Source: Terriglobia bacterium
GTDB taxonomy: Bacteria; Acidobacteriota; Terriglobia; Acidiferrales; UBA7541
DNA length: 34,163 nucleotides
Assembly (NCBI GenBank): GCA_020073705.1
Contig: JAIQES010000046.1
Coordinates: 1 to 34,163, forward strand
Direction of reading: 5' to 3'
Below the pieces are notes generated by a model. That model had not been told where the DNA came from. It did not search any database and saw only the letters and a program-made list of their open reading frames with translations. Shown piece by piece: positions 1-34,163 of this stretch. Positions within the stretch are counted from its first letter, which is position 1, and each line of letters opens with the position of its first letter. Made by a program: the position numbers and the translations under genes.

Positions 1-687
1 ATCAACGAACCGGGAGAACGCTTCGCGCGCCCGCTCGACCGCAGTTTCAAAGGTGTGCGCGTGGCCTGGTTCAAGGACCTGGGCGGAGTGCCGTTCGATC
101 CGCGCGTGCGGGCTGTGGTGGACGGACATCGCAAGACATTTGAATCCTTGGGCTGCATCGTCGAGCAGGCGGAACCGGACTTCGCTCTGGCGGAAATCGC
201 CTTCCGCGTGCTGCGCGCATGGAATACGGCGAATACTTACGGTGCCCGGCAGCGTGAGCATCCGGATGCTTTCAAGGACACGCTGACGGGTGAGATCGAG
301 GAAGGGCTGCGGCTGAGCGGCATGGAAGTCGCACGCGCGGAGACGGCTCACGGCCAGCTCTGGCGGCGCTTTCAGGCATTCCTCGAAAAGTACGAATACT
401 TCGTCCTGCCCACCACGCAGTTGCCGCCATTCGACGTCAACACACCATACCCGACGGAGATCGCGGGTGTGAAGTTCGATAACTACATCGACTGGATGAA
501 GTCCTGCTGGTACATTTCAGCAACGGGAAATCCCGCCGCCTCGGTGCCGGCCGGCTTCACGCCGGAAGGACTTCCGGTTGGCGTGCAGATTGTCGGCCGC
601 AACAAAGAAGACTTCAGCGTCCTGCAAATGGCGCACGCGTTCGAAGTGGCGACTAGCTTCGGTAAGAAGCACCCGCCCATTGCGTAG
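1..687 (+). CDS. Amidase signature family protein, C-terminal part (5' end outside window)
   Basis: The reading frame is open from base 1, so the gene starts upstream of the window; internal GTG or ATG codons are not its true start. About 228 residues of an amidase-signature hydrolase are visible, a family that hydrolyses amide bonds with a Ser-cisSer-Lys triad. The triad lies in the missing N-terminal half. The assignment rests on the C-terminal family block near the end, with NPAASVPAGF followed by GLPVGVQIVG and a helix starting near DFSVLQMAHAFE. Most members are about 450-500 residues, so roughly half is absent only because of the window edge. The substrate cannot be read from this part. 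The stop is TAG at 685-687. The IS30 element begins about 200 bases downstream and does not touch the gene. Confidence 0.85.
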   Translation: MNEPGERFARPLDRSFKGVRVAWFKDLGGVPFDPRVRAVVDGHRKTFESLGCIVEQAEPDFALAEIAFRVLRAWNTANTYGARQREHPDAFKDTLTGEIEEGLRLSGMEVARAETAHGQLWRRFQAFLEKYEYFVLPTTQLPPFDVNTPYPTEIAGVKFDNYIDWMKSCWYISATGNPAASVPAGFTPEGLPVGVQIVGRNKEDFSVLQMAHAFEVATSFGKKHPPIA

Positions 688-882
688 ACGGCACGCACGC
701 TGTCGTCGCAGCCGCTGTCATCGTTGTGGCACATGCCTCCCACACCAAGAAGTTCAAAGATTTCGTATGCACTGTGTTTTGCCAAAAGAAAGCGGAAGGG
801 GAGAGCCGGATAGGGCCTGGGGTACTCGGAAGCGATGCCCTAGCCCTATCTGAACGGGATAACGCCCGAGAAGCGGTGCCGG
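688..882. other. Intergenic spacer before the IS30-family element
   Basis: No convincing gene is seen between the amidase stop and the left inverted repeat of the IS. Short open frames here lack ribosome binding sites and family signatures. The segment GCCGGATAGGGC near 804-816 has an inverted counterpart, GCTCTATCCGGCC, near 2128-2140 beyond the right IS end. The two could mark an older, larger element boundary or be chance. Confidence 0.4.
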
Positions 883-2103
883 CTCAACTGGTCGATGCAA
901 CACCATCTGGTATAAATCTCTTTTCCTAAAAGGTGGTGTTCATGATGCAAGCGAGACGATGGAAGCTGTCTTTGGCCCAGCGGGCCGATATGTGGAGGCG
1001 TTGGAAGGTTGGTCAATCGTTACATGAGATTGGTCGAGCGCTCGGCAAGTCCCATGTAGTAATTCAATTTCTGTTGGCGCGTCACGGTGGGATTGCTCCA
1101 CCCACTCGTCGCCGTTCGCGACGGGTACTCAGCTTGGCCGAACGCGAAGACATCTCCCGCGGAATCGCCAGCGGCAGCTCAATGCGGGTCATCGCCCAGC
1201 GTCTGGGTCGCGCTTTCTCCACGGTAAGCCGGGAGGTAGCCCGCCATGGCGGGCGCGCGCAGTATCGAGCCAACCAAGCCGATCAGCAGGCCTGGGAGTC
1301 GGCCCTGCGGCCCAAGCCGTGCCTGCTGGCCACCCACAGCAAGCTGCAAGAGATCGTTGCGCGTAAACTGATGCAGGACTGGTCGCCGCAACAAATTGCC
1401 GGCTGGCTGAAGCAGCGCTACCCGGGGGACGAGAGCCTGCGCGTGTCGCACGAAACGATCTATCGCACCCTGTTCCTTCAAGCGCGCGGAGCGCTGAAAC
1501 AAGAGCTGGTTCGGCATCTGCGATCGCAGCGGCGGATCCGCCGCTCACGGCACTCTAGCATTCATGGACACTCCCAAGGCCGGATCATCGATGCCGTCTC
1601 CATTCGCGAAAGACCTGCGGAAGTCGCAGATCGTGCCATTCCCGGCCATTGGGAGGGTGATCTGTTGCGCGGGACGCGCAACAGCCACGTGGCTACGCTG
1701 GTAGAACGTCATTCACGTTTCTGTATGCTGGTGAAGGTGCCCGGGAAGGACACCGCTACCGTGGTGGCCGCCCTGAGCCAGCACGTGCGACAACTCCCGG
1801 CGACGTTGCGGCGCTCGCTGACCTGGGATCGCGGGCTAGAGATGGCCCAGCACAAAAGCTTCACGATGGCTACCGATGTACAGGTTTACTTCTGCGATCC
1901 GCAAAGTCCTTGGCAACGCGGCTCGAACGAAAACACCAACGGGCTATTACGGCAATACCTGCCGAAGACGGCGGATCTGTCCTGCTACTCGCAATCGGAC
2001 CTGGACGAAATCGCTCTGCGTCTGAATCAAAGGCCACGAAAAACGTTGGGATTTCAAACTCCGGCGGATAGACTGCAAGCTAGTGTTGCAACGACCACTT
2101 GAG
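883..2103 (+). mobile_element. IS30-family insertion sequence, complete with inverted ends
   Basis: The element is about 1.22 kb: one transposase gene bracketed by imperfect inverted repeats at 883-904 and 2082-2103. By eye 19 of 22 positions match; the core is TGGTCGATGCAACACC on the left and TGGTCGTTGCAACACT on the right when reverse-complemented. The transposase stop codon (2100-2102) lies inside the right repeat, which is normal for compact IS elements. No clear direct target duplication is visible. The same terminal sequence recurs near 32190 and 32370 around a gene-less element, so this family probably mobilises or has left MITE-like derivatives in the genome. Confidence 0.85.
942..2102 (+). 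CDS. IS30-family transposase
   Basis: A 386-residue DDE transposase. Counting from the GTG at 933 (three codons before the chosen start), there is an N-terminal region with two helix-turn-helix-like segments (about residues 12-50 and 65-105, the latter including LSLAEREDISRGIASG). The catalytic core follows, with D243 in GHWEGDLLRG, D299 in TWDRGLEM and E333 in SNENTNGLLRQY. The D-to-E gap of 33 residues and the NENTNG box are characteristic of IS30. The ATG at 942 is preferred because AAGGTGG lies at a suitable distance upstream; the GTG at 933 overlaps that site. The frame is uninterrupted and all three acidic residues are present, so the enzyme may be active. It ends within the right inverted repeat. 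Confidence 0.93.
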   Translation: MMQARRWKLSLAQRADMWRRWKVGQSLHEIGRALGKSHVVIQFLLARHGGIAPPTRRRSRRVLSLAEREDISRGIASGSSMRVIAQRLGRAFSTVSREVARHGGRAQYRANQADQQAWESALRPKPCLLATHSKLQEIVARKLMQDWSPQQIAGWLKQRYPGDESLRVSHETIYRTLFLQARGALKQELVRHLRSQRRIRRSRHSSIHGHSQGRIIDAVSIRERPAEVADRAIPGHWEGDLLRGTRNSHVATLVERHSRFCMLVKVPGKDTATVVAALSQHVRQLPATLRRSLTWDRGLEMAQHKSFTMATDVQVYFCDPQSPWQRGSNENTNGLLRQYLPKTADLSCYSQSDLDEIALRLNQRPRKTLGFQTPADRLQASVATTT

Positions 2104-2329
2104 ATCACCGGGCGCATTAGTAAGAGGGCGCTCTATCCGGCCGCAGGAAAGGTATTTTTCTTGACTTCCCCTTTTATAGAACTTTTCGGGCACTAAGGGA
2201 CAAGGCTACTCTTCTTACAGAAAGCTTCTTGGGGTTAACTGATCTGTACTCCAAAAGATAGATATATCCTGCAGCTGTTCGAGGGCCTGATAATTTGGGT
2301 CTTTTGGCATTGCGCTTGAACTAGCCCAA

Positions 2330-3058
2330 ATGTCTCCGACAAGAACAGTTTTTCTTACGGCTGAATGGCGAGACCTCGTGATGTTGAACTACGAAATTGA
2401 TCCCCGCTTGTTAGACAAGTACGTCCCCTGCGGCACAGCGCTGGATTCATTTCTTGGAAAAACATACGTTAGCCTCGTGGGCTTTCGGTTCTGCCGCACC
2501 AAACTGTTTGGCTTCCTAACCGTCCCGCTTCATTCTGATTTCGATGAGGTAAACCTTCGCTTTTACGTCCGCCGCAAGGAAGGCGATGAAAACCGAAGGG
2601 GCGTTGTGTTCATCGCCGAAATTGTACCCAAGCAGGCGGTCGCGACGGTGGCTCGCCTTGTATATGGTGAGAATTATATGTGCCTGCCGATGAAGCACCG
2701 CCTTTGCACCGAGAAGTCGAAAAAGTCATTTCTGTATCAATGGCAGGTCAAAAATCAGTGGTGCCAGCTGACTGCGGAAGCGATGGGCGCTCCTGAACTA
2801 CCGCGAGAGGGAAGTTTGGAACAATATATCACCGAACACTATTGGGGTTATTCGACTCGACGAGGCGGCGGCTCCCTCGAATATCACGTTTCTCATGTGC
2901 CGTGGCAAGTGTGGGCGAGCACTACGGCAGGATTTGAAGGTGATGCAAGCGGGTTGTACGGCACCGAACTGGGCCGTGTCCTTCAAGGCCGCCCAAGCTC
3001 TGCATTCATTGCCGATGGCTCGTCTGTCACTGTTTTCAGAGGCAACAAACTCACATGA
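2330..3058 (+). CDS. DUF2071 (YqjF-like) family protein
   Basis: A 242-residue soluble protein with the DUF2071/YqjF pattern throughout. The N-terminus carries FLTAEWRDLVMLNYEID, then GKTYVSLVGFRF, the conserved DEVNLRFYVRR segment near residue 70, RGVVFIAEIVPK near 90, and a C-terminal region ending in LYGTELGRVL and SAFIADGSSVTVF. The length is typical of the family. The biochemical role is unknown; the fold is thought to resemble acetoacetate decarboxylase, but no catalytic role can be assigned from this sequence. There is no signal peptide. No good ribosome binding site precedes the ATG, so the start is taken from the conserved N-terminus. The gene stands alone between the IS30 element and the cytochrome gene. 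Confidence 0.85.
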   Translation: MSPTRTVFLTAEWRDLVMLNYEIDPRLLDKYVPCGTALDSFLGKTYVSLVGFRFCRTKLFGFLTVPLHSDFDEVNLRFYVRRKEGDENRRGVVFIAEIVPKQAVATVARLVYGENYMCLPMKHRLCTEKSKKSFLYQWQVKNQWCQLTAEAMGAPELPREGSLEQYITEHYWGYSTRRGGGSLEYHVSHVPWQVWASTTAGFEGDASGLYGTELGRVLQGRPSSAFIADGSSVTVFRGNKLT

Positions 3059-3356
3059 CGAAGGTGAACCAAGAATCGAAAGCGATGCCTCCTCGTGAAG
3101 GAGACCGGCCTTCTCATGGAGGGAGTTGGCCGACCTCGCAATCCCCTTTGGTGGAAAACTTCGTTGTGTCGAGGGCTGGAGAAGCGTACGATTCGCGAGT
3201 CTGAGGTTCAAATTGGGGATTCCGGATTATATCCGGGGAACCAAGTTTCGCGTGATTCGTATGCATGGAATTAACAATTCTTCATGGCCGCTCGAAATTT
3301 AGGGCTAACAAAATTGGAGCGCGAAGAATATTCAGCGAGAGGATAACCGAACAACT
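3059..3356. other. Intergenic region with short repeat and palindrome
   Basis: No gene is recognised. The 17-base string ACCGGCCTTCTCATGGA at 3104-3120 recurs exactly at 26679-26695, just before the Sel1/IS1380 chimera. A 13-base palindrome, GAATT-AAC-AATTC, lies at 3268-3280 upstream of the cytochrome gene and could be a regulatory site; no partner regulator is evident nearby. Confidence 0.35.
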
Positions 3357-4685
3357 ATGAAAACAAAATTACCCGTGCGAAGTTTCTCCAGGGCACTTGT
3401 AAGTCTGGCAATTACCGCCATTGCGCTCAGCTTGAATTTGCCTGACCTTCGCGCGCAAGCTCCTGCGGCAGGTGGGCCGCCCGCGCCGCCCCTGACGGCT
3501 GCGGCAATGAAAGGCAAGACCGCCGGGAAGTTTTATAGGAATGTAAAAGTGCTCAAGGACATTCCCGCCGCTGATCTTCACAACGCAATGGAGTACATCA
3601 ACGTCACGCTCGGAGTTGGCTGTGCGTACTGTCACACGATTGGAAAGTTCGACAGTGATAACAAGAGAGAGAAGAATGTCGCGCGGAGCATGATGAGGAT
3701 GACCATGGCGCTTAATGCCAGCGTGTTCGATGGCAAACGAGAAGTCACCTGCTTTACCTGCCATCGCGGCGCTTCCAAGGGCGCGCCAACACCTGTATTT
3801 CCTGGTGAAAAATCACCTACCGAGCCAACAGCAGCGGAGATTGTCCCTCCACTCGCTGTGCGGAATATAACAAAGCTCGATCCCGGCATGTCTCCGAGTA
3901 AGGCCCCCGCAACCGTCGTATCGGGTCCGGCCGCGGCGCCGAAGCCAATGGCTGTCGCCCCGGCTTCGCTTCCCGCCGTGGCTGATGTTTTCAGCAAGTA
4001 CACACAGGCCCTCGGCGGAACGGCCGCGATTGGCAAAGTTACATCTCTGGTGGAAAAGGGGACGGTCGAGATGTTGGTGCCGCCGCCCCCGGGACCTCAG
4101 GGGGCTCCCCCTGTTCCCCCCGCGATCGGCACTGTTCCAGCCGAAATCGATCGCAAGCTCCCAGGAAAGGTAGTTGTGTCCGCGCAATTCCCTGGCAGGG
4201 CACCGAACCGGGAGGGTTTCGATGGGATTATCGGCTGGATCGGTCCCCGCGAATTAACAGGGAGTGAATTGGCTCTTCGGCGGGAATTTGCTGAATTTCC
4301 TCCAGCATCGAAATTTATGGAGGACCATTTTCAGGTGCAAGTAGATGCGATGGAAAAAATAGGAGGTCGCGATGCTTACCGCGTGGTTGGCAAACGTCCC
4401 GATGGGTCCGCAATCGATCGTCTCTATTTTGATGCGCAAACCGGATTGCTTCTGCGGTCGTATACAACCATGCAAAGCGTTCTCGGATCGTTTCCGGAGG
4501 AGACGAATTACGACGATTATCGCGTTGTTAGCGGGCTCAAAGTGCCCTTCACGATGGTGGTCGTGGATCCGGAAGGAAAACAGACCTATAAGTGGTCGCA
4601 GGTCGAGCTGAACACACCGGTGGAGGACTCTCGGTTTACGAAACCTTTACCCCCGCCGCCATCGCCGACGCCGGCAGCGGACTAA
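3357..4685 (+). CDS. Exported di-heme c-type cytochrome with C-terminal beta-rich domain
   Basis: A 442-residue secreted protein. Residues 1-35 form a signal peptide with a hydrophobic core and an AQA-type cleavage region. Residues 60-145 resemble the photosynthetic reaction-centre cytochrome c subunit family, with two heme motifs, CAYCH at 89-93 and CFTCH at 132-136. M78 and the methionines near 112-116 are possible axial ligands. A proline/alanine-rich linker (about 145-210) follows. The region from about 210 to 435 contains FSKYTQALGG and YFDAQTGLLLRSY and looks like a lipoprotein-carrier-type beta sheet domain; that assignment is inference. Known family members with two rather than four hemes are common in non-photosynthetic Acidobacteriota and probably carry electrons in the periplasm. 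AGAGGA lies somewhat far upstream of the ATG. Confidence 0.85.
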   Translation: MKTKLPVRSFSRALVSLAITAIALSLNLPDLRAQAPAAGGPPAPPLTAAAMKGKTAGKFYRNVKVLKDIPAADLHNAMEYINVTLGVGCAYCHTIGKFDSDNKREKNVARSMMRMTMALNASVFDGKREVTCFTCHRGASKGAPTPVFPGEKSPTEPTAAEIVPPLAVRNITKLDPGMSPSKAPATVVSGPAAAPKPMAVAPASLPAVADVFSKYTQALGGTAAIGKVTSLVEKGTVEMLVPPPPGPQGAPPVPPAIGTVPAEIDRKLPGKVVVSAQFPGRAPNREGFDGIIGWIGPRELTGSELALRREFAEFPPASKFMEDHFQVQVDAMEKIGGRDAYRVVGKRPDGSAIDRLYFDAQTGLLLRSYTTMQSVLGSFPEETNYDDYRVVSGLKVPFTMVVVDPEGKQTYKWSQVELNTPVEDSRFTKPLPPPPSPTPAAD

Positions 4686-4872
4686 CAGCGTAATGCTAGA
4701 TATCTTCCAAGCTGCCTTCCGAAGCGAGGTAACAGCATGCTCGTCAAGTCCGCAACGAGGCTGTTGGATTTGGCCTGGCTAAGGTTGGATGCTGTTCTGG
4801 TCCTGCTGGCCGTATCAAGAGGTTTTCAGCATTCGTGGCGGTTGTCGGCTGGTCGGTAGATTCATCCTGTTT
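4686..4872. other. Spacer upstream of the deacylase gene
   Basis: About 190 bases with no recognisable gene. The deacylase frame stays open back to an ATG at 4789, but that extension lacks a ribosome binding site and would place about 32 extra residues before a normal signal peptide, so it is treated as non-coding. Confidence 0.4.
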
Positions 4873-4884
4873 AGGAGGACTGCG

Positions 4885-6639
4885 ATGCAATTGGGTCGGA
4901 ATCGACGCGGAGACATATTTGGCTTGGTGGCGGGCATCGCGTTTGTCGGCCTGGCGTGCTTGGCGGGCCTTGCCACGGCCGCGCGACAGGCACAGCAGCA
5001 GACCGCTCCACCAGTGGGCACTCCGCAATACGATGTGCTCATCACCAATGGCCATATCATAGATGGCAGCGGCAACCCATGGTTTTCGGGCTCGATCGGC
5101 ATCAAGGACGGCAAGATCGTGGACGTCGGACGGCTTGTGAATCCCACGGCGCGGCGGACGATCGACGCCGCGGGCCTGGTCGTGACGCCGGGGTTCATCG
5201 ATTTGCACTGTCATTCGGATTTTCCGTTGCTCGTCGACGGCAACGGCCAGAGCATGCTTCGCCAGGGTGTCACCACGGAAATTCTGGGCGAACACGCCTC
5301 GGCGGGCCCGATCCTCGGGCCGGATCGCGAGGAGGTTGACCGGAGTCTGCGACGGATGGGCACGAGTCTCGACTGGACTACTCTCGGCGAATACTTCGCG
5401 CGCATGCAGCGTCAGGGTTTCTCGCCGAACATTGCCTCCTACGTGGGCAGCGAACAGGTGTGGGTGGACGTGATCGGCACGAAGAAACGCCGACCGACGC
5501 CCGAAGAAATGGAAAGAATTAAGGGTCTGGTCGACCAGGCCATGCGTGAAGGCGCGCTTGGCGTGGCTTCCGACCTCGCCGTGCCGCCGAATGCCTATCT
5601 GACCACCGACGACCTGATCGAACTCTCCAAGGTTGTGGCGAAGTACGGCGGAATCTACGCCACGCACCTGCGCAACGAAGCCGATGGCAGCCCTGCAGCC
5701 ATTGCCGAGGCCATTGAAATAGGCGAGAAAGCTCACGTGCCGGTGCACATCTTTCATTTCAAGTACAGCGGTGTCGAGAATTGGGGCCACATACAGTCGC
5801 TCATCGACGAAATCCAGCAGGCGCGCGATCGTGGCGTAGACATCACCGTGAACCAATATCCCTATCCCGCTGGCTTTAATCCTCTGCGTAACGTAGCGTT
5901 GCCGCCAAAGTACCTGGCGGGGACCGTGGATGAAATGCTGGCGCGGCTGAAGGATTCCCAGGCGCGCGACGAGATTCGCGCTGACATCGCCAATGGCCTG
6001 CCCGGGTGGGACAGCGATGTGCGCGAAGCGGGAGGCTGGCACGGAATCCTGATCTCCGCATTGCTCAGTCCGGAGAACAGGAAATTCATCGGTAAGCGCA
6101 TGGACGAGGTCGCGCAGATGATGGGCAAGGACCCTGTGGATGCGTTGTGCGACCTGCTGATCTCGGAAAGAATGGGTGGTAGCGCCATCTATTTCAGCGT
6201 GAGCGAGCAGGACATTCGGCGCGCGATGCCGCAGCCGTGGCTCAGCTTCGGCTCCGATGGCGGCGCTGTTTCGCCAGCGATGACCTGGCTGGGCAATCCG
6301 CACCCTCGCTACTACGGCACGTTTGCCCGCGTGCTGGCGCGCTACGTGCGCGAAGACAAAGTCATCACACTGCCTGATGCCATTCGCAAGATGACTTCGC
6401 AGGCTGCCGAGATCACGGGACTCACCGATCGTGGACTACTGCGTCCCGGCATGGCCGCCGACATAGCCATCTTCGATCCTGATAAGGTCGAGGACAAGGC
6501 CACCTTCGAGCAGCCCATGCAATACGCCGTGGGGTTTCAGTACGTCATCGTGAACGGCACCGTGGTCATCGACAAGGGCGACCATACCGGGGCTCACCCG
6601 GGCCGCGTCCTCTACGGCCGGGGCAAAGCACATTCTTGA
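4885..6639 (+). CDS. Exported N-acyl-D-amino-acid deacylase / D-aminoacylase family amidohydrolase
   Basis: A 584-residue amidohydrolase-superfamily enzyme. The ATG at 4885 is preferred to the in-frame ATG at 4789 because AGGAGG lies at 4873-4878 and the protein then begins with a proper signal peptide (basic MQLGRNRRGD, hydrophobic core to about residue 32). The family landmarks are present: DVLITNGHIIDGSG near 50, the metal-binding HxH in GFIDLHCHSD (H108, H110), ATHLRNEADG, VHIFHFKYSG and the late aspartate in FGSDGGA. The C-terminus has the usual GLLRPGMAADIAIFDPDKV strand segment. Known members hydrolyse N-acyl-D-amino acids, or related dipeptides or hydantoins, in a zinc-dependent reaction. 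Export suggests action in the periplasm. The substrate is not determined. Confidence 0.9.
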   Translation: MQLGRNRRGDIFGLVAGIAFVGLACLAGLATAARQAQQQTAPPVGTPQYDVLITNGHIIDGSGNPWFSGSIGIKDGKIVDVGRLVNPTARRTIDAAGLVVTPGFIDLHCHSDFPLLVDGNGQSMLRQGVTTEILGEHASAGPILGPDREEVDRSLRRMGTSLDWTTLGEYFARMQRQGFSPNIASYVGSEQVWVDVIGTKKRRPTPEEMERIKGLVDQAMREGALGVASDLAVPPNAYLTTDDLIELSKVVAKYGGIYATHLRNEADGSPAAIAEAIEIGEKAHVPVHIFHFKYSGVENWGHIQSLIDEIQQARDRGVDITVNQYPYPAGFNPLRNVALPPKYLAGTVDEMLARLKDSQARDEIRADIANGLPGWDSDVREAGGWHGILISALLSPENRKFIGKRMDEVAQMMGKDPVDALCDLLISERMGGSAIYFSVSEQDIRRAMPQPWLSFGSDGGAVSPAMTWLGNPHPRYYGTFARVLARYVREDKVITLPDAIRKMTSQAAEITGLTDRGLLRPGMAADIAIFDPDKVEDKATFEQPMQYAVGFQYVIVNGTVVIDKGDHTGAHPGRVLYGRGKAHS

Positions 6640-6654
6640 GAGATAAGTAGGATC

Positions 6655-6732
6655 GGGCCTGATAAGTCCGCTTATCGGAATGTATGGGCCAGTTACCGAC
6701 TGGCCTTCGGGAGTCGAGAAACGGACTCCTGG
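6655..6732 (-). repeat. Palindromic repeat of the TTCCGATAAG family (reverse orientation)
   Basis: Read on the minus strand, this segment carries TCGGTAACTGGCCC followed by ACATTCCGATAAG, the arrangement also seen near 32113, 33180 and 33960. Two hairpins are visible: GATAAG-TCCG-CTTATC at 6661-6676 and GGCCAGT-TACCG-ACTGGCC at 6688-6706. It starts about 15 bases after the deacylase stop, so it may also act as a 3' stem-loop for that transcript. It lacks a T-run, so it is not called a terminator. Confidence 0.6.
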
Positions 6733-6951
6733 CTACTAACGACTCAGGGTTGACATAGATATCGTTACGCCATATATTTCAACAGTCGTTGAAGGAGTTA
6801 CTCAAACTAACTCATTGGCTTACAGGTGGTGCGGGACCACTAGAATCCACCCATCTCCCCGAGAGGAAGGGCGAGATGTTTCTCGCAGTATCCAGTCTCA
6901 AAAACCAACCACACAGACGAACGCGAACTGCGTTCAGTAAGGCGGAAATCC

Positions 6952-7095
6952 ATGCAACCGCGACTCGATCCTCAGAAAATCGCTCCCGAAGCCTACAAAT
7001 CGCTGTCTGTGGTTCAGGCTTACATCAACAATCATTTCGGGTTGGAACCGTCCCTGCTTAACTTGGTCTGGCTCCGCGCTGGAGCTGAACTTTGA
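6952..7095 (+). pseudogene. 5' stub of an AhpD-like / carboxymuconolactone decarboxylase gene
   Basis: A 47-codon frame encodes a protein starting MQPRLDPQKIAPEAYKSL and continuing with HFGLEPSLLNLVWLRAG. This matches the N-terminal helices of AhpD-like alkylhydroperoxidase proteins, which normally continue straight into a CxxC active site and run to about 150 residues. Here homology stops at the point where the family has R-A-S and the frame ends at a TGA at 7093-7095, before any catalytic cysteine. The rest of the gene is not recognisable downstream, so this is a deletion or recombination remnant, not a point-mutated copy. The assignment is from remembered family pattern. Confidence 0.55.
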
Positions 7096-7302
7096 CCATG
7101 GGCGCAGCTACCGGGGGAGCGCAAGGTTTTTGTGAACTCCGGAACGCTCGAGGCCGTTACGCGGCAGCAAAAAACGAACGCGACCCGGACAACCGGGCTA
7201 GGCCGTATACAGCCCGGTAGTTATTCCGGGTTTCCAACCGGCGATTCCTTGTTTTTCATCGGCAGCAGCGATCTCGTACTGCTGGACTAAATCATCCAAG
7301 GT
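7096..7302. other. Non-coding spacer with two GC-rich stem-loops
   Basis: No gene is seen. Two small CCCGG/CCGGG stem-loops lie at 7184-7197 and 7213-7230, without a following T-run. The spacer separates the AhpD remnant from the cyclase gene and has no obvious promoter of the TTGACA/TATAAT type. Confidence 0.35.
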
Positions 7303-8274
7303 ATGGAGCCCATGACGAATCATCATTCGAAAGTAACGCTCAAAGATATCAATGCGGCTGCGGAGCGATTGAAGAATTGGGGACGCTGGGGTAGCGACGA
7401 CGAAATCGGCACGCTCAACAACATCTCTCCGCAGGACATCGTCAACGCGGCGCGGCTCATCCGCAAGGGGAAGGTGTTCTCGCTGGCGCTGAATTTTGAC
7501 AGCAGCGGCCCGCAGAATGGGCTGTGGGGCAATCGCTTTAATCCCGTTCACACGATGCTGGCGACCGGGACTGACGCGGTGGCCGGGCGGCAGGAATCCA
7601 TGGGCTTGCGCTATGCGGATGACATGGTGACCATGCCGTTGCAGTGCGGCACGCAATGGGATGCGCTGGGCCACATCTTCTTCGGCGAAAAAATGTGGAA
7701 TGGATACGACGCCCGGCTTGTCGATTCGAACGGTGCGCAAAAGAACGGCATCGAAAAAGCGAAGGATAAAATGGTCGGCCGTGGTGTGCTTCTCGATGTG
7801 GCCCGGCATAAGGGTGTCGACTCCTTCGAAGACGGCTATGGAATCGGGACCGACGACCTGGAAAAATGTGCCGCTGCTCAGGAGGTGGAAATACACAAAG
7901 GTGATTTCATTATTGTGCGTACGGGACATATGGAGCGCTGCCTTAGCTCGGGCGATTGGGGCGGCTATGCAGGCGGGAACGCGCCCGGCCTTCGGTTTGA
8001 GACCGCCGACTGGATTCGCCGCAAGGACATCGCCGCGATCTGCGCGGATACCTGGGGGTGCGAGGTTCGCCCGAATGAATCGGCCGATGCCAGCCAGCCT
8101 TGGCACTGGGTCGTCATCCCCATGATCGGCATCAGCATGGGTGAGATTTTTTATCTGAAAGACCTCGCGGCAGACTGCGCGGAGGACCATGTATACGAAT
8201 TCTTTTTCTGCGCTCCTCCGCTGCCCATCACCAGGGCCGTCGGATCACCCGTGAATCCCATCGCCGTCAAGTAG
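7303..8274 (+). CDS. Cyclase family protein (kynurenine-formamidase-like metal hydrolase)
   Basis: A 323-residue protein of the PF04199 cyclase family. These Zn- or Mn-dependent hydrolases include arylformamidase and isatin hydrolase and act on amide or lactam-like substrates. The core motif QCGTQWDALGH lies near residues 112-122 and corresponds to the HxGTHxDxPxH metal site. Two histidines of the usual motif are replaced by Q, as in the longer branch of the family. RGVLLDVARHKG and KGDFIIVRTGHMER follow in the expected order, and ADTWGCEVRPNE and QPWHWVVIPMIGI fall near the C-terminus. The start could be ATG 7303 or ATG 7312; neither has a strong ribosome binding site. No signal peptide is seen. 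It precedes the monooxygenase-HisD-SDR set by about 250 bases and may serve the same catabolic route. Confidence 0.85.
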   Translation: MEPMTNHHSKVTLKDINAAAERLKNWGRWGSDDEIGTLNNISPQDIVNAARLIRKGKVFSLALNFDSSGPQNGLWGNRFNPVHTMLATGTDAVAGRQESMGLRYADDMVTMPLQCGTQWDALGHIFFGEKMWNGYDARLVDSNGAQKNGIEKAKDKMVGRGVLLDVARHKGVDSFEDGYGIGTDDLEKCAAAQEVEIHKGDFIIVRTGHMERCLSSGDWGGYAGGNAPGLRFETADWIRRKDIAAICADTWGCEVRPNESADASQPWHWVVIPMIGISMGEIFYLKDLAADCAEDHVYEFFFCAPPLPITRAVGSPVNPIAVK

Positions 8275-8329
8275 AAGATCCAAGTTCAACACAGAGGGCG
8301 CCGAGAACACATCAGACAAGATATGTCTC

Positions 8330-8363
8330 GTTTCGCGAGTGTAACCCGGCAACTCTGCGAAAC
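8330..8363 (+). terminator. Imperfect stem-loop downstream of the cyclase gene
   Basis: GTTTCGCGAGT (8330-8340) pairs with ACTCTGCGAAAC (8352-8363) across an 11-base loop with one bulged base. A pyrimidine-rich tract follows, not a clean T-run. It could end the cyclase transcript, but the evidence is only structural. Confidence 0.35.
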
Positions 8364-8520
8364 TCGAACACTGTCCCTTTCTCTCTCCGGTGCGCCCATT
8401 GTGCTCTCTGGGGTGAAACCGTTCCTTGGTCCTTATAATTAAAGACCGGTTTGCTTGTTTTCCGCGCGATCAATCAGTAAAGTCATTCGGGCAGAACAAC
8501 CTCGATCGAGGAATCACGCT

Positions 8521-8808
8521 ATGATTCTTGAAATTGCGACCCTGAATATCCGTCCCGAGACACGCGCGGCCTTTGAGTCGGCATTTCCTGCAGCGGCCCG
8601 GATTCTTGCGTCAGTGGACGGTTACATTTCGCATCAGCTTCAACGTTCGGTCGATATGGAAAACCGCTACGTGCTATTGGTGAACTGGAAGACGAAGGAG
8701 CATCACACGGTTGGCTTTCGCGGATCGCCGCAGTATCAGGAATGGCGCAAGTTGCTGCATCATTTCTTCGATCCGCCGCCTGTGGTCGAACATTACGAAC
8801 CGATTTAG
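8521..8808 (+). CDS. Antibiotic biosynthesis monooxygenase (ABM)-like small protein
   Basis: A 95-residue single-domain protein with the ferredoxin-like ABM pattern. ILEIATLNIRPETRAAFE forms strand 1 and helix 1, GYISHQLQRSVDMENRYVLL the middle strands and WKTKEHHTVGFRGSPQYQEW the segment leading into the second helix. ABM-domain proteins are cofactor-free oxygenases, heme-handling proteins or small stress proteins; the reaction here is unknown. The ATG at 8521 is used because an upstream in-frame start would add residues before the conserved first strand, and GAGGA lies just upstream. Its TAG stop overlaps the AGGAG that serves the next gene, so the two are almost certainly co-transcribed. 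TATAAT at 8434-8439 is a possible -10 element for this operon, but no clear -35 pairs with it. Confidence 0.75.
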   Translation: MILEIATLNIRPETRAAFESAFPAAARILASVDGYISHQLQRSVDMENRYVLLVNWKTKEHHTVGFRGSPQYQEWRKLLHHFFDPPPVVEHYEPI

Positions 8809-8817
8809 GAGAGTGTC

Positions 8818-10104
8818 ATGATCCGCCATCTCAAGACCGGCCAGTCCGCAGAGGCAAAGGCCGAGAACAGCGCGCAGGTTCGAAGTACCGTTGAAGCGAT
8901 TCTTGGTGACATCGCTGCTCGCGGTGAAAAGGCAGTACGCGAATACTCGGAAAAATTCGACAAGTGGTCACCGGCGTCCTTCCGACTCTCCGAGAGTGAA
9001 ATCGCCGAGTGCGTACGCGCCTTGCCGCAAGGGGTAATCGACGACATCCAATTCGCGCAGACCCAGATCCGCAATTTCGCGCTGACGCAACGCGCCGCAC
9101 TCCAGGATGTGGAGGTGCAAACGCTCCCCGGCGTGGTGCTCGGCCACAAGAATATTCCGGTCAATAGTGTGGGCTGCTACGTGCCCGGCGGCCGCTATCC
9201 CATGGTCGCCTCTGCGCACATGAGCGTGGTCACCGCCAAAGCTGCTGGCGTCAAGCGGATCATCGCCAGCGCGCCGCCTTTTGGGGGAAAGCCGCATGCG
9301 GCCATCGTTGCGGCGATGCATTTCGGCGGCGCCGATGAGATTTACGCGTTCGGCGGCGTGCAGGCCATCGCGGCCATGGCCCTCGGCACGGAAAACATTC
9401 CGCCCGTCGACATGCTCGTGGGCCCCGGCAATGCATATGTCGCCGAAGCGAAGCGTCAATTATTTGGGCGCGTCGGCATTGACTTGCTGGCTGGTCCTAC
9501 CGAAACGCTCATCATCGCGGACGACACTTGCGACGCCGAGATGGCCGCTGTCGATTTGATCGGCCAGGCGGAGCATGGCCCTGGCAGTCCTGCCATCCTG
9601 CTGACCAGTTCGGCGAAGCTCGCTCAGGAAGTGCCGGCGGCGATCGAGAAGCTTCTCTCGTGGCTTCCGACGGCGGCGATTGCACGCCAGGCCTGGCACA
9701 ACTGCGGCGAGATCATCCTGTGCGACACTCTCGGTGAAATAGTTCAGGAGGCGGATCGCATCGCCTCCGAACACGTCCAGGTGCTTACCCGCGATCCGGA
9801 TTATTTCCTGCAGCGCCTGAGCAACTTCGGCTCGTTGTTCCTCGGCCATCGCACCAATGTCGCGTACGGCGACAAGGTAATCGGGACGAACCATACTCTG
9901 CCAACCATGAAGGCGGCGCGCTACACGGGTGGCCTGTGGGTCGGCAAGTTCATTAAGACCTGCACTTACCAGCGCGTGCTGACGGATGAAGCCGCCGCTA
10001 TGGTCGGAGAATATTGCTCACGCTTATGCGCGCTCGAAGGGTTTGCCGCTCACAAGGAACAAGCGGACCTACGCGTACGCCGTTACGGAAAGAAGGTGGC
10101 CTAA
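8818..10104 (+). CDS. Histidinol dehydrogenase-family protein, catabolic HpsN-like type
   Basis: A 428-residue NAD-linked zinc dehydrogenase of the HisD family. Visible family sites are [12 protein letters not shown] near 118, the nucleotide region [30 protein letters not shown], the zinc residues in [10 protein letters not shown], the catalytic pair in SEHVQVLT, and NHTLPT. Within the family, the C-terminal [19 protein letters not shown] resembles HpsN, the sulfopropanediol 3-dehydrogenase that makes sulfolactate, more than biosynthetic HisD. No other histidine genes are nearby. The start has AGGAG at 8807-8811, overlapping the preceding stop, and the SDR gene begins 3 bases after its stop. 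A role in oxidising a primary alcohol to a carboxylate fits the neighbours; HpsN function is inference. Confidence 0.85.
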
Positions 10105-10107
10105 ACA

Positions 10108-10866
10108 ATGAAACAAACGCGCGAACAGCCCGTGGGCGTGGTAACAGGAGGTGCCGGAGGTATTGGCAAGAGCATTTGCGGCGCCCTGGCGCGGGAAGGT
10201 CTGCGGGTCGTCGTCGGCTACAACCGGTCTGCGGAGGCAGCTCAGGCAGTCGCAGAAAGTCTGCCGGGAGAGGGACACGCTGCGCTCGCCGCGCCGGTCA
10301 CCGACAAAGCAGCGCTTACGGCCCTGGCCTCGGAGGTTGGCGCCCGCTACGGACGCTGCGATGTGCTGGTCAACTGCGCGGGCACCACGCGCTTCGTGCC
10401 GCATGGCGATCTCGATGGCCTCGACGACGACCTCATTGACCTCATTCTAGCAACCAACGTGCGCGGTCCCTTTGCCACGCTGCGCGCGCTGCGCCCTCTG
10501 CTGGACAAGAGCACGCAGCCCGGCGGCGCCGTGGTCGTCAATATTTCCTCCATCGCCGCCGTGACCGCAATGGGCAGTAACGTGATGTATTGCGCATCGA
10601 AGGCAGCTCTCGACAATATAACCAAGTCGCTGGCGCGCGCTCTCGCGCCCCGAATCCGTGTCGTGTCGATTTCACCGGGTCTGGTCGACACTGACTTCAT
10701 AAGATCGATGGACCAGCGCTGGCGCGACGAGCAGCTGAACCGCACGCCGCTCAAGAGGCTCGCCGCTCCCGATGAGATTGCAGCGGCTGTTGTCGCGGCA
10801 GTCAAGCATCTCACCTTCACGACCGGCAGCGTCATTGCCGTAGACGGTGGCCGCCCGCTGAGCTGA
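10108..10866 (+). CDS. SDR family NAD(P)-dependent oxidoreductase
   Basis: A 252-residue classical short-chain dehydrogenase. The cofactor site TGGAGGIGKS lies at about residues 14-23, NCAG near 90, the catalytic serine in NISSIAAVTA near 147, and the YxxxK pair in YCASKAALDN near 161. The C-terminus has SISPGLVDTDF and the terminal VIAVDGGRPLS. It begins 3 bases after the HisD-like gene, with AAGGTGG upstream, so the two form one unit. It probably interconverts an alcohol and a ketone in the same pathway; a DHPS 2-dehydrogenase or HpsO-like role is possible but unproved. Confidence 0.88.
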   Translation: MKQTREQPVGVVTGGAGGIGKSICGALAREGLRVVVGYNRSAEAAQAVAESLPGEGHAALAAPVTDKAALTALASEVGARYGRCDVLVNCAGTTRFVPHGDLDGLDDDLIDLILATNVRGPFATLRALRPLLDKSTQPGGAVVVNISSIAAVTAMGSNVMYCASKAALDNITKSLARALAPRIRVVSISPGLVDTDFIRSMDQRWRDEQLNRTPLKRLAAPDEIAAAVVAAVKHLTFTTGSVIAVDGGRPLS

Positions 10867-11017
10867 AACCAACCGCCGTGTGCGGGCACCATTGCCAGAA
10901 AAAACGCTGTCCTAGCGGCAGAAGAAGAAAGGGGAAAAACAAGTTCACAAGCAAATATCTACGGGCCAGGAAAGCAATGCATCCGGCCAAGCGGGCACGC
11001 GCACCGTTGCCATCGCC
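10867..11017. other. Spacer between SDR and MFS genes
   Basis: A 151-base gap. GGGGAAAAAC near 10931 is purine-rich, and the MFS frame is open here (ending AGTRTVAIAM before the called start) but has no ATG, so a non-standard upstream start for the transporter remains possible. Confidence 0.3.
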
Positions 11018-12175
11018 ATGTATTGCGTGTTGCTCGCATCCTATTCTGTGAATGCAGCAGACAGGCAGCTTTTCCCGCTTCTCGCTCATGATGTGCGTCT
11101 TCAGTATGGCTTTTCGCTTTCTAACATCGGACTTCTGTCGACGATTTTTACCCTAGGGTTGGCAGTCGCAGGGCTTCCGACCGGCTTTCTTCTATCACAT
11201 TTCCCCCGCAAGATCGTGCTGCTGCTGGGAATTGGGATCTTTTCCGCAGGAACGGCACTCACTGTTCTCGCGACCGGATTCTCGGACATGGTTATCTATC
11301 TGGCTGCAACAGGCATTGGCGAGGCCATGCAGCTAACGGTGATGATTGCCATCGCGGCCAACTATTTTGTCCGCTACCGCGCCGCCGCCATCGGATCGAT
11401 GAATGTCTTCTTCGGCATAGGAGCGTTCACCGGCCCGATCTTGGGCAGCATCCTTCTGACATCCTATCGGAGTTGGCGCGCCCCCATGATTGTTTTTGGG
11501 CTTTTCGGCGGCGTGATGATCGCGTTGATCGCACTGACCGTCCGGCCCTGGTTCAGCGAAACACATCGCGCTGCCGATGCCAAAGCAGATGTCCGTGGGG
11601 CGCCGGCGCTATGGAACAGAAATACGGTCATCCTCACGGTTCTTAGCGTGATTGGCGGCCTCAATCTTTTCGGGTTTACCGGGATGTACCCGACGTTCCT
11701 CCGGGAAGGACTCCATTACTCACCGAAGCAGGCCGGAATTGTCGCGAGTTTTTACGGGGTGGGGGCCCTCGTCTCGATAGCCGGCGGCTGGCTGGGCGAC
11801 CGCTCCTCGCCTCGGATCATATTGAGTGCCGCATTCTTCTGTATGGCCGTTCTCGGATACCTGTGCTTTCACGGATCGGGAGGACTCGTGCCCCAGGCAA
11901 TTCTGACGTGCTTCTATGGCGCGATTGGCAGCGGCACGATTTACGTCAATCTGGCTGGCTATCACGTGAAGGCGGTGCGAAGCAGCCTGTCTAGCCGCGC
12001 TTCGGGCATGTTTGTGACGAGCTTTTACATGTCCGCCGCAGCCGCGGGCTACCTGATGGGCGGAATCGCCAGCCACGCGGGTTGGGCGATGGCAGGAGAA
12101 ATCCAGATTTCTCTGCTTGCGACTATCGCTGGAGGCCTCGCGTTCGCCCTGCGACCGCATCAAATGGCCTTGTAG
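11018..12175 (+). CDS. MFS transporter
   Basis: A 385-residue membrane protein with about 11-12 hydrophobic segments and the major facilitator layout. The cytoplasmic loop after the second segment carries FLLSHFPRKIVLLLG. The second half has the motif-A-like GGWLGDRSSPRIIL near 265, and SVNAADRQLFPLLA lies in the first helix, as in hydroxy-acid and aromatic-acid permeases. The ATG at 11018 lies within a hydrophobic stretch and has no ribosome binding site, and the frame is open upstream without a start codon. The true N-terminus may therefore be longer, or a small frameshift may be present. It follows the ABM-HisD-SDR set by 151 bases and is probably the uptake system for that pathway; the substrate is unknown. 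Confidence 0.85.
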   Translation: MYCVLLASYSVNAADRQLFPLLAHDVRLQYGFSLSNIGLLSTIFTLGLAVAGLPTGFLLSHFPRKIVLLLGIGIFSAGTALTVLATGFSDMVIYLAATGIGEAMQLTVMIAIAANYFVRYRAAAIGSMNVFFGIGAFTGPILGSILLTSYRSWRAPMIVFGLFGGVMIALIALTVRPWFSETHRAADAKADVRGAPALWNRNTVILTVLSVIGGLNLFGFTGMYPTFLREGLHYSPKQAGIVASFYGVGALVSIAGGWLGDRSSPRIILSAAFFCMAVLGYLCFHGSGGLVPQAILTCFYGAIGSGTIYVNLAGYHVKAVRSSLSSRASGMFVTSFYMSAAAAGYLMGGIASHAGWAMAGEIQISLLATIAGGLAFALRPHQMAL

Positions 12176-12185
12176 GGCCAATTTT
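12165..12185 (+). terminator. Rho-independent-type terminator overlapping the MFS stop codon
   Basis: TGGCC (12165-12169) pairs with GGCCA (12176-12180) around a 6-base loop that contains the TAG stop, followed by ATTTTTAATT. The stem is short, but the T-run and position between convergent genes support a terminator. Confidence 0.5.
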
Positions 12186-12334
12186 TAATTCAGTTTGGTG
12201 CAGACAACCCTGGGAATGATTCTCCGCTCGCAAGACCGAAAAGGTTACAAATAATCATCTGCGCGAAAAGCAATTCGGCCACCAAGCACACATAGGTTCG
12301 TGCCAACCGTATGTTTCGGAACCTCACTCATGGT

Positions 12335-13216
12335 TCACAATTTATTCAAGCCCTCGGTTAGCACGATGGACGTTCCCCACGGATCGGTAAGTTCAGCGCT
12401 TGCGTAGCTCTTGTGACGCGTCTGGCTATAGGGCTGGTCGAGCTTTACCCCGTTTGCTTCCAGCTTCTTACAGAATGTCTCTAGGTTTTTCACTTCGAAG
12501 CCGATGTGGTCAAGCGCGCGCCCCTTGGTTGGGGCGACGGTGTCGGAAAACTTTGAAAATTTCAGCTCCACCCCGGGAAGGCTGCCGGCCGCGACAGGCT
12601 CGGCTGGCCTCGGAACAAAGTCGAAAAACATCTTCGCGCCAAACATTTGTGCGTACCAGGCTTGCGCTGCCGCCACAGACGATTCGGGAACAAAGAAATG
12701 AATGTGATCGGTCGCAATCGACTCGGTAAGGGGCGACGCGGCGGGAATGGTTGAGGTGCCAATAGCTGCGGTGCTTCGTGAGGAATCCAGAATCTCAACT
12801 TTCAGATCGTCTGGAGAGTATACGTAGCCCCAGGACGACCCGTTGAAATCCGGCAATCTTGTTCCAGCATTGGGATCCGTTTTCACACCCGCGGCTTTTA
12901 GTTTTGCCACTAACTCCGCGCCATTGGGCACGTGGAACCCGGTGTGGTTGACGACGGATCCAACCGTCCCGCCGGAAGGGCCACCCTTACTCAGAAAAAC
13001 AAAGAGGCCAGGAAACTTGATAACGTCCATCCCGTCAACCTTCATGGGCGTGCCACCCATAAGCGTCCAGAACTTCTTGGCAGCATCGACGTCCCGCACA
13101 ATCGTGTACCAATGGCCCATCGATACGCCCTCCTCGTTCGGGGCAAGCAAATGTGCCCGCGATACAGCCAGGGGCCACATCACGATAAGAAGCAAAATTC
13201 CAATCGTTCTTTTCAT
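12335..13216 (-). CDS. Exported VOC (glyoxalase/bleomycin-resistance/dioxygenase) superfamily protein
   Basis: A 293-residue protein with a signal peptide (basic MKR, hydrophobic GILLLIVMWPLAV, cleavage near residue 22) and two VOC domains. The first runs from MGHWYTIVRDVDAAKKFW (about 33) to WGYVYSPDDLKVEIL (about 146). The second runs from TDHIHFFVPESSVAAAQAWY (about 169) to WGTSIVLTEG at the end. Paired H and E residues in each half could bind a metal. VOC proteins include glyoxalases, epimerases and ring-cleaving dioxygenases, so the reaction is not fixed. Export is unusual for the superfamily, although similar proteins are, to my knowledge, frequent in Acidobacteriota. AGGAG sits just upstream of the ATG. 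It is convergent with the MFS gene. Confidence 0.82.
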   Translation of the reverse strand: MKRTIGILLLIVMWPLAVSRAHLLAPNEEGVSMGHWYTIVRDVDAAKKFWTLMGGTPMKVDGMDVIKFPGLFVFLSKGGPSGGTVGSVVNHTGFHVPNGAELVAKLKAAGVKTDPNAGTRLPDFNGSSWGYVYSPDDLKVEILDSSRSTAAIGTSTIPAASPLTESIATDHIHFFVPESSVAAAQAWYAQMFGAKMFFDFVPRPAEPVAAGSLPGVELKFSKFSDTVAPTKGRALDHIGFEVKNLETFCKKLEANGVKLDQPYSQTRHKSYASAELTDPWGTSIVLTEGLNKL

Positions 13217-13459
13217 AAGTTGCTCCTTAGTTTTCCAGGGAGAAACCTCAAACCGGAATTTTCGGCTGGGGCCTTTGGGTCAGGCACATCGCACGCTTCT
13301 CCTGCCCTCGACGTAACCAATTTGCCGCCACAGCAGGCACATAAGTGCTGATGAAGAATAACCCCCGAAGCTTCGTTGGAAAGAGTTCATCTCGGGAATA
13401 TGGGTGTAGACTATTCAATCGCGATTGGGCCTTCGTGGCTCTTACATCCGCATTGAATT
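13217..13459. other. Spacer between two minus-strand genes
   Basis: About 240 bases with no gene recognised. It carries the leader and promoter region of the VOC gene; no strong -35/-10 pair stands out. Confidence 0.3.
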
Positions 13460-14425
13460 TCATTTTGTGACGCTATTGATCAGCCCGTAGGGCGTTTCAC
13501 CTTTGAGGCAAGCGAGCACCTGCGAGATCGCGCGCGCTTGAAGGGTTGCGCGAGCTTCCTCGCTGACCCAGGCTGTGTGAGCGGTCACGATAACTTTGGG
13601 ATGATTGACCAGTGCGCTGCGCACCGGCATGACCGATGTTTCCGACTCCAACACGTCAAGGGCGGCGCCAAAAATCTTCCCGGAATTGAGCGCGGCGAGA
13701 AGCGCAGCCTCATCGATCAACCCACCCCGCGCGGTATTGATGATCGAGGCGTTGTTCTTCATCTTTGCGAAAGCCGATTCGCCGAACAGATGATGTGTCC
13801 TATCGTTGAGTGGTGCGTGGAGTGAGATGAAGTCCGCGGACGCGAGGAGGGTATCAAGGGAAACCGGCTCGGCGCCCATCTCACGGCAGCGGCTCTCGCT
13901 AAGATAGGGATCGTAGACGACTACCCGCATCCCAAGCTGCGATACCTTACCGGCTAGAAGCGAACCGATTTTCCCACAGCCGGCTAAGCCGCAAACCTGC
14001 CCCCGTAATCGGTGCAAGGGCGGCATTTTGGCGATGGCCCAGCGTTCTTCCCTGGCCAAGGAAATAGCAGGAATTATTTGGCGGCTAAGCATGAGCAAGA
14101 GCGCCAGCGCGTGATCTGAAACCTCATCAATGCAATAATCGGGAACGTTCGCCACCATAATGCCGCGCTCGGTCGCGGCTGCGATGTCAATTGTGTCGAC
14201 TCCGATCCCGTAGCGTACAATGATTCGGCAGCGTTCCATGGCCGCAATCACGCCCTTTGTAATTGCCGCCCGCGCAGTAATCACGCCATCGGCATCTGCA
14301 CATACGCTGGCAAGCTGCTGCTCGTCGATCGTTTGCGCTACGACTAGTTTTCCGCCTAAAGCCTCAACGGCCCGGCGTTCCTGCTCGACATCTGGAAACC
14401 GGTGATCGGTGATAACAACCTTCAC
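13460..14425 (-). CDS. D-isomer-specific 2-hydroxyacid dehydrogenase
   Basis: A 321-residue NAD-dependent dehydrogenase of the phosphoglycerate dehydrogenase/C-terminal-binding-protein type, interconverting 2-hydroxy and 2-keto acids. The NAD fingerprint GLAGCGKIG sits near residue 147. The catalytic arginine is in NTARGGLIDE near 236, a glutamate follows in ALDVLESET, and the histidine is in TAHTAWVSEEA (not the commoner PHxA). The GTG at 14425 is preferred because the family begins with the strand VKVVITDHRFPD and a GGGGGAAA run lies just upstream. The ATG at 14488 would add 21 residues unlike the family. On the minus strand TTGACA at 14545-14550 with TATAGC at 14524-14529 is a possible promoter with a short 15-base spacer. 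The substrate is unknown. Confidence 0.85.
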   Translation of the reverse strand: MKVVITDHRFPDVEQERRAVEALGGKLVVAQTIDEQQLASVCADADGVITARAAITKGVIAAMERCRIIVRYGIGVDTIDIAAATERGIMVANVPDYCIDEVSDHALALLLMLSRQIIPAISLAREERWAIAKMPPLHRLRGQVCGLAGCGKIGSLLAGKVSQLGMRVVVYDPYLSESRCREMGAEPVSLDTLLASADFISLHAPLNDRTHHLFGESAFAKMKNNASIINTARGGLIDEAALLAALNSGKIFGAALDVLESETSVMPVRSALVNHPKVIVTAHTAWVSEEARATLQARAISQVLACLKGETPYGLINSVTK

Positions 14426-14523
14426 GTTTCCCCCGTGCCACATGGCCGGATGAAATATCGTGCACGCTGATTCGTGCCGCTTCGCCACCTCGGCGGACGC
14501 AATTCACGTACAAGGAGGGTAAA

Positions 14524-14550
14524 GCTATAGGACACATCGAAACCTGTCAA
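14524..14550 (-). promoter_or_regulatory. Candidate promoter for the D-2-hydroxyacid dehydrogenase
   Basis: On the minus strand a perfect TTGACA (complement of 14545-14550) is followed after 15 bases by TATAGC (complement of 14524-14529). The spacing is shorter than the usual 17, so this is a modest candidate. Confidence 0.35.
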
Positions 14551-14587
14551 GTTCGCTAGGAATTCGGTAATTTCACAAGCTCTAGCC

Positions 14588-14620
14588 TATAATGCTATCG
14601 AAAACACTCTTCTCGGGAGG
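14588..14620 (+). promoter_or_regulatory. -10 box and ribosome binding site of the M24 peptidase gene
   Basis: TATAAT at 14588-14593 is a perfect -10 hexamer, with no good -35 at 17 bases upstream. GGGAGG at 14615-14620 sits 8 bases before the GTG start at 14629 and decides that start. Confidence 0.4.
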
Positions 14621-14628
14621 AAAAAACT

Positions 14629-15837
14629 GTGTCTGATATTGGGCTTATTCCGGTCGATTGGGAAGTGCGTCTCGATCCTCAGCGGATGGTGCGAGAACGG
14701 TTGCAACGCGCGAAAGACGCGCTCAAGAATTCTGATCTTGATGCGCTGTTCGTGTTCCGTACCGAGGACGCCCGATATTTGCTAGGTTATCGGCACCATC
14801 TCGGCCCTGCCTTCATCATGGGGAATGCAGTCACGGTACTGGCACGGGATCACGACCCGATCCTGTGGACGATGGATTTCGAGCACTGCCGCCTGCGAAT
14901 GTCCTGGCTCACCGCGGATCAGGTGCGCCCGCGCGCGAATTTCCGTGAAAAGATCGGAATAAGACGATGGGCCGAACAAGTCGAAGGATTGGTCGGTTCA
15001 CTGGCCGGCAAGAAAGTCGGTATCGACATCTGGGACCTGAATATGGAGGCGGCGATCCGCGAAGTGTTTCCAAAGACAGAATTCGCCGACGGGTACCAAA
15101 GCGTGCTCATGCGGGCGAAGGAAATCAAGACTCAGGACGAAATCATTTGTCTGAAGATTGCGAATGCCATCACCGAAGCAGCACTCGATCGTGCAATCCA
15201 GCATCTGCGTCCCGGGATCAAGGAATGTGAAATCCTGGCGATAGCCTGGGAAACAATGACCGCGATGGGCAGCGAATGGACGCAGTGTTCCAATATTGTT
15301 TGCTCCGGTCCCTACACCGCTCCTTACCGGCGCTTTACTTCTGACCGGATTATCCGTAACGGCGATCTTGTAATTATCGACATCGGTGCCTGCTATAACG
15401 GTTACTACGGCGACCTGACGCGTACATGGGTTTGCGGAACCGTTAAACCTACGCCCGCGATGCGTGATCTTCATCAGAAGTGTTACAACGCGCTGTTCAA
15501 CGCCGGGAGCAAGGTGCGGCCCGGTGCGACCAATGCCGAGGTCTTCGCGGCAGCCGATCCTTATGTGCTTGACAGTCTTGGCCATGGTTCAGGGGTCAAT
15601 CCTTGGGAATCTCCAGCCTTCAGTCCTCATTCCAAGGATGCGCCCGTGGTACTCAAGGAAGGAATGGCGTTCAATCTTGAGCCCTATGCGGGGAAGCCCG
15701 GCATCGGCGGCATCCGGCTGGAGAACGACCACATTGTCACAGCCGATGGTGTCGATATCTACACAACGTATCCGTTCGACGAACGACTTGTGAACGATCT
15801 CCATCCTCTTGACACTACAACTGGGCGGACAAGGTAG
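14629..15837 (+). CDS. M24 family metallopeptidase (Xaa-Pro peptidase / creatinase fold)
   Basis: A 402-residue two-domain pita-bread protein starting at GTG with GGGAGG 8 bases upstream. The N-terminal domain (about 1-160) has ALFVFRTEDARYLLGY. The C-terminal catalytic domain keeps the full set of dinuclear metal ligands: D in VIIDIGACYNGYYG, D in GDLTRTWVCG, H in LGHGSGV, E in AFNLEPYAG and E in IRLENDHIV. Because the ligands are intact it is probably a metal-dependent aminopeptidase P/prolidase-type enzyme or another M24 metal enzyme such as DddP, not creatinase, which lacks the metals. No signal peptide is seen. The SDR gene starts 10 bases after its stop, so both are probably in one transcript. 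The substrate is not known. Confidence 0.88.
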   Translation: MSDIGLIPVDWEVRLDPQRMVRERLQRAKDALKNSDLDALFVFRTEDARYLLGYRHHLGPAFIMGNAVTVLARDHDPILWTMDFEHCRLRMSWLTADQVRPRANFREKIGIRRWAEQVEGLVGSLAGKKVGIDIWDLNMEAAIREVFPKTEFADGYQSVLMRAKEIKTQDEIICLKIANAITEAALDRAIQHLRPGIKECEILAIAWETMTAMGSEWTQCSNIVCSGPYTAPYRRFTSDRIIRNGDLVIIDIGACYNGYYGDLTRTWVCGTVKPTPAMRDLHQKCYNALFNAGSKVRPGATNAEVFAAADPYVLDSLGHGSGVNPWESPAFSPHSKDAPVVLKEGMAFNLEPYAGKPGIGGIRLENDHIVTADGVDIYTTYPFDERLVNDLHPLDTTTGRTR

Positions 15838-15847
15838 CGCGATTCCA

Positions 15848-16648
15848 ATGGCGTTAGAACCTGTAAACGACGAGTTGCCTTCCTTCCGCCTCGATGGCCG
15901 GTTGGCGGTCATCACCGGCGCCAGTGAAGGCATTGGGCGTGCGTTCGCTCTCGCCTACTGCCGCGCGGGGGCCGAAATCGTCTTGGTGAGTCGAGGCCGC
16001 AAAAAACTTCTTGAAGTGCAGCACTCGGTTGAGACTGCGGGAGGGACAGCCCACGTAATTTGTGCAGACCTTAGCAAGATCGATGATATCCGCTCGATTG
16101 AACGAGGCGTGTCCAAGCTTGTCCGGAGCAGGGACCTCGCCATGGTTCTGGTCAACTGCGCGGGTCTCGCCTTTACCAAACCTGCACTGGATGTAACTGA
16201 AAAGGACTGGGACCAAATTCTCGACGTTCATGCCAAAGGCACATTCTTCTGCTCACAATTCTTCGGCCGGCTAATGATCAATCGCGGGTACGGCAAAATC
16301 ATCAATCTTAGTTCCACCTGGTCTGCGAGCACCGACCTAGGCAAGAGCGTATATGGTCTTGCAAAAGCCGGGGTGTCTTACCTCACTGCCGCCCTCTCCA
16401 CCGAATGGGCCCCTTTCGGTGTGCGCGTAAACGCCATCGCACCCACCGCCACGCTTACAGAAAGTACCAGCCGCTCGTTCCGTGAAAATGAAGCACGCGC
16501 GCAACGCTTGCTCAGCCGGATCAAACTCGGGCGCTTTGCGGAGCCCTCTGATCTCGTCGGCGCCGGTCTTTTCCTGGCAAGTCCCGCCTCGGATTTCATC
16601 ACCGGCCACACTCTGTTTGTCGATGGCGGTTGGCACGCCGGCAGTTGA
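15848..16648 (+). CDS. SDR family oxidoreductase
   Basis: A 266-residue classical short-chain dehydrogenase with the cofactor motif TGASEGIGRA near residue 25, NCAG near 104, the catalytic serine in INLSSTWSAST near 155 and YGLAKAGVSYLT (YxxxK) near 170. The end, GHTLFVDGGWHAG, is typical of the family. The ATG at 15848 is preferred over the in-frame TTG at 15809, which would overlap the M24 gene and add residues not seen in the family. It is probably co-transcribed with the M24 gene. It is clearly different from the SDR at 10108. The substrate is unknown; gluconate- and 3-ketoacyl-type reductases share this pattern. Confidence 0.88.
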   Translation: MALEPVNDELPSFRLDGRLAVITGASEGIGRAFALAYCRAGAEIVLVSRGRKKLLEVQHSVETAGGTAHVICADLSKIDDIRSIERGVSKLVRSRDLAMVLVNCAGLAFTKPALDVTEKDWDQILDVHAKGTFFCSQFFGRLMINRGYGKIINLSSTWSASTDLGKSVYGLAKAGVSYLTAALSTEWAPFGVRVNAIAPTATLTESTSRSFRENEARAQRLLSRIKLGRFAEPSDLVGAGLFLASPASDFITGHTLFVDGGWHAGS

Positions 16649-16829
16649 TGCCCTGCGCGCTCCAATCGCAGGAGTGTCGCCCAAGCTGCACTCGCCAGTA
16701 CTCAGACACGCCCTGAAGGGCGAACTTACTGGCCATAGTATGCGGTGCTGCTCGGATCTCCAGGTCAGACGGCGATCACGCCCCCACTGTGAGCCCTTCC
16801 TCCCGGAGTCCAGAAAGGAAAGCTTCCTG
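16649..16829. other. Spacer with a short GC-rich inverted repeat
   Basis: No intact gene. CGCCCTGAAGGGCG at 16709-16722 is a perfect inverted repeat but has almost no loop and no T-run. GAAAGGAAAG near 16813-16822 precedes the truncated doxX-like frame. Confidence 0.35.
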
Positions 16830-16960
16830 TTGGCCTGGTTATTCCGCACCGATGATGATTGGGGTCTCGCCCGGATCTGCCTCGCTCTGGGTCTGGTGAT
16901 CTTCGCCCACGGAGCGCAAAAAATGCTGGGCTGGTTCAGTGGCCGCGGATTCACCAACTC
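16830..16960 (+). pseudogene. DoxX-like membrane protein gene, truncated
   Basis: From a TTG at 16830, preceded by GAAAGGAAAG, the frame reads LAWLFRTDDDWGLARI, then LGLVIFAHGAQKMLGWF and SGRGFTNS. This is the start of a DoxX family protein: an N-terminal arm, then the first transmembrane helix with the HGAQKLLGWF signature. A full protein has about 130-170 residues and four helices. Here the recognisable part stops after about 43 residues, exactly where the 3' end of the convergent NTF2-like gene begins (16964). The remaining open frame to 17078 is antisense to that gene. The gene was evidently cut by the rearrangement that placed the cassette here. The identification is from remembered family pattern. 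Confidence 0.6.
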
Positions 16961-16963
16961 CTT

Positions 16964-17872
16964 CTACATAGGCAGCGTTGATTTGATATCTGCGGGGGGA
17001 GCATCCTTAATCGTCGTTTGCTGGCTTACGACGATCTGCCAACGACCGTCGCGATATACCCAGACTCGGATGTTGTAATAAGGCTTGCCACCATTGCGCG
17101 GCACGTGATGCGAAACGATCACCACACCGTCTCCGCCGATATCAGTCATGCGCATGGAGGTCACCGGGTCACCTGGCACGCCGACTACGCCCTGCTCCTT
17201 CGCCTTGACGAGCTGTGCTACCCGCTCCGCTTTCATGGCAATTCCATCTTTAAGGCGGGGAAGGTCATTGATGATCAAGAACTCGTCGCCGGTCGGAATC
17301 GTCCAAACATCCGGGTCAGGATGCCATTCGGCAATCTTCGCCTTCAGCCAAGTAGTAATGATTGCCCGGTCGGCTGCCGTTGTTGGCTTGTAAGGTACGG
17401 TCTTGCATGGGTTGTTGCAGACGGAGTTTTCATCGTAATGATGCAGTGGAGCGGGTGTCGCCGGTGCCACAGGAATGGGGGTATCCAGATAGACGAACGC
17501 CCGCCAGCCCGCTGGGCGCTTCACCCATATGTGCGCAAAACGCGGGCTGTGGTGGATATTCAGGACCACGCCGACATGAGCATAGCTGTGTGTCCAGTCG
17601 GCTTCGCTCTCAATTTTGAAGTTGGCAATGTTCTGGAGGACCTGCGCCCTAGTCCATGTCTTGCCATTGGTGTCCGTCCACTCGAAGTTCTCGTCTAGGA
17701 GCGCGCCTACTGCTGTCTTGTCCGCTTTTCCGATTGCCTGAGCCAAAGATTGATCGGCCCGGAACAGCACCATCTCGTCATCGGCAGCGGCAACCGCCCT
17801 GCCTGTCATCGCGGCAAATGCGGCGCCGAATACAACCCCGACAACGAGTACACGTGTGACGAAGCCCTTCAT
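16964..17872 (-). CDS. Secreted NTF2-like (SnoaL/DUF4440-like) protein, cassette copy A gene 2
   Basis: A 302-residue exported protein. A signal peptide covers about residues 1-30 (cleavage near VAAA). Residues 30-130 form an NTF2-like domain of DUF4440 type with LAQAIGKADKTAVGALLD, NFEWTDTNGKTW and IWVKRPAGWRAFVYLD. A proline-rich linker then leads to VCNNPCK (C152, C156), and residues 160-290 form a second related domain with IITTWLKAKIAEWH and a final NIRVWVYRDGRWQIVVSQQ. NTF2-like domains serve many enzymatic and binding roles, so none is assigned. The ATG at 17872 is chosen because AGGAGGGG lies directly upstream; the in-frame start at 17908 precedes that site. A hand alignment gives about 81% identity to the inverted copy at 29282. 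It lies downstream of its paralogue at 17925. Confidence 0.8.
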   Translation of the reverse strand: MKGFVTRVLVVGVVFGAAFAAMTGRAVAAADDEMVLFRADQSLAQAIGKADKTAVGALLDENFEWTDTNGKTWTRAQVLQNIANFKIESEADWTHSYAHVGVVLNIHHSPRFAHIWVKRPAGWRAFVYLDTPIPVAPATPAPLHHYDENSVCNNPCKTVPYKPTTAADRAIITTWLKAKIAEWHPDPDVWTIPTGDEFLIINDLPRLKDGIAMKAERVAQLVKAKEQGVVGVPGDPVTSMRMTDIGGDGVVIVSHHVPRNGGKPYYNIRVWVYRDGRWQIVVSQQTTIKDAPPADIKSTLPM

Positions 17873-17924
17873 ATCCCCTCCTTTAAGCTTAAGTTGGAAT
17901 GCCCACACTCTCTGTCGCTTGGTC

Positions 17925-18863
17925 CTAGTTCATTGCGCTGCTTGGCTGCTTTACATCCGTCTGGGCACTTAAGACAATCTTCCAATTACCGTCTTCGTTC
18001 GTAAATATTCGGACGGCATACGACGGCTCTCCAGCAGCATTTGGCCCGTGATGCGCTGTCATGACCACGGCGTTCCCAAAGACAAACATGCGCATGGAAA
18101 CCACTGGGGCGCTCGGCGAACCGGTTCCGTAAGTCTCTTTCTGCTTAGTAAGCAGTGCCAAGCGCTCTGCCTTGTTCATGGACATGCTCGGACTGAAAAT
18201 CACCATACTTTCGTCAACGTAGTTTTTCCAGTCGTCTGGAATGGCATGCCATTCATCCATCTTCAACTTTAGCCACGTAGCCACGGCTGCCCGTTCGGCC
18301 GCTGTTGTTGGGTTATAGGGGAGGGATTTGCACGGATTGTCGCAGTCTTTGTCGGCCGCCTTGGGGGGAGCGGGGTGAGGCGCCTTCGTGGGAACGGGTG
18401 CTTCCAGCATGAGAAACGCCCGCCAGCCCTCTGGACGTTTCACCCATAGGCGCACAAAGTTCTCATTGTGGTGCGTGCCTGCGACGCGCCCGAGCTGCCC
18501 ATAGTTGTGCGTCCTTACATTCGTTTCACCCTCGGTGTCCGCCGCGAGCGCGGTTACGTCCTGAAGGGCTCCTGCCTTGGTTCGTGTCTTCCCCTCCGCG
18601 TCCGTCCATTCGAAGTTCGCGTCCAGAAGGGCGCCCACTGCTGTCTTGTCCGCTTTTCCGAGGGCCTCTGTCAAGGCATGGTCGGCCTGAATGACCACTT
18701 GTTCATCATCGGCAGCGGCAAGCGACCTGCCTGTCAGCGCGGCAAATGCGGCACCGAATACCACGATGATGGCGAGCGCATGCACGACGAAGCGTCTGAT
18801 ACAATTTCCTGAAAGTCGGATCATATCTGGCGCGGGAGTTTGCTGCTTGTTCGATCTAGCCAT
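17925..18863 (-). CDS. Secreted NTF2-like (SnoaL/DUF4440-like) protein, cassette copy A gene 1
   Basis: A 312-residue exported protein related to its downstream neighbour. A hydrophobic segment at about 26-50 (HALAIIVVFGAAFAAL) ends in an AAA-type cleavage region, so it is secreted or membrane-anchored. The first domain has DDEQVVIQADHALTEALG, NFEWTDAEGKTRTK and LWVKRPEGWRAF. The CDNPCK motif (C174, C178) separates it from a second domain with VATWLKLKMDEWHAIPDDW, a putative ligand-facing segment SMVIFSPSMSMNKAERLALL, and the final NWKIVLSAQTDVK. The ATG at 18863 is used because AAGGTGAA lies 8 bases upstream; a longer frame to 18938 lacks such a site. It shares about half its residues with the gene at 28353. 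The next gene starts 52 bases after its stop, so the two are co-transcribed. Confidence 0.78.
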   Translation of the reverse strand: MARSNKQQTPAPDMIRLSGNCIRRFVVHALAIIVVFGAAFAALTGRSLAAADDEQVVIQADHALTEALGKADKTAVGALLDANFEWTDAEGKTRTKAGALQDVTALAADTEGETNVRTHNYGQLGRVAGTHHNENFVRLWVKRPEGWRAFLMLEAPVPTKAPHPAPPKAADKDCDNPCKSLPYNPTTAAERAAVATWLKLKMDEWHAIPDDWKNYVDESMVIFSPSMSMNKAERLALLTKQKETYGTGSPSAPVVSMRMFVFGNAVVMTAHHGPNAAGEPSYAVRIFTNEDGNWKIVLSAQTDVKQPSSAMN

Positions 18864-19232
18864 ATTGTCGTTCACCTTTCCTTTCCGTTTCCTGACCTTG
18901 GAATTCAGTTCACCTGTGCAGCTTTCGTCGCTGAACAAGACGCCGTTTGATTGCCTTCAAGAAAGTCATAGATATTTCCCCGTCCGCAAAAATGTGAATC
19001 ACGATCTTTTTGATACGACAAACTGGCGGCGTCATTTATAACTCTTGAGAATTTTATGTAAACATCGCGGACAATACTAACAGCAATTTATTGAATTACA
19101 GCACAAAAATAAAGTATATGGTATATGCTCCGTCCAAGTATTGTGGCGCATGGCCGTGCTGCTAAGGCCTCCGGCGAAAATGCCGCGCCACGCACCGTTT
19201 ATCGTGTCCGTGTTGCAATAGGAGGGATTCAG
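18864..19232. other. AT-rich divergent intergenic region
   Basis: About 370 bases separate cassette copy A (minus) from the Tat-signal ORF (plus). The part from about 19020 to 19125 is markedly AT-rich. On the plus strand TTGAAT at 19091-19096, then 17-18 bases, then TATATG near 19115 forms a plausible promoter for the Tat-signal ORF. Regulation of both directions from here is likely, but no dyad operator stands out. Confidence 0.4.
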
Positions 19233-19427
19233 ATGAGCACGATATCACGGCGAGGATTTGTGAAAGGGGCGGCGTTGCCGCTGATAGCGTTCTACCAGCC
19301 CGATCTCTCCACACCCGCACAGCCGCGGAACGCGCACCTTCTCCAGGTTCCCCCCACAGCGTCGTCCAACACTTCCGCACCGTGTACCGCCAACGGTAAA
19401 CTTTCTTGCCCCGCGCTACAGCTTTGA
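19233..19427 (+). pseudogene. 5' remnant of a Tat-exported protein gene
   Basis: The 64-codon frame begins with a twin-arginine signal: ISRRGFVKGAALPLIAFYQ matches the S/T-R-R-x-F-x-K pattern plus a hydrophobic stretch. GGAGG at 19221-19225 gives a strong ribosome binding site 7 bases before the ATG, and a plausible promoter lies upstream. After about residue 33 the sequence becomes low-complexity and ends at 19427, far too short for a folded Tat substrate. Another frame continues past the stop with NFLAPRYSFEEDLEEKRRSID, so a frameshift plus deletion is likely. The mature protein's family cannot be recognised. The expression signals still look intact. Confidence 0.5.
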
Positions 19428-19681
19428 GGAGGACTTGGAAGAGAAACGCCGGTCCATTGACTGTCTCGAAGATGGCCAACTAGAAAATCAATACCCAGTA
19501 GTGAGATCCGCGGTGAGTTGCAGGTCATCGCCAAAATCCAAGTGAAGCGTGACAGAAGATCTCCCAGGCATTATGTCAGCCCCCGCGCTCGCCTGGTAAG
19601 CAACTGAACCGCCCTGCCGTAAGACAGTCGGAGGTCAGTGAGACGCACTGGCGGGTTAAAGCTGCCGCTACGAACCAAAAA
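19428..19681. other. Spacer, probably decayed coding sequence
   Basis: About 250 bases between the Tat-signal remnant and the 3' end of the UxaA-like gene. A frame with an acidic/basic stretch (EEDLEEKRRSID) runs to about 19540 but has no start. No recognised feature. Confidence 0.3.
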
Positions 19682-20851
19682 TTACGCGCTTTGGTAAAGC
19701 TTGGTGAGCACGAACTCGCGGTGCCCGAGAGCTTCAGCACAGGTGAGCCGGCCGTTGCAGGTGCGAATCATAATATCGATCAGGCGGTCGCCAGCCTCGT
19801 CGAGAGTCATTTCGCGGCGCAGAATTCCGGAGACATCCAGGTCAACGTGCTCGGCCATGGTGCGGGCGGTCCTGGGATTGGCGGTGAGCTTGATGACAGG
19901 CTCGATTGGGTTGCCGATGACGTTGCCCTGGCCGGTGGGAAAGAGATGCACCACGAAACCGGCAGCAGCTTGCAGCGTTATACATTCGGCCGCCGCCGAG
20001 GAGGTATCCATGTAGTAGAGCCCGGGACCTTTGGCGGGCGCTGCGGCTGGCTTCAGCACTTCAATGAACTTCGTCTTTTCGCCTATCTTTTCCAGATTGC
20101 CGAAAGCCTTCTCTTCAATGGTAGTCAGACCGCCTGCGATATTGCCTTTGGTGGGCTGTGATTCGGATAAATCGCTGGTCTTGTGCCGGTCGATGACTTC
20201 CTGATACCCGCGGAACGCCTGCATGAATTTTTCGCCGACCTCTTTCGTTGCGGCGCGACTCGCGCATACGAGTTCGGCACCGGTAATCTCCGAGGTTTCG
20301 CCGAAGCAGGTAGTCGCGCCCAGCGGATCGAGCTTGTCAATCAAATTGCCGACCGTCGGACAAGAACCGAGTCCCGAGGTGGTATCGCTCTCACCGCACT
20401 TGACCGAGACAAAAAGATCTTCAATGGAGCAGATTTCGCGCTGCTTTTCCGATGCCCGTTGAACGAATTCCTGCGCTTTGCGGGAGGCGGAGGCGATCGT
20501 GCTGATGTCGCCATTGGTCTCAATTGAGAAACCGGCCACTGGCTTGCCGGTCTTGGCGATCCCATCCACAATCCGACCCGTCCAGCCCGGTTCGATACCG
20601 ATCACGACGCAGGCGGCGACGTTGGGATTGGAGCCGATCCCGATTAGCGTGCGGAAGAAGAGTTCGAGATCTTCTCCGAACTGTAAGCGGCCATAGGCGT
20701 GGGGAAGAGCCAGAGTGCCCTTGATGTTATTGGCGACAGCTTCCGAGGCCGCGTTCGAAAGATCGTCAAGAGGCAGAATTACAACGTGATTTCGGATACC
20801 GACTCGACCATTTTCGCGGCGGTAGCCATAGAACTGATAGCGCCCCATCAT
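19682..20851 (-). CDS. UxaA family hydro-lyase, large subunit (altronate dehydratase / SuyB-like)
   Basis: About 389 residues of the D-galactarate dehydratase/altronate hydrolase C-terminal family. The N-terminus has [40 protein letters not shown] follows, then [18 protein letters not shown] near 155 with a conserved cysteine, [42 protein letters not shown] and [12 protein letters not shown]. Known members are Fe-dependent sugar-acid dehydratases or, in the split-subunit form, (2R)-sulfolactate sulfo-lyase (SuyAB), which releases sulfite. The separate small subunit and overall sequence feel closest to SuyB, but altronate-type activity cannot be excluded. The start ATG (20851) overlaps the small-subunit stop as ATGA, indicating translational coupling; the GTG at 20857 is less likely. 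Confidence 0.85.
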
Positions 20852-21135
20852 GACCACCTCTTAGTCTTCAGATTATGTACATGCACATGACGTCCCTTGC
20901 CAACGTTGGCGACGGCACGCCCGATGTCGTGGCCGTACTTCAGGACGGTGTCACCTGACTTGATATCCCGCAGCGCGATTTTGTGGCCGAGGGGTACTGC
21001 ATCGAGAGATTTAAGTGCAATAGTCTCGTCGGTCTCCATAATCCAGCCCGTGAGATCCTTGCCGGGCTGCACGTCTTCAGTCACCACGACACCGACAGTG
21101 TCTGCCTTGTCATGGACGATAAAATGGGTAGGCAT
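20848..21135 (-). CDS. UxaA family small subunit, SAF domain (SuyA-like)
   Basis: A 95-residue protein corresponding to the N-terminal SAF domain of altronate dehydratase. [18 protein letters not shown] opens it, [22 protein letters not shown] is the diagnostic central block, and the end [14 protein letters not shown] is shared with SuyA and UxaA small subunits. It partners the large subunit encoded immediately downstream with a 4-base ATGA overlap. In the family this domain helps close the active site. It starts 28 bases after the GntR-type regulator stop, so regulator, small subunit and large subunit form one minus-strand operon. The separate-chain arrangement is the same as in sulfolactate sulfo-lyase. 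Confidence 0.87.
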
Positions 21136-21163
21136 TCTCCTCGCTTCGTCCTTTCCAAAAAAA

Positions 21164-21922
21164 TTAAACGATCAAGTTCTTTCGGGGCTCTTCGCTTGCG
21201 CCGCCAGGTTCACTCCGGCCCAGCAGGCGCGTTACTTCGGTCGCGGCCTTAATCACTTCGTCACGGATGGCTCTCTCAGCGAGGCCTGCATTACGCGCTC
21301 TGATGGCCTTGAGCATGGCCTTTAGACCCAACATGCTTTCTTTCGACCGCTCCTGAGAACGCCGAGGGTGACTTAAGCCCATGGCGCGCCAACGCCAGAT
21401 TCGCCCGTGCAGTGACCCGATCATCGAAGAGAGGGTCTGGCTGCCAGCGCCTTCGAACAAGACGTCATAGAAACGGTTTTTCGCCTCAAGGATCAGCTCG
21501 GGATCACCAGTGCCATAGGCCTCGCCTACCCCTGCAAGCGCAAGTTCCAGGTTTTCCACCTGTGCCTCTTCCGCGTTCTCAACAAACAAGCGCGCGGCCA
21601 GTCCCTCAAGTACTGCGCGGATGGAATATAAATCCTTTGCCTCAGATAGGGTCAACTCGCGGACAACCGGCCCCTTATTGGCAATGATGGCAATGAGTCC
21701 TTCGGACTCGAGCTGGCGCAATGCTTCACGGATGACGGTGCGGGATACTCCCATCATCGCGATGAGTTCGCGTTCCCTAAGCCGAGCGCCAGGTTCCAGC
21801 CGTCCGGCGATGATTGACTGACGAAGTTCGTCCAGAACCTGCCGGCGGAGTGGAGCCGCGGACCTGTGGATGGTGGATAGGACTGCCGAAGAATGCGCCA
21901 TATGACTTGACTGTGAAATCAT
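21164..21922 (-). CDS. GntR family transcriptional regulator, FCD (FadR-type) subfamily
   Basis: A 252-residue regulator. A winged helix-turn-helix covers about residues 25-90 (VLDELRQSIIAGRLEPGARL, then ELIAMMGVSRTVIREALRQL). An FCD ligand domain covers about 95-235 (LTLSEAKDLYSIRAVLEGLA, NRFYDVLFEGAGSQTL, SLHGRIWRWR). FCD regulators usually repress sugar-acid or hydroxy-acid catabolic genes and release DNA on binding the acid, often through a metal held by Asp/His residues. The gene heads the UxaA-like operon and is divergent from the oxidoreductase-to-symporter operon, so it probably controls both from the 87-base gap. The ATG at 21922 lies close to an AGG; ATG 21901 is an alternative. Confidence 0.88.
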   Translation of the reverse strand: MISQSSHMAHSSAVLSTIHRSAAPLRRQVLDELRQSIIAGRLEPGARLRERELIAMMGVSRTVIREALRQLESEGLIAIIANKGPVVRELTLSEAKDLYSIRAVLEGLAARLFVENAEEAQVENLELALAGVGEAYGTGDPELILEAKNRFYDVLFEGAGSQTLSSMIGSLHGRIWRWRAMGLSHPRRSQERSKESMLGLKAMLKAIRARNAGLAERAIRDEVIKAATEVTRLLGRSEPGGASEEPRKNLIV

Positions 21923-22009
21923 CCTGTAATACCGTACTATAGTGTTCTCGAATTTTCAACTGGTATCTGAAAGAAAGTACGAGCTACTCCAATCCCGAAT
22001 GAGGCTGGC
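21923..22009. promoter_or_regulatory. Divergent promoter/operator region between the GntR gene and the oxidoreductase operon
   Basis: The 87-base gap separates two divergent operons. It contains the perfect 8-base palindrome ACTATAGT at 21936-21943, which also offers TATAGT-like -10 hexamers on both strands. TTGACT at 21907-21912 lies within the regulator's 5' end and could be a -35 for rightward transcription. A GntR operator would be expected here, but no textbook TNGTNNNACNA dyad is clear. Confidence 0.4.
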
Positions 22010-23101
22010 ATGAGCGCAAAACCCATTAGAGTCGGCATCGTTGGACTTGGACGCTGGGCGAGAGTGCTGACGCGCGCGGCTGCTAAGTCCCAGGCATTGA
22101 AAATCATCGCCGGGTATAGCCGTTCCGAAGAAAAACGTCTGGCGTTTGAAGCTGAGCTTGGCGTTCCCAGCGTCCCGGATATGAAGACCCTGCTCGCCAA
22201 CCCCGAAATAGCAGGCGTGATTCTCACCATTCCCAACGAACAGCATCTGCCAGTTGCCGCGGAAGTGGCGAAGGCGGGGAAGCACATCTATACCGAAAAG
22301 CCCATTGCCAGCACGCTCGAGGACGGGATCGAGATCGCTGCGCTGGAGCAAAAATTCGGAATTACCGTCACCGTGGGCCATAGCGCGCGACTGATGGCGG
22401 GGATACGCCAAATCGGCGCAGCCATCGATAGCGGTGAACTGGGCCGCGTCGCATTTATCGAAGCGAATTTCTCCAACGAGCGAGCGCTGGAGCTGACGCC
22501 GAAAACCTGGCGCTGGTACAAGGACAAAGCACCAGGCGGGCCGTTGTCGCAATTGGCAATTCACCAGTTCGACGTGCTGCATTATCTCGGCGGCGAAATA
22601 ACCGAGGTCGGCTCAATGGCCTCCAAACTGTCGCCGGTCGGCGCAGAAGTTGACGATCAGTCAATGACGTTGCTCAAGTTCGCAGACGGCAAGGTCGGCT
22701 ACGTTGGATCATGCTGGACGTCGCCTGGGGTTTTTGCGGTGCGCGTGTTCGGTTCCAAGGGTTTGATGCATTACGAGATCGACTTTCGCACATGGGACAC
22801 GCCCGACAAATTGCATGAGACATCAACCCTTTACATCCAACGCGGCAAGGATGGTTACGCCAACCGCGAAGTGCTGAAGGTTCCGGCAAGCGACATGTTT
22901 CGGACGGAACTCGAGTTGTTTGCTCAGAGCTGCCGGACGGGAAAGTCAAACGAGCTGAATGCTTATAACGGCAATATAGCCGTCGCGGTCGTTAATGCCG
23001 CACTGCGCTCCATTGAAGGGAGCGGACGCTACGTACGGGTCGCCGATGTGATGGCTGAGGCGCGCGCGCGAGTCGCCGAGAAGGGTGTACATGTTACCTA
23101 G
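22010..23101 (+). CDS. Gfo/Idh/MocA family oxidoreductase
   Basis: A 363-residue NAD(P)-dependent dehydrogenase. The Rossmann fingerprint GIVGLGRWARVL is at about residues 9-20, and the family EKPIAST segment with the conserved lysine lies near 97. GHSARLMAGIRQIG and the C-terminal beta-sheet domain with PGGPLSQLAIHQFDVLHYLGG follow, with a histidine suited to catalysis. Members oxidise or reduce sugars, inositols and related hydroxy compounds. The ATG at 22010 is the first after the regulatory gap. Its stop overlaps the start of the creatininase-like gene by 11 bases. As first gene of the rightward operon it probably handles an early cyclic polyol or sugar step; the substrate is not determined. 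Confidence 0.88.
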   Translation: MSAKPIRVGIVGLGRWARVLTRAAAKSQALKIIAGYSRSEEKRLAFEAELGVPSVPDMKTLLANPEIAGVILTIPNEQHLPVAAEVAKAGKHIYTEKPIASTLEDGIEIAALEQKFGITVTVGHSARLMAGIRQIGAAIDSGELGRVAFIEANFSNERALELTPKTWRWYKDKAPGGPLSQLAIHQFDVLHYLGGEITEVGSMASKLSPVGAEVDDQSMTLLKFADGKVGYVGSCWTSPGVFAVRVFGSKGLMHYEIDFRTWDTPDKLHETSTLYIQRGKDGYANREVLKVPASDMFRTELELFAQSCRTGKSNELNAYNGNIAVAVVNAALRSIEGSGRYVRVADVMAEARARVAEKGVHVT

Positions 23102-23894
23102 CCGCTACCTCATCGAGCTGACGCAGCCGGAAATCGCCGCGCAGCTCAAGAAGAATCCACTAGTGATTCTGCCGGCCGGGAGCGTGGAACAACATGGCCC
23201 GCATCTGCCGGCAGGCACTGATATTTTTGCAGCGAATGTGATCGGCCATGCGGTGGCGGAACGAATGGATGGCTTAGTCTTACCCGGAGGACCGCTGGGC
23301 GTTACGCCACTGCACATGCCATACGAAGCCACGCTCACTCTCACGCCCGAGACCTACTTGCGTGTGGTGACCGAAACCTGCGTATCCACTGCCAAACACG
23401 GCGCGAAATATCTGCTCATTCTGAATTGGCACGAAGGCAACATTGCGCCGCTCGCCATTGCCGCGGAATCACTGCACCGCGAGCACGGGTTGAAGGTGCT
23501 CACCGTTCAGGCCTGCTATGTCGCTGCGGACTTGTTCGGCCCGGAATGCGGCGGGCTCACGCACGGCGGCGAGATCGAAGCCCTGGCGGTGCTTGCCTAT
23601 CGGCCGGAGCTTGTGCATCTGGATCGCATTGCTTGTTCCTCCGAACACCGGCACGCCAGCAAGATGGATAAGTTGCGTCGCACGCGCAGTTATCAGCCGG
23701 TGCTGGGCGATGTGCGTTCCATCGCACCGACCGGCTGGTACGGCAGTCCTCAACACGCCACAAACGAAAAGAGCATCCGCCTGTTGAATGGCGTCGCCGA
23801 TGAGATTGCTCGAGAGGCCCGCGAAATCTTTGCCCAGCTTGACGCGGCCTCGGGCGGCATCGCTGAACTCAACAGACTGGCTGAAATGGAGTGA
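23091..23894 (+). CDS. Creatininase family protein
   Basis: A 267-residue amidohydrolase of the creatininase (PF02633) family. The metal-binding block is VILPAGSVEQHGPHLP followed by GTDIFAANVIG (E, H, D ligands) at about 24-50. LILNWHEGNIAPLA near 112 and THGGEIEALAVLAY near 155 supply the remaining conserved H and E. Known members open lactam or cyclic amide rings (creatininase, MftE-type peptide processing, 3-dehydro-inosose-type hydrolases). GAGAAGGG supports ATG 23091; GTG 23085 is the in-frame alternative. It overlaps the upstream oxidoreductase by 11 bases and the cupin gene by one base (TGATG), so the three are co-translated. Creatinine use is not implied: no creatinase is encoded here. 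Confidence 0.85.
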   Translation: MLPSRYLIELTQPEIAAQLKKNPLVILPAGSVEQHGPHLPAGTDIFAANVIGHAVAERMDGLVLPGGPLGVTPLHMPYEATLTLTPETYLRVVTETCVSTAKHGAKYLLILNWHEGNIAPLAIAAESLHREHGLKVLTVQACYVAADLFGPECGGLTHGGEIEALAVLAYRPELVHLDRIACSSEHRHASKMDKLRRTRSYQPVLGDVRSIAPTGWYGSPQHATNEKSIRLLNGVADEIAREAREIFAQLDAASGGIAELNRLAEME

Positions 23895-24292
23895 TGGCCC
23901 GCGTTTTCACCCAAAAGGAAGCGAAACACCTGGGACTCCCCGGGCGCAAATCGCTTGAGATCGTTTCAGGCGAGAAGGGTGCGGGCACGGTGACGCTGCG
24001 CCTTGTCGAGATCCCGGCGCTTGAACCGGGGGAAACGCTGCGGAGTCCGCATTCTCATTGTGATGTCGAAGAATGCATATTCGTGTTGTCGGGCAAAGGC
24101 ACGACGTACGCCGACAGCGGAGAGTATCCTCTCCAAGAGGGAGACACGATTGTGCTTCCTGCCGGGGAGAAACACGTCACCCGCAATACCGGCAACAGGC
24201 CGCTCAGGCTTTTGTGCTTCTTTCCCGCTGCGGACATCGCTACACGCACCCAAGAGCACACGCCTGCTTCCAAGGACCTGCCGAAGCGATGA
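23894..24292 (+). CDS. Cupin domain protein
   Basis: A 132-residue single-domain cupin. Motif 1 is SPHSHCDVEECIFVLSGKG, giving two histidines and a glutamate as metal ligands. Motif 2 is PLQEGDTIVLPAGEKHVTRNTG, with the last ligand histidine. The size and order are standard for small cupins, which act as isomerases, lyases or dioxygenases on sugar and keto acids. The ATG overlaps the creatininase stop as TGATG and its own stop overlaps the next start as ATGA, so translation is coupled on both sides. The reaction is unknown; an isomerase or lactone-processing step in the same pathway is a reasonable guess. Confidence 0.85.
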   Translation: MARVFTQKEAKHLGLPGRKSLEIVSGEKGAGTVTLRLVEIPALEPGETLRSPHSHCDVEECIFVLSGKGTTYADSGEYPLQEGDTIVLPAGEKHVTRNTGNRPLRLLCFFPAADIATRTQEHTPASKDLPKR

Positions 24293-25269
24293 GCGCCGAC
24301 GTCCTGTGCTTGCGTCCGAAAGCGGATTTTGAGCGGGCTGGGGCTTTACCGCCAGCGTCCCTCAAGGTTGCTTATCGGGCGCCAGACGACGCTGATGTTC
24401 CTTCGCTCATGAAACACGCGCTTGCGCTGGTGATCCCCGCCGTGGGACCCAAGCTTTCTCCCGCGCTTTTTGAGGGCGCCACCATTAAGCTCGTCCAGGT
24501 CACAGGCGCGGGTCTCGACCGGCTCGAGCAGGCGACGTTGCGGCGGCTCGGTATTCCGGTGGCGAACGTTCCCGGCGGGAGCAACAGCGCGGTAGCGGAA
24601 TATGTGGTCACGGCCGCTTCGGTTCTTCTTCGTCGTTTCACATGGGCCGATGCCGAGATTCGTAACGGAAACTACAGCGCATTCCGCGCACGCATGATTG
24701 CTGACAATCTTCCCGGACTCGAAGGACTCTTGGCCGGAGTCGTGGGCTTCGGCGTGATCGGCTTGGCGGTCGCCAGGGCTTTTCACAGGATGGGCTGCCG
24801 AATTTGCTATTATGATCCCGCGCCGCGTGATCCGGAAGCCGCGCGAGCGCTCGGCGCGCAGCCGCTCTCATTGGACGAATTGCTGCGGGCATCGGACGTC
24901 GTCACGCTGCACGTTCCGCTGCTGCCCGCGACAACGGGTCTCGTCGGAGAGCGTGAACTTGCCGAGATGAAATCAGGAGCGGTGCTGGTTCAGGCCTCGC
25001 GCGGCGGGATTGTCAATGAAACGGCACTCGCCGGGCATCTGAAGTCCGGCCATCTCGGAGGCGCCGCGGTGGACGTCTATTCGAACGAGCCGCCTGCAGC
25101 CGATAACCCGCTCCTGGCACTCGAAGGCGATGCGGCGCGCAGAGTCTTGTTCACGCCGCACATCGCCGGCGTCACCCGCCAATCCGCGGCATTTCTGTTT
25201 CGCTCGGCATGGCGCAACGTCGAGCGGGTCCTCATCGCCAATGAACCGCCGCTAGATCGCGTGTATTGA
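24289..25269 (+). CDS. D-isomer-specific 2-hydroxyacid dehydrogenase
   Basis: A 326-residue NAD-dependent 2-hydroxyacid dehydrogenase. The Rossmann motif is GVVGFGVIGLAVARAF near 149. The catalytic arginine is in VQASRGGIVNETAL near 235, a glutamate follows in VDVYSNEPP, and the histidine is in FTPHIAGVT near 290. The ATG at 24289 overlaps the cupin stop by four bases (ATGA); an upstream extension to 24073 is only the shadow of the cupin gene in another frame. It clearly differs from the dehydrogenase at 13460. It probably reduces or oxidises the 2-keto or 2-hydroxy acid formed by the operon. S-sulfolactate dehydrogenase SlcC belongs to this family, so that is one possibility. Confidence 0.88.
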   Translation: MSADVLCLRPKADFERAGALPPASLKVAYRAPDDADVPSLMKHALALVIPAVGPKLSPALFEGATIKLVQVTGAGLDRLEQATLRRLGIPVANVPGGSNSAVAEYVVTAASVLLRRFTWADAEIRNGNYSAFRARMIADNLPGLEGLLAGVVGFGVIGLAVARAFHRMGCRICYYDPAPRDPEAARALGAQPLSLDELLRASDVVTLHVPLLPATTGLVGERELAEMKSGAVLVQASRGGIVNETALAGHLKSGHLGGAAVDVYSNEPPAADNPLLALEGDAARRVLFTPHIAGVTRQSAAFLFRSAWRNVERVLIANEPPLDRVY

Positions 25270-25335
25270 GGAACGGGGAGAAATCATCATCGTCGGATGG
25301 ACCAGCCCGCCGAGAGGTTGGTGGAAGGGGCATAC

Positions 25336-26622
25336 ATGTCACGGAAGCGGCCATGGTACAGCATCCTCTACATCCAGGTGCTCATAGCGATCATCCTCGG
25401 CATTCTCATCGGCCGATTCTTCCCGCAGACTGGCATCAAGCTGAAGCCGCTGGGTGACGGTTTCGTCGCGCTGATCCGAATGATGATTGGCCCGGTGGTT
25501 TTCTGCGTCGTAGTGCAGGGTATCGCGTCCGTGGGCGATTTGAAGAAAGTCGGCCGCATCGGAGCGAAGGCGCTCGTCTATTTCGAAGTAGTATCGACGC
25601 TGGCGCTGATCGTCGGCATTCTGGTCGCACTGATTCTTCACCCTGGCAGAGGGCTGAATATCGATGCGGCGGCGCTGGATTCCAAGATAGTCTCCGCGTA
25701 TGCGGGTCGCGCAAAAGAGGCAGGAATCGTCGCCTTCCTGCTGGCGATAATTCCCCGCACCTTTGTCGATGCCTTTGCCGGCGGTGATGTTCTCCAGGTG
25801 CTGCTGATTTCTATTTTGACGGGATTCGCTATCTCACGTCTGGGTGGGCTCGGCGAACGAGTTACACGCGCCATCGGAGCCGCGACGAAGATAGTTTTCG
25901 GCATCATTCGCATCATTGTGAAGGCTGCGCCTCTCGGCGCTCTCGGTGGCATGGCGTTCACGGTGGGGAGCTACGGCATGGGCTCGCTCTCGAATCTCGC
26001 CGAGCTGATCGGCGTTTTTTATCTCACCAGTCTGATCTTCGTTTTGCTCGTCCTCGGAAGCATTGCTTATTGGGCGGGCTTTTCGATTTTTCGTTTCATG
26101 GCCTACATCAAGGATGAGCTGCTAATCGTGCTGGGCACGAGTTCGTCCGAGACCGTGCTCCCGGACATGATGCGGAAACTCGAACGCCTTGGTGCGCCGC
26201 GCTCGATTGTAGGCTTGGTGTTCCCGACGGGATACAGTTTCAATACTGATGGAACCAATATCTATCTCACACTGTCGGTGCTATTCGTGGCGCAGGCAAC
26301 AAACACACATCTGACCCTGGGACAGATGGTCGGGATCCTGCTCTTTGCCATGCTTGCGTCGAAAGGAGCCTCCGGCGTCACCGGCACCGGTTTTGTGACA
26401 CTCGCCGCGATACTCTCCGCCGTTCCCGCCTTACCCATTCAGGCGCTGGCTATCCTGGTCGGGATTGACAAGTTCATGAGCGAATGCCGAGCCCTGACGA
26501 ATGTTATCGGGAACGGCGTCGCCACCATCGTTGTCAGCCGCTGGGAGAAAGAGTTAGACGCCGAAAAAATGCGGGAGATTATGGCGCATCCGATCGAAAG
26601 TGGCGAGGCCAACGGTCTATAA
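25336..26622 (+). CDS. Dicarboxylate/amino acid:cation symporter (DAACS family, DctA/GltP-like)
   Basis: A 428-residue membrane transporter. It begins with a first helix ([18 protein letters not shown]) and carries the signature loop [14 protein letters not shown], then [17 protein letters not shown], the second hairpin [18 protein letters not shown] and the last helix segment [17 protein letters not shown]. These are the substrate- and sodium/proton-binding elements of DctA, GltP and related carriers of C4-dicarboxylates or acidic amino acids. GGAAGGGG lies 6 bases before ATG 25336, so the upstream in-frame ATG 25297 is not used. It ends the operon that starts at 22010 and is probably its uptake system for an anionic carboxylate. 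Confidence 0.92.
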
Positions 26623-28123
26623 GCTTTTGGCGGCAGTGGCAACCGGCAAAACAATGAGACAAAACCGACTTGACTCATACCGGCCTTCTCATGGAAGAGG
26701 CCAAGTGGTAGCCAAGGATGAGAAACGTGCCGCCGAACTCTGCCAGCGTGCCTGTGACGGGAGCGACGGACTGGGCTGCTACAACCTGGCCGTGGCGTAT
26801 GTACAAGGCATCGGCGTGAGTAAGGATTTGAAGCGGGCCTTTCAACTGTTCAAGCAGGCGTGCGATCGAGGTGATGCGGAAGCCTGTCCCTTAGTGCGGG
26901 AGTTGGACGAACGTTTGGGATTCAGCGAGCTGATCGATCAACACTTGACTGACTCTCGGAGCAAAAACACAAAGTTCGTTCTGGCCGACCTGATCCGGCA
27001 ATCGGTCTACAGCCGGTTGGCGGGATATGAAGACGTGAACGACGCCGAGCGCGTCTCCCAAGATCCGACGTTCCGGCTGATCGGTTCGGAGAAAATCTGG
27101 GAGCGTGGGGCGGCGCTGACTTCCCGTTTGCAATCCTTCGAGACGGAACTGTTGACGCAAGGAGAGAACCTCGCAGGCTTGGCCACGATCAACCGAGAGT
27201 TGATCGCCAAGGCGGAAACCATCGGATCTCCACAGCGCGTAGTGCTGGACATGGATAGCACCGAGATTCCGGTGTACGGTCAACAGGAGCGGAGCGCCTA
27301 CAACGGCCACTTCGAGTCCACTTGCTATCACCCGCTGCTTCTGTTCAATCGTGAAGGCGACTGTTTGGCAGCGAAGCTGCGGCCCGGCAACGTGCACAGT
27401 GCCGAGGATTGGGAAGAATTGTTGCTGCCGGAGATTGAGCGGCAACAGAAGCTGGGCAAGGATGTGGTGTTTCGGGCAGACGCCGCCTTCGCTAAGCCGC
27501 CGGAGATTTATGAGGCGCTGGAGAAGCGTGGCGTGAAGTATGCCATCCGCATCCCGGCGAACGACAACCTGGAAAGGAACATCGCGGAGTTGTTGACGCG
27601 GCCGATAGGAAGACCCAGTCATAAACCCCTGGTCCGGTACAAGGGCTTTCTCTACCAAGCGGCGAGTTGGAAGACGGCGCGGCGGGTTGTGGCAAAGGTG
27701 GAGTTCCACTTTGGGGAGTTGTTCCCCCGAGTCGGATTCATCGTGACCAACCTGGGGACGGACAGCCGGGCTGTGGTCCGTTTCTACAACAAGCGAGGCA
27801 CGGCGGAGCAATGGATCAAGGAAGGCAAGCAGGCGGTGAAGATGACGCGGCTGAGCTGCCATCATTTCCGGTTCAATGAGGCACGACTCTGGCTGAGCGT
27901 GTTGGCCTACAACCTGGGCAACTTGTGGCGGCGGCTGGTGCTGCCGAAGAGAATCGACCACTGGTCGCTCACGAGCTTGCAGCAGCGGCTGGTGAAAACG
28001 GGCGGACGCCTGATCAAGCACGCCCGATATTATTGGCTGCTGCTGGCGGAGAGCCACCTCACGCGGCCGCTGTTTGGAGGCATGCTGCGAAGGATTACGG
28101 CGCTCCCATCACCAGCAGGATAG
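26600..28123 (+). CDS. Chimeric ORF: Sel1-repeat fragment fused in frame to a 5'-truncated IS1380 transposase
   Basis: Residues 38-96 form a cysteine-rich Sel1-like repeat ([42 protein letters not shown]). From residue 97 (base 26888) the sequence switches to IS1380-type transposase: [35 protein letters not shown], the first catalytic aspartate in VLDMDSTE (D217), the second in FRADAAF (D294) and the glutamate region [11 protein letters not shown] (E403 or E408). The usual N-terminal transposase segment is missing. The C-terminus, ending [13 protein letters not shown], is complete. The frame opens at a GTG overlapping the symporter's 3' end in another frame. A more likely start is ATG 26654, but neither has a good ribosome binding site. 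It is probably a deletion or insertion product and not a working transposase. Confidence 0.75.
26888..28123 (+). mobile_element. IS1380-family element, left end deleted
   Basis: Transposase homology begins abruptly at about 26888 inside the Sel1-like frame, so the left terminal repeat and the transposase N-terminus are absent. The right part runs at least to the stop at 28121-28123. The spacer up to about 28290 probably also belongs to the element, but no partner repeat exists to fix its right edge. It separates the symporter operon from cassette copy B. Confidence 0.6.
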
Positions 28124-28352
28124 GCGAGCCGTAGACGGAAACAGATTTCGGTGCCGAGCGAGACTGGAGAAGGAAAGGTGTTTGAGGAATGGGTGGGAGA
28201 AGCGCCAGTTTTTGGCTTTGAGATTTTGCCGCGGCCGTCGGAAAGGCTCTGCACTCAAAAACCTGGCTGTAGCATTGCATACTGACGGGGTTGAGTGTAC
28301 GTTATCGGTTGGCCGGGAAGTCAAAATGGAAATCCCAGAAAAGAGGGACACG
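28124..28352. other. Spacer between IS1380 remnant and cassette copy B
   Basis: No gene. The open frame continuing from 28074 into the following gene is antisense-type or IS-derived sequence without a start. The segment upstream of copy B shows no clear similarity to the region upstream of copy A, so homology between the cassettes starts near the first coding sequence. Confidence 0.35.
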
Positions 28353-29213
28353 ATGAAGTTTTTAATCACGAAGTTAGTTGTCATCGGTGCCATGGTCGGC
28401 ATGGCGATGTTTACGCGGGCAGGCGCGCCGCTCCCTGCCGCCGACGATGAACAGGCGGCCGTGCAGGCCCACCAGGCCTTGACCCAGGCACTGGCCAAAG
28501 GCGACAAAACAGCAGCAGGACAGCTCCTGGATGCGCAGTTCGAGTGGACCGACGTCCAGGGAAAGACGCGGAGCAAGACGGAAACCCTCGAAAACTTGGC
28601 TGCGCTCGCCAGCGACCTGTCCGGTGAAGCGAATGTAGAGACACACAACTTTGGGCAAGTCGAGCGTTTTGTAGGGACACGCCAAAACACGCGTCTCGTG
28701 CATTTGTGGGTAAAGCGCCCGGAGGGTTGGCGGGCGTTCGCGTTTCTGGACGTACCTATTCCCGCAGCTGGATACAAGAACCCGCCCACACCTCCGTTGG
28801 CGAAAGGCCTGGACTGCATCAACCCGTGCAAAGAGCTGCCGTTTAAGCCCGCCAATGCGGCGCAAGAGGGCGCTATGAAGGCGTGGCTGGGAACGAAGAT
28901 CGACGAATGGCATGCCATCCCGGACGATTGGGTGAAGCGTGTGCACGAGGCCAGTCTAGCCATCAGCCCCACCATGTACATGAACAAGACCGAGCGATTG
29001 GCGATGTTGGTCAAGCAGAAGGAAACCTATGGAGACGGTGCGCCGAGTCCCGCGGTGGACACCATGCAAATGTACGACTTTGGGAACGCCGTGATCATGA
29101 GATCGGTTCATGCGCCAGGGCCGAACGGTAAGCGCGCTCGCGCCATCCGTCTGTTTGTAAACGAAGGTGGCGTTTGGAAAATCGCCGTGAGTGCTCAGAC
29201 GAATATAGGATAG
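28353..29213 (+). CDS. Secreted NTF2-like (SnoaL/DUF4440-like) protein, cassette copy B gene 1
   Basis: A 286-residue exported protein, counterpart of the gene at 17925. A signal peptide spans about 1-28 (KLVVIGAMVGMAMFTRAGA). The first NTF2-like domain has QALTQALAKGDKTAAGQLLD, FEWTDVQGKTRSKTETL and LWVKRPEGWRAFAFLDVPIP. CINPCK follows, then the second domain with MKAWLGTKIDEWHAIPDDW, MYMNKTERLAMLVKQKETYG and VWKIAVSAQTN. The start is ATG 28353 with AAGAGGGA upstream; ATG 28326 is also in frame. Compared codon by codon with copy A, the stop here is a CAG-to-TAG change, and the codon aligned with copy A's stop reads CAG, so the last seven residues of copy A are lost. Function is unknown; the paired Cys may form a disulfide. 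Confidence 0.78.
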   Translation: MKFLITKLVVIGAMVGMAMFTRAGAPLPAADDEQAAVQAHQALTQALAKGDKTAAGQLLDAQFEWTDVQGKTRSKTETLENLAALASDLSGEANVETHNFGQVERFVGTRQNTRLVHLWVKRPEGWRAFAFLDVPIPAAGYKNPPTPPLAKGLDCINPCKELPFKPANAAQEGAMKAWLGTKIDEWHAIPDDWVKRVHEASLAISPTMYMNKTERLAMLVKQKETYGDGAPSPAVDTMQMYDFGNAVIMRSVHAPGPNGKRARAIRLFVNEGGVWKIAVSAQTNIG

Positions 29214-29281
29214 TCAAACAGCGCAATGAACCAGGACCAAGCGATGGAGATTGCGGGCATTCCAGTTTCCAGGAGGGGTAC

Positions 29282-30190
29282 ATGAGACGCTTCGTCACAT
29301 ATGGGCTCATCATTGGCGTGGTGTGCGCCACCGCATTTGCCGCGCTGGCAGCCAAGCCGGTTGCCGCTGCCGAAGATGAAATGGTGCTGTTCCAGGCCGA
29401 TCAATCTTTGGCTCAAGCACTCGGAAAAGCGGACAAGGCAGCCGTGGGCGCGCTGCTAGACGAGAACTTTGAGTGGACGGACACCGATGGCAAGACATGG
29501 ACCAGGGCACAGGTCCTCCAGAACCTTGCCAAATTCAAGATTGAGAGCGAGGCCGACTGGACGCACGCCTATCCTCATGTTGGCGTGGTCTTGAACATCC
29601 ACCACAGTCCGCGTTTTGCGCACATATGGGTGAAGCGCCCAGCGGGCTGGCGAGCGTTCGTCTATCTGGACACCCCCATTCCTGTGTCGCCAGCGACGCC
29701 TGTTCCACTGCGTCATTATGATGCCAACGCTGTCTGCAATAACCCATGCAAGACCCTACCCTTCAAGCCCACAACGACAATCGATCAGACCATCATTACG
29801 ACTTGGCTCAAGGGCAAGGTTGCCGAATGGCATCCCGACCCGGATATTTGGACGGTTCCGACCGGCGACGAATTCTTGATCATCAACGACCTTCCCCGCC
29901 TGAAAGATGGAATTGCCTCGAAGGCGGAGCGGGTGGCACAGCTCGTTAAGGCGAAACTGCGTGGCGGAATCGGTGTGCCGGGTGACCCGGTGACCTCCAT
30001 GCGCATGACAGATTTCAGCGGGGACGGCGCGGTGGTCATTTCGCATCACGTGCCCCGCGACGGTGGGAAGCCGTATTACAACGTCCGCGTTTGGGTATAT
30101 CGCAATGGTGGCTGGCAGATTGTGATCAGCCAGCAGACGACGATTAAGAATGCCCCACCCGTAGACGCCAAATCAACATTGCCAATGTAA
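29282..30190 (+). CDS. Secreted NTF2-like (SnoaL/DUF4440-like) protein, cassette copy B gene 2
   Basis: A 302-residue exported protein, about 81% identical by hand alignment to the minus-strand gene at 16964 and collinear with it without gaps. It has the same signal peptide, two NTF2-like domains, the central VCNNPCK motif and identical ends (DAKSTLPM against DIKSTLPM). Differences cluster in the signal peptide and the linker; the block LNIHHSPRFAHIWVKRP is unchanged. The ATG at 29282 is fixed by AGGAGGGG just upstream, the same site as in copy A. The 68-base gap to the preceding gene is also conserved with copy A. After the stop the segment ATGTAAAAGGAG is still shared, and a ribosome binding site there precedes a short ORF (30210-30437) of unknown meaning. 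Confidence 0.8.
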   Translation: MRRFVTYGLIIGVVCATAFAALAAKPVAAAEDEMVLFQADQSLAQALGKADKAAVGALLDENFEWTDTDGKTWTRAQVLQNLAKFKIESEADWTHAYPHVGVVLNIHHSPRFAHIWVKRPAGWRAFVYLDTPIPVSPATPVPLRHYDANAVCNNPCKTLPFKPTTTIDQTIITTWLKGKVAEWHPDPDIWTVPTGDEFLIINDLPRLKDGIASKAERVAQLVKAKLRGGIGVPGDPVTSMRMTDFSGDGAVVISHHVPRDGGKPYYNVRVWVYRNGGWQIVISQQTTIKNAPPVDAKSTLPM

Positions 30191-30634
30191 AAGGAGAATA
30201 CGATATTAAATGCGTGCGGGATTCCCTGAGAGCCAGCCGCAATCGTCGGTAATTCCCCGTAAACGCGCTGGCGGTACTGTTCTTTTGATGATGCCTGGAA
30301 CGGCAGAGAAATCCGTACCCAATCTGGATAGGTCCCGAGAGGACTTGGCCGACCTGCGATGCCGTGTTTCACTAGTGATGCGGGAATTTTCCAGCATATT
30401 TCTATCACGCACGCGAGTAAGTCTCGTCCGAGGATAACCTCCGAGTACCCGACAATACCGCTGGAATGTCGCAGACGTGAACGGCACTTCTAAGCGCATC
30501 GCGTTTACCATCCACACCCCAGTTGGCTGGTCCTAAACCTTGCTTCCGACGGGTGTGCGTGATCACCAGAGATCGTGACACATATCACCGCTTCAAGTAA
30601 GCGGCTCTGGTAAACAAATGGCCGGAGAACAGAG
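30191..30634. other. Intergenic region downstream of cassette copy B
   Basis: About 440 bases. AAGGAG at 30192-30197 sits 12 bases before an ATG at 30210 that opens a 75-codon frame ending at 30437. It has no recognised family and may be a decayed third cassette gene. The rest holds no gene. GGAGAACAGAG just before 30635 is the ribosome binding site of the next gene. Confidence 0.35.
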
Positions 30635-31873
30635 ATGAAATCAAAAATGTTTGTGATTCTGCCAATTACGACCCTGTCTGGCTTGCTTCTCTTAATCTTC
30701 AGCCACAATATGCCTTCTAATCTGACTGCGGCTGCAAGGGGGGAGAAACAAGAGAATATGGTCACAAATGTTCTGATGAGATCAGGTGCTCCTAGTAAGA
30801 CTATGAGGGAACTGGTTTCCCCGGCTCCTATTGTGACGACTGGAATTCCCTTAGGTGAATCGCAAGCGACCGAGCCTCAGACTACTACTACAATCGCACT
30901 GAAAGACAGGTACCATGCCGTGGAAGTGGAGAAGTTTGACGTTCTAGAGGGAGTAGAATTCCCAACGGATTATATCCAGTCGTTGCAGGATGAAATCGTG
31001 AAGGAGTTCGGCAAGTCGCAGCAGTTCAAGCAAGTGCTCCCGGCCGGACAGAACCCGGCGGACGCCACCGCCTCCACGCTTCGCTTGTCCGGCACCGTGA
31101 CCTATTTTGATCCAGGCAACCGCGCCGAGCGCTACTTTGGATCTGGACAGGGACACATCGTTATCTACGTCGTTCTTGGGGACCGTCCTACAGGCGAGAC
31201 TCTGGTCACCGATCAGATCAGCGCGACTCTTTCCGGAGGTATATTTGGCGGCAATCCCAAAAATATAACGCACGAATTCGCGAAAACACTTGCAAACACT
31301 ACGAAATTACTTCTAGAGAAGCCAGTGCCTTCCCCTGGCGAGTTGGCTCCGCCAGAGGCCGCCGGTCCTCGACCGCCTTCTACAGACCACAAGGTAGTTA
31401 CCATCTCGAGCGGCAACTATGACCAAGGCCAAGTTAACTTGAATGCCGAAGCGTCTACAGGATATCGGCTCGTGGCGTTTACGCCAAAAGGGATGGAAAG
31501 CGCCGATGTCACGATGGAAAGCTCTGCTACTCCTCCGCAGGTCTACCAGTACCGCGTGCTGCATACACACTTGTTTGGAAACCTGGAGAAGGATCTGAAT
31601 AAAGCTGCACTGGACGGATACCGCTATTGTCCGAACACTCTGGCTTGGCTCGCCGGTGGCTTTGGTGCCGTGGGTTTCGCGATCATTGAGAAGCCCCCTG
31701 TTCCATCGAAGACAAGCTATGAATACCGAGTGCATGCGGCCACGCAGTTGTCAAACGCTCAAAAAGACGTTGTCAAGGACCAGCGCGAAAACTTCAGTCT
31801 TGTAGGCACATTCGAAACCGCCGACAGGCACATTGCGCTCATGGAAAGGACAGTCAGCAAAGCCGGCGAGTGA
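30635..31873 (+). CDS. DUF4410-domain exported protein with three C-terminal repeats
   Basis: A 412-residue protein. Residues 1-33 contain a hydrophobic export segment (FVILPITTLSGLLLLIF). Residues about 92-230 match the DUF4410 pattern: YHAVEVEKFDVLEGVEFP, a helix with EIVKEFGKSQQF, LRLSGTVTYFDPGNRAERYF, GHIVIYVVLGDRPTGETL and a glycine-rich turn. Residues about 255-408 are three divergent copies of a repeat with the pattern YxYRV, a helix, GYR, then a strand ending ME or IEKP: about 262-300, 304-355 and 362-405. DUF4410 proteins are thought to be outer-membrane or periplasmic lipoprotein-like with GNA1162-type folds; the cellular role is unknown. GGAGAACAGAG precedes the ATG. It is a single gene transcript as far as visible. 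Confidence 0.75.
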   Translation: MKSKMFVILPITTLSGLLLLIFSHNMPSNLTAAARGEKQENMVTNVLMRSGAPSKTMRELVSPAPIVTTGIPLGESQATEPQTTTTIALKDRYHAVEVEKFDVLEGVEFPTDYIQSLQDEIVKEFGKSQQFKQVLPAGQNPADATASTLRLSGTVTYFDPGNRAERYFGSGQGHIVIYVVLGDRPTGETLVTDQISATLSGGIFGGNPKNITHEFAKTLANTTKLLLEKPVPSPGELAPPEAAGPRPPSTDHKVVTISSGNYDQGQVNLNAEASTGYRLVAFTPKGMESADVTMESSATPPQVYQYRVLHTHLFGNLEKDLNKAALDGYRYCPNTLAWLAGGFGAVGFAIIEKPPVPSKTSYEYRVHAATQLSNAQKDVVKDQRENFSLVGTFETADRHIALMERTVSKAGE

Positions 31874-32112
31874 CAACCGAGGCATTGATCTTCAGGACTT
31901 AGCGGTGGAGAGTGTCCGAAGTGAACTGCTACAAAGGTCTTCATACTCCAAATTAGGCAGCTTTCTGAGGAGGTGGATACTCCTCTTAACCTGGCGATTG
32001 CTCCCGAGTGAAGGCGTACTCTGAATCAACATTCTTGGCTTATTAACACAGAAACCATCGGACATCGAGACGATCGTCACGAGCACGCCTTACCAACAAA
32101 ATCGGATTCCGC
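31874..32112. other. Gene-free spacer
   Basis: About 240 bases with no recognised gene or repeat. AGGAGGTGGATACTCCTCT near 31968-31986 is an imperfect inverted repeat that might act as a stem-loop after the DUF4410 gene. Confidence 0.3.
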
Positions 32113-32180
32113 CCGAGAAACGCTCTTATCGGAAAGTGGCCCGAGACGCACACCGCCGAAAATCCCACATTCCGATAAGC
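32113..32180 (+). repeat. Palindromic repeat of the TTCCGATAAG family
   Basis: CTTATCGGAA at 32125-32134 and TTCCGATAAG at 32170-32179 are perfect inverted copies 35 bases apart. They are preceded by CCGAGAAACG and followed by GCGG. The same order occurs at about 33945-34020 and, on the other strand, at 6655-6732. The second arm merges directly into the MITE-like element. Confidence 0.6.
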
Positions 32181-32396
32181 CGGGCGGTCTCAATGGGTCG
32201 ATGCAACACTTGCTCGAAGTCTTCTTGTAGGAGTCTACAAGGCTGATTTCGTTCGCGAGCGTTGATTCAAATGGAACACTGCCCTGTTTAGGTTCTGATT
32301 AAGGAGTGCCGTACAGATCGATTCTCGAAGGGAAGTATTGTCAGATCAACCGATTAGATAGCGTTGCATCGACCGATTGAGCTCGCACGACTTATC
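32174..32396. mobile_element. MITE-like element with IS30-type inverted termini
   Basis: The element is about 223 bases with no gene. Its ends match as inverted repeats over about 36 positions, 30 identical by eye. GATAAG, a GCG-rich stretch and CTCAAT lead into GGTCGATGCAAC on the left (32174-32209) and, reverse-complemented, on the right (32361-32396). The inner 20 bases from 32190 match 18 of 20 with the left end of the IS30 element at 883. It therefore looks like a non-autonomous derivative that an IS30-family transposase could recognise. It ends 5 bases past the stop of the membrane protein gene on the opposite strand. A related copy starts at 34028. Confidence 0.65.
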
Positions 32397-32401
32397 AGGA
32401 G

Positions 32402-33076
32402 TTAGCCTCGTTGTTCTATATTCAGTGGAGCGCGTTTTCTTTCCAGCCAGTAGGCTATTCCGGCGAATGCCGAGTAAGAGACTAATGCGGTAACCGCAGC
32501 TGCCTTGTCAGAAGTTGGTGGAGGCCCAAAGAAAATGTACGCTTGAACAGCCAGCATGATGAAGCCAAAAATCACAACGCCGAAGCCGCCGCCACGAGAT
32601 ACCCGTGTTGTCGTTTTCATGTAGAGATACATCCCACTGAAGAGGACAGCGATTTCGAGCAAGAAGGCAAATGCCGGATAGTTCCAGAGTCCGAGTCCCA
32701 CCTTGAAGGAATTGTCATACAACGGCAAATCGGGGCGATGCACAAGCCAATCAAGCACCCAGTGAGAGAACACGGCTGCGCCAACCAATGCGGCGGCCGA
32801 CAAGCCATTGGCTTTGCGAAACACGTAATAGGCGATGCCTGCGGCGACTGACCACAACATTGCTCCTAGCAGGCTGTGGGTGTACGGCATGTAATAGAGG
32901 TCGAGTGGATTGGTAGCCGTGATTCCAGGAGTGATACGAACCTTTTCGATACCGAGGAGCACAAAAATGCTCCAAAACACATCAAGCAACTGCACAGCGA
33001 TGAAGAGGACCCACAGTGGAATGGGGTTCTTCGCCGCTTTTGCCGCCAGGCTTGGTCCGTAATGACCTACAAACAC
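32402..33076 (-). CDS. Multi-pass membrane protein, YdjM-like (metal-dependent hydrolase-type)
   Basis: A 224-residue protein with about six hydrophobic segments. The N-terminus MFVGHYGPSLAAKA, the internal MPYTHSLLGAMLWS and SHWVLDWLVHRPDLPLY carry the histidines and aspartate expected of the YdjM/LexA-regulated membrane hydrolase group (PF04307-like), where they are thought to bind a metal. The C-terminal part has PPPTSDKAAAVTALVSYSAF and a basic tail. Function is unknown. No strong ribosome binding site precedes the ATG at 33076. The gene is alone, and its 3' end abuts the MITE-like element. Confidence 0.7.
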   Translation of the reverse strand: MFVGHYGPSLAAKAAKNPIPLWVLFIAVQLLDVFWSIFVLLGIEKVRITPGITATNPLDLYYMPYTHSLLGAMLWSVAAGIAYYVFRKANGLSAAALVGAAVFSHWVLDWLVHRPDLPLYDNSFKVGLGLWNYPAFAFLLEIAVLFSGMYLYMKTTTRVSRGGGFGVVIFGFIMLAVQAYIFFGPPPTSDKAAAVTALVSYSAFAGIAYWLERKRAPLNIEQRG

Positions 33077-33172
33077 TTAGTTCATCCGTATCTGCTGCTA
33101 TTTTCCAGTCGAATTAACCCTACGCCAATTTCAGCCCAAAAACCAGTCTCCTAAGTCCGACGAACAGTTCTC

Positions 33173-33210
33173 AACTCCTGAGAAACGGGATTCTCGGTAA
33201 CTGGCCCGAT
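33173..33210 (+). repeat. Half-copy of the TTCCGATAAG repeat family
   Basis: AACTCCTGAGAAACGGGATT followed by CTCGGTAACTGGCCCGAT matches the first half of the repeat at 33945 and the reverse complement of 6655-6732. The second arm is absent here, so this is a partial copy. Confidence 0.5.
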
Positions 33211-33287
33211 CCGTGATGCAGCATCAGCACTTGCATATTTCTGGACCAATCTGCAACCCGCGGACTCAATCTGCATCTAATTGTTAA

Positions 33288-33560
33288 ATGAGCTCCAGAG
33301 GACAAAAGGGACGTGGACGGTTAGTGCCAATGCGATCAAGCGGGATTGCATACCAGGTGCGCTACGGAATCCACATTGTAGGAGATCCTGTTCAACACGG
33401 CAGGGGAATGCGACCAATGCGATGGACCAAGTGTTCAGTGCATTTCTCTGATGCCGGACGAGTTCCTGATGGAAGCTATTTCCTCTACACCGATGACGGC
33501 AAAGTTCATCAATTAAAGTCCATCGACGGTAAGTGGCATTGCTTGGCTATGGTCGCCTAA
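33288..33560 (+). CDS. Small hypothetical protein
   Basis: A 90-residue frame with a basic N-terminus (SSRGQKGRGRL) and a beta-rich C-terminus (DGSYFLYTDDGKVHQLKSIDGKWHCLAMVA). No family is recognised. There is no signal peptide or membrane segment. The ATG has no clear ribosome binding site. The codon pattern and the amphipathic strands in the second half suggest it may be real. CGCCTA/TAGGCG at 33554-33571 forms a 6-base stem around its stop codon. It lies among repeats and may be an accessory gene. Confidence 0.4.
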   Translation: MSSRGQKGRGRLVPMRSSGIAYQVRYGIHIVGDPVQHGRGMRPMRWTKCSVHFSDAGRVPDGSYFLYTDDGKVHQLKSIDGKWHCLAMVA

Positions 33561-33729
33561 TTGGCTAGGCGGTGTACTGGTTGGCTGCCTATTGATGTAA
33601 ATCTGGGCACCGTGGGCAGCATCGGCCCTGTAGTTTTCGCAACACTTCACGCATAATAGAAATGCAACACAATGCTGGTCCGGCCACACTAAGTCAACCT
33701 TTCATTTTGAACCAACAAGGAAATACACA

Positions 33730-33876
33730 TTGAACGCTAATGAACTTGCCCGCAACAAATTTAACGCTCTGTTCGCAGCCCAAGATGCCAAAGACATACG
33801 CGCCGCTGCACAGCAGCAGAAGCCCCCATTGAAGACAGTCAAGAAGGCAGCGACGAAGACCGTCAAGCCACAATGA
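33730..33876 (+). CDS. Possible 48-residue basic protein with TTG start
   Basis: From TTG at 33730, with AAGGAAA about 6 bases upstream, a 48-codon frame reads NANELARNKFNALFAAQDAK, then an alanine/glutamine stretch and a lysine-rich tail ending KTVKKAATKTVKPQ. The sequence looks like an amphipathic helix plus a basic tail, as in small nucleic-acid-binding or translation-related peptides. No family is recognised. It is supported only by the ribosome binding site and biased composition. Confidence 0.3.
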   Translation: MNANELARNKFNALFAAQDAKDIRAAAQQQKPPLKTVKKAATKTVKPQ

Positions 33877-33944
33877 GCACTGACCAGGCGCTCGATTCCT
33901 CGCCTGAAATCCCTTCCCAAGGTCCACCAATTTCAATTTGCCTC

Positions 33945-34020
33945 CCAACTCCTGAGAAACAGGATTATCGGAAGGTGGGAAATTGTCCCCTGACGCTCTG
34001 AGCCACATTCCGATAAGTCG
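33945..34020 (+). repeat. Palindromic repeat of the TTCCGATAAG family
   Basis: CTCCTGAGAAACAGGA, then TTATCGGAA at 33965-33973 and TTCCGATAAG at 34008-34017, repeat the arrangement at 32113-32180, including CCACATTCCGATAAG before GCGG. The two arms are inverted copies about 34 bases apart. Confidence 0.6.
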
Positions 34021-34027
34021 TGCGGTT

Positions 34028-34163
34028 TCAATGGGTCATCGCAACAGTGGCTCGAAGTCTACTCGCTGGAGTCTCAAACCCCAAAGTCTTTCGTGGGCGT
34101 TGATTTAATCGCAGTGCTACTTTGTCCAGGTCCGATTGAGCGTAGCGGGACAGGTCGGTTCTC
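34028..34163. mobile_element. Second, degenerate MITE-like copy running to the window edge
   Basis: TCAATGGGTCATCGCAACAG at 34028-34047 corresponds to the left end of the element at 32190. The following GCTCGAAGTCT, GGAGTCT and GCGTTGATT blocks align in order with 32212-32268. TCCGATTGAGCG near 34133 resembles the right-end sequence, but the core is altered. The copy is diverged and may continue past the window. Confidence 0.5.

Follow-up and report, generated by a model that had tools for sequence, protein, structure and literature searches.

A 205-bp element at positions 32,183–32,387 of the window (34,163 nucleotides, the whole of contig C77 in the 78-contig, 3.79-Mb genome of a Terriglobia bacterium) is very probably a MITE derived from an IS30-family insertion sequence (IS) by an old internal deletion, moved in trans and inserted in the centre of a REP-like 34-nt palindrome with duplication of 2 bp. 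The target and its duplication are read directly from the sequence, as are the copies, the borders and the IS30 homology of the element. The old deletion would have left a gene-free element keeping both ends of the IS, which the transposase of related full-length IS30 copies would move in trans and insert, just as it would the IS copies, into the centre of the palindrome, duplicating 2 bp. The MITE lies between two convergent genes, and insertion at such a place probably costs the host little.

The element is short, non-coding and bounded by 28-bp terminal inverted repeats, in keeping with the length of 70–300 bp, the terminal inverted repeats and the lack of coding capacity given for bacterial MITEs in the available part of PMC3733652. 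Unlike bacterial MITEs in general, it is IS30-derived and belongs to one lineage that extends over several genera.

Borders and target site duplication

The inverted arms at 32,174–32,210 and 32,360–32,396 are 37 nt long and 84% complementary, confirming the inverted ends of about 36 bases with about 30 matches described in an earlier note on this DNA. That note took the whole inverted repeat as element and set its extent at 32,174–32,396 (223 bases). The element is real, but its proper borders are narrower: the inner 28 bases of each arm belong to it, while the outer 9 are halves of the target palindrome and include the 2-bp target site duplication (TSD). The left terminal inverted repeat (32,183–32,210, plus strand), which lies at the end corresponding to the transposase-3′ side of the putative parent IS, matches the right one (32,360–32,387, minus strand) at 23 of 28 positions. 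The flanking letters in the window read CG on both sides (32,181–32,182 and 32,388–32,389, neither assigned to a strand).

The borders rest on aligned copies together with TSD statistics. We aligned 66 copies from 20 genomes, seven from this genome and 59 from others, the latter a selection of mostly long matches from a longer match list; two were not full length and were dropped. Among the remaining 64, a border-offset test finds an exact 2-bp TSD in 40, the IS30-type duplication that the earlier note had proposed to look for, and none in the other 24. The identity of the TSD letters is 0.72 compared with 0.47 in shuffled copies, a value not reached in any of 500 shuffles. The base preceding the conserved start is G in 92% of copies and the base following the end is A in 92%, and both are therefore counted as element bases. 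A 3-bp TSD, our first reading by eye, was rejected, as the offset test favours 2 bp with one extra element base on each side.

The terminal motif CTCAANNGGTCGWTGCAAC, allowing up to 3 mismatches, occurs five times in the window against 0.11 expected, and none of 100 shuffles reaches five. At the same threshold the genome contains 44 matches, compared with 18 for a reversed-pattern control; 38 of these have 0–2 mismatches, one further match with 3 is a true IS end (window position 34,027), and the remaining five look like chance. A DNA search of the genome recovers six further full MITE copies with 81–88% identity, together with a copy truncated by the start of a contig, so that seven full copies lie at different places. 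Besides the MITEs and two complete IS described below, the count of termini yields ten transposase-5′ and ten transposase-3′ IS ends, many of which lie at the edge of a contig or close to it; this suggests that up to about ten more IS copies, some truncated, broke the assembly. The motif is not scattered through the genome without inverted partners, the pattern that the earlier note had named as speaking against its reading: the true ends without a partner are at the edge of a contig or close to one, except for a few that are apparently truncated (C12:468, C74:9305 and C36:40578).

The similar length of the copies and the conserved blocks in their interior across five genus codes might also be expected of a conserved regulatory RNA or gene with IS-like ends by chance, and the whole element does fold better than shuffled sequences (z of –5.2 on the plus and –4.6 on the minus strand). 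We nevertheless consider this explanation very improbable. Taken by itself, the interior has no better fold than shuffled sequences (z of –0.75, with 45 of 200 as good), and the strong fold of the whole element is therefore ascribed to its paired ends. Consensus pairs are absent from the 64-copy alignment, the codon-phase values are flat (0.24/0.22/0.21, no signal), and the window has no Rfam match; interior fold, consensus pairs, codon phase and Rfam likewise signal no function beyond transposition. The preferred reading remains that of a MITE.

Relationship to IS30-family insertion sequences

Two complete IS serve for comparison. One lies in the window itself, a 1,233-bp IS30-family IS at 877–2,109 (plus strand) with TSD GG/GG and an intact transposase gene (933–2,102); the earlier note had placed an IS30 element at 883, correct as to family and intact transposase and now given its borders. 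The other lies on contig C66 (5,166–6,396) with TSD CG/CG as read by eye. Their transposases are both open, 389 aa long and 77% identical to each other, and both contain HTH_38 and rve domains above cut-off. Among named relatives, the C66 transposase is closest to proteins from a Terriglobia MAG, Edaphobacter and Granulicella, at 77–81%. The window also contains a third relative, the transposase-3′ end of another IS30 copy (34,021–34,163, plus strand), which adjoins a split repeat unit at 34,003–34,020 and runs off the contig end.

Aligned with the C66 IS, the MITE matches 118 of 168 positions counted from the transposase-3′ end and, at the 5′ end, 31 of 34. On this homology it is best described as an internal deletion of an IS30-family IS, joining about 168 bp from the transposase 3′ side to about 34 bp from the 5′ side, with about 1 kb of the IS missing; the deletion event would be an old one. 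Three MITEs in other genomes (L197, L216 and L235) have a transposase-3′-type end on both sides, with a right end like CATTGAGACCAC and nearly perfect inverted repeats.

The earlier note tied the MITE to the IS at 877–2,109. The terminal likeness on which this was based is confirmed, the left end of that IS sharing 18 of 20 bases with the left arm and 17 of 20 with the right arm, and this IS has, besides its intact transposase with both domains, a 2-bp TSD and one flank that resembles the repeat unit (10 of 14). That the MITE derives from it and depends on it alone is, however, improbable. The MITE is closer to the C66 IS, both over the two homologous parts (70% and 91% identity, against 62% and 85% for the 877–2,109 IS, which matches at 98 of 157 positions on the 3′ side and 23 of 27 on the 5′ side) and at the left terminus (26 of 28 compared with at best 23 of 28), and the ten further IS ends of either type also count against a single source. 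Judged by these identities, the C66 IS is the closer relative in this genome. What stands of the earlier link is that the 877–2,109 IS belongs to the same group, as its 77% identical transposase indicates, so that it could also act in trans. Since even the best IS end in this genome is only 70% identical to the MITE, we consider the direct parent not found.

In a tree of the shared part, a 97% branch separates the 64 MITEs from 17 IS ends, and all 64 copies form one old MITE lineage. A further row labelled as an IS, L015, is the MITE at C36 and is not counted among the IS ends. Genome labels are clustered on this tree (34 changes compared with 59.9 after shuffling), and near-identical copies occur in different surroundings within one genome, for example in G023 and G044, indicating that copies moved after the genomes parted.

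The relationship to IS30-family IS, as claimed in the earlier note, is thus borne out by copy number, TSD, target and partial IS homology. IS30-family elements transpose by a copy-out-paste-in route via circular or dimer intermediates, and their target duplications range from 2 to 3 bp. The duplications found here are 2 bp long, CG/CG at the MITE and GG/GG at the 877–2,109 IS, and the target is symmetrical; for IS30 itself, a duplication of 2 bp is given in the available part of PMC9333248. The system resembles IS30 and IS1655, both of the IS30 family, in its transposase with HTH_38 and rve domains, its inverted ends, its 2-bp duplication and its near-palindromic hot spot, and differs from IS of this family in that the MITE has no transposase and the target is a single repeat family.

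The palindromic repeat as target

The MITE splits a 34-nt palindromic unit into a left half at 32,165–32,182 and a right half at 32,388–32,405 (both plus strand), each including one copy of the TSD. Rejoined, the site reads CCACATTCCGATAAGCCGACTTATCAGGAGTTAG and is identical at 32 of 34 positions to an uninterrupted unit on contig C74 of the same genome (L062). An intact neighbouring unit in the opposite orientation lies at 32,106–32,139 (minus strand, match to model R1), and the window contains two more, at 33,171–33,204 and 33,945–33,978 (both minus strand). Among the 150 of 1,928 candidates across the genome that were scored with a covariance model built from 27 units, at least 49 distinct uninterrupted units reach E ≤ 0.001 (51 matches, two places being matched on both strands). 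The repeat is a repeated palindrome whose 34 nt fall within the 20–40 bp of REP elements.

In this genome, insertion into the repeat is the rule. Of the IS ends of this genome, 22 of 24 adjoin a half-unit matching at 10 or more of 14 positions, as do all seven of its MITEs, compared with 1.3% and 2.5% of random window positions; in other genomes, 40 of 57 copies do so when scored against the consensus of this genome. The overall composition of the flanks of the 64 copies follows the symmetrical pattern CYGATAARY-SS-RYTTATCRG, and 6 or more of 9 possible pairs around the TSD are complementary at 35 of the 64 sites, compared with 1.2% of window positions. Within a copy, the left half pairs with the right half no better than in shuffled copies (5.09 and 4.99, respectively), which indicates that the target is one consensus rather than a set of covarying palindromes.

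The units form clusters instead of being scattered through the genome, each gap between genes in a cluster containing about one unit; clusters lie at C47:48.5–56.2 kb (L278), C68:23.7–25.5 kb (L279), C24:22.4–25.7 kb (L280) and 32.1–34.2 kb of the window. In five mapped regions, most units fall between the longest ORFs and some overlap predicted short ORFs of about 85–126 aa. Four units, on C74 (L098), C24 (L084), C2 (L102) and C66 (L091), are interrupted at the centre by a different short sequence, TTATAAAAGGGGCGCCCTTTTATAA or TTCTATAAAA-like, which may be a further very small element that inserts at this target.

Runs with about one palindrome between successive genes, for example at C47:48–56 kb, are also reminiscent of an integron-like attC array, in which the palindromes would be recombination sites and the MITE a passenger. 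This is hardly credible here: no integron integrase above the curated cut-off occurs in the genome, the genes between the units include ordinary ones (a tRNA m1G methyltransferase, a PfkB kinase and a universal stress protein), and no core of the GTTRRRY type, the integron attC motif, was seen when the units were read by eye. A RAYT-driven REP was also considered and rejected. The one weak PF01797 match (30.5 bits, 213 aa; L208, C7:95,895–96,146) does not adjoin units, and its 3.2-kb locus contains zero units and one chance-like partial match. ORFs beside this RAYT-like gene contain repeated 'HRLKPVL'-like words, a hint of a different repeat family.

The repeat is best read as a REP-like target. 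Insertion into palindromic repeats, extragenic ones in their case, is shared with the REP-targeting IS treated in PMC1525189, the available part of which names the families IS3, IS110, IS4, IS256 and IS5. IS1655, of the IS30 family, reaches only 2/13 and 2/6 in the table given there, in contrast to the 22 of 24 IS ends that adjoin the repeat here.

Distribution and putative partner transposases

With at most the eight best candidates scored per genome, MITE matches at E ≤ 0.001 are found in 27 of 101 genomes (this one and 100 relatives), which represent 5 of 43 genus codes; IS ends rather than MITEs account for some of the weaker ones. The 64 full-length copies come from 20 genomes in five genus codes of one family. 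Among 396 genomes from across the phylum, with the two best candidates scored in each, matches at E ≤ 1e-12 occur in this genome and in two genomes of another family (f11), where the elements are about 200 bp long and have the same two ends with a diverged middle. As only the best candidates were scored, absence from a given genome is a weak statement. A clear orthologous empty site was not found; in G004 no MITE and no unit lies next to the neighbouring gene, but the upstream neighbourhood there may also differ.

Transposase matches at E ≤ 1e-100 were found for 8 of the 20 MITE genomes, compared with 4 of the 81 others (Fisher p = 0.0002, not corrected for kinship). Six of the other twelve MITE genomes contain transposase fragments or broken copies at E ≤ 1e-15, and in the remaining six no transposase of the C66 type is found at this threshold. 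The IS30 HTH model PF13936 gives only weak matches near the cut-off in these same six, which include G044, a genome 97% complete in 30 contigs with near-identical MITE copies. Two of the copies in G044 lie within 2 kb of each other in opposite orientation (L247 and L237, C10:903–2,738). In these six genomes the partner may have been lost in some lineages, may lie in unassembled parts or may be another IS.

The element is of an ordinary kind and well preserved; its strict choice of target and the age of its lineage are less usual. We put forward as a tentative proposal, somewhat short of an even chance, that one ancient IS30-derived MITE lineage has persisted in two or more families of Acidobacteriota, some of whose genomes have no detectable partner IS, by staying almost exclusively within a dispersed palindromic repeat, which would serve as a harmless niche, so that repeat, IS and MITE would form a stable three-layer community. 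A literature search at the level of titles and abstract openings found no description of an IS30-derived MITE of Acidobacteria. The element is a clear example of a non-autonomous member of the IS30 family with exactly defined borders, duplication and target. Its strict single-repeat target poses the testable question of what in the transposase reads the palindrome, and its presence in genomes without a detectable partner that of how a MITE outlives its parent.
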